DNA from: Roseivivax marinus
GTDB taxonomy: Bacteria > Pseudomonadota > Alphaproteobacteria > Rhodobacterales > Rhodobacteraceae
Reading direction: 5' to 3'
DNA: 64,000 bases
Assembly (NCBI RefSeq): GCF_900109705.1
Contig: NZ_FOAI01000010.1
Location: 1-64,000, forward strand
Shown here: positions 1 through 64,000 of the stretch, piece after piece
Layout of the letters: each line of letters starts with the position of its first letter
Position numbering within the stretch: position 1 is the first letter of the stretch
Position numbers and translations under genes: made by a program
Notes under the pieces: model-generated
Told to the model about the DNA's origin: nothing
The model's input: only the letters and a program-made list of their open reading frames with translations
Databases searched by the model: none

Positions 1-76
1 CGGACCGGATATTCCTTGTTTTGCTGACCAAAACGGCTTTGGCGGTGCCTGTAACAGGAACAAGCTCGCGAAGCGC

Positions 77-166
77 GTCCTATCACCGGCACCACGGAGA
101 CCTCCTAAGCCATTGCCGAAGATCAGCTTTTCGCTGTGATTAGCAAAGGCGTAGAACATGTCGGAG
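77..166. repeat. Left arm of a perfect 90-bp inverted repeat
   Basis: This 90-bp stretch is the exact reverse complement of 2654-2743. On the plus strand it begins with the last 18 nt of tRNA-Thr (GTCCTATCACCGGCACCA, 77-94), continues through the region that lies upstream of the integrase gene in the right arm, and ends six bases after the ATG start (158-160). Identity stops abruptly on both sides. The flanks (1-76 and 167-270) hold no recognisable gene, and the 5' part of the tRNA is not present here. It is therefore a partial tRNA copy plus a duplicated integrase leader, in inverted orientation. Confidence 0.95.
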
Positions 167-274
167 CGCCAGGCCGGCGGTACTTCGCCTTCCGGCTTCG
201 CCCTTTTGGAGCTGTATCACTCTAAGGCTAGCGTGGCATATTGCTCTTTATTGGGTGACAGGAAAAATTGTTAA
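158..274 (+). pseudogene. Short ORF made by the duplicated integrase start
   Basis: The left repeat arm contains the integrase ATG, its upstream AAAGG-like ribosome-binding sequence and the first three codons (M-S-E). After the repeat ends at 166 the frame runs on for 35 further unrelated codons and stops at 272-274, overlapping the end of the HNH gene on the other strand. It is most simply a by-product of the repeat: the start region of the recombinase joined to non-homologous sequence. No function is proposed. It may be transcribed if the repeat carries the integrase promoter. Confidence 0.35.
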
Positions 275-1338
275 TGTGGCCACTTGGCTCTTCCATAGTG
301 TTCCTGGCGATGGCAGTTGGGACATACCGCAGCGGCGTTTTCTACCGTATCAGGTCCATTCTGTGACAGTGGGACTTTGTGATGGACTTCCAAGAAAGGG
401 CTGCCATCGGAAAGCCGTTCAAAAGGTGCGTTCTTTCCGCAACTCTCGCATACACCATTAGCTCGGTACAGTACCTCAGCAATTACGTCCGGGTTCCTCT
501 GGTAAGCTGTTGCCACAATCCTCTGCTTGCCCGGTTGGCTTGCTGCCGTCTCTAATCTCTTTCTTCTTTCTGTAGCATCCATTCGTTGAGACGCTTTAAC
601 CTTATGATGCAATGACGACTCCACGTCCGTGATATACGCTATTTGGCCCATACCATCGTCCCAACTAGCTAGGTCAAACCACTTTGAGCCATCTTCCTCG
701 GATTGAATGGACAGTAGAAAAAATCGTCCATAATAAGTGAAGCGACTACTGCTTGCCTCTCTGACAAAAGCCAACACGGGCTTTTGTGGGTTATTTATTA
801 TCGCAGCATTATCCCGATAACTTTCACTAAAGTTTCCACTTATTGCTTTCATGAAGTATTTGAGTCTTTTTCGGCTTTCGATCCAGCTATTCTCATAAGT
901 GCCGCCGCTTAGTGTTGCCTTGATTGCGACGAAGTCAACTGAACCGGCGCCATCCCAGACAGGTAGAATGCCACCACTCCTTAAATCATAGCTACCGCAA
1001 ATCGCGTGGATCATTCGAGTGGAATAGTCCATTCCAACTTGCAGATCATCCTTTGTAAGCCGATCTTCCAGTTCGTTCGCAAACTTTCTCTCAAATTCCG
1101 GTAGTATTTCTGTGATAGTCGTAATGCCTAGTCGCACTTGTTCTTCGAAGACAACCGGACTCTGCGATTTATCAAGAAAATTCAGAAGTTCCAAGAGGTT
1201 GCCAGTGTGGGACATCTCGGTTGCCCACACCCTGAAATTCTTGGCAATGTTTTTGGGCTTCTCACCAATTTCCGGATGGTTAATCGTGGGGTCGAACAAC
1301 TCATCACACACGAATTTAATTGCTTGATCGACAGACAT
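271..1338 (-). CDS. HNH endonuclease (McrA-like), island cargo
   Basis: A 355-residue protein ending in a treble-clef HNH nuclease domain. CxxC (about 297-300), the HH pair (about 319-320), N334, and CxxCH (about 339-343) are all visible, so the catalytic and zinc-binding residues look intact. The N-terminal 290 residues are not a recognised domain. The middle part (about 130-245) vaguely recalls target-recognition regions of modification-dependent restriction enzymes, which is inference only. Start choice: the ATG at 1336-1338 has AGGTG six bases upstream. An in-frame GTG at 1345-1347 would add three residues but lacks a ribosome-binding site. The gene is AT-richer than the chromosome around it and lies tail-side of the integrase inside the tRNA-Thr island, which suggests horizontally acquired restriction or anti-phage cargo. 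Confidence 0.85.
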   Translation of the reverse strand: MSVDQAIKFVCDELFDPTINHPEIGEKPKNIAKNFRVWATEMSHTGNLLELLNFLDKSQSPVVFEEQVRLGITTITEILPEFERKFANELEDRLTKDDLQVGMDYSTRMIHAICGSYDLRSGGILPVWDGAGSVDFVAIKATLSGGTYENSWIESRKRLKYFMKAISGNFSESYRDNAAIINNPQKPVLAFVREASSSRFTYYGRFFLLSIQSEEDGSKWFDLASWDDGMGQIAYITDVESSLHHKVKASQRMDATERRKRLETAASQPGKQRIVATAYQRNPDVIAEVLYRANGVCESCGKNAPFERLSDGSPFLEVHHKVPLSQNGPDTVENAAAVCPNCHRQEHYGRAKWPH

Positions 1339-1492
1339 CTTCAGCACCTATTTCAGCTACGGTCGACTGCGCCAGAGACATACAAGCGGCTCGGGCTTGC
1401 TTTCGAACATTTGCGGCTAAGTGAATTTCTTTAAATGGACCTGTCAATCATGTCTTGCATGATCGGTCATGTTCGTTAGCTATGTAGTAATA

Positions 1493-2662
1493 TTACTGCA
1501 TGGCTAATTGGAGCCATTTTCTCGGCACGAATACGTTATAACCCGTACCGTAGCTGTGGCCGACGCCCTCGGTCTGCCAACCGCCGATATGGTCCACGAT
1601 ATCCGCAGGGCATTCCACAGCACGGAGTCTGTCTCGCATGGCATGGCGGAACCCGTGCATGGTGACGGTTTCACCTACGGTCGACTTGATCCACTTGTTC
1701 AAAGCCGCACTAGCGGAGTTGGCGTTCGTGGCCTCGCCCTTGTTGTATCGAGGGAAGGCAAACTCTCCGGACTTCCGTGTCGCCAAGATACGCTGTGCGG
1801 CCCACAGTGATGATCCGACCAGAGGAACAACTCTTTCACTCCCCTTCGTCTTCAGCCTGCGCCACGGGCGGGGAACGATCTGAACGGCAAGGCTGCCTTC
1901 ATCGCATTCAATGATGTCTTCACGGAGAATGCCCGCTGCTTCGGCTAGTCGCATGCCGGTGTCGGCCACCAAAGCCACAAGCCACCGTGCTTCATCGTCA
2001 AGTTTGTAGCACCGGGTCTGAATGGTCCGGATATTCGCGAGGGAGATTGGCTTCCGATCCGAGACACCCGCCTGACGATCATAGTAAATCTTGGCGAAGG
2101 GGTTAGGGATCGACAGCCCAGCTTCACTGGCAGCGAAGTTGAAGACAGACCTCACCGTCCCAATCGTCCTTGCGATGCTGCTGCCCGACAAACCACGCTC
2201 AATCAGGCTATCCCTCAAGGCATTGCCGTCAGCCTTTGTGTAGTCGGTAAGGGGTTTGTCTCCGCAGACGTCGATAGCATAGCCACAGCACCGCTCAGCA
2301 GCCCGTTTGAAGGTGTCTACCTTCCCGGTACCTTTAAGCCGAAGGTACACAGAAACCCCGTCAGACAGCGTCATGCAGTCGGTGGTGACGGGAAGCGGCT
2401 CTATCGGCCTAGTTCCGCCTTGCCTGAGCATGTGCTTGCCCGGGATGTCGGCCTTCTGCGAGCGGAGGAAGTACCAGTATTCGTCCAACTTCATGGCGGC
2501 ACTGGCTGATCTTGCCCGAGCCACGGACTGACTTCTGGTTCGCAGAGAATAGGAGATTTTTCCGGACGAGTAGTGGCCCCTCAAGTCACGTGGCACACGC
2601 CGAACGAAGTAAAATATGCCGTCTTTTTGGAAGAGGTGGGGGGCGGATTTGTACTCCGACAT
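1493..2662 (-). CDS. Tyrosine recombinase / site-specific integrase
   Basis: A 389-residue phage-type integrase. The N-terminal part (1-70) resembles the arm-binding region of tRNA-targeting integrases, and a SAM-like core-binding domain follows (about 95-190). The catalytic domain has R238 (in TGMRLAE), a beta-hairpin Lys (271 or 273), H336-x2-R339, W362 and the probable nucleophile Y371. All catalytic residues appear present. The ATG (2660-2662) lies inside the right arm of the 90-bp inverted repeat and only about 64 bp from the tRNA-Thr 3' end, the normal placement for an integrase that uses a tRNA gene as attB. An HNH nuclease gene lies downstream, separated by a 145-157 bp gap in which I see nothing. 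Confidence 0.93.
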   Translation of the reverse strand: MSEYKSAPHLFQKDGIFYFVRRVPRDLRGHYSSGKISYSLRTRSQSVARARSASAAMKLDEYWYFLRSQKADIPGKHMLRQGGTRPIEPLPVTTDCMTLSDGVSVYLRLKGTGKVDTFKRAAERCCGYAIDVCGDKPLTDYTKADGNALRDSLIERGLSGSSIARTIGTVRSVFNFAASEAGLSIPNPFAKIYYDRQAGVSDRKPISLANIRTIQTRCYKLDDEARWLVALVADTGMRLAEAAGILREDIIECDEGSLAVQIVPRPWRRLKTKGSERVVPLVGSSLWAAQRILATRKSGEFAFPRYNKGEATNANSASAALNKWIKSTVGETVTMHGFRHAMRDRLRAVECPADIVDHIGGWQTEGVGHSYGTGYNVFVPRKWLQLAMQ

Positions 2663-2743
2663 GTTCTACGCCTTTGCTAATCACAGCGAAAAGCTGATCT
2701 TCGGCAATGGCTTAGGAGGTCTCCGTGGTGCCGGTGATAGGAC
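2654..2743. repeat. Right arm of the 90-bp inverted repeat
   Basis: Exact reverse complement of 77-166. It covers the integrase start codon, the whole spacer between integrase and tRNA-Thr, and the last 18 nt of the tRNA. The tRNA 3' end is the usual crossover region for such integrases, so this arm probably includes the attachment core. A tRNA-integrated element normally has att copies as direct repeats. Here the visible second copy is inverted. Confidence 0.95.
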
Positions 2744-2801
2744 TCGAACCTACGACCCCATCATTACGAATGACGTGCTCTACCAGCTGAGCTACACCGG
2801 C
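2726..2801 (-). tRNA. tRNA-Thr(CGT)
   Basis: A 76-nt cloverleaf including encoded CCA. The acceptor stem GCCGGTG/CACCGGC is perfect, D-stem GCTC/GAGC, anticodon stem CGTCA/TGATG with loop TTCGTAA (anticodon CGT, reading ACG threonine codons), and T-arm GTAGG-TTCGAGT-CCTAT. The gene is intact even though its 3' end coincides with the integrase-proximal repeat, so insertion restored the tRNA end. It sits between the island and hemY. Confidence 0.97.
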
Positions 2802-2848
2802 GCCGGAGTGAGGCGGCTCTTAGCACCGCCTCGGAGCGAGGAAAAGGG

Positions 2849-4396
2849 TCAATTCGACCTCGCGCCGCCTGTTTCGCGGCGCTCTTCCTCGGTGGTGGCG
2901 ATGGTGTCGAGAACTTCGGCATTCGGGCCTGTCGGTTCAGACGCCTGACCTTCGCTCAGGTCCTGTGCAGCGGTGTCCTCGGTCGCCGGGGCGGGCATCG
3001 GGGCCTCGTCCTCGGGGCGGTCGTCGCCCACCAGCAGCGGAAGCATTTCGGCGCCCACGGGCGACGCGCCGGAATCGGACGGAGGTGTCTTCCACGAGAG
3101 GGTGTCGAAGGCCTCGCAGTGGGTGCAGACCGGCACCCATTCGGAGTGCACGGTGTTGCAGTTGTCGCAGACCCATTGCGGACCGCGCGGCGCGGTGAGC
3201 GCGCGGGCGAGCCAGCCCCGGACGACCCGGTCGGAGGCACCTTCGCCGCGTTCGATGGCAGCCATGATCGACAGCACGCGGGCGTCCGGCTCTGTCTCGG
3301 GGAGGTCGCCGATGGCGCGGCGCGCGCCGGGGAAGTCCTCGGCCGCGAGGTGCAGCTCGGCGTTCAGCAGGCGCGTTTCCCGGTGATCGGGATTGATCGA
3401 CAGCAGCTGGCGGAAGCGCTTGAGGCGCTGCTCCGGGGTCTCCTCGGGCTCGATCTCGGCGAAGGCCGCAGCGAGGTCGGGGTGGGGCTGAACCTGCCAG
3501 GTCTTCTTGAGCAGGCGCGTCGCGTATTTCTTGCGATCGTCGGCGATGTGGGCCCGGGCGGCCATCGCGGCAGCCGGGATCAGGTCGGACGAGTTCTTGT
3601 TGGCGGTAATTGCCGCCTCGCGGGCCTCGATGGTCTTGCCCTCGTCGAGCACGTCACGCGCCTCGGAGAGCGCCAGCACCGCGTCACGGCGCTTGTGCAC
3701 GTCGCGGGGCAGGGCACCGTGGCGCAGCTTGGCGTTCAGCGTGTTGCGCGCGCCCTTCCAGTCGTGGTGCCCGGCCTGGAGCCGCAGCAGGATGTCCTGT
3801 GTCTCTTCATGCTTGGGCTTCAGCGCGAAGGCGCGCTCGGCCAGCTGCAGCGCGGTGTCGGTGTCGCCCTCGGCCAGCCGCTGGTGCATGATGCCGCGGA
3901 TGCCGACGAAGCGCGTCTTGTCGTGGGCGAGGAGCTTCTTGTAGGTCGCCTCGGCCTTCTTGCGGTCGCCCTGTTGCTCGGCCGCCTGCGCGGTGATGAG
4001 GTTGGTGACCTCTGGGCGGTTCAGGTAGCGCTCGGCCTTTTCGGCCTTGGCGATGGCGAGACGCGACTCACCCGCAGCCAGCGCGGTCATGCCGTCGGCG
4101 AGCGCCTCGTAGCCCTTCTTTTCGCGGTTGCGGTCGAAGTAGCGCGAGATCGCGGTGTCGTCGCCGTTGATGAACTTCAGCACGGCGACCAGCAGCGAGA
4201 CCAGCTTGAAGACGACGTAGAGCGCGACGACCAGCAGGATCAGCGCGAGCACCGATTGCAGGGGGCCGAAGCTGTACTCGGTGCCCGCCACGGTGACCAT
4301 GACGCCACCGTTCGTCTGCATCAGCCAGCCGGCGCCGATGGTCAGCGCCGCGACCGCCGCGACGAAGAGGATGATCTTGAGAAGTGACCAAAGCAT
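2849..4396 (-). CDS. hemY: HemY-like TPR membrane protein with C-terminal zinc-ribbon
   Basis: A 515-residue inner-membrane protein of the HemY_N family, found next to heme genes in Proteobacteria. It is not the protoporphyrinogen oxidase HemY of Gram-positives. Two N-terminal membrane segments (about 5-28 and 42-72) are followed by a long helical TPR region (about 95-385). A metal-binding CxxC...CxxC module comes next (CDNC and CTHC, near 409-429), then an acidic, disordered tail. It is the last gene of the minus-strand unit hemD, mitofilin-like, hemY, 12 bp after its neighbour. The TPR plus rubredoxin-like knuckle recalls LapB/YciM, a regulator of lipopolysaccharide synthesis. The exact biochemical role is unknown. 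Confidence 0.85.
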   Translation of the reverse strand: MLWSLLKIILFVAAVAALTIGAGWLMQTNGGVMVTVAGTEYSFGPLQSVLALILLVVALYVVFKLVSLLVAVLKFINGDDTAISRYFDRNREKKGYEALADGMTALAAGESRLAIAKAEKAERYLNRPEVTNLITAQAAEQQGDRKKAEATYKKLLAHDKTRFVGIRGIMHQRLAEGDTDTALQLAERAFALKPKHEETQDILLRLQAGHHDWKGARNTLNAKLRHGALPRDVHKRRDAVLALSEARDVLDEGKTIEAREAAITANKNSSDLIPAAAMAARAHIADDRKKYATRLLKKTWQVQPHPDLAAAFAEIEPEETPEQRLKRFRQLLSINPDHRETRLLNAELHLAAEDFPGARRAIGDLPETEPDARVLSIMAAIERGEGASDRVVRGWLARALTAPRGPQWVCDNCNTVHSEWVPVCTHCEAFDTLSWKTPPSDSGASPVGAEMLPLLVGDDRPEDEAPMPAPATEDTAAQDLSEGQASEPTGPNAEVLDTIATTEEERRETGGARSN

Positions 4397-4408
4397 GTGC
4401 GGCGCCTT

Positions 4409-6118
4409 TTATTCGATGTTCAGGTCTTGCCGGAGGGCGTCGACGGCGGAGAGGGCATCGGCCCGGGCGCGGGCCTGGTCGATCCAGCCCGACATGGCCT
4501 CGCGGGCGGTGTCCGGCAGCGCCTCGAGTTCCGACAGGGCGGTGCCGAGATCGCCGTTGTCGACGGCGGCTTCGGCCCGGCTGAGGATCGCGTCGGGGCT
4601 GTCGCCCTCACGCGGGGTGACCGAGCGGGCGCCGAGCTGGCGCGCCATGAAGGAGGCGAAACGATTGGCGCCCTCGCCCTCGATCGGCTCGTCCGCGCGG
4701 GCCGCGGCCAACCCGTCGCGTGCCGCCGGCGGGAAGCTCTCGGCAAGGCGGGCCTGTGTGGCGACGCCGTCTTCGGCATTGGCCGACAGCGCCTCGGGAA
4801 CCTCCATGCCCTCGGCGTCCGAGATCGGTCCGAGCGCCTGCTGGAATGGCTCGCCCGAGCGGACGGCGGTATCGAGGTCCGACACGGCGGCGCGGAGCGT
4901 GGCGATCTGTGCCTGCCGCGCGGCCTCCTGCTCGGAGGCGTTGGCCTCGTCGACCATGGCCTGAAGCTCGGCCCGCTGTTCCTCGATCTGGGCCTGTTGC
5001 TGGGCGAAGGCTTCGTCCATCCGGGCCTGCTGGTCTGCGAAGGCCTGATCCATCGCGGCGCGCTGGTCGGCCACCGTCTGGTCGAAAGCGCCGCTCTGTT
5101 CGTCCATTCGCGACTGCAGGTCGGCAAGCTCGGCTTCGTAGGCGGCGACGGTCTCGGGCGACACGGCGTCCTCCATCGGCGCCTTCTCGAGCGCGCTCAC
5201 CCGGTCGGCGAAGCTCGCGGCGTCCTCGGAAATGGTCGCGAGGCCCGCCTGCAGACCCTCGACACTGGAGGACAGCGCGTCCACGCGCTCGTTCAGGCCG
5301 GTGCCGATTTCGCCCACGTCCGACTGGAGGGTGGCGATGTCGGCGGCCAGCGTGCCGGTGCGCTCGGTCAGGTCGGCGACGGCGGTCTCGACGCTCGACA
5401 GGTCGACATCGGAGAGGTTGGTTTCCACCCCGTCGACGCGGCCTTGGAGGGCCTGCATTCCGTCGCGGGTCTCCATCAGGGCGGACCGGGTCTCTTCCTC
5501 GAAATTGGCGGCGCCGGAAAACGGCCAGCCCGTCGGTCCGAGGTATTGCGAAAGGAAGAAGCCACCGACGGCGGCGAGGATGCCGCCGAACACGGCCGGC
5601 ACGAAGCCTCCGCGGCGTTCGACGATCTTTTCCTGCACGAGCGGCCCGCCGGTGCCCGCGGCCACGGCGGCTTCGCCCCGGTCGTCGGTGACGGTGTCGT
5701 CGGCGTGAACCGAGCCGACAACGGTGTCGGCCGTGGCGTCGTTCTCGGTGCCTGCTGTCAGGGTGTCCTGTGCGGCTGCGCCATCCTCGACCGGGGGCGC
5801 GCTGTGGTCGCCGTAATCGTGCGCGATCATGCCGTCGTCGTCGGCGCGCGCTTCGTCATGCGCCTCTTGCGAGGCCGGATCGGTCTCGTCGGCATCTTCG
5901 GGGGCGGGGTCAGCGACCTCTCCGTCCGGGCCGGGCATCAGCGGGTCCGACGATGGTCCGGCATCGACCGTATCGTCACCCGAAGTGACGGTGTCGCCGT
6001 CCGAGTCGTCGGGTTCGTTGGCCATCCGGGGCGTGGACGCCTGGCCCGTATCCTCCTCCGGCGCGGTTTCGCGCTTTTCTTCGTCCGGGCTGTCTTTCGG
6101 CTTGTCCGCGTCTGCCAC
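4409..6118 (-). CDS. Mitofilin-like membrane protein (COG4223 type)
   Basis: A 569-residue protein with a very acidic, disordered N-terminus (about 1-150), a single transmembrane helix (about 167-188, in the GGFVPAVFGGILAAVGGFFL stretch), a long coiled coil rich in Gln/Glu/Ala (about 200-410), and a helical C-terminal domain like that of bacterial mitofilin/Mic60 relatives. The start is a GTG at 6116-6118 preceded by a GGGGA-type site. In alphaproteobacteria such genes lie between hemD and hemY, as here, and the family is linked to shaping inner (intracytoplasmic) membranes. The assignment rests on context plus the TM-coiled-coil-C-terminal layout. Confidence 0.8.
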   Translation of the reverse strand: MADADKPKDSPDEEKRETAPEEDTGQASTPRMANEPDDSDGDTVTSGDDTVDAGPSSDPLMPGPDGEVADPAPEDADETDPASQEAHDEARADDDGMIAHDYGDHSAPPVEDGAAAQDTLTAGTENDATADTVVGSVHADDTVTDDRGEAAVAAGTGGPLVQEKIVERRGGFVPAVFGGILAAVGGFFLSQYLGPTGWPFSGAANFEEETRSALMETRDGMQALQGRVDGVETNLSDVDLSSVETAVADLTERTGTLAADIATLQSDVGEIGTGLNERVDALSSSVEGLQAGLATISEDAASFADRVSALEKAPMEDAVSPETVAAYEAELADLQSRMDEQSGAFDQTVADQRAAMDQAFADQQARMDEAFAQQQAQIEEQRAELQAMVDEANASEQEAARQAQIATLRAAVSDLDTAVRSGEPFQQALGPISDAEGMEVPEALSANAEDGVATQARLAESFPPAARDGLAAARADEPIEGEGANRFASFMARQLGARSVTPREGDSPDAILSRAEAAVDNGDLGTALSELEALPDTAREAMSGWIDQARARADALSAVDALRQDLNIE

Positions 6119-6177
6119 GTCCGCTGTCCCCTTCGAATCCTTCGCATCCCTTTGGGACGCCTTGTGTCAACCGGACC

Positions 6178-6909
6178 TTACTCGGCCCCACCCCCTGTCT
6201 CAAGCGCCGCGGCTTCGGGCAGAAGCCGCAGCGTCGCGGCCTGCATCGCCGCGGCGGTGGGTGCCTCCGCGATCAGCACACGGCGCGGAGCCAGCGGGCT
6301 GAGGGCGTCGGCGACCGCCGGACTCATGGCCGCCACGAAGACGGGCGCGTTCGCCGGAGAATATAGGGCGAGTTCGGCTGCCGTCCGGGGGGAAAAGACA
6401 GGGGTGACCACCGGAGATGTCCCGGCGAGCGCCGCCTGTCCGGCTTTCGACAGCGGCTGCGACGTCTGCTCGTAGACCACCGCTTCGTCGCACACGAGGC
6501 CGGCGGCTCGGAGACGTGAGCCGAGATCGCCGCGCGTCTCAAGTCCGCGCAGGTGCACGAGCCGTCCCGACGGCGGATCCCGCAGGACCAGCGCGATCAG
6601 CGACTCGACGTCGCCACCGGCCGAGACCGTCTCGAGCCCGGCCTCGCAGGCCGCCGCCGCTGTCGCGTCCCCCACCGCGAGGGCACGCCGTCCGGCCGGG
6701 CCGCCGCCCTTGCGGTAGGCGCGCACGCCGTTCATCGAGGTAAAGACCGGCACGTCGCCCGCGCCGATCACCGGCAAGGCGCCGCGGAAGCGCATGGCCA
6801 GAAGCGGGCTGATCACGGTCTGGAAGGTAGCGCCGGCGGCCTGCCGCAGGGCGTTGGCCGTGCGCGTGGCGCCGGGCTCGGGCCGGGTGATCAGCAGGAC
6901 GGGACGCAT
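6178..6909 (-). CDS. hemD: Uroporphyrinogen-III synthase
   Basis: A 243-residue protein catalysing cyclisation of hydroxymethylbilane to uroporphyrinogen III in tetrapyrrole synthesis. The N-terminus LLITRPEPGA and internal FTSMNGVRA and PVFSPRTA segments match the two-lobed HemD fold, which is poorly conserved overall. I start it at the ATG at 6907-6909, which gives the normal length. The reading frame stays open far upstream, but that part overlaps tsaD on the other strand and is not HemD-like. It heads the unit hemD, mitofilin-like, hemY and is divergent from tsaD, with 105 bp between them. hemC is not adjacent within the window. Confidence 0.88.
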   Translation of the reverse strand: MRPVLLITRPEPGATRTANALRQAAGATFQTVISPLLAMRFRGALPVIGAGDVPVFTSMNGVRAYRKGGGPAGRRALAVGDATAAAACEAGLETVSAGGDVESLIALVLRDPPSGRLVHLRGLETRGDLGSRLRAAGLVCDEAVVYEQTSQPLSKAGQAALAGTSPVVTPVFSPRTAAELALYSPANAPVFVAAMSPAVADALSPLAPRRVLIAEAPTAAAMQAATLRLLPEAAALETGGGAE

Positions 6910-7014
6910 CGGCTCTCGGTCTGGCACGGGGCGGGCCTCTGGCGGTGAAGGATTGAGGGCCGGGCGCCCCGGTGCTACCTCCTGACCCGCTTGCAGGCAA
7001 CGGATACGTCTCTC

Positions 7015-8091
7015 ATGGACCGGCCCATCCTCGGTATCGAAAGCTCGTGCGACGACAGCGCCGCGGCGCTGGTGCGCGACCGCGAGGTTCTGGCGTCGGT
7101 GGTCGTGGGGCAGGGCAGGCTGCACGCTGCGTTCGGCGGCGTCGTCCCCGAAATCGCCGCACGCGCCCATGCAGAGACGCTCGATGCCGTGGTCCGCCGT
7201 GCGCTGGATGAGGCCGGGATGGACCTGCGCGGCGTCGGCGCTGTGGCGGTGACCTCGGGGCCGGGGCTGATCGGCGGCGTCCTGGCGGGCGTGATGACCG
7301 CCAAGGGGATCGCCGCCGGAACGGGCCTGCCGATGATCGGGGTGAACCACCTTGCCGGGCACGCGCTGACGCCGCGCCTGACCGATGGGCTCGCATTCCC
7401 CTACCTCATGCTGCTGGTCTCGGGCGGACATTGCCAGTTCCTGATCGTACGTGGGCCGGACGCGTTCACGCGCCTCGGTGGCACCATCGATGACGCGCCC
7501 GGCGAGGCGTTCGACAAGGTGGCGCGGATCCTCGGCCTGCCGCAGCCCGGTGGCCCTTCGGTCGAGGCCGCGGCGGCGGACGGTGATCCGGCCCGATTCG
7601 CCTTTCCGCGCCCGCTGCTGGACCGCGTCGGTTGCGACATGTCCTTCTCGGGCCTCAAGACCGCCGTACTGCGCCAGCGCGACGCGCTTGTGGCGGAGCA
7701 GGGCGGTCTCTGGCGGCAGGACCGCGCGGATCTCTGCGCCGGCTTCCAGCGGGCGGTGCGCGATGTGCTGGCCGAAAAGGCGCGGCGGGCGCTCGCGATC
7801 TATATGGCAGACGCACCCGGCGAGCCCGCCATGGCCGTCGCGGGCGGCGTGGCTGCGAACGGGCCGCTTCGCGCGGCCCTGCAGGATGTCGCCGCGGCGG
7901 CGGGTGCCCGGTTCTGCGCCCCGCCGCTGGCGCTCTGCACCGACAATGCCGCCATGATTGCCTTTGCCGGGCAGGAACTGATGGCCTCCGGGCATCGTTC
8001 GGGGCTGGACCTTGCAGCCCGCCCCCGATGGCCTCTCGACGCAGGGGCCGCGCCCATGCTCGGATACGGCCGCAAGGGCGCCAAGGCCTGA
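7015..8091 (+). CDS. tsaD: tRNA N6-threonylcarbamoyladenosine transferase TsaD
   Basis: A 358-residue ASKHA-fold enzyme that transfers the threonylcarbamoyl group to A37 of ANN-reading tRNAs. The hallmark N-terminus [15 protein letters not shown], the metal-binding HAETLD and HLAGHAL histidine motifs, LLVSGGHCQ and the C-terminal GGVAAN and CTDNAAMIA are present. I prefer the ATG at 7015, which fits the family start. An in-frame TTG at 6991 would add eight residues but has no ribosome-binding site. Its partner TsaE is encoded about 9.5 kb further on in the same window. The next gene follows after 23 bp. Confidence 0.96.
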
Positions 8092-8114
8092 TCGTTCCCC
8101 AAGGAGACCCCACC

Positions 8115-8383
8115 ATGCTCGTCGCTCTGATCGCCCGTGACAAACCCGGCGCCATCGCCACGCGGAAGGAAAACCGCGACGCTCACCTCGCGTATATCGA
8201 GGACACTGGCCACGTGCTCATGGCCGGTCCGCTGATCGAAGAGGAAGAGATGGTCGGGTCGCTGGTGATCCTCGAGGTCACCGACATGGAGGCGGCTGAA
8301 AAATGGGCCGAGGACGATCCGTACGCCAAGGCCGGGCTCTTCGAGTCGGTTCAGCTGACCGAGTGGAAGAAGGTTATCGGGTG

Positions 8384-8384
<1 letters not shown>
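8115..8384 (+). CDS. YciI family protein
   Basis: An 89-residue ferredoxin-like alpha+beta protein of the YciI/YCII family. It has the usual pattern: LVALIARDKPGA, R..NRDAHLAYIE with the conserved His, and DPYAKAGLF with the Asp-Pro pair before the last strand. Family members are small, often putative hydrolase-like or binding proteins of unclear function. AAGGAG lies at 8101-8106, a good ribosome-binding site for the ATG at 8115. The stop overlaps the start of the next gene (TGATG), so the two are translationally coupled. Confidence 0.9.
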
Positions 8385-8803
<419 letters not shown>

Positions 8804-9237
8804 TGCCGGCAGCCCTTAACGGGCCGCTGAAATCGAAGCGGGGGCCCCGCCATAATGCGAGTCCCCCGCTTACTCACCCCGACGCTCCCACACGCCGTTC
8901 GAGTATCCCGGTTCGTCGCCTTCTGGCTTGATGCAGGTTTGATCTACCGGACGCGAACGTTGCGCGCCAAGGTTAAGTCCCTCAAATCCAACGGGTTTAC
9001 GGCATAACATTATCCCAAGAAACTAACCTCTCGGGTGGTTTCCGGGCTCCTTCGTGGCAAAACCGTGTCGGCGACCGGTAAGCTATTGATTTGGCGTAGA
9101 GGGTGCGTCTGGGGATAGGGTAAACGTATCTATGAAACCGGAATCTGGCATTTGAAAGATTATGGGGATCTTTGAGTCTACAGAGGCGCCCGGAGCGCCA
9201 AGCGGGTTAATGGCCTCTCGGAACTTGCAGCCTCACC
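8804..9237. other. 434-bp intergenic stretch without a gene
   Basis: No convincing coding frame or tRNA is visible. It contains the hairpin at 8836-8871 near its left end and several AT-richer patches (around 8990-9030 and 9070-9170). The flanking genes converge on it. A small RNA or remnant sequence is possible, but nothing supports a specific call. Confidence 0.5.
8836..8871. terminator. Strong hairpin after the EVE gene
   Basis: Perfect nine-base stem AAGCGGGGG / CCCCCGCTT with an 18-base loop, 33 bp beyond the EVE stop. No U-tract follows on either strand, so it could act as a transcript-end stabiliser or a weak terminator. Confidence 0.45.
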
Positions 9238-9579
9238 CTAGCGATAGACGCTTTCCCGACCGAAGTGCTTCACCAGCATGTAGTAGACAACCGGCCGATG
9301 CTTGTCGCGCTCGGAACGGCCGTAGGTCTCGATGACCGCGTCGATCGCCTCGTCCAGTTCCGGTCCGTCCGACAGGCCCAGCTTGCGCACCAGGAAGTTC
9401 CGCTTCACCGTTTCGAGTTCGCCCGGCTGAGTGGCCGCAACCGTTGCGCTGTCGGCGTCGTAGATGGTCGGCCCGCACCCGATGGTGACTTTCTTCAGAA
9501 GCTCCATGTCGGGCTCCATGCCGCATTTCGTGCGGAGGTCTTCGGCATAGCGGGCAATCAGGTCGTCGCGGCGTCCCAT
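9238..9579 (-). CDS. DUF2853 family small protein
   Basis: A 113-residue soluble protein resembling DUF2853 proteins of alphaproteobacteria, all-helical and of unknown function. Landmarks are the N-terminus RRDDLIARYAEDL, a KCG..PD segment, and a C-terminal RDKHRPVVYYMLVKHF stretch. The ATG at 9577-9579 has GGGAGG eight bases upstream, so I reject the longer open frame up to 9654. It appears monocistronic. A terminator of the upstream gene on the same strand (9676-9702) lies before it. Confidence 0.75.
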   Translation of the reverse strand: MGRRDDLIARYAEDLRTKCGMEPDMELLKKVTIGCGPTIYDADSATVAATQPGELETVKRNFLVRKLGLSDGPELDEAIDAVIETYGRSERDKHRPVVYYMLVKHFGRESVYR

Positions 9580-9675
9580 CGGTCGTCCCTCCCTTTTCAA
9601 CACTGAGATGAAGTCGGATGCCAGAAAGGTCACCCAGCAGGGGGTGTCTGGCAATCAAAAAGGGGCGTGGCGACG

Positions 9676-9702
9676 AAAAAGGCCGGCCCCGAAGGACCGG
9701 CC
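9676..9702 (-). terminator. Rho-independent terminator of the PRC-barrel gene
   Basis: Read on the minus strand: a nine-pair stem (GGCCGG-U-CC with one G-U pair), a UUCG tetraloop, the complementary arm, then five U residues. It lies about 25 bp after the stop of the PRC-barrel protein gene. Confidence 0.88.
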
Positions 9703-9727
9703 CTGCTGTCTTGCGGGATATACGCAA

Positions 9728-10591
9728 TCAGTTGTTCGACTGGCTCTCGCCGTCTTCGGACATCTCGCCGCTGTCCGACGAGTCGCCACCTTCGGACATC
9801 TCGCTGTCCGAACCCGAACCGCTGTCCGAACCCGACTCGCTGTTCGAAGCCGCGTCATCCGACATGCCGGCGTCCATCTCCGACTCGCCCATCTCGGAGT
9901 TCTCGCCCATGTCGTTGCCCATCTCGTCGGACATCAGCTCGGACATCATCATGTCGTCGGGCAGTTCTTCGATTTCCGACTCGTCGATCTCGGGCTGCTG
10001 CTCGAGGGTCTCGCGGTCGGTGTCGACCGAGAAGCCTTCCGGGTCCTGCTGCAGCTCGAATTCCGAGATCGGCAGCGCCACGGTGTACTCGCCGAGGCCG
10101 AGGAAGCCACCGATGCCGATCACGGCTTCGGCACCGTCGCCACGGTCGATGACGTAGTCGATTTCACCGATACGGCCGTCCTCGGGATCGAAAACACTCA
10201 TGCCGGTGACGTCGCCGACGGTCATTTCCTCGATGGAGGTGAATTGACCTTCGCCGGCCATTTCACCGCCAGCCTCGTCGGCCTCGGCCTCCATCTCGTT
10301 GCCGGCCTCCTCGGCTTCGGCTTCCATCTCGTTGCCGGCCTCTTCCATTTCCTGGCCGGCCTCTTCAGCAGCGTTCTCGGTCGCCTGGGCCGCATCCTCG
10401 GCTGCGTTCTCAGCGGCCTCACCGGCCTGTTCGGCGGCCTGACCGGCTTCCTGAGCTGCGTCGCCTGCTTCTTCTGCCGCGGCCTCGGCCGAGTTCTCCA
10501 TCTCGGAATCGCCGTCGTGCTGCTCGGCCGTGGCCGCGCCTGCCAGAAGTGCGGCGGTAGCCGCGCTCATCATGAGTGCCTTGAGTTTCAT
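9728..10591 (-). CDS. Secreted acidic PRC-barrel domain protein
   Basis: A 287-residue exported protein: Sec signal peptide (1-22, cleavage near ATA-EQ), then an Ala/Glu-rich region of short repeats (about 35-110) with EAAENAA- and AGNEMEAEA-type units. A PRC-barrel domain follows (about 117-195, VGDVTGMSVFDPEDGRIGEIDYV). The tail is extremely acidic and rich in Ser/Asp/Glu/Met (about 200-287). PRC-barrels often occur in periplasmic or stress-associated proteins. No catalytic residues are apparent. GGAGG stands nine bases before the ATG and a textbook terminator follows, so it is probably transcribed alone. The strongly acidic low-complexity halves suggest a cation-binding or disordered role, which is inference. 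Confidence 0.82.
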   Translation of the reverse strand: MKLKALMMSAATAALLAGAATAEQHDGDSEMENSAEAAAEEAGDAAQEAGQAAEQAGEAAENAAEDAAQATENAAEEAGQEMEEAGNEMEAEAEEAGNEMEAEADEAGGEMAGEGQFTSIEEMTVGDVTGMSVFDPEDGRIGEIDYVIDRGDGAEAVIGIGGFLGLGEYTVALPISEFELQQDPEGFSVDTDRETLEQQPEIDESEIEELPDDMMMSELMSDEMGNDMGENSEMGESEMDAGMSDDAASNSESGSDSGSGSDSEMSEGGDSSDSGEMSEDGESQSNN

Positions 10592-10712
10592 CGTCCGTGT
10601 CCTCCTTGGTCACGTGGTGTGCTGCCCAAGAAAGCGTCGAACGGCCCCGGAAGTTTCCCCCGGGGTGAGAAAATGTTTGATCTGGCCGGAAATTGCCGCT
10701 CACGTCCGCGTG

Positions 10713-10734
10713 AATGGGCGGGTTCCCGCCCATT
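10713..10734. terminator. Perfect 10-bp hairpin downstream of ahcY
   Basis: AATGGGCGGG / CCCGCCCATT with a two-base centre, 28 bp after the ahcY stop. There is no clear U-tract, so it is a probable but not classic terminator for the minus-strand ahcY transcript. Confidence 0.5.
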
Positions 10735-10761
10735 GGCAATGTCATCCGCTCCGGAGCGGGG

Positions 10762-12165
<1,404 letters not shown>

Positions 12166-12308
12166 GACCCGGGCCCCTCCGAATGGACTGAATATGTGTT
12201 GGCGTCGGCATAGCATCGCCCGGGGCGTCCGACAACGCGGCCGAGCAGCCGTTGCGCCGCTGGCCCGGCTCGGGCATCCAATTGCCCGATATCTGGGATT
12301 CGTGAACC

Positions 12309-12902
12309 ATGCCGAAACAACCCCGTGCCTGGCAGCGGATGCTGTCCGGCCGCCGCCTCGACCTCCTCGATCCGACGCCGGTGGACATCGAGATCGAGGA
12401 CATCGCCCACGGCCTCGCCTTCGTCGCGCGCTGGAACGGCCAGACGCGGGGCGACTACGCCTATTCGGTGGCCGAGCACTCGCTACTGGTCGAGGTCATA
12501 TACGGCCGGCTCTGCCCCAACGCGCCGGCTTCGTGGCGCCTCGCGGCACTGCTGCACGACGCGCCGGAATACGTCATCGGGGACATGATCTCTCCGGTAA
12601 AGGCGGCGGTGGGACCGAGTTACGGCGCGCTCGACGATCGGCTGGGCGCGGCCATCCATCAGCGCTTCGGCCTGCCCGCCGAGATTCCCAAGTCGGTGAA
12701 GCGCCAGATCAAGCGCGCCGACAAGGTTTCGGCCTGGATGGAGGCGACCGAGATCGCCGGTTTCTCCGAGGCAGAGGCCGACCGCTTCTTCGGCCGCCCG
12801 CCCGAGCCTGCACGCGAAGGCCTGTCGATCCGCTTGCGCCCGCCAAAGGAGGTGCGTGAGGAGTTTACCGCCCGCCATGCCGCGCTGCTGTCGCAGATCT
12901 GA
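12309..12902 (+). CDS. HD-domain phosphohydrolase (YfbR-like)
   Basis: A 197-residue HD-superfamily protein. Metal-binding residues are visible as H in [12 protein letters not shown] in [12 protein letters not shown], and D in [11 protein letters not shown], and the glutamate of HDAPE is typical of the YfbR group of 5'-nucleotidase-like enzymes. It therefore probably acts on nucleotides or deoxynucleotides. It is divergent from ahcY, with 143 bp between the starts. A second gene of this general type is at 54060-54644. Confidence 0.82.
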
Positions 12903-12977
12903 GCGCAAGCCAACGCGCGTCCGTCGTCCCGTGGAAGATTCCTGGGTAGCGCAAGGGCAGCGCCCGCGCCGCGGCGA

Positions 12978-13535
12978 TCACCGCGGGGAGCGTTTCGCCA
13001 GGATGCGCTGCAGCGTGCGCCGGTGCATGTTCAGCCGCCGCGCGGTCTCGGACACGTTGCGGTCGCACAGCTCGTAGACTCGCTGGATGTGCTCCCACCG
13101 GACGCGGTCGGCGGACATCGGGTTCTCCGGCGGCGGCGGCAGGTCCTCTCCGCGCGCAAGCAGCGCGTTGACGATATCGGTGGCGTCGGCGGGCTTCGAC
13201 AGGTAGTCTGTCGCGCCCATCTTCACCGCGGCGACCGCGGTGGCGATGGCGCCGTAGCCCGTCAGCACCACGATGCGGCTGTCCGGGCGCCGCTCGCGCA
13301 GCGCCTCCACCACGTCGAGGCCGTTGCCGTCCTCGAGCCGCAGGTCCACCACGGCGTAGGCCGGCGGACGCGCGGTGGCGGCGGCGCGGCCGGCGGCGAC
13401 GGAGCCTGCGCTCTCGACCGTGAAGCCGCGCTTCTCCATCGCCTTCTCGAGGCGGCGGAGGAATGCCTCGTCGTCGTCGACCAGCAGCAGCGTGCGGTCG
13501 TCGCCAAGGTCTTCGGCAGCAGCGGTGTCGGTCAC
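12978..13535 (-). CDS. regA: Redox response regulator RegA/PrrA/ActR
   Basis: A 185-residue two-component regulator. The receiver domain has the acidic pocket DDDE (about 20-23), phosphoacceptor D64 in VVDLRLEDG, TGYG near 92-95 and K114 in YLSKP. A proline-rich linker leads to a Fis-type helix-turn-helix (about 145-185) ending RRTLQRILAKRSPR. This is the classic global redox regulator of photosynthesis, respiration, and nitrogen and carbon fixation genes in Rhodobacterales. The start is a GTG at 13533-13535 with GGAG nine bases upstream. It lies in the senC-regA order, divergent from regB. Confidence 0.95.
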   Translation of the reverse strand: MTDTAAAEDLGDDRTLLLVDDDEAFLRRLEKAMEKRGFTVESAGSVAAGRAAATARPPAYAVVDLRLEDGNGLDVVEALRERRPDSRIVVLTGYGAIATAVAAVKMGATDYLSKPADATDIVNALLARGEDLPPPPENPMSADRVRWEHIQRVYELCDRNVSETARRLNMHRRTLQRILAKRSPR

Positions 13536-13605
13536 GGGTCTCGTCTCCCCACGGGTCTCGTCTGCGAAGTAGGACTGGGCACCGCGGCGGTCAAACCGGG
13601 CCGGT

Positions 13606-14241
13606 TCAGGCGCCTGCCGCGTCGATGAAGCAGGCGGCGCGCTCGGCCATGCCCTCGGGTGTATCCTCGCGCTTGAAGAAGTCCACCACACCCGCCTCGG
13701 GCAGAACGAGGTAGGTGAAGGTCGTGTGATCCACGAGGTAATATTCCTCGTCGGTCTCGGGCACGCGGTAATAGACCCTGTAGGCGTCGGCGGCGGCCTT
13801 CACCTGCGCTTCGCTGCCAGTCAGGCCCAGCATGTCGGGGTGCATGGCGTCGGTGAACTCGGCCATGACCTCTGGCGTGTCCCGCGCGGGGTCCACCGTG
13901 ATGAAGACGGGCTGCACGTCATAGCCCATCTCCTCCATCACGTCGGCCGCTTGCGCGTTGCGCTGGTTGTCCAGAGGGCAGACGTCCGGGCAGAAGGTGT
14001 AGCCGAAATAGACCAGTGACGGCGTTTCGAAGACCGCGTCGCTCGTGACGGTCTCGCCGGTTTCCGAGACCAGCTCGAAGTCGCCGCCGATGGCTCCCAT
14101 GCCGCCAGCGACGTTGGCGGATCGGCAGTCGGCGAAGACGTCGGCATCGCCGCGCATCTGCGAATAGAGGACGGTGCCGCCGATGATCCCCAGAAGCGCC
14201 GCACCCGCGGCCAGCGCCGCGATCGTGGTCCCGTTGCGCAT
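13606..14241 (-). CDS. senC: SCO1/SenC family copper chaperone
   Basis: A 211-residue membrane-anchored, periplasmic thioredoxin-fold protein (N-terminal TM about 7-26) that delivers copper to cytochrome oxidase. The copper ligands are present: C84 and C88 in the CPDVC motif and H172 in VDHTTF. In Rhodobacter, SenC/PrrC also feeds the redox signal of RegB/RegA, and the gene sits between regB (divergent) and regA, as here. AAGGA precedes the ATG at 14239-14241. The gap to regA is 70 bp. Confidence 0.95.
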   Translation of the reverse strand: MRNGTTIAALAAGAALLGIIGGTVLYSQMRGDADVFADCRSANVAGGMGAIGGDFELVSETGETVTSDAVFETPSLVYFGYTFCPDVCPLDNQRNAQAADVMEEMGYDVQPVFITVDPARDTPEVMAEFTDAMHPDMLGLTGSEAQVKAAADAYRVYYRVPETDEEYYLVDHTTFTYLVLPEAGVVDFFKREDTPEGMAERAACFIDAAGA

Positions 14242-14323
14242 GTGCGAGGTCCTTCCGCGTTTGATTCGACCCGCCGGAGACCTATCAAGTCGGGAACCCG
14301 CCGCAACTGACGGAACGCCGCAC

Positions 14324-15721
14324 ATGTCCGCGAGCGCCGATACCAACTTCGACCTTCTCGCCCCGGGGCGCCGCCGGAACTGGATCCGTCTGCGGACCAT
14401 GATCCTGCTGCGGTGGTTCGCCATCGCCGGGCAGCTCGCCGCGATCGTGGTGGCGCAGCGGCTTTACGATCTGCAGCTCGAACTCGGGCTCTGCTTCCTT
14501 GCCGTGGGCGTGTCCGTCGTCGGCAACCTCGTGGCGATGTTCATCTTCCCCGAGACGAAGCGCCTGAGCGAGCAAGAAAACTTCATGATGGTCGTCTTCG
14601 ACGTCTTTCAGCTGGCGTTCCTGCTGTTCCTGACCGGCGGATTGCACAATCCGTTCTCGCTGCTGTTGTTGGCTCCGGTCACGGTGTCGGCGGCGGTTCT
14701 GCGACTGCGCTCGACCATCATCCTCAACGCCATCGCCTTCAGCTTCGCAAGCGCGCTGGTGTTCTGGCACCTGCCGCTGATGACCGATGATGGCCAGGTT
14801 CTGCGGATCCCGGACCTCTTCGTCTTCGGTCAGTGGATCGCGCTGACCATCGCGCTGGTCTTCATCTCGGTCTACGCCCGCCGTCTGACCTCCGAGATGC
14901 ACGCCATGCAGGAGGCGCTGGCGGCGACGCAGATGGCGCTGGCCCGGGCGCAGAAGCTCACTGATCTTGGCGGTGTGGTCGCGGCGGCGGCGCACGAACT
15001 CGGCACGCCGCTTGCCACCATCAAGCTGACTTCCTCCGAGCTTTACGACGACCTTGCCGACCGGCCAGAGCAGCAGGAGGACGCGGCCCTGATCCGGCAG
15101 CAGGCCGACCGTTGCCGCGACATCCTGCGCAGCATGGGCCGCGCCGGGAAGAACGACCTTCAGACGCGGCAGGCGCCCTTGCTCGAAGTCATCCGCGAGG
15201 CGGCCGAGCCGCACCAGGAGCGCGGCAAGGACGTGGTCGTCGAGGCCGAGGCCGCGGACGGCGGCGCCCAGCCGCAGATCCTGCGCCGGCCCGAGATCGT
15301 GCACGGGCTGCGCAACCTCGTGCAGAACGCGGTGGACTTCGCCCGCTCCACCGTCTGGGTCGAGGTGATCTGGACCGACATGCACATCACCGTGCGGATT
15401 CTCGACGACGGACGGGGCTTTCCGACGCACCTGATCGGCCGGATCGGCGACCCGTTCATGCGCCGCCGCTGGAGCGAGCGCGAGCGGGCGCAGCGACCCG
15501 AATACGAGGGTATGGGCCTCGGCCTCTTCATCGCGAAGACGCTGCTCGAGCGCACAGGCGCCGAGCTGAGTTTTGCCAACGGCTGGGACCAGGGCGCCCA
15601 GGGTCCGGCGCCCGAGCGGCGCGGCGCGGTGGTCGAAGTGGTCTGGCCGCGTCACGAGATCGAGGCCGATCGCGGACGCCCCCGCGGCCCGGTGGGCGCC
15701 AACCAGCCTTTCCTGCCCTGA
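14324..15721 (+). CDS. regB: Redox-sensing histidine kinase RegB/PrrB
   Basis: A 465-residue membrane sensor kinase with six predicted transmembrane segments in residues 25-185. The ubiquinone-binding heptapeptide GGxxNPF is seen as GGLHNPF (105-111). The H-box has phosphoryl acceptor H224 in AAAAHELGTPLA. Redox-active C264 lies in DRCRDILRSMG, and the HATPase domain has N, DDGRGFP and GMGLGLFI motifs. Every residue known to matter for redox control is retained. I use the ATG at 14324 and not the longer frame from 14174. Divergent from senC, 82 bp between starts, which implies a shared regulatory region. Confidence 0.96.
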   Translation: MSASADTNFDLLAPGRRRNWIRLRTMILLRWFAIAGQLAAIVVAQRLYDLQLELGLCFLAVGVSVVGNLVAMFIFPETKRLSEQENFMMVVFDVFQLAFLLFLTGGLHNPFSLLLLAPVTVSAAVLRLRSTIILNAIAFSFASALVFWHLPLMTDDGQVLRIPDLFVFGQWIALTIALVFISVYARRLTSEMHAMQEALAATQMALARAQKLTDLGGVVAAAAHELGTPLATIKLTSSELYDDLADRPEQQEDAALIRQQADRCRDILRSMGRAGKNDLQTRQAPLLEVIREAAEPHQERGKDVVVEAEAADGGAQPQILRRPEIVHGLRNLVQNAVDFARSTVWVEVIWTDMHITVRILDDGRGFPTHLIGRIGDPFMRRRWSERERAQRPEYEGMGLGLFIAKTLLERTGAELSFANGWDQGAQGPAPERRGAVVEVVWPRHEIEADRGRPRGPVGANQPFLP

Positions 15722-15848
15722 GCGGCCGCGTGCCGTAGGCGCCTCGGGACGGCGGTGGTCCGCTACCCGTGTTAACCCAGTGTTAACCTTCCCGCGCTTC
15801 AGTTGAGCCGCGCCCGTGCAGGGCACATTGTTTCGAGTGCGATGAAGA

Positions 15849-17360
15849 ATGGGTACTGAAGCTCTCGCCGCCGCGCTGATTGGTGGGACGATTGGTCTTG
15901 CGGGGCTTGTGATCTTCCTGTGGCGGTCGCCGGGTGTCCCGGCGATCGTCCGTCAGGCTGCGCCCCGGGGCGTGCCGCTGTTCCTGTTCCGCGATGGCCG
16001 CTGCGTCGATTCGAGCTCTGCCGGGCACACCATTCTGGACGCGCTGGAAGCGCCGCTCGGGGCCGACGGCGCCGGCGCGACCTGGTGCGATGTCGCGCGT
16101 ATCCTCCGCCGTGTCTTTCCGGACCTGCCGTCGGACAGCCCGCCCCCGCCCGGCGCGGTGGCGGCGCCCGGGGTGGATACCGGCCTGCGGCTGGAGATCA
16201 CGGAGGCGGGCAAAGGCGTACACGTCGCGGTGTTCGCGGATGCCGGCGATGCCGCCGCGCTGCTGGCCGGCGCCCTCGCCGCCGAGGAGGTGCGCATTCT
16301 GCGTGCCGGGATCGACACCGCTCCGCACCCGGCATGGAGCGAGGATGACGCCGACCGGATCGTCTGGGCCAACGCCGCCTTCCGCGATCTCTGCCGCGAG
16401 ACGGGATCGGACCGGCCCTTCGAGGTATGCCCCGACAGCGCGGCCGAGCGACAGACCACCCGTGCCCAGATCGGGCCCGACGGCCCCCATGCGCCGCGCT
16501 GGTTCGAAATCATCAGCTTCCGGCTGGAAGACGGCTGGGCGCACCACGCGATCAGTATCAACGCCGTGGTCCGGGCCGAGGCCGCGCAGCGCAATTTCGT
16601 GCAGACCCTGTCGTTGACCTTCTCTTTCCTGCCCACTGGTCTGGCGATCTTCGACCGGACGCAGGCGCTGGTGCTCTTCAACCCCGCGTTGTGCGACCTG
16701 ACCGGCCTTACCGCCGAACAGCTGGCGAACCGGCCGGACCTCATGTCGTTCTTCGATCTGCTGCGCGAGCGGCAGATCATGCCCGAGCCGCGCGATTATG
16801 CATCTTGGCGGGCTGATCTGGCCCGGTTGATCGCCGCGGCGCGGGACGAGGGCTATTCAGACACATGGTCCCTGCCGAGCGGGCTGACCTACCGGGTCAA
16901 CGGCCGACCGCACCCGGACGGCGCCGTTGCCTTCCTTATCGAGGACATCAGCGACGAGGTGTCCCTCACGCGGCGCTTCCGCCGCGAGCTCGAGCTCAGC
17001 CAGTCCGTGATCGATGCCTTCGACGATGCTGTCGCGGTGTTCACCGCCGGGGGTCTGCTGGCGTTCTGCAACGCGGCCTACCGACGGCTGTGGAACACCG
17101 ATCCCGACACCACGGTCGAGACGACCTCGGTGATCGAGGCCACGCGCCACTGGCAGTCCGAGTGCGCCCCGAGCCCGATCTGGGGCGACCTGCGCGATTT
17201 CGTCCGCCAACACGGGGAGCGCGCGGGCTGGGACGCGCAAGTGGGCCACCGTTCCGGAGAAACGCTGATTTGCCGCGCGGAACCGATCCACGGCGGAGCC
17301 ACGCTCGTGCGGTTCTCGAACCTCGCCGCCGGGCCGGACCGGCTGTCGCGCCGGGCATGA
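15849..17360 (+). CDS. PAS-domain membrane protein without a kinase domain
   Basis: A 503-residue protein with one N-terminal TM helix (about 5-25) and two or more PAS-like modules. One lies around 265-370 (LPTGLAIFDRTQALVLFNPALCDLTGL) and one around 390-490 (SVIDAFDDAVAVFTAGGLLAFCNAAYRRLW). No H-box, HATPase, GGDEF or EAL domain follows the last PAS module, and the protein ends with a short tail. It resembles the N-terminal half of Rhodobacterales PAS sensor kinases that lie upstream of tsaE. It could hand its signal to a separate kinase or be a truncated kinase. I cannot tell which. The 204-bp gap before tsaE shows no gene. Confidence 0.75.
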   Translation: MGTEALAAALIGGTIGLAGLVIFLWRSPGVPAIVRQAAPRGVPLFLFRDGRCVDSSSAGHTILDALEAPLGADGAGATWCDVARILRRVFPDLPSDSPPPPGAVAAPGVDTGLRLEITEAGKGVHVAVFADAGDAAALLAGALAAEEVRILRAGIDTAPHPAWSEDDADRIVWANAAFRDLCRETGSDRPFEVCPDSAAERQTTRAQIGPDGPHAPRWFEIISFRLEDGWAHHAISINAVVRAEAAQRNFVQTLSLTFSFLPTGLAIFDRTQALVLFNPALCDLTGLTAEQLANRPDLMSFFDLLRERQIMPEPRDYASWRADLARLIAAARDEGYSDTWSLPSGLTYRVNGRPHPDGAVAFLIEDISDEVSLTRRFRRELELSQSVIDAFDDAVAVFTAGGLLAFCNAAYRRLWNTDPDTTVETTSVIEATRHWQSECAPSPIWGDLRDFVRQHGERAGWDAQVGHRSGETLICRAEPIHGGATLVRFSNLAAGPDRLSRRA

Positions 17361-17564
17361 CGGTTCGGCATCCACGGCGGACCCGCGCGGGGCGACCATC
17401 GACCAATTTCGAGGAGAAGGCCCGGCCCGCCCGCTTAAGGACGTGACGAAGGTCGGCAGCACGCCCGACCACCAGGCCGCATGACCGAGGTCCAATGATC
17501 CTGACCGCAGGGCATCCGACAATGCCGGTTGCGACGCGGGCGGGCAGCGGTCATCTTCCGGCCC

Positions 17565-18035
17565 ATGCCCGCCCGCGACTTCACCCTGACCCTGCCGGAC
17601 CCTGACGCCACTGCCGACTGCGCGCGGCGGCTTGGTGCGGTGTTGCGCCCTGGCGATACGGTGCTGCTGACCGGCGGTCTCGGGGCCGGCAAGACGCATT
17701 TCGCCCGCGCCCTGATCCAGTCGCGCCTGCCGGTGCCCGAGGACGTGCCGTCGCCCACCTTCACCCTCGTGCAGGTCTACGATGCCGGCGATACCGAGAT
17801 CTGGCATGCCGACCTCTATCGCCTGAGCGGACCCGACGAGGTGATCGAGCTGGGCCTGGACGCCGCTTTCGAGGACGCGATCTGCCTGGTGGAATGGCCG
17901 GACCGGCTGGGCGACATGATGCCCAAAGGCGCGCTCGACCTGGCATTCGCGCCGACCGAGGACGACGCGCGCACTCTCACGGTCCGGTGGAGCGCTGACA
18001 CATGGAACGACCGGATCACCGCATGGACACGCTAG
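17565..18035 (+). CDS. tsaE: tRNA threonylcarbamoyladenosine ATPase TsaE
   Basis: A 156-residue P-loop ATPase of the t6A biosynthesis complex, partner of TsaD and TsaB. Walker A is GGLGAGKTH (about 30-38), followed by the family signature VPSPTFTLVQVY, HADLYRL and a CLVEWPDRLG strand. The ATG at 17565 gives the family length. The frame is open to a TTG at 17529 without support. The 3' end overlaps the next gene by 34 bp, the start of a tightly packed string tsaE, amgK, murU, addB, addA and trxA. Confidence 0.94.
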   Translation: MPARDFTLTLPDPDATADCARRLGAVLRPGDTVLLTGGLGAGKTHFARALIQSRLPVPEDVPSPTFTLVQVYDAGDTEIWHADLYRLSGPDEVIELGLDAAFEDAICLVEWPDRLGDMMPKGALDLAFAPTEDDARTLTVRWSADTWNDRITAWTR

Positions 18036-19015
18036 AGCCTTTCCTGTCCCGCGCCGGCTGGGCTGACGCCCGCCGCACCGCGTTGGCCGGTGATGCCTCG
18101 GCCCGCCGTTACACGCGCCTGATGCGCGAAGATGGCGCGCGCGCCATTCTCATGGTGGATCCTGGCGGCAGCGTTGCGCGGTTCGACGCGGTCGGCGCGG
18201 CACTGCGCGGCATGGGCCTTTCGGCGCCCGAGGTCTGGGCCGTGGACACCGATGCGGGCCTGATGCTGCTGGAGGATCTCGGCGACGCGGTTTTCGCGCC
18301 GCTGGCCGAGGCCGATCCGGCCCTCGAGGTCACGCTCTATGAAACCGCAGCGGACGTGCTGTCGACCCTGCATCGGCATGGCCCGCTTCCGGAACTGGAG
18401 CAAGCGACGCCGGAGCGCCTTGCCGACATGACGGACCTTGCCTTCGACTGGTATCTCGTCCGCGCCGGTGCCGCGCCCGACCCGGCCGCGAAGGCCTCGG
18501 CCCGCGCGGTGTTCGCGACCGTACTCGCGGCCCATGCGCCGGAGACCGGTGTGACGATCCTGCGTGACTACCACGCCGAGAACCTGATCTGGCTGCCCGA
18601 CCGCGAAGGCGCCGCTCGCGCTGGCCTGCTGGATTTCCAGGACGCGATGGCTGGACACCCGGCCTACGACCTCGTCTCCCTGCTGCAGGATGCGCGCCGG
18701 GACGTGGGAGCAGCGGCGGCCGACGCCGCGATGGACCGCTTTCTCGACGGAAGCGATCACGATCCCGACCGTTTCGCAGCCGCTTATGCCGCGCTGGGCG
18801 CACAGCGAAATTTGCGGATCCTCGGAGTCTTCGCGCGCCTTGCCGCGACACGGGCCAAGCCGCATTACATCGACCTGATCCCGCGCGTCTGGGCCCATCT
18901 GCAGACCAACCTCGCCCATCCGGCCTGCGCGCCGCTGCGCGCGCCGTTGGCCGTGCTGCCGGACCCGACGACTGCCCTCCTGTCCCGATTGAAGGCCCCA
19001 TGCCTGACGCAGTGA
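18002..19015 (+). CDS. amgK: Aminoglycoside-phosphotransferase-fold sugar kinase (AmgK-like)
   Basis: A 337-residue kinase of the APH fold: GDASARRYTR near the N-terminus, catalytic loop ILRDYHAENLIW (Asp as base, Asn as metal ligand), and LLDFQDAMAGHPAYDLVSLLQDAR with the DFQD metal motif. In alphaproteobacteria and pseudomonads this gene paired with murU encodes the anomeric MurNAc/GlcNAc kinase of peptidoglycan recycling. The adjacency to murU (16-bp overlap) supports that reading over antibiotic resistance. The start at 18002 has GGAG nine bases upstream. The ATG at 18023 is an alternative that would reduce the overlap with tsaE. Confidence 0.85.
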   Translation: MERPDHRMDTLEPFLSRAGWADARRTALAGDASARRYTRLMREDGARAILMVDPGGSVARFDAVGAALRGMGLSAPEVWAVDTDAGLMLLEDLGDAVFAPLAEADPALEVTLYETAADVLSTLHRHGPLPELEQATPERLADMTDLAFDWYLVRAGAAPDPAAKASARAVFATVLAAHAPETGVTILRDYHAENLIWLPDREGAARAGLLDFQDAMAGHPAYDLVSLLQDARRDVGAAAADAAMDRFLDGSDHDPDRFAAAYAALGAQRNLRILGVFARLAATRAKPHYIDLIPRVWAHLQTNLAHPACAPLRAPLAVLPDPTTALLSRLKAPCLTQ

Positions 19016-19677
19016 TGATCTTTGCCGCGGGGTTCGGCACGCGCATGGGCGCGCTGACCGCAACGCGGCCCAAACCCCTGATCGAGGTCGGCGGCCGCGC
19101 GCTGCTGGACCGCACGCTCGACCTCGCGCGGGATCACGGCATGACGCGTATCGTGGTGAACGCCCATTACCGCGCCGAACAGATCGAGGCGCATCTGGCG
19201 GGCAGCGAGGTCGCCGTCTCGGTCGAGATGCCCGATATTCTCGACACCGGGGGCGGTCTTCGGGCGGCACTGCCGCTGCTGGGCGGCGGAACGGTCTTCA
19301 CCTCGAACGCCGACAACGTGTGGGACGGACCGAACCCGTTCGACGTGCTGGCCGACGCGTGGCAGCCGGACCGGATGGATGCACTGCTTCTGACCGTGCC
19401 CCTGTCCCATGCTGTGGGCCGGAAGGGCGATGGCGACTTCGCCATGGCGGCGGACGGGCGACTGTCGCGCAAGGGGATGCGGGTCTATCCCGGCGTGCAG
19501 ATCCTCAAGACCGAGGCGCTGGCCGACATTCCCGACCGGGTGTTTTCGCTCAACGCCGTGTGGGACCGGATCGCGGCGAGGGGTCGTCTCTTCGGCGCGC
19601 ATTATCCCGGCCGCTGGTGCGACGTGGGCCATCCCGAAGGCATCGCGCTGGCCGAGGCTGTTCTGGAGGGCCGCTGA
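19000..19677 (+). CDS. murU: N-acetylmuramate-1-phosphate uridylyltransferase (MurU-like)
   Basis: A 225-residue nucleotidyltransferase: FAAGFGTRMGALT is the nucleotide-binding signature, TRPKPLIEVGG carries the catalytic Lys, and SNADNVW and WCDVGHPEGI match sugar-1-phosphate nucleotidylyltransferases of the MurU group. With AmgK it forms UDP-MurNAc from recycled muramic acid, bypassing MurA/MurB. It overlaps amgK by 16 bp and shares its stop with the start of addB (TGATG), so it belongs to one translationally coupled unit. Confidence 0.87.
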   Translation: MPDAVMIFAAGFGTRMGALTATRPKPLIEVGGRALLDRTLDLARDHGMTRIVVNAHYRAEQIEAHLAGSEVAVSVEMPDILDTGGGLRAALPLLGGGTVFTSNADNVWDGPNPFDVLADAWQPDRMDALLLTVPLSHAVGRKGDGDFAMAADGRLSRKGMRVYPGVQILKTEALADIPDRVFSLNAVWDRIAARGRLFGAHYPGRWCDVGHPEGIALAEAVLEGR

Positions 19678-22652
19678 TGTTTTCCACCGACCACGGACCG
19701 CGCCTCTTCGGTCTCGCCCCCGGAATCGATTTTGCCCGCGAGCTCGTCGCGGGGCTGCGCGCGCGGATGGAGGGCCAGCCGCCCGAGGCCATGGCGCGGG
19801 TCGAGCTGATCGTGAATACCGGACGGATGCGGCGTCGGATCGAGGAAGCCTTCGCCGAGGGCCCGCCGGGGTTCCTGCCGCGGATGCGGCTGCTCGACGC
19901 GCCGGTGGATCCAGTGGCCGAGGCCGACCTGCCGGCGCCGGTGTCGCCCCTCCGGAGACGGCTGGAATTGACGCGGCTGGTGTCGGGTCTTCTTGAGGCG
20001 CAGCCCGACCTCGCACCCAAGGCCGCGCTTTTCGATCTGGCCGACAGCCTCGCGGCGCTGATGGACGAGATGCAGATCGAGGGCGTGCCGCCCGAGGCGC
20101 TTTCGCGGCTCGATGTCAGTGACATGTCCGGCCACTGGGCACGCACCTTGCGGTTCCTGACCATCGTGCAAGGCTACTTCGACGCCGACAGCGCCCCGGA
20201 CGCGGCTTGCCTGCAGCGCCGGATCGTGGACGCGCGGATCGCCGCGTGGCAGGCCGCTCCGCCGGATCATCCGGTCGTGGTCGCGGGCTCGACCGGCTCG
20301 CGCGGAACGACCTTGCGGCTGATGGCTGCGGTGGCGCGGCTGCCGCAAGGCGCAGTGGTGCTGCCGGGCTTCGACACCGACATGCCGCGCCACGTCTGGG
20401 ACCAGCTGCTCGACGCCGAGCGGCGCACCGACCGGACGCAGCCCGGCGAGGATCATCCGCAATACCGCTTTGCCCGCCTGCTCGACGCGCTGGGCGCCGC
20501 GCCGCAGGACGTGATGCGCTGGACCGACGCCACGCCGCCCGCCCCGGCGCGCAACCGGCTGGTGTCTCTGGCACTGCGGCCCGCGCCGGTCACCGACCAG
20601 TGGCTGGAAGAGGGCCCGTCGCTTGGCCCGTTGGCCGAGGCGACCGACCGCGTGACGCTCGTCGAGGCCGCGACCCGGCGCGAAGAGGCCATGGCCATCG
20701 CTCTGCGTCTGCGGCAGGCGGCCGAGGACGGCGTGAGGGCCGCGCTCGTGACGCCGGACCGGCAGCTCAGCCGCATGGTGACCGCCGCGCTCGACCGGTG
20801 GGAGATCGTGCCGGATGACAGCGCCGGCGTGCCCGGCCACCTGAGCCCGCCCGGGCGCCTGCTGCGGCATGTCGCGGCGCTCTACCCCATCCCGCTGTCG
20901 GCCGAGGCGCTGATCGAGGTGCTGCGCCATCCACTGACGCACCGGGGCGACGACACCGCGCGACACGGTCTCTGGCGACAGGAACTGGACCTGTTCCTGC
21001 GCGGCACGCGCCGGCCGGAGGGCGCTCCGCCGGGACCGCATCCGTTTCCCGATGCCGAGGTGCTGCGCGCCTGGGGCGTGGCGGTGGGGGCCGAGGCCTG
21101 GGCCGGCTGGATCGTGGACACGTTCTGCCAGCCTCCCGTCGCGGGCCTGCGCCCTCTCGAGGACTGGGTGGCCGACCACGTCGCGCGCACGGAAGCCGTT
21201 GTGGCCGGCACCGCAGCCGACGATCCGTCTGAGCTCTGGGCCGAGGAGGCCGGCCGCACGCTGCGCGCCGCGGTCGATGCGCTGGCCCGCGAGGCCGACG
21301 CGGGCGCACCGCTGGATGCGCGCACCTATTCCGAGCTGTTCACCGGTATCCTGCAACGCGCAGAAGTGCGCCGCACCGAGGACGCGCACCCGCTGATCCG
21401 CATCTGGGGCACGCTCGAAGCCCGCGCGATGGGGGCCGATCTGATGATCCTCGGCGGACTGAACGACGGCAGCTGGCCCGAAATTCCCGCCGCCGACCCG
21501 TGGCTGAACCGCCGTATGCGAGCCGATACCGGCCTGTTGCTGCCCGAGCGCCGGATCGGGCTCTCGGCGCACGACTTCCAGCAGGCGGTGGCCGGCTCCG
21601 AGGCGTGGCTGACCCGCGCGCAGACTGCCGACGAAGCCGAGACTGTGCCCTCGCGCTGGGTGAACCGGCTCGCGAACCTGATGCGGGGTCTGGGCGCACA
21701 GGGCGGTCCCGAGGCGCTGGAGGCGATGCAGGCGCGTGGCGCGCGCTGGCTCGACATGGCCCGCGCGCTGGAAGAGCCGATCGCGACCCGTCCCGCGCCG
21801 CGTCCGTCGCCGGTGCCGCCGGTGGACGCGCGTCCGAAGAAGCTGAGCGTCACGCGGATCAAGACGCTGCTGCGCGATCCTTATGCCATTTACGCCCAGT
21901 CGGTCCTGCGGCTGCGCCCACTCGACCCGCTGCAACGCCCGCCCGATGCGCTGCTGCGCGGGATCGCGCTGCACGGCGTGGTCGAGCGGTTCGTCTCCGA
22001 GACGGTGGACACGCTTGAGGCGCTGACGCCGGAACGTCTCATGGCGGCCGCCGAAGCGGGGCTGGCCGAGGTGCCGTTCCCGGCGATCCGGCGGCTCTGG
22101 GCCGCGCGGCTGGCGCGGGTGTCGCGGGGCTTCGTGACCGACGAGGCCGAACGCCGCCGCCGCGCGCAGCCGCATCCCGACCGGCTGGAGGTCAAGGGCC
22201 GCGTGGACCTGCAAGGTCAGCCGTTCACCCTGACCGGTACCGCCGACCGTATCGATATCGACGAGCGGGGCGGGGCGTGGGTCTATGACTACAAGACGGG
22301 TGCGCCCCCGACGCAGAAGCAGGAGAGGCACTTCGACAAGCAGTTGCTGCTCGAGGCCGCGATGCTGATGCGCGGAGCCTTCCCCGATCTCGCGCCGCGC
22401 CACGTGGCGGGGCTGGTCTATATCGGGCTGGGCTCCAAGGCCGGGGAGGCCGCGCTCGACCTCGACGAGGTCTCGCCCGAGCAGATCTGGGACGAGTTCG
22501 CCCGGCTGATCGCCGCCATGCGCGCCGAGGACCACGGCTTCACCGCCCGGCGCGCCATGGAAGAGGACAGCCACGGCGGCGACTACGACCACCTGTCGCG
22601 TCTCGGCGAATGGGAGGTCACCGACACACCCGAAACGGAGCGCGTGGAATGA
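19677..22652 (+). CDS. addB: Double-strand break repair protein AddB
   Basis: A 991-residue helicase-like/nuclease subunit of the AddAB complex that resects DNA ends for recombination. The N-terminal half is an inactivated superfamily-1 helicase fold. A RecB-type PD-(D/E)xK nuclease lies at the C-terminus, with GIALHGVVERFV, DIDERGGAWVYDYKTG (catalytic Asp/Lys near residue 870) and QLLLEAAML. The cysteines that hold an iron-sulphur cluster in Firmicute AddB are absent here, as in the alphaproteobacterial form. Start ATG at 19677-19679 overlaps the murU stop, and the stop overlaps the addA start. Confidence 0.95.
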   Translation: MFSTDHGPRLFGLAPGIDFARELVAGLRARMEGQPPEAMARVELIVNTGRMRRRIEEAFAEGPPGFLPRMRLLDAPVDPVAEADLPAPVSPLRRRLELTRLVSGLLEAQPDLAPKAALFDLADSLAALMDEMQIEGVPPEALSRLDVSDMSGHWARTLRFLTIVQGYFDADSAPDAACLQRRIVDARIAAWQAAPPDHPVVVAGSTGSRGTTLRLMAAVARLPQGAVVLPGFDTDMPRHVWDQLLDAERRTDRTQPGEDHPQYRFARLLDALGAAPQDVMRWTDATPPAPARNRLVSLALRPAPVTDQWLEEGPSLGPLAEATDRVTLVEAATRREEAMAIALRLRQAAEDGVRAALVTPDRQLSRMVTAALDRWEIVPDDSAGVPGHLSPPGRLLRHVAALYPIPLSAEALIEVLRHPLTHRGDDTARHGLWRQELDLFLRGTRRPEGAPPGPHPFPDAEVLRAWGVAVGAEAWAGWIVDTFCQPPVAGLRPLEDWVADHVARTEAVVAGTAADDPSELWAEEAGRTLRAAVDALAREADAGAPLDARTYSELFTGILQRAEVRRTEDAHPLIRIWGTLEARAMGADLMILGGLNDGSWPEIPAADPWLNRRMRADTGLLLPERRIGLSAHDFQQAVAGSEAWLTRAQTADEAETVPSRWVNRLANLMRGLGAQGGPEALEAMQARGARWLDMARALEEPIATRPAPRPSPVPPVDARPKKLSVTRIKTLLRDPYAIYAQSVLRLRPLDPLQRPPDALLRGIALHGVVERFVSETVDTLEALTPERLMAAAEAGLAEVPFPAIRRLWAARLARVSRGFVTDEAERRRRAQPHPDRLEVKGRVDLQGQPFTLTGTADRIDIDERGGAWVYDYKTGAPPTQKQERHFDKQLLLEAAMLMRGAFPDLAPRHVAGLVYIGLGSKAGEAALDLDEVSPEQIWDEFARLIAAMRAEDHGFTARRAMEEDSHGGDYDHLSRLGEWEVTDTPETERVE

Positions 22653-25600
22653 GGGACGCGGCGACCCAGAGACAGGTGGACGCGGCCGCGCCCGGCTCCT
22701 CCACGTGGCTGTCGGCCAATGCCGGCTCGGGCAAGACGCGGGTGCTGACCGACCGGGTGGCGCGGCTGCTTCTGGAGGGTGTGGCGCCCGAGAACGTGCT
22801 GTGCCTGACCTACACCAAGGCCGCCGCGAACGAGATGCAGAACCGGCTGTTCCGGCGGCTCGGGGCCTGGGCGATGCTGGCCGAGGACGACCTGCGCGCC
22901 GAGCTGCGCGAACTGGGGGCCGAGGGCACGCTCGACCGCGTGGCGCTGCAGAAGGCCCGAACGCTCTTTGCCCGCGCGATCGAGACGCCGGGCGGCCTGA
23001 GGATCCAGACGATCCACTCGTTCTGCGCGTCGATCCTGCGGCGCTTTCCGCTGGAGGCGGGGGTCAGCCCGCAGTTTCGCGAGGTCGAGGACCGCGCTGC
23101 CGCGCGGCTGCGCGCCGAGATCCTCGACCACATGGCCGAAGGCGCCGAGGCGCCGCTGGTCGAGGGACTGGCCTCGCACTTCACCGGCGGGGACGACGAC
23201 ATCGACGACCTGCTGCAGGCCATCGTCGGGCGACGTCACGCCTTCCTGCCGCCGCGCCCGCCGCACGAGGTGCGTGCGCCCTACGACCTGCCCGACGGCT
23301 ACGACGCCGAGGACCTGCACGCGGAGGTATTCCTTGGCGGCGAGACCGAGCTGCTGGCGCGGCTTGCCACCGCCATGGGGCACAGCGACAAGAAGACCGA
23401 TCTCACCCAGGCCGCGCAGCTTTCGGGTCTGGTCGCGGGCGTGGACGCGCTTCCTGTGCTGGAAAAGGTCTTTCTGACCGGCTCGGGCGCGAAGGAGCCG
23501 TTCACCGCCAAGATCGGCGCCGTGCCCACGAAGAGCTTCCAGAAGAAGGCTGGGATCGACGACATCCTGCCCCGGGTCGACGACCTGATGCGGCGGGTCG
23601 AGGCCGCACGGCCGTTGCGGCTTTCCCTCGCCGGGGCCGAGCGCGACGTGGCCCTGCACCGCTTCGCCGCGGCATTCCTGACCCGCTACGACGCCGCCAA
23701 AGAGGCGCGCGGATGGCTCGATTTCGACGACCTGATCGAGAAGACGCGCATCCTGCTGGCCGAGAAGGCCGTGGCGGACTGGGTGCTCTACCGGCTCGAC
23801 GGCGGCATCGACCATATCCTCGTGGACGAGGCGCAGGACACCTCGCCGGTGCAGTGGAAGGTGATCGAACGGCTCGCGCAGGAGTTCACCGCCGGCTCGG
23901 GTGCGCGGGACGAGACCCGGCGCACGATCTTCGTCGTGGGTGACAAGAAGCAGTCGATCTACTCGTTCCAGGGTGCCGATCCCGCCGAGTTCGACCGGAT
24001 GCGCGAGGAGTTCGGCCAGCGTCTCGACGCGCTGGGCGCGCCGCTTGCCCGGATGACGCTGGCGCATTCGTTCCGCTCGGCCGCGCCGATCCTGCGGGCG
24101 GTGGACGCGACATTCGAAGGGCGCGAAGACAGCGGATTCTCTCCGGACGAGACCCACATCGCGTTCCATGACCGGATGCCCGGCCGCGTGGACCTCTGGC
24201 CGCTGGTGCCAAAGGCCGAGGCGGGCGAGCTGTCGCCATGGTTCGAACCAGTGGACCGGATCGGTGAGGCGCATCACGACAAGGTCCTGGCCGCCCGGGT
24301 GGCCGAGGCGATCGAGCGGATGATCGGCACCGAAACCCTGCCGGAACGCGCGAAGGACGGCAGCTTCGTCGCCCGTCCCGTGCGGCCAGACGACATCCTG
24401 ATCCTCGTGCGGGGGCGTGGGCAGACCTTCCGCGAGGTGATCCGCGCCTGCAAGGCGCGTGGTCTGCCGATGGCGGGGGCCGACCGGCTCAAGCTCATGG
24501 CGGAACTGGCGGTGAAGGACCTCGTGGCGACGCTGTCCTTCCTCGCCCAGCAGGAGGACGGACTGTCGCTGGCGGCTGCCTTGCGCTCTCCGCTCTTCGG
24601 GTTGTCCGAGGCCGACCTCTTTCGCATCGCTCACCCTCGCAAGGGCGGGCTGTGGGAAGCCCTGCGCGATGCCGAGGCGGACCATCCCCACGCGGTGGCG
24701 ATGCTGCGGGACCTGCGGGCGCAGACAGACTACCTCCGGCCGTTCGAGCTGATCGAGCGGATCCTGACCCGTCACGAGGGCCGCCGCCGCCTGATCGGGC
24801 GGCTCGGGGCCGAGGCCGAGGACGGGATCGAGGCGCTGCTGTCGCAGGCGCTGGTCTATGAAGAAGGTTCCGTGCCGTCGCTGACCGGGTTTCTGCAGTG
24901 GATGCAGACCGGCGAACTGGAGATCAAGCGCAGCGGCGATGCCGGGGGCGGGCGCATCCGGGTGATGACCGCGCACGGCGCCAAGGGGCTCGAGGCGCCC
25001 ATCGTGATCCTGCCCGATTGCCGGCCGCCGCAGTCGCGGGTGCGCGACCCCCTCCTACGGGCCGGTGACCGCGCGCTGTGGAAGATGAGCGGCGACAAGC
25101 CCGCGGTGCAGACCGACGCCGAGGACGCGCACAAGGCGCGCGACGCCGCCGAGCGTGACCGTCTGCTCTACGTCGCCATGACGCGGGCCGAACGCTGGCT
25201 GATCGTGGCGGCGGCTGGCGATCTGAAGTCCGCGGGCGAAGACTGGTACACCAAGGTCCGAACCGGGCTCGAACGCACCGACGCCGTGCCCCATGTCTTC
25301 GATTTCGGGGAGGCCGGGCAGGGCGAGGGGCTCCGGCTGGGCGACGACTGGTCGGGGCTTGAGCACGTGTCCGAGCCCGCGAAGGTCCACGTTCCGACGG
25401 TCCTGCCCGAGGCCCCCCGCGCGCCTCCGCCGGCGCCCGCGGTGCCCGTGGCGGTGCGGTCGCCCTCGGACCTTGGCGGGGCCAAGGCCCTGCCCGGCGC
25501 CGTCGGTGAGGACACGACCGAGGCCAAGGATCGCGGCACCGCGCTGCATCGGTTGCTCGAGGCGCTGCCACTGCGTCCACGCGACGGCTGGGCCCGCGAC

Positions 25601-26014
25601 GCCGTTCGGCTCGTGCCCGACCGAGACGATGTGCCCGACCTGCTCGCCGAGGCGGCGGCGGTGATCGACCATCCCGACTGCGCGGCCCTGTTCCGGGGCG
25701 ACGCGCTGGTCGAGGTGCCGCTGACCGCCGAGGTGCCGGTGGTGGGCCGGCTGACCGGCACGGTGGACCGGCTGATCCTCGGTGACGGCATCGTGACTGC
25801 CGTGGACTTCAAGTCGAACCGGACGGTGCCGGAAGATCCGGATGCTGTGCCCGAGGGGCTTTTGCGGCAGATGGGGGCCTACGACGCGATGCTGCGCTCG
25901 ATCTATCCCGACCGGGAGGTGCGCGTGGCACTTCTGTGGACCGCGCGTCCGGGTGTCATGACCCTGCCGCATGACCGGGTCGCGGCCGCGCTGGGACGGA
26001 CGCCGCCTCCTTGA
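22649..26014 (+). CDS. addA: Double-strand break repair helicase AddA
   Basis: A 1121-residue UvrD-type helicase with a C-terminal nuclease. Walker A is [10 protein letters not shown] (about 22-31), motif [12 protein letters not shown] (near 391-400), motif [18 protein letters not shown], motif [15 protein letters not shown] and motif [14 protein letters not shown]. The C-terminal RecB-like nuclease has [10 protein letters not shown] and [10 protein letters not shown] (catalytic Asp and Lys near 1053-1055). All motor and nuclease residues look intact. ATGA overlap with addB. trxA follows 86 bp later, the usual arrangement in this family. Confidence 0.97.
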
Positions 26015-26100
26015 CGCGACGCGGGGCCGTCCATAGCTTCGCCATCCGACGAACATCCCACGCGGGCCGCGGGCCCGCGCCCTCGATCAGGAGCTTCGAC

Positions 26101-26421
26101 ATGTCCACCGTAGCCGTCACCGACGCCACCTTCGATGAAGAGGTGAAAGGCGCCGACGTTCCCGTCGTCGTCGATTTCTGGGCCGAATGGTGCGGCCCGT
26201 GCAAGCAGATCGGCCCCGCGCTCGAAGAGCTCGCCGAGGAATACGGCGGCAAGATCAAGGTCGCGAAGGTCGACGTGGATCAGAACCCCGACACCGCGGC
26301 CGCCATGGGCGTGCGCGGCATCCCGGCACTGTTCATCTTCAAGGATGGTCAGGTCGTGTCGAACCGCGCCGGTGCGGCGCCGAAGGCCGCACTGAAGGGC
26401 TGGATCGACGAGTCGATCTGA
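26101..26421 (+). CDS. trxA: Thioredoxin 1
   Basis: A 106-residue thioredoxin with the redox-active WCGPC motif (about 31-35), buried acidic residue in [10 protein letters not shown], and the cis-proline of GIPALFIF. It is a general cytoplasmic disulfide reductant. It closes the addB-addA string and is followed by a strong terminator. The frame is open further upstream (from 26011), but the ATG at 26101 gives the exact family length. Confidence 0.97.
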
Positions 26422-26818
26422 TCGGGTCCGTCATGGCGAACCCAACGAAAACGGGGCGTGCGGGCATCACCGCGCGCCCCGTTTTTCGTTCCGCCGCCTG
26501 TGTTCGCCCTGCCTGCCGACGGCCACGAGACCATGCCGCACCGGCGCTGCCCGGAAAGTGGTGACACGCCGCGCGGCGGACCGGGAATGAGGCAAAAGAG
26601 CGGCTCGCATTTGCTCGGCCAGCCCCTCCGACAGGCTGAGAACTTCACTCCAAAGGATGAAGCCTTCCTCCCAAATGCGCCTTTTGATGGCGGGTTTGTG
26701 GCGGAATTGCGCCCTCTGAGCAATTGCGCGCCACGGTTCATCTGCCGGATATACTCATCAGTCGCTCCGCGTTTCCTGCGTGTGGCGGCGGACGGGTTCT
26801 CGGTGTGGAGTGAACGCA
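26422..26818. other. 397-bp intergenic region between trxA and the exopolysaccharide locus
   Basis: It holds the trxA terminator at 26448-26486 and then no convincing gene. The right half is AT-richer and contains the palindrome GCAATTGC (26720-26727) and a CGGAATTG at 26702-26709, plausible parts of a promoter/operator for the deacetylase gene that starts at 26819. Confidence 0.5.
26448..26486 (+). terminator. Rho-independent terminator after trxA
   Basis: AAAACGGGGCG...CGCCCCGTTTTT forms a long GC-rich stem with inner pairing of GCGGG-like arms and ends in a T-tract on the plus strand, 26 bp after the trxA stop. The A-tract on the opposite side would allow bidirectional use. Confidence 0.9.
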
Positions 26819-29800
26819 ATGCCGGCGCAGATCGGATCGAAGACAGTCGACGGAAGTCTCTCTGACTGGGATGGCGTGTCGCCGCTTTTCCGGTCTGCCG
26901 ATCCCGGTCAGTTCGCCCTCTGGGGCGAGACCGATGACGCCGGCGCGATCCTCGCGGTGGGGGGCAGCCTTCCCGTGGGCGGGACCACGACCTTCTGGCT
27001 CGACACCGACCTGAACCCCGCCACGGGCTACCGGATCTGGGGCTTCGCCGGCGGCGCCGAATACAATGTCGAAATCGGCGCGGACGGCTCTGCCACGCTC
27101 TATTCCGGGGGGCCGGGCCAGACGTTCGTGGCCGACCTCGAGGTCGCCCGCAGCGCCGACAAGACCGCGCTCGAGATTGCGCTGCCGCGCGATGTCCTGC
27201 CCTTCGGTACCCAGCTTCGGGTCCTGGCGGACGTCAACAACACGGTCTTTCTGCCCAACGACTATTCCAACATCTCGCTGATCGCCGGCCCGGCCGACAT
27301 TGCGCCGGTGCCGCCGGTCGCCGCGGGAGAAATCACGCTCGACGGCGACCTCGGTGACTGGGCTGGGACTGATCCGTTGTTCACCGCGGCGGGCGGCGAG
27401 ACCATCCGCGGCACGGTCTCGGGCGGCAGCCTCGCCATCGCGCTCGAGGCGCCCGTCCGCATCGGCGGCAGCACCACGGTGTGGCTCGACACCGATCTCG
27501 ACCGGGGCACCGGCTTCCAGATCTTCGGCTTTACCGGCGGTGCCGAATACAACGTCGAGATCGCCTCGGACGGCAGCGCGGCGCTCTATACCGGCGGGGC
27601 GGGGCAGACCTTCGTCGCCGATCTGGACGTGCGCATGAACGCCGACGGCACCGTGGCCGAGATCGCGGTGCCCACCGGTCTGGCGGGGATCGGCGACGCG
27701 GTTCGGTTTTATGCCGACATCAACAACCAGGTGTTCCTGCCGAACGACTTCGCGAACGTCGACCTCGTCGCAGGCACCGTGAGTGCGCCCGAGCAGCCGA
27801 CCGGTCCGGTGCCGTTCGGGACCTACACCATCGATGGCGCCATCGGCGACTTCGGAGCGGACGAACTGCTCTTCACCGCCGGGAACGGCGCGCGTCTCTA
27901 CGGTGACGTGATCGCCGAGGGTGGCGTGTTCGCGGTCAGCGCGCCGGGCGGTGTCGGCGCGACGACGACGATCTGGCTAGACACCGATCTCGACCGGGCC
28001 ACCGGCTACCAGGTGTTCGGCTCCACCGTGGGTGCGGAATACAATATCGAGATCGGTGCCGACGGCAGCGCCGCGCTTTACCAGGGCGGCGCGGGCCAGA
28101 CGCTGGTCGCGCCGCTGGATGCGCGCTCGAGCGCGGACGGCACCACCATCGAGGTCGCCCTGCCGCGCGGGCTGGCCGCGCTGGGCGACGAGGTGCGCGT
28201 CTTTGCCGACGTCAATAACCAGACGTTCCTGCCGGGCGACTACGCGACCGGCAACCTGATCGCGGGCACCCCGGCGCTGCCGGCGACCGCGCCGGACCTG
28301 CGCGTCGGTATCGTCTATTCCGAGACCACCGCGCAGAACTGGTTCAACCTGACGAACTACGGCCAGCTGGTCATGTCGGCGCAGAACCAGGCCATGCAGG
28401 CGGGAATCCCGTTCGACCTGCTCGGAGAGGCGGACCTGACCGACGCGGCGAAACTCGCCCAGTACGACGCGCTGGTCTTTCCCGGCTTCGCCAACGTACC
28501 GGCGGCCGACGTGGACGCCATCGCCCGCGCGCTCGACATCGCGGCACGCGCCGGGACCGGACTGATCGCGGCCGGCAACTTCATGACCAACGACGAGACC
28601 GGCGCGGCCCTCCCGGGCAATTCCTATGCCCGGATGCAGGCGCTGCTGGGTGTCACGCTCGACGGGTTCGGCACCACGCAGGGCATCGACGTGATCGCGC
28701 GCGGCGGCGCCAACCCGATCCTCGACGACTACGTCGCAGGAGCGACCGTCGACAGCTACGAGACCCTGACCGCCTACCAGCATTTCCGCGACGTGACCGG
28801 CTCGGGCGAGGTCCTGTTCGATCAGCGCGCGACGCTGAACGGCGTGACCACTACCGAGGAGGCCGCGATCGCCACCACGGTCAACGGTGGCCGCAACGTG
28901 CATTTCGCGACCGACGCGGTGATCGGCAATTCCAACATCCTGCACGAGGCCATCGACTGGGTGGCCAAGGACGACGCCGGCACCGCCGACGTGGGCCTCA
29001 GCCTGTCGCGCAACGAGTCGCTGTTCTACTCGCGCAACGACATGGACCTGTCGCAGGAATACTACGACGTGGTGGTCCAGAACCCTGGCGTCTACGACGT
29101 TCTGCTTCCCATCCTCGAGGACTGGAAGGCGCGCTACGACTTCGTCGGGTCCTACTACGTGAACGTGGGGGCCAACCCGCCGGACCTGCAGACCGACTGG
29201 ACGATCTCGCGACCCTACTACCAGCGTCTGCTGGACATGGGGAACGAGATCGGCAGCCACAGCTACACCCACCCCGACGACACCAACCTGCTGATGCCGG
29301 ACAACGCCGCGATCCTCGACCTCGCCGCGCGGGTGGTGCCGGGCGCCGCGGGCTCGGTGCTGCCGTGGCAGCTGACGGTGGTCGAACAGGCGCTTCTGGC
29401 CAATTCGTTCCGCTTCCAGTTCGAGACCTCGAAGCTGATGATCGAGCAGCAGCTCGGCATCGACGTAACCGGTGCCGCGGTTCCGGGCGCGCCCGAGAGC
29501 CTCGCGACCTCGCGCGAAATCATCCGCTTCTACGACTACATGTCGGGCGGATACGCGGGCGAGGGCGCCGGTTATCCCGGTGCGTTCGGCTACCTGACGC
29601 CGGACCTGCAGGATTCGGTCTACCTCGCGCCGAACATGTCCTTCGACTTCTCGCTGATCCAGTTCCAGAACCGCACGCCAGCCGAGGCGCTGGCGATCTG
29701 GAACGCCGAGTTCACCGACATCGTCACCAACGGCGAGACGCCGATCGTCGCCTTCCCGTGGCACGACTACGGACCGACCGAGTGGAGCTTCGACAACCAG

Positions 29801-30727
29801 GCCTCGCAATACACCTACGCCATGTTCGAGGAGTTCATCGCCCGTGCCGACGCCGCCGGCACAGAGTTCGTCACCGGCGAGGACCTCGCGCAGCGGATCG
29901 CGACGTTCGAGGACAGTGCCCTCACCGTCAGCCGCGCGGGCGACGTCATCACCGCGACGGTGGACGCCGCCGGGCCGGCCACGGGCCGCTTCGCCCTGAA
30001 CGTGGGCGAGCAGGTCTCCTCGGTCGCCAATTGGTATGCCTGGGACGGCGAGAAGGTCTTCCTCGACCGTGACGGCGGCACCTTCGAGATCGCGGTGGGC
30101 GAACCCGTCGCCGACGTCACCCGCCTGTCGGCGCTGCCCGACCGGGCCGAGCTGATTTCGGTTTCGGGCGACGGCCGGGCGCTGCGTGCCACCTTCGAAG
30201 GCGCGGGCACAGCGAGCATCCAGCTCGGACCGGACTGGGGCCGCGACAACGTGGTGATCCGCGGCGTCGACGGCGGCACCAACTGGACCGGCACCGGGCT
30301 CGACGTGATCCTGACCGGGGCGACGACATCGCTGTCGGTGGACTACGTGGGCAAGAACACCCGCGGCACCTCCGCCGCCGAGGTGATGATCGGCGGATCC
30401 GAGGGCGATCTCCTCGCCGGCCGTGGCGGCGCCGACGTGATGGTGGGCGGCGCGGGCGCGGACGACTTCGTCTTCCGTCCCGGCACGCGCGGCGCCACGG
30501 TGCTCGACTTCGAGCCGAACAGCGACGACCTGATCTTCGAATACAGTCTCTATTCCGGCTACCACCCGTGGATACGCGAGATCGACCTGGTGAACTCTTT
30601 TGTCGATTATGACGGCGGCACCCGGTTGATGGCGGGCAACGACGTGGTGCTGACGCTCGAAGGCGTCTCCCGCGCCCAGCTCGATACGCTGGACGTCGAC
30701 ATCGACTTCACCTTCTTCCTTTCCTGA
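26819..30727 (+). CDS. Secreted PelA/Agd3-like polysaccharide deacetylase with RTX tail
   Basis: A 1302-residue modular protein. Three tandem modules of about 150 residues (about 8-160, 170-320, 334-483), each with a WLDTDL..ATGY-like core and a FLPNDY-like end, resemble CBM9-type carbohydrate-binding domains. A Rossmann/glutamine-amidotransferase-like domain follows (about 495-720), then a NodB-like deacetylase fold with a candidate metal Asp in RNDMD (near 740), the metal His pair in GSHSYTHP (near 813-817) and FPWHDYGP (near 978). A beta-sandwich comes next (about 1020-1180). Last are glycine/aspartate-rich RTX-like repeats (about 1190-1240) and a hydrophobic C-terminus ending FFLS. No Sec signal peptide is seen, so type I secretion through the C-terminus is likely. 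ATG at 26819 has GGAG eight bases upstream. Confidence 0.8.
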   Translation: MPAQIGSKTVDGSLSDWDGVSPLFRSADPGQFALWGETDDAGAILAVGGSLPVGGTTTFWLDTDLNPATGYRIWGFAGGAEYNVEIGADGSATLYSGGPGQTFVADLEVARSADKTALEIALPRDVLPFGTQLRVLADVNNTVFLPNDYSNISLIAGPADIAPVPPVAAGEITLDGDLGDWAGTDPLFTAAGGETIRGTVSGGSLAIALEAPVRIGGSTTVWLDTDLDRGTGFQIFGFTGGAEYNVEIASDGSAALYTGGAGQTFVADLDVRMNADGTVAEIAVPTGLAGIGDAVRFYADINNQVFLPNDFANVDLVAGTVSAPEQPTGPVPFGTYTIDGAIGDFGADELLFTAGNGARLYGDVIAEGGVFAVSAPGGVGATTTIWLDTDLDRATGYQVFGSTVGAEYNIEIGADGSAALYQGGAGQTLVAPLDARSSADGTTIEVALPRGLAALGDEVRVFADVNNQTFLPGDYATGNLIAGTPALPATAPDLRVGIVYSETTAQNWFNLTNYGQLVMSAQNQAMQAGIPFDLLGEADLTDAAKLAQYDALVFPGFANVPAADVDAIARALDIAARAGTGLIAAGNFMTNDETGAALPGNSYARMQALLGVTLDGFGTTQGIDVIARGGANPILDDYVAGATVDSYETLTAYQHFRDVTGSGEVLFDQRATLNGVTTTEEAAIATTVNGGRNVHFATDAVIGNSNILHEAIDWVAKDDAGTADVGLSLSRNESLFYSRNDMDLSQEYYDVVVQNPGVYDVLLPILEDWKARYDFVGSYYVNVGANPPDLQTDWTISRPYYQRLLDMGNEIGSHSYTHPDDTNLLMPDNAAILDLAARVVPGAAGSVLPWQLTVVEQALLANSFRFQFETSKLMIEQQLGIDVTGAAVPGAPESLATSREIIRFYDYMSGGYAGEGAGYPGAFGYLTPDLQDSVYLAPNMSFDFSLIQFQNRTPAEALAIWNAEFTDIVTNGETPIVAFPWHDYGPTEWSFDNQASQYTYAMFEEFIARADAAGTEFVTGEDLAQRIATFEDSALTVSRAGDVITATVDAAGPATGRFALNVGEQVSSVANWYAWDGEKVFLDRDGGTFEIAVGEPVADVTRLSALPDRAELISVSGDGRALRATFEGAGTASIQLGPDWGRDNVVIRGVDGGTNWTGTGLDVILTGATTSLSVDYVGKNTRGTSAAEVMIGGSEGDLLAGRGGADVMVGGAGADDFVFRPGTRGATVLDFEPNSDDLIFEYSLYSGYHPWIREIDLVNSFVDYDGGTRLMAGNDVVLTLEGVSRAQLDTLDVDIDFTFFLS

Positions 30728-30754
30728 CCGCACAGAATGACGGGGACCCCGACG

Positions 30755-31885
30755 ATGAAGGGACGTATTCTCGCGACCGGCGGCGCCGGCTACATTGGAT
30801 CGCACACCTGCGTGGAGCTGCTGAGGGCCGGCCACTCGGTGGTGATCCTCGACAACTTCGAGAACTCCGACCGCGAGGTCGCGGCGCGGATACCCGCCAT
30901 CGCGCCCGGTGACGTGCGCCTTGTCGAGGGGGACGTGCGCGACGCCCTTCTCGTGGCCGACGTGCTGACCCAGCACGACTGCGACGCCGTGATCCACTTT
31001 GCCGGCAAGAAGGCGGTGGGCGAGTCCGTGGCCGACCCGTTGCTGTACTACCACGACAACCTCTCGGGCGCGGTGTCCGTGCTGTCGGCGATGCGCTCGG
31101 TCGGCTGCGACAGGCTGGTGTTCTCCTCGTCGGCGACGGTCTACGGTGCCGCCAAGGTGCTGCCGATCCCCGAGACGGCGCCGACCTCGATCTCGAACCC
31201 CTACGGGCGCACGAAGCTGATGACCGAAGAGATCATCGACGACACCGCCGCCGCGATGCCGGACTTCCGGGCGCTGTCGCTGCGCTATTTCAACCCGGTT
31301 GGCGCCCATCCCTCGGCCCTGATCGGGGAGAACCCGCGCGGCGTGCCGAACAACCTCTTTCCCTACATCGCACAGACCGCGGCCGGGCTGCGCGACGCGG
31401 TGCAGGTCTACGGCTCTGACTACGACACGGCGGACGGTACCGGCAGCCGCGACTATATCCACGTGGTCGACCTCGCCCGCGGCCATGTCGCCGCGGTCGA
31501 GCATCTGCTGTCGGACGGCGCGAACGTGCTGCCGCACCGGCGGGTGAACCTCGGAACGGGAACCGGCGCCACCGTGCTGCAGGTGATCCGGGCCTTCTCC
31601 GAAGCCTGCGGCTTCGATGTGCCCTACCGCCTCGTGCCCCGGCGTCCGGGCGATGCCGCGGCGTCGCTTGCGGATCCGTCGCTGGCCCGGTCGCTCTTCG
31701 GCTGGACCCCGTCGTTCGGGCTGGCCGAGATGTGCCGGGACCACTGGCGGTTCCAGTCGGCCGCGACGGCACAGCGCGACGTCGGGCTTCTCGGCCTCGT
31801 GGCCGCGCAGAACCGCCGCTTCGGCCGCGCGGTCGAGGACCTGGCCGGGCTACGCCCGATCAACCTCGGCGGCGCGCTGGTGTGA
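30755..31885 (+). CDS. galE: UDP-glucose/UDP-GlcNAc 4-epimerase (GalE/PelX-like)
   Basis: A 376-residue short-chain dehydrogenase/reductase-fold epimerase: NAD-binding GGAGYIGSHT at the N-terminus, catalytic Ser in FSSSATVYG and the YxxxK pair in SNPYGRTKLM, plus RYFNPVGAHPS and GSRDYIHVVDL typical of GalE. About 40 extra residues at the C-terminus (after HWRF) are unusual and unassigned. In pel loci a UDP-GlcNAc C4-epimerase (PelX) makes the UDP-GalNAc precursor, and the surrounding genes make this the likely role. The ATG at 30755 has GGGGA upstream. The ATG at 30737 is an alternative. The stop overlaps the next GTG start. Confidence 0.9.
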   Translation: MKGRILATGGAGYIGSHTCVELLRAGHSVVILDNFENSDREVAARIPAIAPGDVRLVEGDVRDALLVADVLTQHDCDAVIHFAGKKAVGESVADPLLYYHDNLSGAVSVLSAMRSVGCDRLVFSSSATVYGAAKVLPIPETAPTSISNPYGRTKLMTEEIIDDTAAAMPDFRALSLRYFNPVGAHPSALIGENPRGVPNNLFPYIAQTAAGLRDAVQVYGSDYDTADGTGSRDYIHVVDLARGHVAAVEHLLSDGANVLPHRRVNLGTGTGATVLQVIRAFSEACGFDVPYRLVPRRPGDAAASLADPSLARSLFGWTPSFGLAEMCRDHWRFQSAATAQRDVGLLGLVAAQNRRFGRAVEDLAGLRPINLGGALV

Positions 31886-32832
31886 TCCGGGCGGCGCGGT
31901 TCGTGGGGGCGGCGCTCATGACGCTTGGGGCGACGGCCGCCTCGGCGGAGTGCGATGGCGGACGCGCCACCCGCATTGCCGCCGCGCTCGAGGACGGCTT
32001 CGGCGTGCAGTACTGGGGCGAGGGCTACGACGCCGACACGCTCGCCGCCGCGCCGCACGGTCTGCTGATCGTGGAGGCCGCGCGCATAGGAGCGCCCGAC
32101 AGTGCCGATGGACACGAGGTCCTCTTCACGCCCGACGAGATGCGCCGGATCAACCATGACGGGGCGCGCCCGGTTCTGGTCTATCTCAACCTGACCGAGG
32201 TCGAGCCTTGGCGTGACTACTGGCCGGGCGATGGTTCGACACCCGTCTGGGTCGGCCCGGAGACCGCGTCAGGCGACAAGCTTGCCGCGTTCTGGCGCCC
32301 CGAGTGGGAGGCGCTCCTGCGCGACCGTGTGCGCCGTTTGCTGGCGACGTGGGCCAACGGGCTGTTCCTCGACGATGCGCTGAACTACTTCGCCGCCGGC
32401 AGCATGGCGCCCGGTGGCTCCGGCGCGCCCGCCGATGTGCCCGGTGCCGCGCGGACTCTGATGGCGCTGGTGCAGTCCGTGGCGTCGGAAGCCCGAAAGA
32501 TCGACTGCGACGCCCTGATCGTGATGAACAACGGCGTGTTCCTCGGCCGCGACGCCGGTCCGGCCTCCGCGGGAGCGTTCCGTGCGGTCACGGACGCGGT
32601 AGACGGTATCCTGGTGGAGGACGCGCTGGGCGGCGCCGACCATCCCGATCTTCATGCCGCGCTGACCGAGGACTGGAGCGTCGCGGGCGTGCCGATCCTG
32701 ACGATCGACTACGCCGGGGCGGACGCCGCCGCTGCGCTGGCGGACCGTGCCCGGCGCCGTGGCTATCGACCCTATATCGCGCCGAACGGCGCCTTTTCAC
32801 AGCTTTTCCCGTCGCGTCCGCTTACGCCGTAG
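31882..32832 (+). CDS. Secreted GH114-type endo-alpha-1,4-polygalactosaminidase
   Basis: A 316-residue exported TIM-barrel glycosidase. A signal peptide is present (about 1-22, cut near ASA-EC), followed by barrel strands such as HGLLIVEA, RPVLVYLNLTEVEPWRDYW and WANGLFLDDALNYF. The Asp pair of FLDD is the probable catalytic site, and VPILTIDYAG is close to the C-terminus. The fold and motifs match GH114 and the related hydrolase domain of PelA, which cleave GalNAc/GalN-containing polymers. The GTG start at 31882 overlaps the galE stop (GTGA). It most likely trims or releases the polymer made by the adjacent pel-like genes. Confidence 0.82.
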   Translation: MIRAARFVGAALMTLGATAASAECDGGRATRIAAALEDGFGVQYWGEGYDADTLAAAPHGLLIVEAARIGAPDSADGHEVLFTPDEMRRINHDGARPVLVYLNLTEVEPWRDYWPGDGSTPVWVGPETASGDKLAAFWRPEWEALLRDRVRRLLATWANGLFLDDALNYFAAGSMAPGGSGAPADVPGAARTLMALVQSVASEARKIDCDALIVMNNGVFLGRDAGPASAGAFRAVTDAVDGILVEDALGGADHPDLHAALTEDWSVAGVPILTIDYAGADAAAALADRARRRGYRPYIAPNGAFSQLFPSRPLTP

Positions 32833-32923
32833 CGACTGCGGATCCGGTGGGATGCGCGGTCGTCGAGCCCGCCGCGTCGTTCACCTTCGACTCCTCGGCG
32901 CCGTGCCCAGCGACCGCCCAGGC

Positions 32924-34177
32924 TTACCCGTCGAACATCGCCGCGACGGCGGGATCGCGGGCGGCCATGGCGCGCAACCGTTCCAGATAGCCCGTCCCGT
33001 CGAGATCCTCGGCCACGATCCGCCAGAGCGCGGGATCCGCGCCGTTCCGCGCGGCGCGCTCCAAGGCCGCGAAGGCGCGGTCCGGGCGTTGGCGCCAGGC
33101 GGCCCAGGCGGCGTCCACCAGGGGTGCTTCGGACAGCCGCGCCTCTGTCAGGAGCGCGCGCCACGGGAGGAGGCCCTGCGCGCCGTCGTAGCGCACGAAG
33201 GGAAGCAGTGCGGCGGCAGGTGCGGTATCGGGCGCGCGGCGCAGAAGGCTTTCGAGCGCGCCCAGATCCCCGCTCCGCTCGGCATAGGCCGTGACCGCGC
33301 GCCACGTCGAAGCGTCAGGGGCGCCGCGCGCCTCCAGCCACGGTCGCAAGAGCGGTCGGGCCGCGCCGTATGCCCCGGCCTCGGCCAGCGCGGTGACAAG
33401 GATCGCGCGCGCGGCGGGGCGACGTGCGATGACCTCGGCGGCGACGGGCGCGGCCCTCTGCGGAACGAGAGCAAGCCCTGATGCGAGGCTGCGCGCCAAG
33501 ACGGCGGCGTCCGAGCGGCCCAGCCAAGCCTCTGCTGCCGCGATCAGAACGGAGTCTCGTCCGGAAGTCAGCGCCAGAGCGGTCGCCCGTTCGACCAGGG
33601 CCGGGCTCTCGGGTCCGCCAAGCGCGGCCGCGGCCACGGCGTCGTCCAACGCGCTTTCGGCATCCAGCTGCGCCAGGAGATCGACCCGACGCAGGCGTTC
33701 GGCACCCGAGAGCTCGACGAGCGGGGTGGCCGTCAGCAACAGACGCTCGGCCTCGGTGTCGCCAGCGCGCCGGAGCAGCAGCCCGAGCCGGGCGCGCACC
33801 TCGGGGTCCGACGCGAGCGCGTGGGCGTTCGCGAGTTTGCCGGCCGCGGCGGCGGTGTCTCCACGGCGAAGGGCCAGATCCGCGCGCGCAACGGGGATCG
33901 CGGCAGCTTCAGGCGTGCGATCGGCCAGTTGGGCAAGCAGGGTGTCGGCGCGCAGCGTGTCGCCGGCCTCGGCGGCGAGTGCTGCCTGTCGGAAGGCGAG
34001 TTGTGGCGCCAACGGTCCGTCCATCGCATCCAGACGCGCAAGCGCCTCGGCCGGAGGCAGCGCCGCAATGTCGGCCTCGGTGCCGAGGTTCGGATCCGGG
34101 CGCAGCCACAGTGCCGCCGCACCGAACGCCAGCGTCAGCGCGCCGAGCGCCAGAAGGACCTCTCTCCATCGGATCAT
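32924..34177 (-). CDS. Membrane-anchored periplasmic TPR protein (PelB N-terminal-like)
   Basis: A 417-residue protein with one N-terminal TM helix (about 6-24) and then repeated Ala/Leu/Arg-rich helical pairs to the end, in the pattern of TPR or TPR-like superhelices. It has no beta-barrel C-terminus. In Pseudomonas the pel outer-membrane protein PelB has the same start (TM plus TPR) but continues into a porin. Here only the TPR half exists and an OPX protein is encoded nearby. It is coupled to the preceding gene by an ATGA overlap. I infer a periplasmic scaffold that recruits the modification enzymes, by analogy with PelB. Confidence 0.65.
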   Translation of the reverse strand: MIRWREVLLALGALTLAFGAAALWLRPDPNLGTEADIAALPPAEALARLDAMDGPLAPQLAFRQAALAAEAGDTLRADTLLAQLADRTPEAAAIPVARADLALRRGDTAAAAGKLANAHALASDPEVRARLGLLLRRAGDTEAERLLLTATPLVELSGAERLRRVDLLAQLDAESALDDAVAAAALGGPESPALVERATALALTSGRDSVLIAAAEAWLGRSDAAVLARSLASGLALVPQRAAPVAAEVIARRPAARAILVTALAEAGAYGAARPLLRPWLEARGAPDASTWRAVTAYAERSGDLGALESLLRRAPDTAPAAALLPFVRYDGAQGLLPWRALLTEARLSEAPLVDAAWAAWRQRPDRAFAALERAARNGADPALWRIVAEDLDGTGYLERLRAMAARDPAVAAMFDG

Positions 34178-36006
34178 TCAGCACACCCGGCGTCGATTTC
34201 GAGCGTCACCGGGGCCGCCCGGCTGTCCGGCACATCGACCTGCCAGCCGTTCTCGTCCCGCTCCATTGGAACCGGTGCGCCGTCGATCCGGGCCCGTGGT
34301 GCCTCGCCTGCTATGGACCACCGCGTGGATCCCGGTGCCGAGCCGGAGATCGTAACGACTACGGCGCAGGCGGTGCGGCGCAGGTCGGACAGCCGCGGCC
34401 CGGCCTCGATCAAGGAGATGTCGCCGGGGGTGAAACGCGCGGCTGCGCTGTCCCGGCTCTCCGCGAGGGAGATCACCGCCCCAGTGGACGCCGGGTCCAG
34501 TGCCAGGAACAGCGACGCGCCGAAGCGACGTGCGCCCAGAACACCGGTGCTGTCGGAAAGATCGAGCGCCAGGGTCCCCGCGTCATCGATGCGCAGCGTC
34601 CCCGGGCCGCCCGGTCGGGTCACGCGCCAGCGCAGGGGTCCTTCGGGAAGGATCCGGGTATCGCGCGTGGTCTGGAGCCATTCGCCGTAGGAGGTCGCGT
34701 CCATCGGCGTCCGCTCGGGTCCGGTCGTCTGCGCCAGTGCCGAAGAGGCGCCCGAGCGCCCGGGAAAGGTCAGAAAGTCCGACGCCCTCACCAGCAGAAC
34801 GTCCGGCGCGACGGGCGTGGGCGCGGCGGTATCGGTCACCGTAGCGGCCCGGGTGTGCAGCCCGGTCGGATCGGCGAAGCCCGGGGGACCGGCGAGAGGG
34901 CGCACCTCGAGAGCATCGAGGCGGGGCGGGGCGTCCCACGGCGTTGTTGCCGGGCTGCCGACCCGTAGGCGGGGCGTGTCGGGATCGCCGAGCCAACCGC
35001 CCTCGGACAATGGCAGGGTCCAGACGCCGGGCAAAGCCGACAGCGTGCCGGCGGCCTCCTGCGCCGCCGAGCCGGCGGGGCCGTCCGCCTGCAGCGCGCC
35101 GGGCGCCGGCCACGCGAAGCTCAGCGGGGCTCCGTTGGCCGCGGCAGCCCAGTCGGCGGCGAGGTCATGCGCCGGCTGGCCGAGCGAGGACAGCCCCGTG
35201 GCTGCGCCGCGCCGCGTCCAGCCGTCGGGGTCGAGAATGGCCAGCCCGATGCGGCGTCCCTGCGCCACGGACAGGTCCGGAACCGGATGCGGTCCCGCTG
35301 GCGCCAGGCGCGAGAACAGCGAGTCCGGATCAGCCAGCCACAGAAGGGCGCCGCGCCCGTCCGCCGCGCGCACGATACGGTCCGACACCCAAGTCCGGGT
35401 CCCCGTCTCGAACCCCAGTGCGCGGGGCAGGCCGTCCGGTCCGCGCAGGGTGGCGAGGGGTGTGGCCCCAGGTGGCAGGCGCGGGGCATCGACCGGTCCG
35501 GGCGGCACCGAGAGCGGCGCGTCCGCACCCAGCCAGCGGGCCTGCACGGTCAGGCTGCGTGCCGCGCCGTCGTGTAGGATCGTCGCGCGGCGGCCGTCCG
35601 TGCCCAACCGCTGCCACAAAGCCGGACCGCCGGCATCGCCCAGGACCAGCGTCGGCAGCGCCGCGCCGCACGCGGCCTCGTTCGCGTTCATCCATTCGGC
35701 CAATACGTCCGGACGTGGCACCGGTCCGTCGAACCAGCTGAGAACGCCCGCGATCCGGGTCATGTCTAGGTCATCGGGCAAGGATGCCGCCGCATCGATA
35801 TACAACGGTGTGAGACCCAGCCGCGCCAGCGTCGGGCCGGCCAGCGTTGCGATGCGTCCCGCGGCGGGGTCGGGCTCGGCCCTGCGGTCGACCAGCGCGA
35901 TCACATGGTCGGGCAATGCATCGGCCCCGTCGCAGAGCGCGAGCGCGGCTCCGGGCAGGGTCACCATCGCGGCCAGCAGCCCGAGGCACAGCCGAAAGAG
36001 CGGCAT
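34174..36006 (-). CDS. Periplasmic PelA-like protein, probably degenerate deacetylase
   Basis: A 610-residue exported protein: signal peptide (about 1-23), a Rossmann-like domain (about 30-160, with IAGVLSWFDGPVPRPD), a middle domain containing RIGLAILDPDGW that recalls the IDGDGF-type metal motif of PelA deacetylases, and a C-terminal beta-rich region. The metal-binding H-x3-H pair of the deacetylase family is not found, so catalytic activity is doubtful. It lacks a glycosidase domain. Coupled to the TPR protein gene and divergent from the OPX gene, with 146 bp between starts. The PelA relationship is inference from domain order and context, and another function is possible. Confidence 0.5.
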   Translation of the reverse strand: MPLFRLCLGLLAAMVTLPGAALALCDGADALPDHVIALVDRRAEPDPAAGRIATLAGPTLARLGLTPLYIDAAASLPDDLDMTRIAGVLSWFDGPVPRPDVLAEWMNANEAACGAALPTLVLGDAGGPALWQRLGTDGRRATILHDGAARSLTVQARWLGADAPLSVPPGPVDAPRLPPGATPLATLRGPDGLPRALGFETGTRTWVSDRIVRAADGRGALLWLADPDSLFSRLAPAGPHPVPDLSVAQGRRIGLAILDPDGWTRRGAATGLSSLGQPAHDLAADWAAAANGAPLSFAWPAPGALQADGPAGSAAQEAAGTLSALPGVWTLPLSEGGWLGDPDTPRLRVGSPATTPWDAPPRLDALEVRPLAGPPGFADPTGLHTRAATVTDTAAPTPVAPDVLLVRASDFLTFPGRSGASSALAQTTGPERTPMDATSYGEWLQTTRDTRILPEGPLRWRVTRPGGPGTLRIDDAGTLALDLSDSTGVLGARRFGASLFLALDPASTGAVISLAESRDSAAARFTPGDISLIEAGPRLSDLRRTACAVVVTISGSAPGSTRWSIAGEAPRARIDGAPVPMERDENGWQVDVPDSRAAPVTLEIDAGCAE

Positions 36007-36052
36007 ATCTACACCTTTCGGATGATGCGTCGGGAGCGGCTCCTCCGAACGC

Positions 36053-36098
36053 GCACCCTATGGAGGATTGTGAAAAATTTGGGGCAATAATAGGGTGC
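36053..36098. promoter_or_regulatory. 9-bp inverted repeat in the divergent promoter region
   Basis: GCACCCTAT at 36053-36061 and its exact reverse complement ATAGGGTGC at 36090-36098, separated by 28 mostly AT-rich bases, lie between the divergent PelA-like and OPX genes. It is well placed to bind a regulator of both transcription units. The binding factor is unknown. Confidence 0.5.
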
Positions 36099-36152
36099 CA
36101 AGCGTTCATTGCGAAGGCCGTGGGGGCGAGTCTTCGGATCGAAAGGAATGCC

Positions 36153-37589
36153 ATGCTTGGCGCAACGCTGTCCAAGGCCGCCGTGGGTCTCATCGCGCTT
36201 CTCGCCATCGTCGGCGCGGAGAAGCTGCCGATGCTCGCCGGAACGATGCCCGCGGGCGCGCAGCCCGTGGTCAGGCCGGCGGCGCCCGCCACGACGCAGG
36301 CCACGGGGCCCGAACGACTTGCCTTCGCCGGTGCAGTGTCGCCGCGTGTGACATCGGACGCTCTTCCCCGTCAGCCGGGGCTTTTCGGATCTGCTACAGC
36401 GCGCTGCGAGGACGGGGCGGCAGAGGCCGACCGCGCGCGGATCGGAGACCGCATCGCCCTGCGGGTCTTCGAGGATGCGGCCGACGGCGCCGAGCGGTTC
36501 GAGCGACGCGACCTTTCGGGCACATTCCCGGTCGAGGCCGGCGGCGACATCGCCATGCCGGGTCTCGGGCGCATCGCCGCGATCGGCCAGCCTCTGGCCT
36601 GCCTCGAAGGACCGGTCTCGGCGGCGCTGGGCGACGAGATGGGCCTGTCGGCCACCGTCACCGCCTCCTTCGCGGCGCGTCCGCCGGTTCTCGTGCAGGG
36701 CGCCGTGATCGCGCCGGGCAGCTACGACTACACGCCGGGCCTGACCGTGAGCGCGGTAATCGCCAAGGCCGGGGCCAGCTCGGGCGGGGCCGCGGACACC
36801 GCGTTGCGTCGTACGCTGGCCGCGCGTCGCGACGAGCTGCGGGCGCTGCGGGCGGGCCTGGTTCTGGAACATGCGCGGCTGGCGGCGCAGCGGGCGGGTG
36901 CGCCGGACCTCGCGCTCGACCCCACCGACCGGCGCGCCCTGACCGAGCGTCTCGGCGCCGACCGTATCGAGGGCGAGGAGGCGGTTCTGCGCGCCGCCCT
37001 CGGCTCTCGCGAGATCCGGGCCGAGCGCGACGCGGCGGCCCGTGACGACCTCGACAGCGCGCTGGCCCTCGCCATCGACCGCCGCGACCTGATGCGGGCG
37101 CGCCTCGCCGACCTGACCGCCGAGCGGGACCTCCTGGAGGACGCGCTTGGCACCGACTGCCGCGGGCGCTGTAGTTCCCAGCGGACATTCGACGAGTTGC
37201 GGCTCGACTCGCTCAACGGGCGCCTGGCCGACCTCGAGCTGACCGTGCAGGATGCCGAGACCCGGGTGATCGAGGCCCGTCAGGCCCGGGACCGGCACGA
37301 GCGGGTCGTCGCGCTGGACCACTCCGAGGCAGACCGGACGCTCGCCCTGTCGGTGGCGGAGGCGCTGGCCGATCGCAACGCGCTGGACGCGCAGATCGCG
37401 GCGGTGAACGCGCAGCTGGCCGATCTCGGCGGCGCGCCGGGCGACCGCAGCGTTATCGTCGAGCGCCGCTCGGGGCTGCGGACCGAGACCATCGCGGGCA
37501 CGCCGGACCTGCCGCTCCTGCCCGGCGACCTCGTGACCGTATCGCAGAACGTGGCCGACGCGAGCGTCGCCGGGACGGCGCAGCGATGA
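36153..37589 (+). CDS. OPX-family polysaccharide export protein with long coiled coil (ExoF-like)
   Basis: A 478-residue protein with an N-terminal hydrophobic segment (about 7-22) but no lipobox cysteine, a polysaccharide-export domain (about 92-175, ARIGDRIALRVFEDA, GDIAMPGLGRIAAIG), an SLBB-type domain (about 178-215, VLVQGAVIAPGSYDYTPGLT) and then about 230 residues of Arg/Glu/Ala-rich coiled coil. The layout matches rhizobial ExoF-like exporters more than Wza. It probably forms the outer-membrane or periplasmic conduit for the polymer, replacing PelB porin and PelC. AAAGGA precedes the ATG. The stop overlaps the start of the pelD-like gene. Confidence 0.8.
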   Translation: MLGATLSKAAVGLIALLAIVGAEKLPMLAGTMPAGAQPVVRPAAPATTQATGPERLAFAGAVSPRVTSDALPRQPGLFGSATARCEDGAAEADRARIGDRIALRVFEDAADGAERFERRDLSGTFPVEAGGDIAMPGLGRIAAIGQPLACLEGPVSAALGDEMGLSATVTASFAARPPVLVQGAVIAPGSYDYTPGLTVSAVIAKAGASSGGAADTALRRTLAARRDELRALRAGLVLEHARLAAQRAGAPDLALDPTDRRALTERLGADRIEGEEAVLRAALGSREIRAERDAAARDDLDSALALAIDRRDLMRARLADLTAERDLLEDALGTDCRGRCSSQRTFDELRLDSLNGRLADLELTVQDAETRVIEARQARDRHERVVALDHSEADRTLALSVAEALADRNALDAQIAAVNAQLADLGGAPGDRSVIVERRSGLRTETIAGTPDLPLLPGDLVTVSQNVADASVAGTAQR

Positions 37590-38614
37590 GCGCGGTAGGA
37601 CACGACGGACCAACCTCCGCGCTGCGCCGCGGGACCGCACGCGACGACCTCATGCGCGGCGTGGTGGGCGCGGTGGTCCTGCTGCTGCTGCTCGCCGCGG
37701 CCGAGCGCTTCCTTTTCGCGCCGGGCTTCTACGACACGCTTACCCTTCACCCGTTCTGGATCGTCATCCTGATCGCCGCGCTCCAGCACGGCACCGCCGT
37801 CGGCTGCGCCGCGGTGGCGATGGCGACGGTGCTGATGGGTTGGCCGGACCGGCTCGTAGGCGAGGATGCCGCCGTCTATGCCGCGCGGGCCGCGGTTCTG
37901 CCCTTGCAGTGGCTCGTTGTCGCCCTGATCGTCGGGCTCTATCGTCAGAAACAGATCGTCGAGACCGAGACCCTGCGCGCCGACGCGGCGCGGCTCGAGG
38001 GGATGACCGACAGTCTCGCGGCGGAGGTGGAGCGCATGGATGACATGATCGTCTCGCTCGAGCGCGAGGCTGCGGCCCGCCCGGCTGCCGATCCGGCCCC
38101 GGCGCCCGTGCCGACGGCTAAAGGCGCGCTGCTGCGCCGGGCGTTGCCCGAACTGTCGGCCCTGGCCGGTGCGCGCGGCGACGAACTGCCAGCCACGTTC
38201 GAGGCTGCGGCCAGGGCGCTTCTTGACGGTCCGGTGGCCTTGGTCGCCCGCGATCCCGCCGATGGCACGCTGCTTCTGGGCGACGGCGATGCGCTGGGAG
38301 ACGATGCCGAGACCGCCGCCATGGCGCTGCGCGCTGCCGCAGAGGATGTCACGGGGGCGACCGTGACGCTGTCCGCCGCCGGTCTTCCGGGCGGCGGTGC
38401 TGTCCGACTGGCCGAGCGGGCCGCGACGGTCGAGGCCGGACTGACCGCAATGGTCGTGTTCCGGGCCGTGGACGCAGCCGCCGCCGATGCTGCCGCCGAC
38501 CGCGTGGAGATCCTGGCCGAGATGGCGCGGATCTCCATCGACCGGCTGAGTCGCGACCTGGGCCTCGGTGCGGATGATGCGGGCAAGGCGCGCCGTGACC
38601 GGCGCCGCCGGTGA
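37586..38614 (+). CDS. pelD: PelD-like membrane protein lacking a GGDEF domain
   Basis: A 342-residue inner-membrane protein. Three to four membrane segments (about 23-45, 52-80, 92-112) lead into a coiled coil (about 113-155) and a GAF-like domain (about 170-310). Topology and position before pelE/pelF/pelG match PelD, the c-di-GMP receptor of the Pel synthase. It is over 100 residues shorter than Pseudomonas PelD and ends after the GAF-like part, so the degenerate GGDEF domain with its c-di-GMP I-site is missing. Activation must work differently, if this is a PelD. ATGA overlap with the OPX gene. Confidence 0.68.
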   Translation: MSAVGHDGPTSALRRGTARDDLMRGVVGAVVLLLLLAAAERFLFAPGFYDTLTLHPFWIVILIAALQHGTAVGCAAVAMATVLMGWPDRLVGEDAAVYAARAAVLPLQWLVVALIVGLYRQKQIVETETLRADAARLEGMTDSLAAEVERMDDMIVSLEREAAARPAADPAPAPVPTAKGALLRRALPELSALAGARGDELPATFEAAARALLDGPVALVARDPADGTLLLGDGDALGDDAETAAMALRAAAEDVTGATVTLSAAGLPGGGAVRLAERAATVEAGLTAMVVFRAVDAAAADAAADRVEILAEMARISIDRLSRDLGLGADDAGKARRDRRRR

Positions 38615-39374
38615 TCCGGTCCTCCGGCGCGCATTCGTCGCGGGCGGCCTGACGGCCGCCGGCGTGGCGAGCGTGGCGCTGGCGGTCTTCGGACCCAGCC
38701 TCTGGGCGGCGCTGCTCTGCCATGTCCTCGCGACCTTCCTGTGCCTGCCTGTCCTGTGGCGCGACCGCCCTGCGATGGCGCTTGTCGCGGGAGCGTCCCT
38801 CACGCTCGGGCCCTTGGCGGGGCCGGTCCTACTGATCGCCCTGACCGGGCCGGGCCGGGCGCTCGCCGCTCCGGGACCGGAGGCCGATGACCTGCCCGCC
38901 GGTCCCGACCAATCCCGCGCCGACCGAATCTGCGCCGAGATCGCGGAGGGCCGCCGGCCCCGCCCCGACGCCGCGCCGGTGCCCGCGCTGGCCGAGATCT
39001 TCGTGTCGGGGAGCCTCGCCGACCAGCAGACTGCGCTTGCGGCGATGGTGCGCGACTACGCGCCCGCGCTTCGGCCGGCCCTCGACAGGGCGCTGGCCTC
39101 GGACATTCCGGCTGTTCGGGTGCAGGCGGCGGCGGTCTTTGCCCACCTGCGCGACGGCTACGCCGCGCGGGCGCGGGCGCTGACACATGGCACCACGGGC
39201 CTGACCGGAGAGGCCCACTCGGCCGAGCTGGCGGTGGTGCGAGGCTCGGGCTTCGTCGATCCCGCCGCGCTCGATGGCGTCGTCACCCCGGCAGAGCCCG
39301 AGACCCACACCCGGCATGAAAACGGCGGCACCGGTTCCGGGCGCCGTCGCGCGGTCCGGAGCGCCCCGGCATGA
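38595..39374 (+). CDS. pelE: PelE-like membrane protein
   Basis: A protein of about 259 residues with two hydrophobic segments near the N-terminus (about 10-40 and 45-75) and a soluble C-terminal helical region with one or two HEAT/TPR-like repeats (about 120-200). This is the general build of PelE, the small membrane partner of PelD/PelF/PelG. Sequence alone is not decisive and the call leans on its place between pelD and pelF. The start is uncertain: the GTG at 38595 gives a 20-bp overlap with the pelD-like gene, and GTG/ATG codons at 38568-38577 would lengthen it. The stop overlaps the pelF start. Confidence 0.6.
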   Translation: MTGAAGDPVLRRAFVAGGLTAAGVASVALAVFGPSLWAALLCHVLATFLCLPVLWRDRPAMALVAGASLTLGPLAGPVLLIALTGPGRALAAPGPEADDLPAGPDQSRADRICAEIAEGRRPRPDAAPVPALAEIFVSGSLADQQTALAAMVRDYAPALRPALDRALASDIPAVRVQAAAVFAHLRDGYAARARALTHGTTGLTGEAHSAELAVVRGSGFVDPAALDGVVTPAEPETHTRHENGGTGSGRRRAVRSAPA

Positions 39375-40888
39375 GCTCGGCCATTGAAGCCCCGCAGGCG
39401 GATGTCTGCATCGTCGTCGAGGGCTGTTATCCCTTCGTCGCGGGCGGGGTGTCCTCGTGGCTCGACTGGCTGATCCGCACCCAGCCAGAAACCACGTTCT
39501 CGGTCGTCGCCCTGACCGCCGACGCGCAACCACGGGACCTGAAATACGAGTTGCCGGACAATGTTGTCGGGCTGCAGACGCTGCCGTTGTCGCCACCGTC
39601 GCGCCGGCCCCGGCCCGGCAGGCCCGAGATCGACGGCGACGCCTATGGCGAGGCCCTCACGCGGCTCTGGTCAAAGGGAGATCCGCAGGCGTTCGACGAA
39701 CTGGCCGACCTCGCCCGCCGCCCAGTGCGCCGCCGGCACTTCGGCCTCGGCACCCCGGCGCGCAGGCCGGATCACGCCGACCTCGTGTCTTCCGGCCCGG
39801 CCTGGACCGCAATCGAGACCTGCGCGCGGGCGCTGGCCCCCGAGGCGCCCCTGTCGGACGTGTTCTGGGCGTGGCGTACGCTTGTGGGCGGGCTCATGTC
39901 CGTTCTGACGGCGCCGGTTCCGAAGGCCAGGGTCTATCACGCGATCTCGACCGGTTACGCGGGCCTCTATGCCGCCCGCGCCGCGCGCGAGACCGGCGGC
40001 CGGGCCGCGATCACTGAGCACGGCATCTACACCAACGAACGGCGAATCGACCTGGTGATGGCGGGCTGGCTGTCGGACAGGGTCCACAAGGGGTTTCGCC
40101 TCGACGACACCCGGCGCGAGGTGCGCGACCTCTGGACCCATATGTTCGAGGGGTTCGCCCGCGTCGCCTACGCTCGGACGGACCGGATCACCACGCTCTA
40201 CGGCGCCAACCAGACCTTCCAGCGCGCGTTGGGCGCCGAGGAGGACCGGCTATCGGTCATTCCCAACGGCATCGCCTTGCAGAAATTCGAGGGGCTGACC
40301 CCGGTCACCGGCAAGCCCCGGCCCGTGGTGGGGCTGATCGGCCGGGTTGTGCCGATCAAGGATATAGAGGCCTGCATCCGCGCCGCCGCCGTGGTGCGCG
40401 ACGCGGTGCCGGATGTGGAATGGCTCATCATCGGCCCGACCGAGGAGGACGAGGACTATTTCGCCGCCTGCCAGCGCCGTGTCGTGGAACTGAAGCTCGA
40501 GGATACGGTGCGTTTTACCGGGCGGATGAACATCTTCGACATCCTGCCCAGCCTCGACGTCATGCTGCTGACCTCGATCAGCGAAGCGCAGCCTCTGGTC
40601 CTGCTCGAAGCCGGGGCGGCGCGCATTCCGTGCGTCGCAACCGACGTGGGCTCGTGCCGCGAAATCCTCGAAGGTCCGCCCGGCGAGGACCCACCATTGG
40701 GACGGGGCGGCTTCGTGGCGCCGCCGATGGATCCGGACGCGCTGGGCGCGGCGGTTCTGAAGTTGCTGGAGGATCCCGAGCTGCGCCGGTCCTGCGGTGA
40801 GACATTGCGTGCACGGGTCGAGGCCGGCTTCACCTCCGAGGCCTCGGCGGCCCGTTACGCCGCGCTTTATCGTGAGCTCGCGGCATGA
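39371..40888 (+). CDS. pelF: PelF-type GT4 glycosyltransferase
   Basis: A 505-residue cytosolic glycosyltransferase, the same length as Pseudomonas PelF. The PelF-specific N-terminus CIVVEGCYPFVAGGVSSW is clear, followed by ITEHGIYTNERRIDL, a nucleotide-binding stretch VVGLIGRVVPIKD, and the GT4 retaining E-x7-E motif in SEAQPLVLLEAGAARIP. PelF polymerises the amino-sugar backbone from UDP-linked precursors at the PelDEG membrane complex. Four-base overlaps (ATGA) with the genes on both sides show tight coupling. Confidence 0.95.
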   Translation: MSSAIEAPQADVCIVVEGCYPFVAGGVSSWLDWLIRTQPETTFSVVALTADAQPRDLKYELPDNVVGLQTLPLSPPSRRPRPGRPEIDGDAYGEALTRLWSKGDPQAFDELADLARRPVRRRHFGLGTPARRPDHADLVSSGPAWTAIETCARALAPEAPLSDVFWAWRTLVGGLMSVLTAPVPKARVYHAISTGYAGLYAARAARETGGRAAITEHGIYTNERRIDLVMAGWLSDRVHKGFRLDDTRREVRDLWTHMFEGFARVAYARTDRITTLYGANQTFQRALGAEEDRLSVIPNGIALQKFEGLTPVTGKPRPVVGLIGRVVPIKDIEACIRAAAVVRDAVPDVEWLIIGPTEEDEDYFAACQRRVVELKLEDTVRFTGRMNIFDILPSLDVMLLTSISEAQPLVLLEAGAARIPCVATDVGSCREILEGPPGEDPPLGRGGFVAPPMDPDALGAAVLKLLEDPELRRSCGETLRARVEAGFTSEASAARYAALYRELAA

Positions 40889-42297
40889 GCGCGGCGAGCC
40901 TGATCCGGCAGGTCGCGCGGCAGACCGACTGGTGGTTCGACGGACCGCTTCTGTCGCCCCTGCGCCAGATCGGGGCCGGACTTCTGGTGGCGGCGGGGCC
41001 GTGGATCCTCGCGATTGTCACGTTGACCCTGATCGGCGCCGCGACCGAGCCGCGTCTTGGCGCCGTGGTGCTCGAGGACATGCGCCTCGCCATCGTCTAC
41101 GCCTTCATGCTGGGGCCCATCGTCGCCGCGCCTGCCGGTGTGATCGCCGCGCGCGCGGTGACCGACGCCGTCGGGACCGATGCCGAGGTTCCGGTGGGGG
41201 CCATTCTCATGATCGCCGCCGGAATCGCAGGCATAGGAGCAGAGGCGCTGGCCGCGACGGTTGCGCTGATCTTCGGGCTGACCGATCCCGGCCTCGCGCT
41301 GGCCTTCGCGGTGCTGACCGCGGTGTCGGCCATGATGTGGACCGCGTTCCCGGTCCTGACCGCATGTCGCGCCCGGTACCGCCTGATCGTCGCTTTCGCG
41401 GTGGGCATGGCAGCGGCGCTCGGGCTGTCGCTGGCCGTGGCGGGAATCGCACGGTCGGGGGCGGACGTGGTGTGGTGCTTCACCACGGGAATCGCGCTGT
41501 GCTTCGCGCTGTGCGTGGTGCCGCTCGACCCCGCCGCGCTGACCCCCGCGGCCCTGCGTGACGCTGCCCGCCGCCTTGGCGGCGCTGGACGGTCGGCCTG
41601 GCCGCTGGCGCTGGGCGCAAGCCTCGCCATCGCGGGCGTCTGGGCGGACAAGTGGGTGGCGTGGGCGTGGGCCGGGGGACAGGTCTCGGCCGCAGGCTTC
41701 CGGCACCTGCCGGCCTACGACAGCGCGCTGTTCCTCGCGCAGCTTTCGGTTTTGCCGGGCCTTGCGGCCATCGCCATGTTCTACGAGGGGCCCGTCCGCG
41801 CGGCGATGGCACGGTTCCGGTCCGAACTTACGCGGGGAACATCCCTGTCCGGGGCAGAGCGTGCGGTGGGGGTCGTCGCGGCCCGGCTCTGGACCGGGCT
41901 GTGGCGGATCACGGTGGCGCAGGCGGCGCTGAGTGCGGCCCTGATCCTCGCCTCGCCGGCGCTTGCGGCGGCGGGGGGGCTCCGGCTCGACCAGTTGCTG
42001 CTGCTGCGCACGGGGATCGCCGGGGCGTTCCTGCACATGATCCTGCTGGCTGCGTCGGGGGTGCTGATCCTTGCCAACCGCAAGGCGGCCTTCGCCGCGG
42101 TCCAGGCGGCGTTCCTCGGGTTCAACCTCGCCCTCAGTGCGGCGCTGGTGGCAGGGGGGCACCTGTCTGCCCTCGGCTTCGCGGGGGCGGCGGCACTGGC
42201 GGCCGCGCTGACGGTCGTTCTCGCGATGCAAACAGTGGGGGAATTGCTCAGGCATGTCTTTCTAAGTGGAAACGATGGCCTGTTCAGGTCAGACTAG
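40885..42297 (+). CDS. pelG: PelG-type polysaccharide transporter
   Basis: A 470-residue MOP-superfamily membrane protein with about twelve transmembrane helices. The N-terminus QTDWWFDGPLLSPLRQIGAG followed by GPWILAIVTL resembles PelG, the inner-membrane export component of the Pel system. It is the last gene of the OPX-pelD-pelE-pelF-pelG unit and overlaps pelF by four bases. No terminator is obvious in the long spacer that follows. Confidence 0.9.
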   Translation: MSAASLIRQVARQTDWWFDGPLLSPLRQIGAGLLVAAGPWILAIVTLTLIGAATEPRLGAVVLEDMRLAIVYAFMLGPIVAAPAGVIAARAVTDAVGTDAEVPVGAILMIAAGIAGIGAEALAATVALIFGLTDPGLALAFAVLTAVSAMMWTAFPVLTACRARYRLIVAFAVGMAAALGLSLAVAGIARSGADVVWCFTTGIALCFALCVVPLDPAALTPAALRDAARRLGGAGRSAWPLALGASLAIAGVWADKWVAWAWAGGQVSAAGFRHLPAYDSALFLAQLSVLPGLAAIAMFYEGPVRAAMARFRSELTRGTSLSGAERAVGVVAARLWTGLWRITVAQAALSAALILASPALAAAGGLRLDQLLLLRTGIAGAFLHMILLAASGVLILANRKAAFAAVQAAFLGFNLALSAALVAGGHLSALGFAGAAALAAALTVVLAMQTVGELLRHVFLSGNDGLFRSD

Positions 42298-42621
42298 GCG
42301 AATGGCCCCGGCGAATCGATCTGGGTCAAACTCTGCATTTGATGAATAAACCTTTGGTTTAGTGATCTGCGGCCATGCTTATTAATTGGTGCGTTTTTAA
42401 GTATTTAGTTGTTTCGAGTTTTGAAAATTGTACGCAAAGGTTGCGCGATGCGACTTTCGAGCCCCTTCGGAATTGAATTCCGTCGCGGGCCTCATCCCTT
42501 TGTGCTAGAGACTCCATAAAATGATACAGCGTCCGCACTGAACCGGACGCGCCCGTTTTTCCCGCCGCGCACGAGGGCTGCCACCTCTCGCGCAGGCCGT
42601 CTGCCACCTGGGTTTAAAGCC
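42298..42621. promoter_or_regulatory. AT-rich 324-bp control region upstream of the LuxR-type regulator
   Basis: No gene is seen. The region is strikingly AT-rich for this genome between about 42330 and 42445 and contains two perfect dyads: TAAACC-TTT-GGTTTA at 42347-42361 and CGGAATT-G-AATTCCG at 42468-42482. These are good candidates for regulator binding, perhaps autoregulation of the downstream LuxR-type gene. Confidence 0.6.
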
Positions 42622-43392
42622 ATGACCGAGACTGTCCTGTCGATCGCCCTGATCGACCCCCTTCCGCTGCGCCGTGCCGCCTTCGCCGCGATGCTGGCCA
42701 CCTGGGCCCCGCGCTCCGGCGTCGGGCTCGTGTCCGGCGCGGATCTCGATGCGGTCGGGTGCGAGGAGACCGGGACCCGGCCGAACCTCGTTCTGGTGAA
42801 CCTCGGTGGATTGCCGTTGTCTAGCCCCGAGGGACGAGAGCGGGTGGCGGCGATGGCCAAGGCCCATGACGGGGCGCTCGCGGTGATCGTCGATACGCTC
42901 AGCCCGGCCTGCGTCGCCGTGGCGTTCGATCTCGGCCTGCGTGGCGCGATCCGCACCTCCGAGACCCCCGAGGTGGTGTTCGCGGCTCTTACCTTCATCG
43001 CGGCGGGTGGGTGCTACATCCCGCACGCGCGCGACACTGTGCAGGATCCGCGCACCATGTCCTACCTGCCGCAGGGCATCGACGAGGCGACCGGGCCCGA
43101 CCACGCCGAGGACGAAATCGGGGACAACTCCGATCACGACCTGACCCCGCGCCAGTACGACGTCCTGGCGGCGCTGGCCGAGGGAGCGTCCAACAAGGAG
43201 ATCGCGCGGACGCTCGATCTCTCGGAGGCGACGGTCAAAAGCCACATCCGGCAGGTCATGCGCAAGCTGAAGGCGCAGAACCGGACGCAGGCGGCGCTTC
43301 TGGCGCGGGACCTGCGGCGTCAGACCCGCTCGCGCGCCTTCCTGCCGCCGTCGCAGGGGCAGGGTTCCCGCGAAGCCGTGGTCGTGAAGTGA
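42622..43392 (+). CDS. LuxR-family regulator with degenerate receiver domain
   Basis: A 256-residue NarL/FixJ-type regulator. The N-terminal domain (about 1-125) has the fold pattern of a receiver, but the phosphoacceptor position reads LVLVNLGG (Asn in place of Asp). The acidic pair at the N-terminus is reduced to LIDP, so phosphorylation is unlikely. An acidic linker follows, then a LuxR helix-turn-helix (about 173-238, LTPRQYDVLAALAEGASNKE...SEATVKSHIRQVMRKL). It sits right after the pel-like operon and convergent to a glycosyltransferase gene, and it is the obvious candidate to control polysaccharide genes. Confidence 0.85.
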   Translation: MTETVLSIALIDPLPLRRAAFAAMLATWAPRSGVGLVSGADLDAVGCEETGTRPNLVLVNLGGLPLSSPEGRERVAAMAKAHDGALAVIVDTLSPACVAVAFDLGLRGAIRTSETPEVVFAALTFIAAGGCYIPHARDTVQDPRTMSYLPQGIDEATGPDHAEDEIGDNSDHDLTPRQYDVLAALAEGASNKEIARTLDLSEATVKSHIRQVMRKLKAQNRTQAALLARDLRRQTRSRAFLPPSQGQGSREAVVVK

Positions 43393-43401
43393 CGCGTGTG
43401 A

Positions 43402-44700
43402 TCAGAGGCTGAGGAGAGTCGGAGGCGGCGTATCGTCGGCCGCATTAAGCGCCCAGTCATAGAGCGTCGCGATCTGCCGCGCCTTGGTATGCCATGTGAA
43501 ATGCCGGGACACGCGGTCCCGGCCGGCAGCACCGCGCGCGGCCAGCCCGGAGCGATCGTTCGCAAGAGCCGTCAGCCGCGCCCGCATGGCGGCCACGATC
43601 CCGGCGCGGTCGGTCAGGGGCACGGTGTAGCCCGTGCGGTCGTCCACCAGCTCTCCGGGTCCGGCGTAGTCCACCACCAGCGGCGGCACCCCAAGAGCCA
43701 TTGCCTCGAGCACGGCACCACCGCCGAATTCCCGGATCGAGGGAAAGGCGAACAGGTGTGCCCGGCCCAGCACGCGCTGGACGTCCGCATGCGGACGCCA
43801 GCCGTGGAACGTCACCGCGTCGCCCACGGGTGCGGCCGCGCGCAACGTGTCCATCATCGGGCCGTCTCCGACGATCTCGAGCCGCATCCGGCCCGCGTGC
43901 AACAGCGGCAGCGCCGCCTCCAGCAGCATGTCCGGCCCCTTGTAGGGCACCAGCCGGCCCACGAAGCACGCGACCAGCGGGCCGTCGGAAGGGCGCGTCT
44001 GCGCCGTGCCGAACCGCTCCGGGTCGATGCCGTTCTCGGGTAGCCAGACCACCTTGTGCGCGTGGCGCGCGGGAATCTCGGAGGCGGTGTGACGCGATCC
44101 CGCGAGGATGGCGGTCGCGTGGCGCAAGGTGGCGTCGCGGCCGGGCAGGGCGCGGTAGACACCGCGCAGGTAACTCAGCCATTCCCTCTCGCGCCGCCGC
44201 TCGGCGTCGAAGGCGCGTGGCCACGGCACCCCGCCGTTGAGCGGACCGAGTAGGACGGCCGTACCGGTGCGGGCGACTTTCGCGGCGAGGGGCGAGGGAA
44301 TCGTCGGCGACAACGGCGTGACGCGGTGCACGATATCCCAGTCGCCGCGCGTGATCTCGCTGCCGAAGCGTCGCCAGACCAGCCGCTCGAACCACGGGTA
44401 GGACAGAGCGTTCAGTGCCTGGATCATCGTCCAGCCCTTGCCCTCGCCCATGCGCAAGGCCTGTGCCACGCGCCACGCCGGCCCCGCCAACGCCTCGGAG
44501 TCGATCGCGGTAAAGTCGGTGCCCTCGCGCAGCCCGGCGCGCAGGATGGCGTCGCGGTTTCGCACCTGCGTGACAAGGTGGACATCCGCGACTTCGGACA
44601 GCGCGCGGGCCAGCGACCAGCCGACCAGCGGCACCGACACCCACTCGGGATTGGCCGCCTCGGCGATGACGAGGACGCGAGGGCGCGAAGTCGTTGCCAT
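43402..44700 (-). CDS. GT4-family glycosyltransferase
   Basis: A 432-residue GT-B glycosyltransferase: VLVIAEAANPEWVSVPLVGWS at the N-terminus (split here as a Rossmann start), CFVGRLVPYKGPDMLLEAA in the nucleotide-binding half, and the E-x7-E motif in REFGGGAVLEAMALGVP. Acceptor and donor are unknown. The ATG at 44698-44700 overlaps the stop of the upstream membrane-polymerase gene (TGATG). The open frame continues far upstream through that gene and is not real there. Probably part of a second polysaccharide/oligosaccharide unit or an accessory to the pel-like locus. Confidence 0.88.
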   Translation of the reverse strand: MATTSRPRVLVIAEAANPEWVSVPLVGWSLARALSEVADVHLVTQVRNRDAILRAGLREGTDFTAIDSEALAGPAWRVAQALRMGEGKGWTMIQALNALSYPWFERLVWRRFGSEITRGDWDIVHRVTPLSPTIPSPLAAKVARTGTAVLLGPLNGGVPWPRAFDAERRREREWLSYLRGVYRALPGRDATLRHATAILAGSRHTASEIPARHAHKVVWLPENGIDPERFGTAQTRPSDGPLVACFVGRLVPYKGPDMLLEAALPLLHAGRMRLEIVGDGPMMDTLRAAAPVGDAVTFHGWRPHADVQRVLGRAHLFAFPSIREFGGGAVLEAMALGVPPLVVDYAGPGELVDDRTGYTVPLTDRAGIVAAMRARLTALANDRSGLAARGAAGRDRVSRHFTWHTKARQIATLYDWALNAADDTPPPTLLSL

Positions 44701-46100
44701 CACAGGATGGGTTTCCAGCCAAGGCGCGACCGGGGCTGCTTGGGCTCTTGCAGGCGCTCGGACCGCAGCGCCTCGGCATACCCTGTCAGCGCCCCGGCGA
44801 TCATCCAGGTGATCGGGGTGAGCGTGGCGTTCGGCAGCATGTCGAAGAGGTTGAAGGCGAGAAGCAGACCCAGCGGCGCGATGAAGGGCGTCACCTCGCC
44901 GTTGCGGCGGCTCACGGTTTCGCGCCAGAGCAGGAACAGCGGCAGCGAAATCAGGCCGAACTCGGCAAGAAAACCGATCCAGCCGTAGATCCCGATGGTG
45001 ATGATCCAGCGCCCGTCGGCCACGGTCTCGATCCGGCCGGTCACCTCGTCGTGGACATGGTTGCGCCCCCAGCTGCCCCAGCCGAAGAGAGGCTTGCGCT
45101 GCGCGCGGTCCAGAAGCTGGTTCTCCTGGTCGAAGCGGAAGCCGACCGAGTTCGCGCGGTCGGGGCTGACCGCCGCGGCCCTCTCGAGGATGGCATCCTC
45201 GGGCACAGCGCCCACCCCTTTCATCAGCGGGTAGGACAGCGCGAGGCAGGCGATCAGAATCGCCGCGTTGATCTGCATCACCGGCCCGAGCAGCAGCACC
45301 AGCGGCACGAGGCCCACCGCCAGAACGATCGCCCCCAGCGACTTGGCCAGGACCAGCACCGCGGCGAGGTAGAGGCCCCCGACGAAATAGGTGATGCGGT
45401 TGCCCTCCCGGTCCGACTTCCACAGCGCCCACGCCGCGACCAGCGCGCTCATGCAGAAGAACGCGACCCAGATGCCGTGGTAGAGGAACACGGTCGGGCG
45501 GAAGCCGCCGAAGCGGATGGTCTGCTCGAACGAGTGCTGGAAGTAGCCGTAGATCCACAGGTTCAGCTGCGGCGACAGGCGGATCTCGATCAGCATGAGC
45601 ACCGAGTAGACCAGCCCGCCGTGAAACAGGGCCAGGAGCAGCTCGCGCTGCGCCGGTCCGGTGGCCAGAAGTCGCCGCGCCAGCAGGAACGGTAAAATAA
45701 GCAGGGCCTGTTGCAGCGGCAGGGCGACCGCGTCCTTGAGCCCGAGACCGGGCACGTAGTTGCCGGTAAAGACCAACGGTTCGGGATTGGCCAGCACCGT
45801 GACCACGGGCGACAGCACGAAGATTGCCAGAAGCACCCGCGCGAGGCCGTTGCGCGGCAGCAGCGATGCACCGGCCCCCTGCGTCCAGACCAGCGCCACC
45901 AAGGCCGAGAGCGCGGGGATATTGTGCTTGGTCAGTGGCGGGAACAGCGGCAGGTCGAAGGCCGCGGGCGGTTCGGGCAGCAGAAGGTAGCCGCCAACCA
46001 GCGCGAGGATCATCGCGCGTGCGGGCGACAGGCGGCGGAACAGTAGTGCCGTCACCACCGGCCAGAGCGCCAGCGCCAGGTAGGCGAGGAGGTTCGGCAT
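44700..46100 (-). CDS. Wzy/WaaL-like O-antigen ligase or polymerase family membrane protein
   Basis: A 466-residue integral membrane protein with about eleven TM helices. A large periplasmic loop (about 315-365) contains NSVGFRFDQENQLLDRAQRKP, FGWGSWGRN and the HVHDEV segment, the pattern of the Wzy_C/O-antigen ligase family. These proteins join or polymerise lipid-linked glycans on the periplasmic side. Coupled to the downstream GT4 gene by a TGATG overlap. Its substrate is not evident. Confidence 0.8.
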   Translation of the reverse strand: MPNLLAYLALALWPVVTALLFRRLSPARAMILALVGGYLLLPEPPAAFDLPLFPPLTKHNIPALSALVALVWTQGAGASLLPRNGLARVLLAIFVLSPVVTVLANPEPLVFTGNYVPGLGLKDAVALPLQQALLILPFLLARRLLATGPAQRELLLALFHGGLVYSVLMLIEIRLSPQLNLWIYGYFQHSFEQTIRFGGFRPTVFLYHGIWVAFFCMSALVAAWALWKSDREGNRITYFVGGLYLAAVLVLAKSLGAIVLAVGLVPLVLLLGPVMQINAAILIACLALSYPLMKGVGAVPEDAILERAAAVSPDRANSVGFRFDQENQLLDRAQRKPLFGWGSWGRNHVHDEVTGRIETVADGRWIITIGIYGWIGFLAEFGLISLPLFLLWRETVSRRNGEVTPFIAPLGLLLAFNLFDMLPNATLTPITWMIAGALTGYAEALRSERLQEPKQPRSRLGWKPIL

Positions 46101-46168
46101 GGTGCCTCGGCTCCGCTGCGGCGCGGGGCCGCGTCAGGTCCGGCCCGCTGAGTGGCCGGAGGGATTGG

Positions 46169-46609
46169 TCAGGCGTCGGCCAGAAGCGCTGCCGCGGCCC
46201 CTGCCGGGATGAACTCGACGGAGGCAAGATCGATGGCTTCGGGCCGCACGCCGGGAAGGTAGCAGACCAGTCGGTCGGCGTCGCCGGAAACGAGCCGCAC
46301 CTCGGTCTCGTCGTAGTCGGCGTCGTAGCTCAGGCGCAAGTCCTCGGGCCCTGGCATCGTCGCGCCGTCGGGGCAGACCACCACGAGTCGGTCGAGGTCG
46401 GGGCGGAAGTCATTGAAATAGGGTTCGGGCGCATCCACGACCGGCGGGATGATCCGGCGCGGGGTCGCGAGGGGAGGCGCCGGCGGTGCAGGCCGCGGTC
46501 GCGGCGCCCGGGCCGCGTCCGGCACACGCCGGTCCGAGGACAGCAGCGCGAAGCCGGCCGCGCTCATCGCCAGCGCGGAGCCGAATGCCGCAAGCGTCGG
46601 AAGCAACAT
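46169..46609 (-). CDS. Small exported or membrane-anchored hypothetical protein
   Basis: A 146-residue protein with an N-terminal hydrophobic segment (about 3-23), a proline/arginine-rich linker (about 30-55) and a compact C-terminal domain (about 60-146) with two cysteines (VVVCPDG and LVCYLPG). I do not recognise a family. It has a GGAG-type ribosome-binding site and stands 68 bp upstream of the Wzy/WaaL-like gene on the same strand, so it may belong to that polysaccharide unit. Confidence 0.6.
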   Translation of the reverse strand: MLLPTLAAFGSALAMSAAGFALLSSDRRVPDAARAPRPRPAPPAPPLATPRRIIPPVVDAPEPYFNDFRPDLDRLVVVCPDGATMPGPEDLRLSYDADYDETEVRLVSGDADRLVCYLPGVRPEAIDLASVEFIPAGAAAALLADA

Positions 46610-46729
46610 CGTGACCTCTCCTGTCCTCCGGCCCGGATGGGGCGTCTCGAAGATCAGGCTAGGCGTGGATTGGGCAGCGAATATGGCCGAAACGGTGCGA
46701 TTTCGGTGCGTCGGGCACGCGGTGGCGCG

Positions 46730-47371
46730 TCAGCGACCGGTGCCGCGGAACCAGTCCCGCAGCTTGCGGCGTCGGCGGCCGAAGCGGTCCCCGGCAGCGT
46801 CGAACCCCTCGCTCCAGTCGTCGAGCACCGGGTCGATCCGGGCCTGCCGGAAGCGGCGCCAGCGGACCCAGATGGCCCAGAAGATGGCAGCCAGGACGAT
46901 CAGCGTGATGATCGCGCGCCATGGCCAGATCCGCACGTCCGGCCCCTCGACGGCGCGCACCGACAGCGCGTTGGGATAGATCGACAGGAACTCCAGCCGC
47001 CAGCCGTAATGGCTGACCGCGACCCATGTGGGGTCGGCGGCGGTCGAGCTGAGGTCCGAGGCGACGGCCTGCACGTTCGAGCTGTCGAACTTGAAGTAGG
47101 GCGGCCAGCCCCAGCCGGTGTCCTCGTTGCGGTAGACCCGGACCGCTCCACCGTCGCGGCGCGACTGGATGAAGAAGACGTCCCGGTTCTGGGTGGCCGC
47201 GGTCGATCCGTCGGCTCGCGTCCAGAAGAACCGGTTGATGCCCCCGAAGTCCTGTCGCCGTTCGTAGGTATCGGTGATCCGGACCACGTCGTTCTGCGGC
47301 AAAGTGTAGTGCAGGAAGGCCAGCACCACGATCCAGAACAGGACGATCGCCGCGCGTGTCACGAATCGCAT
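46730..47371 (-). CDS. DUF1523 family membrane protein
   Basis: A 213-residue inner-membrane protein with TM helices at about 5-25 and 145-168. The periplasmic domain between them includes DVVRITDTYERR, RDVFFIQSRR and NEDTGWGWPPYFKFDSS, a signature of DUF1523 proteins common in Rhodobacteraceae. The C-terminal tail is basic and cytosolic. Function unknown. The ATG at 47369-47371 has GGAGG upstream. The longer open frame to 47428 has no ribosome-binding site. Confidence 0.82.
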   Translation of the reverse strand: MRFVTRAAIVLFWIVVLAFLHYTLPQNDVVRITDTYERRQDFGGINRFFWTRADGSTAATQNRDVFFIQSRRDGGAVRVYRNEDTGWGWPPYFKFDSSNVQAVASDLSSTAADPTWVAVSHYGWRLEFLSIYPNALSVRAVEGPDVRIWPWRAIITLIVLAAIFWAIWVRWRRFRQARIDPVLDDWSEGFDAAGDRFGRRRRKLRDWFRGTGR

Positions 47372-47467
47372 GTGGGCTCCTCCCGCCGGTGGCGCGCATC
47401 GGTTTGTTGCGCTCGCACGGAGGGGCATAGCGCAGTTGCGGCGGTGCCGGAAGCGCCGGTCGCGCGG

Positions 47468-47911
47468 TCAGCTCACGCGGTTGAGCTGATCGGCGAGAGT
47501 GCGCAGACGGGCCTGAAGCTCGATCGCCTCGGACTGGGTCATGCCCGTCGCCTGTGCCACGCGCCGCGGAACGTGCGCCGCGCGGGCCTCCAGCCCGCGT
47601 CCGCCTTCGGTCAGCCGCACCAGAACGCGCCTTTCGTCCGCGGTGTCGCGGACCCGGCGCACGCGTCCCTGCGCTTCCAGCCGCTTGAGAAGCGGCGTGA
47701 GCGTATTGGTTTCCAGGTGCAGCCGCTTGCCGATCTCGCCCACGCTCTGCGGACTTTCGGCCCAGAGCGTGCGGAGCACGAGGTACTGCGGGTACGTCAG
47801 GTCCAGCGGCCCGAGAAGTGTCTTGTAGAGACGACCGAACGCATGCTGCGCCGTGTAAAGGTCGAAGCACAGCAATTCGTCGAGCGCGGGGTCTGTCACG
47901 GCGTCGGTCAT
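47468..47911 (-). CDS. MarR-family regulator, OhrR-like
   Basis: A 147-residue winged-helix regulator. The N-terminal DELLCFDLYTAQHAF places a cysteine exactly where OhrR proteins carry their peroxide-sensing Cys (about residue 15), followed by LDLTYPQYLVLRTLW and the winged helix with RRVRDTADERRVLVRLTEGG. It probably senses organic hydroperoxides. An ohr peroxidase gene, the usual neighbour, is not adjacent. The divergent neighbour is a small secreted protein. The ATG at 47909-47911 fits the family length. The frame extends upstream to 48103 without support. Confidence 0.85.
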   Translation of the reverse strand: MTDAVTDPALDELLCFDLYTAQHAFGRLYKTLLGPLDLTYPQYLVLRTLWAESPQSVGEIGKRLHLETNTLTPLLKRLEAQGRVRRVRDTADERRVLVRLTEGGRGLEARAAHVPRRVAQATGMTQSEAIELQARLRTLADQLNRVS

Positions 47912-48085
47912 CTGAGACAAATGATCGCATTCCCTTCCGGCTTCAACCTCCCCGCGCGTGCGGAGGTGCATATTTGCGTCAAAAGAGAGCGGTCCGGGCT
48001 CGAAGAACCCATGAGCCGGCTTTTGCGCGAGGGGCCGCCTAGGATAACGTCCGGAACAGGCGATTGGTTGCCGCGAAAGGTTCGA

Positions 48086-48658
48086 ATGATGCGCTTTGTC
48101 CATTTCGGCGCCGGCGCGGCGCTCTTGGCCCTTCTTCCCGTGGCGGCCTCCGCGCAGGAGGACGAAATCACGGAGGCCCTGGACGCCGCCCGTTCTGCCT
48201 ACGAGGACGGCGATATCCAGTTCGCCATCGACGAGCTCGACTTCGCCCGCCAGCGGCTGCTGGAGTTGAAGACCGACGCGCTCGAGCGGTTCCTCCCCGA
48301 GGCTCCCGAAGGCTGGAGTCGCGAGATCGACACGGACATGGCGCAGGGACTCGCGTTGATGGGCGGTGGTGTCGGGGCCGGGGCGGACTACGAGGGGCCG
48401 GACGGGGAAACGGTCTCGATGTCGCTCATGGCCGACAACCCGATGGTTGCCTCGATGGCCGGCATGATCGCGAACGCCGCCATGATGGGTATGACGGTCG
48501 AGCGCGTGGGCCGGCAGCGGATCGCCCTGCAGGACGATCAGGCGATGGCGCTGATCGGAAACCGGGTCCTTCTGCAGGCCGAGGGCGCGGCGCCCGAGGT
48601 CCTCATGTCCCTGATCGAGCAGGTGGATTTCGACGCGCTGACGGGCTTCGGCCAGTAG
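48086..48658 (+). CDS. Secreted hypothetical protein
   Basis: A 190-residue exported protein: signal peptide (about 1-23, cut near ASA-QE), a helical region resembling a TPR pair (about 28-65, SAYEDGDIQFAIDELDFARQRLLELK), then an unassigned domain with GWSREIDTDMAQG, a Met/Ala-rich helix (about 118-135) and a C-terminal LIEQVDFDALTGFG. I recall similar small proteins in Rhodobacteraceae but no defined function. AAAGG precedes the ATG at 48086. It is divergent from the OhrR-like regulator and may be under its control. Confidence 0.72.
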   Translation: MMRFVHFGAGAALLALLPVAASAQEDEITEALDAARSAYEDGDIQFAIDELDFARQRLLELKTDALERFLPEAPEGWSREIDTDMAQGLALMGGGVGAGADYEGPDGETVSMSLMADNPMVASMAGMIANAAMMGMTVERVGRQRIALQDDQAMALIGNRVLLQAEGAAPEVLMSLIEQVDFDALTGFGQ

Positions 48659-48661
48659 GGG

Positions 48662-49303
48662 TCAGGCCCCGCCGCCCAGTTCGAATACGGGGCCGCCCGC
48701 GGCGCGGGCGTCCTCGGCGTCGTGGGTGACCATGAGCACCGGCAGCGCGCGGGTGCGGGCCCTTTCGAAGACCAGCGTGCGCATCTGCGCCCGCAGCGCG
48801 GCGTCGAGGCCCGAGAACGCCTCGTCGAGCAGAAGCGCGCGCGGCTCGGACAGCAGCATCCGGATCAGTGCCACGCGGGCCTTCTGTCCGCCCGACAACG
48901 TGTCGGGATCACGGTCCTCGAACCCGGCTAGGCCGACATCGGCCAACGCCTCGGCGACGGTGGCCCGCCGGTCGCTCGCTCGTCCGCCGGGGGCGAGCCC
49001 AAAGGCCGCGTTCTCGCCCACCGACAGGTGCGGAAACAGCAGGTCGTCCTGGAACAGGATGCCGATGCGGCGGGCATGGGCCGGCGCGTCGGTCACGTCC
49101 TCTCCGTTCAGGAGAATACGGCCCTCGCCTTCGAACCCGCGTGAAAGAGTGCCGGTGAGATAGGCCAGCAGGGTCGACTTGCCCGCACCGGAGGGGCCCA
49201 TCACGGTCAGCACTTCGCCTGGCGCGACGTGCCGGTCGATCTCCACGAGCGTCGCGCCCTCGCGGCGGATGCGGATACCGTCGAGCGTCAGTCCCTCAGC
49301 CAC
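48662..49303 (-). CDS. ynjD: ABC transporter ATP-binding protein YnjD
   Basis: A 213-residue ABC ATPase: Walker A GPSGAGKST (about 36-44), Q-loop LFQDDLLFPHL, signature LSGGQKARVAL, Walker B ALLLDEAFSGLD and the switch His in VTHDAEDA. It energises import through the YnjC permease encoded just upstream (8-bp overlap). The closest analogue in general layout is ThiQ, but the operon with ynjF-, ynjB- and ynjC-like genes points to the Ynj system, whose substrate is not established. GTG start. Confidence 0.88.
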   Translation of the reverse strand: MAEGLTLDGIRIRREGATLVEIDRHVAPGEVLTVMGPSGAGKSTLLAYLTGTLSRGFEGEGRILLNGEDVTDAPAHARRIGILFQDDLLFPHLSVGENAAFGLAPGGRASDRRATVAEALADVGLAGFEDRDPDTLSGGQKARVALIRMLLSEPRALLLDEAFSGLDAALRAQMRTLVFERARTRALPVLMVTHDAEDARAAGGPVFELGGGA

Positions 49304-50999
49304 GCAGTGCCCTCCGGTTCCGGAACACGAGCGCCGGGACGATCAGTGCCACCCCGAACGGCACCATCACCGCGGCGGTCTGGGCGAGCCCGTAGACCCC
49401 GATGGCCCGGCGGTCGCCGCCCGAGGCCAGCGCCACCGCCTCGGTCGTCAGGGTGTCGACGCGGCCGCCGCCGACGATGAGCGTCGGCAGGTATTGCCCG
49501 ACGCTGACCGCCATCGCCACCGCCGCCGCCGTCAGGATCGGACGCAGAAGCATCGGCAGCCGCACGCGCCACAGCACCCCGGCGGGTCGCGCGCCGAGGG
49601 CCGCCGCCGTGGTCGCGTAGCGCGGGTCCCAGGCGCGCCACGGATCGCCGAGCGACAGGAAGAGATAGGGCAGGACAAAGACCACGTGCGCCAGGATCAC
49701 CGGCCCCAGCCCGCTTTTCAAACCGACCGACAGCAGGAGGGTCTGCAGGCCGGGCAGGAACGCCACCTGCGGCACGAGAAGCGGCAGGTAGATCAACCAC
49801 AATCCCTTCTGCGACAGGGCCTTGCCACGGCGGTGTTCCGCTTCGAGGCACCCGATCACGAAAATCAGCGACAGGCCGGTGGCGATCGCGGCGATCAGCG
49901 CAGTCGTGGCGACGGTCGCGCCGCCGCCCGTGGCGAAGCGCATCCAGCTTCGCAGGTCCAGCCCGCCGGGCAGTGGGTCGGGGAAGCCCCAGAAGCCAGC
50001 GACGCTCCAGATTCCGAGGGTCAGCAGTCCCAGCAGGACGCTTCCCGCGGCGATGGCCGCCGCGCCGAGGGCAACCGGACGCGCGGCCGCATCGGCTCGA
50101 CCCGCGCGCAGGCCGGAACCGATCCAGCGACGGCCGAGAAAGGCGACGGCGCCTTCGCCCGCGCGCCAGACCAGCAGGGCCGCGCCAACGAGAACCAGTT
50201 GCAGGACGGCCCCCGCCGAAGCCGTGAGCCGCATGGCGAGATCCGGGTCGCCCATCCAGCGCACGATCTGCACCGACAGCGTTGGCGGCGTGGTCGGCCC
50301 GAGGATCAGCGCAACGTCCACGACCGACATCGAGTAGGCCAGCACCACGTAGACCGGCAGCCGAATTTGCGCGTAGATCGAGGGGAAGACCGCCAAAAGC
50401 CACCCCGCGACGCGCCCGTATCCCAGTGCCGCGGCGACGCGCATCCGCCGTGTGGCATCGGATTGCCCCAGCGCCGCCAGCGCCATGAGCAGCAGGAACG
50501 GCATCTCCTTCACCGTGAGCCCCGCCGCCATCGCGAGGCCCCAGTGGTCTTGCGTCACGGCAATGTCGGGTGGACGCTCCCACCCGGTGAGCCACGGCGA
50601 CAGAAGCCGCGCGAGCCAGCCCGACGGAGCCACGAGAAATGCCAGTCCGAAGGCCGCGGCGGCATGTGGCACGGACAGAAGCGGGGACAGAACCCGCTCC
50701 AGCGCGAGAAAGGCACGCGTGCCCGACCAGCCGGCGAGAAACAGCGCAGTGATCGCAAGCGCCGCGAAGGTGGCGAGGAACCCGGTGGTCAGCGACAGCC
50801 GCACGGCGGCGGCCAGGCCGGGCCAGTCGAGCAGGCTCTGCAGCGGCCCGAGGCCAAGGGTCGTCAGGCCCGCCGCCGGGTAGAACCCCGCCGCGGGCAG
50901 CAGCGTACCCGCCAGCCCCGCCGCCACCGGACCCAGCATCGCCACCATCGTGAGCGGCGGCAGGGCCCGCAGGCCGGCGGGCAGGCGCGCGGCGGTCAC
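49296..50999 (-). CDS. ynjC: ABC transporter permease YnjC (two fused permease domains)
   Basis: A 567-residue membrane protein with about twelve TM helices in two homologous halves. Each half carries a binding-protein-dependent transport loop (around GLTVKEMPFLLLMALAALG and LGARPAGVLWRVRLPML), as in ThiP-type fused permeases. It starts with GTG four bases after the ynjB stop. Forms the channel of the ynjBCD importer. Confidence 0.87.
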   Translation of the reverse strand: MTAARLPAGLRALPPLTMVAMLGPVAAGLAGTLLPAAGFYPAAGLTTLGLGPLQSLLDWPGLAAAVRLSLTTGFLATFAALAITALFLAGWSGTRAFLALERVLSPLLSVPHAAAAFGLAFLVAPSGWLARLLSPWLTGWERPPDIAVTQDHWGLAMAAGLTVKEMPFLLLMALAALGQSDATRRMRVAAALGYGRVAGWLLAVFPSIYAQIRLPVYVVLAYSMSVVDVALILGPTTPPTLSVQIVRWMGDPDLAMRLTASAGAVLQLVLVGAALLVWRAGEGAVAFLGRRWIGSGLRAGRADAAARPVALGAAAIAAGSVLLGLLTLGIWSVAGFWGFPDPLPGGLDLRSWMRFATGGGATVATTALIAAIATGLSLIFVIGCLEAEHRRGKALSQKGLWLIYLPLLVPQVAFLPGLQTLLLSVGLKSGLGPVILAHVVFVLPYLFLSLGDPWRAWDPRYATTAAALGARPAGVLWRVRLPMLLRPILTAAAVAMAVSVGQYLPTLIVGGGRVDTLTTEAVALASGGDRRAIGVYGLAQTAAVMVPFGVALIVPALVFRNRRALRG

Positions 51000-51003
51000 G
51001 GGA

Positions 51004-52206
51004 TCAGCGGCCGGCGCCGTAGCGGTCGGTCCAGTCGTCCGAGATCCGGGTCATCCAGCTGGGGTGCGGCTCGGGCTGGACCTCTCCCAGGTCCTGCGGC
51101 GACAAAGTCGCGACGCCGAGCTCGAGCGCCTCGAATGCGGCGCGGTCCTCTTCGGGGAGCTCGGCGACGTCAAGCACGGTGCCGTAGCCCAGAACGTCCG
51201 GATCCTGCGCGCGGACCTGTGCCTCGGGGGACATGAGGACGTTCGCGACCACCATCGCGCCGGCCTTGGAGCCCGAGTTGTAGGGGATCGCCACGAAGCT
51301 CGCGTTGCCCAATGTGCCGTCCTCCAGCACGAATGTCCGGACCGAGGGCGGCAGGCGGTTGTCCGCGATGGCGGTCGACGCCTCGCCCGGGCTGAACGAG
51401 ATGGCGAGGTCGATCTCGTCATCGGCCATCAGTCGCAGCTGGTCCGGACCGGTCTGCGGATAGGCGTCGCCGCTGCGCCACAAGTTCGGCGTCAGCTCGT
51501 CGAGATAGTCCCAGAGCGGCGCGACGACGGTGTCGTAATCGGCCTCGTCCACCGGCTGCTGAAGGACGGCGGGGTCGTCCACCAGTTCGATCAGCATCTG
51601 CTTGAGAAACGTCGTTCCGAGGAAATCGGGCGGCTGCGGGTAGGTGAAGCGGCCGGGATTGGCCTCGGCCCAGTCAAGGATCGCTTCGGCGGTGGGCAAC
51701 GGCTCGGGCAGGTCTTCGGTATCGTGCATGAAGACCACTTGCGCCATCGCCCACGGCGCCTCGTAGCCCTCGGTGGGCACGGTGAAGTCCGTCTGCACGG
51801 TCTTTCCGTCCACGTCGACGTATTGCCAGTTCGGCAGGTCTTCGGCGAAGGGGCCGAACAGCAGGTCCTGCTCTTTCATCGACTTGAAGTTGGGACCGTT
51901 GATCCAGATCAGGTCGACGGCCCCATCCTCGTCCTCGCCCGCCTGCTTCTCGGACAGGACGCGGGTGACCGCATCGGCGGTGTCGGCGAGCTTCACGTGC
52001 TCAAGCGTAACGCCGTACTCATCGGCCACGCGATCGCCGATCCAGACGATGAAGTCGTTGGTCGCGGTCGATCCGCCCCAGGCGTGCCAGTAGACGGTCT
52101 GCCCGTCCGCGGCCTCGGTCACCGCGTCCCAGTCGGACGGTGCGGGCTGCGCGAAGGCCGGCAGCGCGGTACAGAGCGCGAGGGCGGAAAGCGTTGTGCG
52201 AAACAT
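51004..52206 (-). CDS. ynjB: ABC transporter substrate-binding protein YnjB
   Basis: A 400-residue periplasmic binding protein with a Sec signal peptide (about 1-19, cut near FA-QP). The mature start has DWDAVTEAADGQTVYWHAWGGS, and LIWINGPNFKSMKEQDLLFGPF lies further in, close to the E. coli YnjB pattern of the extracellular-binding-protein family. It captures the unknown ligand for YnjC/YnjD. One base separates it from the upstream CDP-alcohol phosphotransferase gene. Confidence 0.9.
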   Translation of the reverse strand: MFRTTLSALALCTALPAFAQPAPSDWDAVTEAADGQTVYWHAWGGSTATNDFIVWIGDRVADEYGVTLEHVKLADTADAVTRVLSEKQAGEDEDGAVDLIWINGPNFKSMKEQDLLFGPFAEDLPNWQYVDVDGKTVQTDFTVPTEGYEAPWAMAQVVFMHDTEDLPEPLPTAEAILDWAEANPGRFTYPQPPDFLGTTFLKQMLIELVDDPAVLQQPVDEADYDTVVAPLWDYLDELTPNLWRSGDAYPQTGPDQLRLMADDEIDLAISFSPGEASTAIADNRLPPSVRTFVLEDGTLGNASFVAIPYNSGSKAGAMVVANVLMSPEAQVRAQDPDVLGYGTVLDVAELPEEDRAAFEALELGVATLSPQDLGEVQPEPHPSWMTRISDDWTDRYGAGR

Positions 52207-52207
52207 G

Positions 52208-52822
52208 TCAGTCCCTTGAGTCGAAGGCGCGATACGCGCCGAAAAGGCGCAGGGCGCCGGTCGCGAAGCATAGCGCCGCGAAGATCCCCGCCAAGACCGG
52301 GAACTGCCCCGGAAACAACGCGATGGCGACGAAGAAGAGGATCGTCTCGGTGCCTTCGAGAAGGCCGTTCGAATAGTAGAGCGACTTCACGCCCTGCGCC
52401 GAAGTCTCCATGTCGTGCTTCTCGGCAAGAATGGCGTACCCTAGGAACGACGCCCCGTTGAAGTAGAACGATGTCAGCAGGATCGCCCCCGCGACGGCGT
52501 TCTGGGCGGGGTCGTGCAACACGAACCCGAGCGGGAAGACGCCGTAGAAGAGGAAGTCGCAGGTGATGTCGAGATAACCGCCGTAATCGCTCTTGTGGCT
52601 GGCGCGGGCCACCGCGCCGTCCAGCCCGTCGGCAAGGCGCGACACGAGTAGCAGCACCAGCGCCCAGGCAAAGGCCCCGAACGCGGCGGCGCCGGCAGCG
52701 GCCAGCCCCAACGCGAGGCCCGCCAGTGTCACGACGTTCGGTGTCGCCCCCCAGCGCGCCAGCACCCGCCCGGCCGCGTTCAGCGGCGGGTCGATCATGC
52801 GGCGGGCGGTGGCGTCGAGCAT
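52208..52822 (-). CDS. ynjF: CDP-alcohol phosphatidyltransferase family protein YnjF
   Basis: A 204-residue membrane enzyme with about six TM helices and the CDP-alcohol phosphotransferase motif DG-x2-AR-x8-G-x3-D-x3-D, read here as DGLDGAVARASHKSDYGGYLD. It couples a CMP-activated lipid or alcohol to an acceptor. The natural substrates of YnjF are unknown. The ATG at 52820-52822 gives the family length, and the frame continues upstream without support. It leads the ynjF-B-C-D operon, the same gene family grouping as E. coli ynjBCDEF. Confidence 0.9.
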   Translation of the reverse strand: MLDATARRMIDPPLNAAGRVLARWGATPNVVTLAGLALGLAAAGAAAFGAFAWALVLLLVSRLADGLDGAVARASHKSDYGGYLDITCDFLFYGVFPLGFVLHDPAQNAVAGAILLTSFYFNGASFLGYAILAEKHDMETSAQGVKSLYYSNGLLEGTETILFFVAIALFPGQFPVLAGIFAALCFATGALRLFGAYRAFDSRD

Positions 52823-52848
52823 CGGCAGCCTCGTGGGCAGGGCGTGTG

Positions 52849-52882
52849 TTGTGGCACAATGCACCCTGTCGCCCCTGCGACA
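52849..52882. promoter_or_regulatory. Two perfect dyads upstream of ynjF
   Basis: TTGTG-G-CACAA (52849-52859) and TGTCGC-CCCT-GCGACA (52867-52882) lie 27-60 bp before the ynjF start. They could be operators for the ynjFBCD operon. No known regulator motif is claimed. The rest of the 275-bp gap to the next gene shows nothing definite. Confidence 0.4.
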
Positions 52883-53097
52883 ATCCGCGCCACGCAAACG
52901 TGACGGGTGTGTCAGGGACGGCGACCGGGGCATCTCCGCCGCGTTGCACGAAAATGTGTGGCGCGGATCTGTGATCCGGCGCGCGATGCGTATACCCCGC
53001 GCCATGCCGCGCGGTCCCCCGCCGGACATGGATTGCTGCGGCCTGCCTCCGCCCCATATAGCAGGGCGGGCGCGATGGACGGAAAAGGACGACGGGC

Positions 53098-54063
53098 ATG
53101 GCTTTGGCCGGGCGCCTCTCGCGCACCCAGATGCGGATACTTCAGATCGTGGTGAGCGTCTCCGTGCTCGCCATTCTCTGGCACGCGGTCGACGGGCAGG
53201 AGGCCCTTCGTATCCTGCGTCGGGCCGAACCGGTGTGGCTGGCGGCAGCATGGGTCGCGCTCAGCATCCAGACGGTCCTGTCCGCCCTGCGATGGAAGCT
53301 CTGCGCCCGTGAACTGGGACAGACCTTCACTGTCGGGCAGGCGATTTCCGAGTATTACCTGGCGCAGATCGTGAACCAGTCGCTGCCGGGCGGTATGGTG
53401 GGCGATGCCGGCCGCGCGGTGCGCGCGCGCCACCAGGCGGGCCTGCTGCGCGCCAGCCAGGCCGTCGTGTTCGAGCGGCTCGCGGGCCAGGCGGTGGTGT
53501 TCGCCGTCATGGCGACGGGGTTCGCCTGGACCTACTTCGCCCCCGGCGGGCTGACATGGCCGTTCTGGCTGCGGTCGATCATGCTTCCGCTGGTCCTCGG
53601 CGGCATGGCCGTGCCGGTGGTGTTCTGGTTGACATGGATGTTGCCCGGGCCCCAGCGCCGCGCACTCGACGACCTCTGGTTCGCGCTGCACGCGGCAATT
53701 CTGAAGCCGCGCGTCCTGCCATGGCAGGTGGTAATGAGCATCGGCACAACGGCCTGCAACCTCGGGGCCTTCGCCTTCTGCGCCCGCGCCACCGGCACCG
53801 AGTTGCCCTTCGCGGCGATCGTCACATTGGTGCCGCTGATTCTCTTTACCATGCTGATCCCGGTCTCGATCTCGGGCTGGGGCCTACGCGAGGGGGCGGC
53901 GGCGACGCTGTTCCCGGTCGCGGGTTTTGCCAGCTCCACGGGTCTCGCCGCGTCGGTGGCCTTCGGGCTGATCTTCGTGGCGGCGGTGCTGCCCGGCATC
54001 GTGCCGATCCTGCGCCGCCGGTCGCACCGGCCTCCGGGCAAGCCCGCCCGCTCCGAGAGCTAG
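53098..54063 (+). CDS. Flippase-like membrane protein (UPF0104/AglD-MprF type)
   Basis: A 321-residue protein with about eight TM helices of the lysylphosphatidylglycerol synthase TM family. Seen are EYYLAQIVNQSLPGGMVGDAGR in the middle and IPVSISGWGLREGAAATLF near the C-terminus, both characteristic. It lacks the MprF synthase domain, so it probably moves or binds a lipid-linked molecule. AAGGA precedes the ATG. Divergent from ynjF and tail-to-tail (4-bp overlap) with the HD gene. Confidence 0.85.
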   Translation: MALAGRLSRTQMRILQIVVSVSVLAILWHAVDGQEALRILRRAEPVWLAAAWVALSIQTVLSALRWKLCARELGQTFTVGQAISEYYLAQIVNQSLPGGMVGDAGRAVRARHQAGLLRASQAVVFERLAGQAVVFAVMATGFAWTYFAPGGLTWPFWLRSIMLPLVLGGMAVPVVFWLTWMLPGPQRRALDDLWFALHAAILKPRVLPWQVVMSIGTTACNLGAFAFCARATGTELPFAAIVTLVPLILFTMLIPVSISGWGLREGAAATLFPVAGFASSTGLAASVAFGLIFVAAVLPGIVPILRRRSHRPPGKPARSES

Positions 54064-54644
54064 TCCGCGGCGTCCGCCCGCGCCCGCGTCATCTCATCGG
54101 CCAGTGCGCGCATGTCGCGCAGCAGCGGGTGCGTATCGGTGCGTGCACGCCCGTATCCCAGGTTGAAGGCGTAGTCGAAGCCCGGAGGGTTGGCCCCGGC
54201 GACGTGCTGAAGCACCGTCTCGATCTTGTCGAGCCCCTTGGCCATGCGCGCTTCGGGAGTGTCCGCAGCGGCGTATTCGTCCCAGAGCGCGCGCATCCGG
54301 TCGCGCAGATCCTTCGGCAGCGGCTCGGTCAGCGTGGCGAAATCGGCTTTCTCGCGCGCCTCGCGGCCATCGTCGGCGCGCTGCTCGGTGGCCGGCACGT
54401 CGCCCGAGATCGCCTCTCCCAGATCGTGGACGAGACAGAGCTCCACCAGCTTCAGCGTGTCGATCTCCGGCAGGTCGTCGCGCAAGAGGATCGCCAGCAG
54501 CGCCAATCGCCAGGAATGGTCGGCGACGCTTTCGGGCCGGCCGACGCCGGTGTGGCCGCTGCGGAGCGTGCCCTTGAGAGGTTCGGCCCCTTGCAGGAAG
54601 GCCACTATGCGCGCGAGGCGCTCAGGATCCGGGGTGGTGGTCAT
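54060..54644 (-). CDS. HD-domain hydrolase (HDDC2/YfbR-like 5'-deoxynucleotidase)
   Basis: A 194-residue HD protein: ESVADHSWRLALLAILL, CLVHDLGEAISGDVPATEQR and a C-terminal Asp in GLDKIETVLQH supply the metal ligands. The family hydrolyses 5'-nucleotides. It is a second YfbR-like gene in the window (compare 12309-12902), with a more typical HDLGE motif. The frame is open upstream to 54845 but the ATG at 54642-54644 gives the usual length. Confidence 0.85.
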   Translation of the reverse strand: MTTTPDPERLARIVAFLQGAEPLKGTLRSGHTGVGRPESVADHSWRLALLAILLRDDLPEIDTLKLVELCLVHDLGEAISGDVPATEQRADDGREAREKADFATLTEPLPKDLRDRMRALWDEYAAADTPEARMAKGLDKIETVLQHVAGANPPGFDYAFNLGYGRARTDTHPLLRDMRALADEMTRARADAAD

Positions 54645-54791
54645 GCCATTCGCATAGCACGTTCCACCCCCTCCCGGACGAGCGAATTCGGCTTTCGCCG
54701 TCCTGACGGGCACGTCGCGCATCGGGTCGCCCCTGAGGTAGGCACCGCGCGAATCCGAACTGTGTCCGCGCTGCCGCGAAGACCGACCAGC

Positions 54792-54844
54792 TGTCGCAAA
54801 TGTCTCGGACAGACCGAGAAGCGGCGTTTTTGTCTCAGCCGACA
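54792..54844. promoter_or_regulatory. Cluster of TGTC/GACA half-sites upstream of the Rieske oxygenase gene
   Basis: TGTC occurs at 54792, 54801 and 54831, with GACA at 54808 and 54841. The set includes the perfect dyad TCTCGG-ACAGA-CCGAGA (54803-54819) and an imperfect TGTC-N6-GACA (54831-54844). The cluster ends 63 bp before the oxygenase start, a good place for an activator or repressor. Confidence 0.45.
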
Positions 54845-54907
54845 ATTAGCGTCATCTTCATCACACGGGATCAGGATCAGTTCCAATTCCTGAGTGCAGG
54901 TGCGCCC

Positions 54908-56143
54908 ATGCTACGCGATGCCGACGTTCTTTCCCTTCTCCTCCAGCGCCAGCCGGGACACTCGCTCGCGCGGGATTTCTACACCGATCCGGGCCTCTTC
55001 GAGGTCGACATGCAGCGGATCTGGTATCGCGACTGGCTCATCAGCGCAGCCTCCGCAGAACTGCCGAAGCCCGGCAACTACGTGACCCGCCAGATCGGCG
55101 CATACTCGGTGATTCTCGTCCGCGGCCACGACGGCGTGGCGCGGGCCTTCCACAATTCGTGCCGTCACCGCGGCAGCCGCATCTGCTCGGCCGCCAAGGG
55201 CACCAACCCGAAACTCGTCTGCCCCTACCACCAGTGGACCTACGAGCTTGACGGCCGGCTGCTGTGGGCGCGCGACATGGGCCCGGACTTCGACCCGTCC
55301 AAGCACGGCCTCAAGACCGTCCATTGCGAAGAGGCCGGCGGCCTCATCCTGATCTGCCTGGCCGAGCACGCGCCGGACGTGACCCCGTTCCTCGAGGCGG
55401 CGGAGGCCTATGCCGGCCCGCACGACATGAAGAACCTCAAGGTCGCCTACCAGTCCAACATCGTCGAGCAGGGCAACTGGAAGCTCGTGATGGAGAACAA
55501 CCGCGAGTGTTATCACTGCGCGGGCTCGCACCCGTCGCTGTGCCGCACCTTCCCCGAGGATCCCAAGGTGTTCGGCACCAATCCGAACGAACAGGCTCCG
55601 GCGCTGCGCGATCACATCAAGAAGTGCGAGGATGCCGGCATGCCGTCGGCCTTCAAGGCCGCGCCCGACACCCAGTGGCGGTTCGTCCGCATCCCGTTCG
55701 TCGGCAATGCCTCGTCCTACACGATGGACGGCAAGCCTGCCGTCTCCAAGCGCACGGGCCGGGTCCCGTTCGACGACGCGGGCAGCTGCCTCGTCTACCA
55801 CTACCCGTCGAGCTGGAACCACTTCCTGTCCGACAACTGCCTCGTGTTCCGCATGACGCCGATCTCGCCGACCCAGACCGAGGTTTCGACCACGTGGCTC
55901 GTCAACAAGGACGCGGTCGAAGGCGTGGACTACGACCTCGAGAAGCTGACCGAGGTCTGGATCCACACCAACGACGAGGACCGTGCCATCGTGGAGGAGA
56001 ACCAGCGCGGCGTGAATTCGCCCGCCTACGTCCCCGGCCCCTATTCGCAGCAGCACGAATCCGGCGTGATCCAGTTCGTGGACTGGTACGCCCGCACCCT
56101 GCAGGAGCGGCTGACCGGCCGCGCCATGCTCGCAGCCGAGTAA
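54908..56143 (+). CDS. gbcA: Rieske-type aromatic-ring-hydroxylating oxygenase, GbcA-like
   Basis: A 411-residue oxygenase alpha subunit. The Rieske [2Fe-2S] site is C-x-H-x17-C-x2-H (CRH... CPYH, about residues 85-108). The mononuclear iron site has NNRECYHCAGSHPS with two His and a downstream Asp. The start RQPGHSLARDFYTDPGLFE and the partner reductase gene 21 bp downstream match glycine-betaine monooxygenase GbcAB, which demethylates betaine to dimethylglycine. Related stachydrine or carnitine demethylases cannot be excluded. I use the ATG at 54908, not the longer frame from 54800. Confidence 0.85.
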   Translation: MLRDADVLSLLLQRQPGHSLARDFYTDPGLFEVDMQRIWYRDWLISAASAELPKPGNYVTRQIGAYSVILVRGHDGVARAFHNSCRHRGSRICSAAKGTNPKLVCPYHQWTYELDGRLLWARDMGPDFDPSKHGLKTVHCEEAGGLILICLAEHAPDVTPFLEAAEAYAGPHDMKNLKVAYQSNIVEQGNWKLVMENNRECYHCAGSHPSLCRTFPEDPKVFGTNPNEQAPALRDHIKKCEDAGMPSAFKAAPDTQWRFVRIPFVGNASSYTMDGKPAVSKRTGRVPFDDAGSCLVYHYPSSWNHFLSDNCLVFRMTPISPTQTEVSTTWLVNKDAVEGVDYDLEKLTEVWIHTNDEDRAIVEENQRGVNSPAYVPGPYSQQHESGVIQFVDWYARTLQERLTGRAMLAAE

Positions 56144-56164
56144 AGACCGATCGGACGACACAAC

Positions 56165-57238
56165 ATGATACCGATGCCCCGTCAGGATTCGCCCGTCTGG
56201 GCGGACAGCGAAGAGCTGGAGTGCGTCGCAACGGTGCCCGAGGCACCGAACGTGATGAGCTTTGCCTTCCGTCCGCCCTCGGGCGCGCGGTTCCACTTCC
56301 GGGCGGGGCAGTTCATCACGCTCGACCTGCCGGTGCCCGGCGGCAACGTGCAGCGCACCTACACGATCTCGTCGTCACCCTCGACGCAGGCCTTCATCAC
56401 CGTGACGGTCAAGGCGCAGGCCGACAGCATCGGCACCCGCTGGATGCTCGACAACCTGCGGCCGGGGATGCGGATCCGCGCCTACGGTCCGGCGGGCCAC
56501 TTCCATGTGCCGCCGCAGCCGGACGGGCGCTACCTGTTCATCTCGGCCGGGTCGGGGGTCACCCCGATGATGTCGATGTCGTCGTTCCTGTGGGAACGCG
56601 GCGAAGAGCCCGACATCGCCTTCGTGCACTGCGCGCAGTCGCCGCAGAACATCATCTTCCGGCAAAAGCTCGAGTACATGGCAAGCCGGACCTCGGGTCT
56701 GAAGCTTCACTTCGTCGTGGATGATGACGACCCCTACACCGTCTGGACCGGCTATCGCGGGCGGCTTTCGGCGCTGATGCTGGGCCTGATGGTGCCAGAC
56801 TACCTCGAGCGCGAAGTCTATTGCTGCGGGCCCGAAGGCTTCATGGAGGGCGTACGCGAGATGCTGATCTCGCTGGGCTACGACATGGAGAATTATCACC
56901 AGGAAAGCTTCAGCGCCCCGGCCGAAAGCCGTGCCGAGCTGACCGAGTTCGACGACCTCGTCCCGGACGAAAGCGCCGCGGCCGAGGTGGTCTTCGCCAA
57001 GTCGGGCGTCACGGCGCCTTGCCACGAGACCGACACCATCCTCAACGTTGCCAAGGGTGCCGGGCTGAACCTGCCGTCAGGCTGCACTTTCGGTCTCTGC
57101 GGCACCTGCAAGGTCCGCAAGACCTCGGGAGAGGTGCACATGGTCCATAACGGCGGTATCTCGGACGAGGACATCGCGGAGGGCTACATCCTCGCCTGCT
57201 GCTCAAACCCGATCGGCAAGGTCGAGGTCGAAGTCTGA
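56165..57238 (+). CDS. gbcB: Hybrid FAD/[2Fe-2S] oxidoreductase, GbcB-like
   Basis: A 357-residue electron-transfer partner of the Rieske oxygenase. The FAD domain has QRTYTISSSPS (RxYS-type flavin motif), the NAD domain has FISAGSGVTPMMSM and CCGPEGFMEGVR, and a C-terminal plant-type ferredoxin domain has CTFGLCGTCKV plus a later Cys in LACCSNP. It passes electrons from NAD(P)H to the GbcA-like subunit. It ends before a hairpin terminator shared with the convergent TetR gene. Confidence 0.88.
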   Translation: MIPMPRQDSPVWADSEELECVATVPEAPNVMSFAFRPPSGARFHFRAGQFITLDLPVPGGNVQRTYTISSSPSTQAFITVTVKAQADSIGTRWMLDNLRPGMRIRAYGPAGHFHVPPQPDGRYLFISAGSGVTPMMSMSSFLWERGEEPDIAFVHCAQSPQNIIFRQKLEYMASRTSGLKLHFVVDDDDPYTVWTGYRGRLSALMLGLMVPDYLEREVYCCGPEGFMEGVREMLISLGYDMENYHQESFSAPAESRAELTEFDDLVPDESAAAEVVFAKSGVTAPCHETDTILNVAKGAGLNLPSGCTFGLCGTCKVRKTSGEVHMVHNGGISDEDIAEGYILACCSNPIGKVEVEV

Positions 57239-57276
57239 ACGCCGCGCCCCGATGAGAACGCCGCGGGCCGCGCGCC

Positions 57277-57297
57277 CCCGGATTTCCGGGATATTTT
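57277..57297. terminator. Hairpin terminator between gbcB and the TetR gene
   Basis: CCCGGA-TT-TCCGGG followed by ATATTTTC on the plus strand, 38 bp after the gbcB stop. The sequence just after it (GGGATATTTTCGCCTAGAAGAA) resembles an intergenic motif I recall from Rhodobacteraceae genomes. Confidence 0.65.
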
Positions 57298-57343
57298 CGC
57301 CTAGAAGAAAAGCCGGGCGGGCGCGCCCTGGAGTGCGGCGAGG

Positions 57344-58006
57344 TCAGTCCTCGGCGGCGCCGATGCCGCGCAGGAACACCCTGAGGCCGAAGTCGAAGCG
57401 AGCCTCGATGGCCTCGAAGTCCATTGGTTTCGCCGGATCGACCAGACGGTCGAGCGGTGAGGGGCGCGCCATGTCGGCAAGAAGCGCGGCGGCGGCCTCG
57501 GTATCTTCGATGTGCGCCTCGCCGCGGGTGTTCGCCCTGTCGAGCTCCACCGCCACCGCGGCGCGAAGGGCCGGCATACCGCGGGCGAAGATGCGCCGGG
57601 CCATATCGGGTCGCTCGGATGCCTCGGCGATGATCGTGCGCAGGATAGCGAACGGCAGGTTCAGTGCGCGGGTGGCTTCGGACGGGGCCATCAGAAGGCG
57701 CAGGCGGCTGGCCAGCGGCAGCGCCTGTTCCTCCGGATCGAGCCTGTGCACCGCGCGCGACATGTGGCGCTCGGTGAACGCCTCGAGAAGGGCGGCGCGG
57801 TCGTCGAACACCGCGTAGAGCGTGCGCTTGGACATGCCGGCTTCGGTCGCCACGGCGGACATGGTCGTGCCGGCCATGCCGGAGCGGTCGAACACTGCCT
57901 GAAGCGCGTCGAGGATCAGGTCGCGCCGCTCGTCGGGGGTCAGCGCACGGGGGCGTCCGCGGCGCGGGGTCGCGGCGTCGTGGTCTTGGTCGGAATCGGC
58001 GGACAT
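57344..58006 (-). CDS. TetR-family transcriptional regulator
   Basis: A 220-residue regulator. The N-terminal helix-turn-helix (about 22-70) reads RRDLILDALQAVFDRSGMAGTTM then AGMSKRTLYAVFDDRAALLEAF, typical of TetR/AcrR. The C-terminal ligand domain is variable and unassigned. The ATG at 58004-58006 has AGGAG upstream. The longer frame to 58198 overlaps the divergent gene and is rejected. Convergent with gbcB and divergent from the PhoD-like gene, either of which it might control. Confidence 0.9.
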   Translation of the reverse strand: MSADSDQDHDAATPRRGRPRALTPDERRDLILDALQAVFDRSGMAGTTMSAVATEAGMSKRTLYAVFDDRAALLEAFTERHMSRAVHRLDPEEQALPLASRLRLLMAPSEATRALNLPFAILRTIIAEASERPDMARRIFARGMPALRAAVAVELDRANTRGEAHIEDTEAAAALLADMARPSPLDRLVDPAKPMDFEAIEARFDFGLRVFLRGIGAAED

Positions 58007-58175
58007 GAAGCTCCTGATGGACGGCGGGCCGGGTCGCGCTGGGGTCCGCCTCTTACCCTTAGGCAAGCTGTCCGTCGCCATCAAGCGCACCCCGCCGTTG
58101 CGGCGCGCGGGCAGGCGACTACGTTGGCGTCGAGCCCCGGCATGTCGTCGCGGCGAAGCCTTCAGGAGGCGCCAC

Positions 58176-59579
58176 GTGTCGTTCGGCCCGGTTCTCATCC
58201 TGCGCGAGGTTGCCCCGCGCGTCGTTCGCCTTGCCGCCGTCTATGCCCGCCCCGAGGGTGAGGCCGCGCCGCGACTGGTGGCGGAAGGGCGCGATCACGA
58301 GGCCGAGCTCCTCGCCACCATCGACGGGCAGCGCATCTGGCGGGTGAGCTTCGAGCTGCCGCGCGGGATCGAGGCGGTCTACCAGTCGGACGGCCAGGCG
58401 CACGTGGTCGATACCGCCTACGACGGCGACATGCGGATCGGGTTCGTGTCCTGCAACGGCGAAGAAAACGGCGACCTCGACCGGGACCGGGACGAGCGCA
58501 ATGCCATGTGGAAGCGGCTGGCGGATCGGCACGGCGAGACGCGGTTGCAGCTTCTTCTGCACGGCGGCGATCAAGTCTATGCCGACGAGGTAACGCACGG
58601 GCATCCGCTCTCGGAGGGCTGGCCGGACGACAGTCCGGAAACCGCGTCGGATACCGACCTGGCCGGTTTGCGAGTTCACCTCCGGGCGCGGTTCCTCGAA
58701 CGCTATCGCATCAGCTACACTGCGCCGGGCTTCGCGCGGCTGGCGGCAGAGGTGCCATCGCTCATGATGTGGGACGACCATGACATCTGCGACGGGTGGG
58801 GATCGCTGGGCGCGGTGGAGGAGACCGGCGTGGGCCGGACGCTGATCGCCGCGGCGCGCGAGGCGTTCCTTCTCTATCAGCATGCGGCGACCGAGGCGGA
58901 CGTGCCGGACCTGTTCCTCGACCCCACGGGGCGCAGCCTTTCGTTCCGCCGCGACCTGCCCGGTGTCAGCGTGCTGGCCCCCGATCTGCGCGGCGAGCGG
59001 ACGCGCAGCCGCATCATGGGAGACGCGGGCTGGGCGGCGTTCGAGGCCGCCTGCGACGGGCTGGAGCCGCGGGTGCTGCTGGTGTCGTCGGTGCCGCTTC
59101 TGGGGCCGCGGCTGTCGCTGATCGAGCGGGCCATGCGACTGACCCGCCGGATGGAGACCTACGAGGACGACCTGCGCGACCAGTGGCAGAGCTATGCACA
59201 TCGAGAGGAATGGTGCCGGATGCTGCACAAGGTGCTTGAGCTGGAGGCGGCTGGGCACCGCGTCACGGCGATTTCCGGCGAGATTCACCTGGCGGTGCGG
59301 GCCGAGCTCAAGGGTCATTCCGCGCCGGTGCATCAGCTGGTGTCGTCGGGCATTTCGCACCGCGCACCGCCCAAGGCCTGGGCCTGGGTGCTGGGCACGC
59401 TGGCCCGGCTTGGCGAAGCGCCCATTCCCGAGCACCCGATCCGCATCCGGCCGCTGCCGGGACGCGGCGGCGTCTACGCGGCGCAGCGCAACTTCCTCAC
59501 GCTGGAGCGGGGCGGAGACGAATGGCGCGCGCGCTGGACGCTGGAAGAGGCGGGCGACACACCGTGGCTGACGATCTGA
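58176..59579 (+). CDS. PhoD-like phosphatase
   Basis: A 467-residue metallophosphatase of the PhoD/alkaline phosphatase D type without a signal peptide. Visible metal-site motifs are FVSCNGEE, LLLHGGDQVYADE, MMWDDHDICDGWGS and SGEIHLAV. It probably hydrolyses phosphodiesters or monoesters in the cytoplasm, since no export signal is present. The start is a GTG at 58176 with AGGAGG six bases upstream. The frame from 58005 lacks such support. The stop lies inside the next gene. Confidence 0.85.
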   Translation: MSFGPVLILREVAPRVVRLAAVYARPEGEAAPRLVAEGRDHEAELLATIDGQRIWRVSFELPRGIEAVYQSDGQAHVVDTAYDGDMRIGFVSCNGEENGDLDRDRDERNAMWKRLADRHGETRLQLLLHGGDQVYADEVTHGHPLSEGWPDDSPETASDTDLAGLRVHLRARFLERYRISYTAPGFARLAAEVPSLMMWDDHDICDGWGSLGAVEETGVGRTLIAAAREAFLLYQHAATEADVPDLFLDPTGRSLSFRRDLPGVSVLAPDLRGERTRSRIMGDAGWAAFEAACDGLEPRVLLVSSVPLLGPRLSLIERAMRLTRRMETYEDDLRDQWQSYAHREEWCRMLHKVLELEAAGHRVTAISGEIHLAVRAELKGHSAPVHQLVSSGISHRAPPKAWAWVLGTLARLGEAPIPEHPIRIRPLPGRGGVYAAQRNFLTLERGGDEWRARWTLEEAGDTPWLTI

Positions 59580-60289
59580 GCGGCACGCCCCTGCCGCCCG
59601 AACGGGTCTTCGGGGGCGCCCATCCGTTCCTGATCGGAATGGAGCGGCTGGAGGCGGGATCAGACACCATCGCGCTGGTCGTCGCGCGGGTCGCGCCGCA
59701 GGCCTGGGACGCGACCGCCTTCGATGCCTTCGGCATTCCGTTTCCGGACCGGCTCGCGCATGCGGTGGCGAAGCGCCGGGTCGGATACCTGTCGGGGCGC
59801 ATCGCGGTGGTGGCGGCGCAGGCGGCGCTGGGCCTGAACCGGGTCGATATCGGGTCCGAGACGTCGGGCGCGCCACGATGGCCGGACGGAATGACCGGGT
59901 CGATAAGTCATACCGAGGGGTTGGCCGTCGCCGCGATCGCCCGCGAGGGCCATATCGGCGTGGACATCGAGGCGGTGCCGGACGGCGCGCGCCTGCGGGC
60001 CTTGTGCGAAGAGACGTTGTCGGGGGACGAGCGCGATCTCTTGCCCAGCCCGCGCGACGCGACCCTCGGTTTTTCCGCGAAAGAGAGCCTCTACAAGGCG
60101 CTCTGGCCCGAGGTCTGTTCCTTCTTCGGGTTCGACGCCGCAGAGATCACCGCAGTCGGCGTTGGCACGATCACCCTGCGTCTGACGCGCGACCTGACCG
60201 GCGCGCACCACGCGGGCCGGACCTACGACCTGCGCTGGCGGGCGGGTGGCGGACATGTGCTCACTTGGCTGGTCGAGCCGCTGTCCTGA
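59564..60289 (+). CDS. 4'-phosphopantetheinyl transferase (EntD/Sfp type)
   Basis: A protein of about 241 residues that attaches the phosphopantetheine arm to carrier proteins. The motifs GSISHTEGLAVAAIA, HIGVDIEAVP (Mg-binding Asp/Glu) and FSAKESLYKALWP define the family. It is the EntD-like form often used for siderophore or polyketide carriers. No carrier-protein gene is within the window. Start uncertain: GTG at 59564 (16-bp overlap with the phosphatase gene) or ATG at 59522, which has GGAG upstream and adds 14 residues. Confidence 0.88.
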   Translation: MADDLSGTPLPPERVFGGAHPFLIGMERLEAGSDTIALVVARVAPQAWDATAFDAFGIPFPDRLAHAVAKRRVGYLSGRIAVVAAQAALGLNRVDIGSETSGAPRWPDGMTGSISHTEGLAVAAIAREGHIGVDIEAVPDGARLRALCEETLSGDERDLLPSPRDATLGFSAKESLYKALWPEVCSFFGFDAAEITAVGVGTITLRLTRDLTGAHHAGRTYDLRWRAGGGHVLTWLVEPLS

Positions 60290-60364
60290 GCCCGCGCCCG
60301 CTTGTCCCGGACGCCGGGCAACGTCACACTCGGGTCAAAGGCAGAGCACAGGCAGGGGCAGGAC

Positions 60365-61510
60365 ATGCAAGTTTCGAGACGCTGGATCGTGGGCGCCGGC
60401 GCGTCGATGGCGCTTCTTTCGGGGTGCGGCGGAGGCGCGGTGCGTGCGCCACTGGTCCCGGCGGCGGACCCGATGTTGCAGCCGCAGGCGAACCCGGGAT
60501 GGGATGCCTGGGTGGCGTCGTTCCGGCCGCGGGCCCGGTCCGCGGGCATTTCCGACGGTGTGATCGACGCGGGCTTTCGTGGCGCGGGCTACCTGCCCGG
60601 CGTGGTCGAGCGTGACCGCAACCAGACCGAATTCAGCCGCACGCTCGAGGATTATCTCGCCATCGTCGCGAACGACGAGAAGGTTGCGGCCGGGCGCGCG
60701 CAGTACGCGCGGCGGCGGTCGCTCCTGTCCGAGATCGAGGCACGCTACGGCGTTCCCGCCAACGTGGTCGCCGCGGTCTGGGGGATGGAGAGCAACTACG
60801 GCACCCGGCGCGGCGAGATCCCCGTCGTCTCGGCGACCTCGACGCTGGCCTATGACGGGCGCCGCGGCGCGTTCTTCGAAAACCAGCTCCTGGCGGCGCT
60901 CCGCATCCTTGCGCGCGGCGACACGACGCCCTCGGGCCTTGTCGGAAGCTGGGCCGGGGCGATGGGGCATACCCAGTTCATCCCGACGACCTACCAGTCC
61001 TACGCGGTGGATTTCCGCGGCGACGGGCGGCGCGACATCTGGTCGGAGGACCCGACCGACGGGCTGGCCTCGACCGCGGCATACCTGTCGCAGATGGGCT
61101 GGCGTCGCGGCGAGCCGTGGGGGCAGGAGATCACCGCGGCGAATCCGGGCAGCGGTGGCCGCGTGATCCAGCCCGAGCCGGGCGGGCCGCGTTTCCGGGT
61201 CTATCGCAACTTCGACGTCATCAAGCGTTACAACAACTCGGACAACTACGCGATCGGGGTCGGGCACCTGTCGGACCGTATCGCCGGGGGCGGTCCTATC
61301 CGGGCTTCCTTCGCGCCCGATCGCTACGGCCTGACGATCGAGGACCGGCAGGCGATCCAGCGCGGCCTGACCCGGCGCGGCTTCGACGCGGGCGGGGCGG
61401 ACGGTGTCTTCGGCTCCAAGACCGAGGCGGCGATCCGTGCCTACCAGCAGAGCAACGGCATGGCACCGACCGGAGAGCCGTCCCGCGCGCTGCTGAACGC
61501 GCTCAGCTGA
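60365..61510 (+). CDS. Lytic murein transglycosylase lipoprotein (MltB family) with peptidoglycan-binding domain
   Basis: A 381-residue lipoprotein. The signal peptide ends in the lipobox LLSGC (Cys21). The catalytic domain (about 45-300) has the catalytic Glu in WGMESNYGT (near 142), GAMGHTQFIPTTYQ and NSDNYAIGVGHLSD. A PG_binding_1 domain follows (about 320-378, GVFGSKTEAAIRAYQQ). It cleaves glycan strands with formation of 1,6-anhydroMurNAc, the substrate class recycled by the AmgK/MurU route encoded elsewhere in the window. ATG at 60365. Confidence 0.93.
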   Translation: MQVSRRWIVGAGASMALLSGCGGGAVRAPLVPAADPMLQPQANPGWDAWVASFRPRARSAGISDGVIDAGFRGAGYLPGVVERDRNQTEFSRTLEDYLAIVANDEKVAAGRAQYARRRSLLSEIEARYGVPANVVAAVWGMESNYGTRRGEIPVVSATSTLAYDGRRGAFFENQLLAALRILARGDTTPSGLVGSWAGAMGHTQFIPTTYQSYAVDFRGDGRRDIWSEDPTDGLASTAAYLSQMGWRRGEPWGQEITAANPGSGGRVIQPEPGGPRFRVYRNFDVIKRYNNSDNYAIGVGHLSDRIAGGGPIRASFAPDRYGLTIEDRQAIQRGLTRRGFDAGGADGVFGSKTEAAIRAYQQSNGMAPTGEPSRALLNALS

Positions 61511-61524
61511 GGCAAAGCGGTTTC

Positions 61525-61546
61525 GCGCGGCCGGACGAGGCCGCGC
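61525..61546. terminator. Hairpin between convergent mltB-like and ktrB genes
   Basis: GCGCGGCC-GGACGA-GGCCGCGC, a perfect eight-pair stem in the 42-bp gap between two convergent genes. No long U-tract is present, so it may be a weak bidirectional terminator. Confidence 0.5.
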
Positions 61547-61552
61547 AACCCC

Positions 61553-62902
61553 TCAGCCGAGGAAGACCTGCCCCGGCGGGTAGCGCACCCGGACGTGGCT
61601 GTGGGTGGCGAGGAAGAAGCCCAGCGTCAACGGCCCGACGCGGCCGAAGAACATCACCGCCATGATGACGATGCGCCCGGTGGTATCGAGTTCGGCCGTG
61701 GCGCCCATGCTGAGGCCCACGGTCCCGAAGGCCGAGGCGACCTCGAACGCCAGTGCGCGGAACGAGCCGTCATGGGTGATCGAGATCACGAAGAGCGACA
61801 CGAAGATCGTGATGATCGACACCACGGTCAGCGCCAGCACCTTCATCACCTCGTCGATCCCGAGACTGCGGCCGAAGCAGTTGAGCTCGGACCGGCGTCG
61901 GAAGAACGCGATGGTGGCGAGGATCAGCACCGCGAAGGTTGTCACCTTGATGCCGCCGGCGGTCGACGTCGAGCCCGCCCCGATCAGCATCAGCGTCATG
62001 GTCATCAGCGCCGTGGCGTCGGTCACCTCGCCGTAGTCGACCGTGTTGAAGCCCGCGGTGCGTGGAGTGACCGCCTGGAACCAGCTGACCATGATCCGCG
62101 CGCCCCAACTGTCGAAGGCGCCGAGCGTCTCGCGGTTTGACCATTCCAGGCTGGCGAACATCACCCACGCAAACAGGATCAGCACGCCCGTTCCGGTCAG
62201 CATGATCTTCGTGTGCAGGGTCATCCGCCGCCAGCGCCGCTTGCGGTAAAGGTCGTTCAGGACCACGAAGCCGAGTCCGCCGACAATGAACAGGATCGGG
62301 ACCACGAGGTTCACGATTGGATTTGTCGCGTAGCGGGTCAGGCTGTCGGGCCAGAGGCTGAAGCCCGCGTTGTTGAAGGCCGACACCGCGTGGAAGATCG
62401 AAAACCACAGCCCGTCCGACCACCCAAGCTCGGGCACGAAGACCGAGGCCAGCAGTACCGTGCCCGCGGCCTCGCACCCCAGCGCGACGATGAAGACCAT
62501 CTTCACCAGCTGGAACAGGTCGGCGAAGTTCGACTGGTTGAGGTCTTCGCGCAGCATCAGCCTCTGGCCCAGGCCCACCGGCACCCCGAGCGCGGTGAGT
62601 ACGAAGACCGCGAAGGTGATGATGCCGAGGCCGCCAAGCTGGATCAGTGCCGCGATGACGATCTGTCCGATCACGGTGAAATCGCCGCCGGTGTCGACCA
62701 CGGTCAGCCCGGTGACGGTGACGGCCGACATCGACGTGAAGAACGCGTCGAGGAAATAGACGTCGCCGTGGTTCGAGAACGGCAGCCGCAGCAGCACCGC
62801 GCCGATCGCCACGAAGCACAGGTAGAACAGCCCGAGCAGCGCCGGGGGCGAGAGCTTGAGGATGCGGCGCTTCAGGCCCGCGCGGATGCCGATGACTGCC
62901 AC
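61553..62902 (-). CDS. ktrB: Potassium uptake channel KtrB/TrkH
   Basis: A 449-residue Trk/Ktr-superfamily K+ transporter with four membrane-pore-membrane units. Selectivity-filter regions are TVTGLTVVD, AFNNAGFSLWP, TPRTAGFNTVD and AFGTVGLSMG, each with the expected glycine. The length fits KtrB better than TrkH. The regulatory RCK partner KtrA lies directly upstream on the same strand (4-bp gap). Confidence 0.93.
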   Translation of the reverse strand: MAVIGIRAGLKRRILKLSPPALLGLFYLCFVAIGAVLLRLPFSNHGDVYFLDAFFTSMSAVTVTGLTVVDTGGDFTVIGQIVIAALIQLGGLGIITFAVFVLTALGVPVGLGQRLMLREDLNQSNFADLFQLVKMVFIVALGCEAAGTVLLASVFVPELGWSDGLWFSIFHAVSAFNNAGFSLWPDSLTRYATNPIVNLVVPILFIVGGLGFVVLNDLYRKRRWRRMTLHTKIMLTGTGVLILFAWVMFASLEWSNRETLGAFDSWGARIMVSWFQAVTPRTAGFNTVDYGEVTDATALMTMTLMLIGAGSTSTAGGIKVTTFAVLILATIAFFRRRSELNCFGRSLGIDEVMKVLALTVVSIITIFVSLFVISITHDGSFRALAFEVASAFGTVGLSMGATAELDTTGRIVIMAVMFFGRVGPLTLGFFLATHSHVRVRYPPGQVFLG

Positions 62903-62906
62903 TGCG

Positions 62907-63569
62907 TTACAGACTGGAGGCGAAGGTGCGCAACTCGTGGCGCTGACCCAGAAGCAGCATCAGGTCGTCGGGCTCGAACTGGCAGCCCTGACCGTCCATG
63001 CTCAGGAATTCGGTGCCGCGCATGACCCCGATGCAGCGCAGGTTGTGCTCGTCGAGCAACGACAGGTCCTCGACGGTCTGACCCTCGAGGCTTTCGGGCA
63101 CCTTGAAATTGACCACGTAAAACCCGTTTCCGAGGCTGATGTAGTCTCGGATCAGCGGATTGTGCAGCACCTGCGCGACGTGCTGGCCAACCTCCACCTC
63201 GGGGTGAATGATCCGGTCGACGCCGAGGCGTGACAGGATGCGATGGTGGGTTTTCGTGCGGGCCTTGGCCCAGATCGTCTCGACCCCGGCAAGCTTGAGG
63301 TTGATCGCCGCAAGGATCGAGGCCTCGAGATCCGAGCCCATCGCCACGACGGCGACATCGCAGTCGCCCAGCCCGGCTTCCTTGATCGCCTTGTCGTCGC
63401 GGGCGTCTACGATCATCGTCTCGGACAGTTCGTCGGCATGAGCCGACACGCGATCCTTGTCGATGTCGATTCCGATGACCTGATTTCCGAAGCGAGTCAG
63501 TTCCGTCGCGACCGTCGATCCGAAGTTTCCCAGTCCCACGATGCCGAAGGTGCGGGCCTTTTCCGCCAT
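62907..63569 (-). CDS. ktrA: Potassium uptake regulatory subunit KtrA (RCK domain)
   Basis: A 220-residue cytosolic gating protein. The N-terminal RCK/Rossmann domain has GIVGLGNFGSTVA (nucleotide-binding) and VIGIDIDKDR, with VAMGSDLEAS. The C-terminal RCK_C domain covers about 135-220 (VNFKVPESLEGQTVEDLSLL). It binds ATP/ADP and opens KtrB. The ATG at 63567-63569 is the family start. The open frame to 63761 has no support. First gene of a two-gene ktrAB operon. Confidence 0.94.
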   Translation of the reverse strand: MAEKARTFGIVGLGNFGSTVATELTRFGNQVIGIDIDKDRVSAHADELSETMIVDARDDKAIKEAGLGDCDVAVVAMGSDLEASILAAINLKLAGVETIWAKARTKTHHRILSRLGVDRIIHPEVEVGQHVAQVLHNPLIRDYISLGNGFYVVNFKVPESLEGQTVEDLSLLDEHNLRCIGVMRGTEFLSMDGQGCQFEPDDLMLLLGQRHELRTFASSL

Positions 63570-63761
63570 TGACCTGCCTTTCGATGTAGCACCTCGTGCA
63601 CCTAACGCTTGGCGACGCACGGGCAAGATTGATGCTCGGACGTTCCCACTGTATGCCTGCGGATGCAAAGGCGGCGTAACGTCCCGGTCCGGGATTGCAG
63701 ACGCCGCCGGTCCGGCCCCGGAACGCGGGGCCTGCGCGGGAGAGGCGCAAGGGAGGGACAC

Positions 63762-64000
63762 GTGCAGTCAGTCATTCGCGCGCTGGACGCGATCAACGAG
63801 GTTGTGGGCCGAATCGTGGCCTGCCTTTCGATCGTGTTCGCCGCCATCATTCTTTACGACGTCGTCATGCGTTACGCGTTGAACTCGCCGACGCGGTGGG
63901 CCTTCGACGTCACGACGCAGATGTATGCGTTCTACTTCGTCATGCTCGGGGGCTACGCGCTCAAGCATCAAAGCCACGTCCGCGTCGATCTGGTGACCGA
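63762..64000 (+). CDS. TRAP transporter small permease (DctQ-like), truncated by the window end
   Basis: The first 79 residues of a TRAP small permease: a GTG start at 63762 with GGAGG five bases upstream, a TM helix (about 15-38, VACLSIVFAAIILYDVVMRYA), the characteristic NSPTRWAFDVTTQMYAFYFV and a second helix start before HQSHVRVDLVT. The DctQ family pairs with a large permease DctM and a binding protein for organic acids or similar ligands, which would be expected beyond the window. Divergent from ktrA with 192 bp between starts. Confidence 0.85.
   Translation, partial: MQSVIRALDAINEVVGRIVACLSIVFAAIILYDVVMRYALNSPTRWAFDVTTQMYAFYFVMLGGYALKHQSHVRVDLVT

Follow-up and report, generated by a model that had tools for sequence, protein, structure and literature searches.

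A tRNA-targeting integrative element family of Alphaproteobacteria with a second, inverted attP

The left end of the window (the whole stretch of 64,000 nucleotides analysed here) is occupied by the integrase end of an integrative element that carries cargo and targets a tRNA gene; it belongs to a family of such elements in the Alphaproteobacteria. Integrated copies are arranged in the order tRNA gene, core-L-int-L'-core'-R'-cargo-R-core, chromosome, and the stretch L'-core'-R' is a second complete attP, inverted, within the integrated element. Under the usual scheme integration consumes attP, yielding attL and attR; an island that retains a full second inverted attP departs from this scheme. 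Doubled copies come from seven Alphaproteobacterial families (GTDB) and occupy twelve tRNA species, and their arms are alike within each element, so the doubling is probably functional.

A repeat search of the window returned two arms of 93 nt (74-166 and 2654-2746, 99% complementary, spacing 2487 nt). Read directly from the sequence, 77-166 and 2654-2743 form a perfect 90-nt inverted pair. This pair is real and far above chance expectation: a spanning repeat of at least 40 nt was found at none of 28 other tyrosine recombinases used as controls, and the longest around them was 23 nt, which rules out a chance origin. ARAGORN places a tRNA-Thr(CGT) gene at 2726-2801 on the minus strand, so that the tRNA 3' end lies inside the right arm. 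Both arms end 6 nt beyond an ATG (2660-2662 minus; 158-160 plus), and the int start codon is therefore part of the repeat. The initial annotation had described inverted copies that contain the att end, an integrase start codon within the repeat and an unusual arrangement, and these observations all hold. The features are as follows.

1..77, plus strand: outermost part seen of the R' arm, running towards the core; the contig begins here
78..95, plus strand: core', the tRNA-Thr 3' end in inverted orientation within the second attP; the 18 nt are identical at C29:78-95 and at 2725-2742
96..166, plus strand: L' arm, ending 6 nt beyond the ATG; perfect reverse complement of 2654-2724
150..157, minus strand: predicted integrase arm-type 8-mer GTTCTACG in L', from sequence reading and motif family; putative binding site
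271..1347, minus strand: HNH protein of 358 aa within the integrase module (ORF; Pfam HNH 4.3e-13)
1493..2662, minus strand: integrase of 389 aa, DUF6538 and tyrosine recombinase domain (ORF; Pfam; alignment)
2654..2724, minus strand: L arm, from the core to 6 nt beyond the int start codon (repeat search and sequence reading)
2663..2670, plus strand: predicted integrase arm-type 8-mer GTTCTACG adjoining the int start codon, at the L end in the window; putative binding site
2725..2742, minus strand: attL core, the tRNA-Thr 3' end; 18 nt identical to 78-95 and C29:78-95
2726..2801, minus strand: tRNA-Thr(CGT), intact, the integration target (ARAGORN)

The integrase matches the Pfam models DUF6538 (3.5e-19) and Phage_integrase (1e-12), and the HNH protein matches the PADLOC model mREase_IV (4.8e-25) over residues 268-353 only. 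The 2.5-kb segment, which had been taken for a mini-island, is indeed an integrase module but not the whole element: the R arm and its core lie on another contig, C29, and complete relatives measure 5.1-13.4 kb.

Position 1 of the window is the beginning of contig C11 of this assembly (G000), and R' is thus visible over 77 nt only. The first 95 bases of contig C29 are those of window 1-95, after which the contig runs into other DNA, so a direct right-hand copy of att exists. The visible R' arm is identical to C29:1-77, which on C29 leads via the core into different DNA, and it aligns with the R arms of complete relatives. From this common sequence we infer that C11 and C29 would be joined through the window element. 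When the ends of all 39 contigs were compared, overlaps of 95-99 bases were present at 46 of the 57 ends not reading N (ten contigs and one end of an eleventh read N where compared); the 95 bases shared by C11 and C29 are therefore this assembly's usual overlap, which is what repeated R' and R would produce. The cargo of the window element was not found, as none of the 39 contigs compared was a non-N contig with two identical ends; a search of the genome with a 636-aa protein from the Ruegeria TM1040 element gave no match, a method that says little here. An empty site for the window was not obtained: the tRNA and C29 flanks match different contigs in the genus relatives where both were found.

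The same layout recurs in 25 of the 41 integrase rows of a search for relatives (two loci are each counted in two rows, and two more rows gain the layout with longer DNA) and at 13 of 19 loci in a class-wide search. No repeat surrounds int at 5 of these 19 loci, and four near-full integrases among the 41 rows are also without it (L034, L048, L051 and L067). The genus of G611, covered by one genome, contributed nothing further. As a rule the interval between L and L' holds the DUF6538 tyrosine recombinase int with 0-1 small gene, and the internal site consists of R, core and L, the core matching the tRNA in use in the relatives compared. A second inverted repeat, of 291-3183 bp, flanks the cargo in all seven elements covered end to end, one of which resides on the closed megaplasmid of TM1040. 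In each of the seven there are thus two inverted repeats that both contain a recombinase site, and int lies in one of the two unique regions. Direct att copies are present at both ends in the window element (C29:78-95), TM1040, G200, G045A1, G045B1, L204, L208 and L209. One insertion, L209, is confirmed through its empty site in relatives, at 6 of the 8 loci inspected. The direct copy on C29 and the complete relatives therefore point to a direct att for excision plus an internal inverted attP. The initial annotation had reckoned with a direct att further out as the mark of an ordinary island; the copy is there, and the island is nonetheless not ordinary.

In 20 of the 41 rows the contig ends just behind the integrase. 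We attribute these frequent breaks in draft genomes to the doubled att architecture; they conceal the cargo, defence genes included, from island surveys.

The arms are matched within elements, each arm's own partner being its closest counterpart in 31 of 31 cases. In 9 of 19 elements L carries the predicted 8-mer and R' carries the same 8-mer as a pair 12 bp apart, and its letters vary between elements in step on L and R'. The cargo itself is diverse, including type I restriction, Mza-type defence genes, transporters and sugar genes, and a TPR/sulfotransferase protein. L209 carries replication-type genes (AEP primase/PriCT/DUF5906); other members encode helicase-like proteins with weak Pfam support, and a reading of the genes of L204 recognised no replication gene. 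In TM1040 the helicase gene is found at the far R, and L030 and G331 have it at R'. Flipping of the cargo, considered on account of these positions, was downgraded, because TM1040 has an additional helicase fragment at R', so that repeat contraction accounts for the positions equally well. Tandem repeats are found in the cargo, one in the TPR protein, and those of G200 are coding; they were rejected as candidates for sites like the 2-micron STB, as they are located within coding sequence.

We propose that the inverted attP pair serves the excised element. The direct cores at the element ends would permit ordinary excision, and the resulting circle would carry two inverted attPs (R-core-L), with the integrase region on one side of them and the cargo/replication region on the other. 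On this circle the integrase would most likely recombine both inverted attPs, which would flip one half relative to the other without deletion. If this occurred concurrently with replication by the element's own helicase or primase, it could reverse a fork and amplify the element by a 2-micron-like double rolling circle, and copy correction would keep arms and cores identical. Such integrase-driven isomerisation or amplification during replication is our leading explanation of the inverted attP pair, and we put it just short of an even chance. That the family as a whole represents class-wide integrative replicons isomerising and amplifying their circle in this way, a tRNA-integrating bacterial counterpart of the 2-micron plasmid, is a tentative proposal that may well prove wrong. 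Several findings weigh against the mechanism. RecA gene conversion alone could hold the arms alike, no replication gene was recognised in L204, some of the integrases have no repeat as listed above, and no free circle was recognised among the genome-search matches. The orientation of int also speaks against it: among integrated copies, in the 39 rows with a visible tRNA the integrase gene adjoins the tRNA gene, as in the window, and its start lies beside the tRNA in all 39 and on the reverse side in 0. If both attPs were used freely, or the integrase module flipped freely, about half of the copies should be reversed. Taken across the family, the same count does not support the inversion of the integrase segment proposed in the initial annotation; a phase-variable segment would be expected in both orientations.

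The two attPs might instead both serve integration, a spare or convertible attP aiding re-integration or a switch of tRNA target, with RecA keeping the arms alike and no amplification. Core and arms do change together (the L arms of G045A2 at a Leu tRNA and G370 at a Thr tRNA are 92% alike outside the core, and their tRNA cores differ in both copies), RecA-type conversion would be enough for arm identity, and repeat lengths differ between elements. However, integration through both sites predicts int both ways at the tRNA, against the uniform orientation observed, and up to 3.2 kb of cargo-side repeat is left unexplained; we regard this as rather unlikely. A docking role for the internal attP, by which integrated elements would swap or add cargo modules, is improbable. 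Such a role would agree with the wide variation of the cargo and with the extra genes present in integrase modules (HNH in the window, a 136-aa gene in L028, hemerythrin in G045A1), but swapping cargo requires no second attP, and the extra core copies it predicts were missing where searched, with no fourth core in TM1040, G200 or G611b (G611c gave just one core at the threshold used).

We give still less credence to the L/L' repeat acting as RNA, the ends of the int transcript pairing over the start codon and blocking translation when integrated. The repeat does end close to the int start on both sides in the window and near it in many relatives, but the L boundary also coincides with a predicted integrase arm site, and pairing would leave the inclusion of the core, R' and the second repeat around the cargo unexplained. 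The left copy sits at a contig start, which had raised the suspicion of an assembly fold-back. This is refuted for the family, as the layout is also present in the closed TM1040 megaplasmid, in the single-contig genomes G045, G611 and G777 and in many separate assemblies; the C11/C29 overlap being the usual one of this assembly, the chance of a fold-back is practically nil. Nor did a second element inserted by chance in the opposite direction survive as an explanation, since the layout recurs at twelve tRNA species and the arms of any one element match each other.

We recognised no description of the doubled inverted attP layout in the literature searched, which was mostly without subscription papers. 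Ordinary tRNA-integrating islands share with the present family an integrase beside the tRNA, the tRNA 3' end as core, direct end atts, and defence and metabolic cargo; the present family differs in retaining a second complete inverted attP and a second inverted repeat flanking the cargo. Tycheposons (PMC10872708) are alike in tRNA border, tyrosine recombinase, cargo and occurrence in aquatic bacteria. The SEs, reported from Gammaproteobacteria (PMC10214605), likewise bear cargo, are non-conjugative, encode tyrosine recombinases and have inverted sequences at their termini. They carry intA, tfp, intB and srap, have imperfect inverted repeats of 13-19 bp and do not leave an empty site behind; in the TM1040 element, in contrast, one integrase is annotated and the repeats measure 85 and 1148 bp. 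The HSV-1 genome, whose order is given in PMC3147054 as ab-b'a'-a'c'-ca, similarly has direct end cores, an inverted internal core and unique parts each between inverted repeats, a likeness of layout only that implies no relatedness. A parallel to our proposal is the yeast 2-micron plasmid, in which, according to PMC3147054, two inverted repeats with sites for the recombinase Flp split the circle into two unique regions. Both systems have a tyrosine recombinase in one unique region and a recombinase site (FRT in 2-micron) within each of two inverted repeats, whereas the bacterial element inserts into tRNA genes and is known here from integrated copies. The family offers a testable case of 2-micron-like recombination-coupled amplification in bacteria; if the proposal is true, it would be a bacterial counterpart of the 2-micron plasmid that is also able to integrate at tRNA genes.

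The start of the window carries the perfect 90-nt inverted repeat described in the initial annotation (77-166 and 2654-2743), confirmed by reading the sequence; a repeat search of the window returned slightly longer arms (74-166 and 2654-2746; 93 nt, 99% identity). The right arm runs from the 3' end of a tRNA gene into the first codons of the integrase.

Features enclosed by or overlapping the inverted repeat
271-1347, minus strand: HNH protein (ORF), between the integrase and the left repeat arm
1493-2662, minus strand: DUF6538 tyrosine recombinase, the integrase (int; ORF and Pfam)
2726-2801, minus strand: tRNA-Thr(CGT) (tRNA prediction)

For the HNH protein of this integrase module, the match to a PADLOC model for type IV restriction is confined to the HNH domain; the same position holds a 136-aa gene, GIY-YIG-like by eye, at integrase locus L028 and a hemerythrin gene in element G045A1.

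The genome is in 39 contigs, and the window opens with the first base of one of them, C11. Another contig, C29, has the same first 95 bases and then continues into different DNA with a thioredoxin-like gene (named by reading); the tRNA 3' end occupies bases 78-95 on both. Of the 57 contig ends not reading N, 46 were counted as overlapping another end by 95-99 bases. A shared start is thus what a repeat ordinarily looks like in this assembly, and R' and R are copies of each other over at least 77 bases. We read C29 as an ordinary right-hand att, with the element end (R), the core and then, we infer, chromosome. A direct att copy, missed in the initial annotation, is present at the start of C29; C11 instead carries an attP, made up of R', core' and L'. 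The layout of this element family is tRNA, core-L-int-L'-core'-R'-cargo-R-core, chromosome (primes marking inverted copies), and this two-attP architecture is firm.

The same arrangement recurs across genomes. Of 12 loci from an integrase scan of named genomes, 11 were good, and by reading, L and core are repeated inverted behind int in 9 of these 11 (in L031 only to the contig end), with R' behind L'-core' in 7 of the 9. L034 has the start of L' only, and L036 has no inverted L or core behind int. L035 (9910-11331, beside tRNA-Phe) is a solo integrase module, core-L-int-L'-core', with 100% identical arms; the DNA directly after core' shows no recognisable R'. Relatives were found in 23 of 394 genomes in a family search (E <= 1e-60), and a spanning inverted repeat of at least 50 nt and 97-100% identity in 25 of 41 integrase rows, where the 41 include two same-locus pairs (L030/L045, L033/L042) and the 25 include L044, counted as 50 + 26 nt, and L055, whose repeat surrounds a partial integrase. 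Beyond the 25, the repeat appears at L047 and L061 once longer stretches are read; of the 14 remaining rows without it, ten are incomplete through truncation, interruption or a contig end, and no repeat was found at the near-full integrases L034, L048, L051 and L067. A class-wide profile search found the family in 10 of 385 genomes, from seven GTDB families; among 19 of its loci that were read, the repeat is 88.7-100% identical in 13 and 79% identical in L206, whose integrase has a stop codon, and five have no repeat around int, among them L212, which ends 92 bases past int. In a phylum search (E <= 1e-50) the family appeared in 5 of 398 genomes, all of the same class. Counted by anticodon, twelve tRNA species have a repeat-bearing copy beside an intact gene: three for Thr, two each for Leu, Arg and Gly, and one each for Phe, Ser and SeC. 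In genome G045 two family elements (L068 and L069; G045:C1:427500-459499) face each other from tRNA-Thr and tRNA-Leu, the second also with an extra integrase C-terminal fragment.

The long repeat was absent from the other tyrosine recombinases examined. Pfam PF00589 had 58 matches in five host genomes; of the 30 that were taken as loci, 28 lie outside the family, and none of these has a spanning inverted repeat as long as 40 nt, the longest being 23 nt. The two family members, L247 and L252, have no long repeat within the stretch read, which for L247 (G777:C1, about 560775, beside tRNA-Leu) was 3.4 kb. Among the 41 rows, a contig end within 1 kb of int was counted 20 times on the 3' side and once on the 5' side, the pattern that a repeat at R' would produce.

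Seven elements were read end to end, and in all of them a second inverted repeat, 95-100% identical, surrounds the cargo.

Elements read end to end (length; tRNA; second inverted repeat)
TM1040 (Ruegeria sp. TM1040): 12,770 bp; tRNA-Phe; 1148 bp
G200: 12,822 bp; no intact tRNA found by ARAGORN; 3183 bp
G045A1: 8,980 bp; tRNA-Thr; 686 bp
G045B1: 7,968 bp; tRNA-Ser; 729 bp
L204: 5.1 kb; no intact tRNA found by ARAGORN; 394 bp
L208: 12.8 kb; no intact tRNA found by ARAGORN; 304 bp
L209 (genome G611): 13.4 kb; tRNA-Arg; 291 bp

In TM1040, G200, G045A1 and G045B1 the internal site reads R + core + L, the core being 16-19 nt long; L208 and L209 show small differences. No third core was found in the stretch read for three L-repeat copies in single-contig genomes (G777a, G777c, G045A2), whose far ends would lie outside it. 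The TM1040 cargo repeats each hold an identical BRO-family gene, with a type I restriction-modification system between them. In G200 (L074, L073) the cargo repeat copies are 100% identical and each contains a whole 633-aa gene; the repeat also gives the two large calcium-binding-type cargo genes a common C-terminal part. A 633-636 aa protein with helicase-like Pfam matches, all sub-threshold, is common to TM1040 and G200 (39% identity) and also occurs in G331 and L030. The G045 elements encode a 1077-1091 aa protein (sub-threshold ResIII match in the one tested with Pfam), L209 an AEP primase / PriCT / DUF5906 protein (PriCT below cut-off), L204 two transporter-like genes (by reading), and L208 (4626-13498) matches to MzaB to MzaE, that to MzaE spread over two ORFs, and a cytosine methylase.

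L209 inserts as a unit: its right-flank DNA lies directly 3' of an intact tRNA-Arg(ACG) in six (L254, L256, L259, L261, L262, L265) of eight loci inspected among 20 returned, the other two having a partial tRNA (L260) and an element-like junction (L255).

Judged by sequence, each of the two attachment copies resembles a complete attP. R' carries two copies of one 8-mer, set 12 bp apart and 91-121 bp away from the core, in 9 of 19 elements, and in these a further copy stands at the L end beside the int start.

Arm 8-mers
GGTCTACG: L030, L032, TM1040, G331, G045A1
GTACTACG: G200
GTTCTACG: G076; also on L of the window
GGTCTACC: G558, G495

In four further elements (the window, L026, L029, L033) the contig ends short of the R' pair position, and a fixed-pattern search found no matching 8-mer set in the other six (L028, G045B1, G592, G611b, G777b, L035), among which L028, G045B1 and G777b have, by eye, R' pairs of other or slightly different sequence. 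These 8-mers are probably integrase arm sites, their letters changing in step on the L and R' sides.

Within an element, the identity of the two L arms over their whole length is 91-100%, averaging 99.2% (31 elements picked for having both arms, with redundancy not formally removed); between elements it is 62% on average and 93% at most (60 nt beyond the core), and the closest arm is the element's own partner in 31/31. This pattern indicates that the arms within an element evolve in concert. RecA gene conversion could account for arm identity alone; L206 (G777:C1, about 1640031), where a stop-codon integrase accompanies 79% identity versus 88.7-100% elsewhere, is a single case that fits integrase-dependent arm upkeep.

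Direct cores 1 and 3 would allow excision, and the pairs 1/2 and 2/3 are inverted. The excised circle would then carry two inverted attPs separating the int and cargo regions, between which the integrase could produce inversion only; coupled to replication, such inversion could amplify the element, as Flp does with the 2-micron plasmid. Circle, inversion and amplification are the conjectural part of this scheme. Inversion of the int segment, raised as a possibility in the initial annotation, is not supported: the int start adjoins the tRNA in 39 rows, which include one same-locus pair or more, and lies on the opposite side in none, which does not fit equal use of both attPs or free flipping of the int module, where about half would be reversed. 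This orientation may reflect selection for expressing int from the tRNA side, or the two attPs being used unequally.

In a literature search we recognised no paper describing the inverted double-attP layout and found no mention of DUF6538 among the papers searched. Systems compared, from excerpts of the papers, were SEs (PMC10214605) and tycheposons (PMC10872708). As far as the excerpted text of PMC3147054 goes, the putative excised circle would have the topology of the 2-micron plasmid, and the repeat order of the integrated element matches that of HSV-1.
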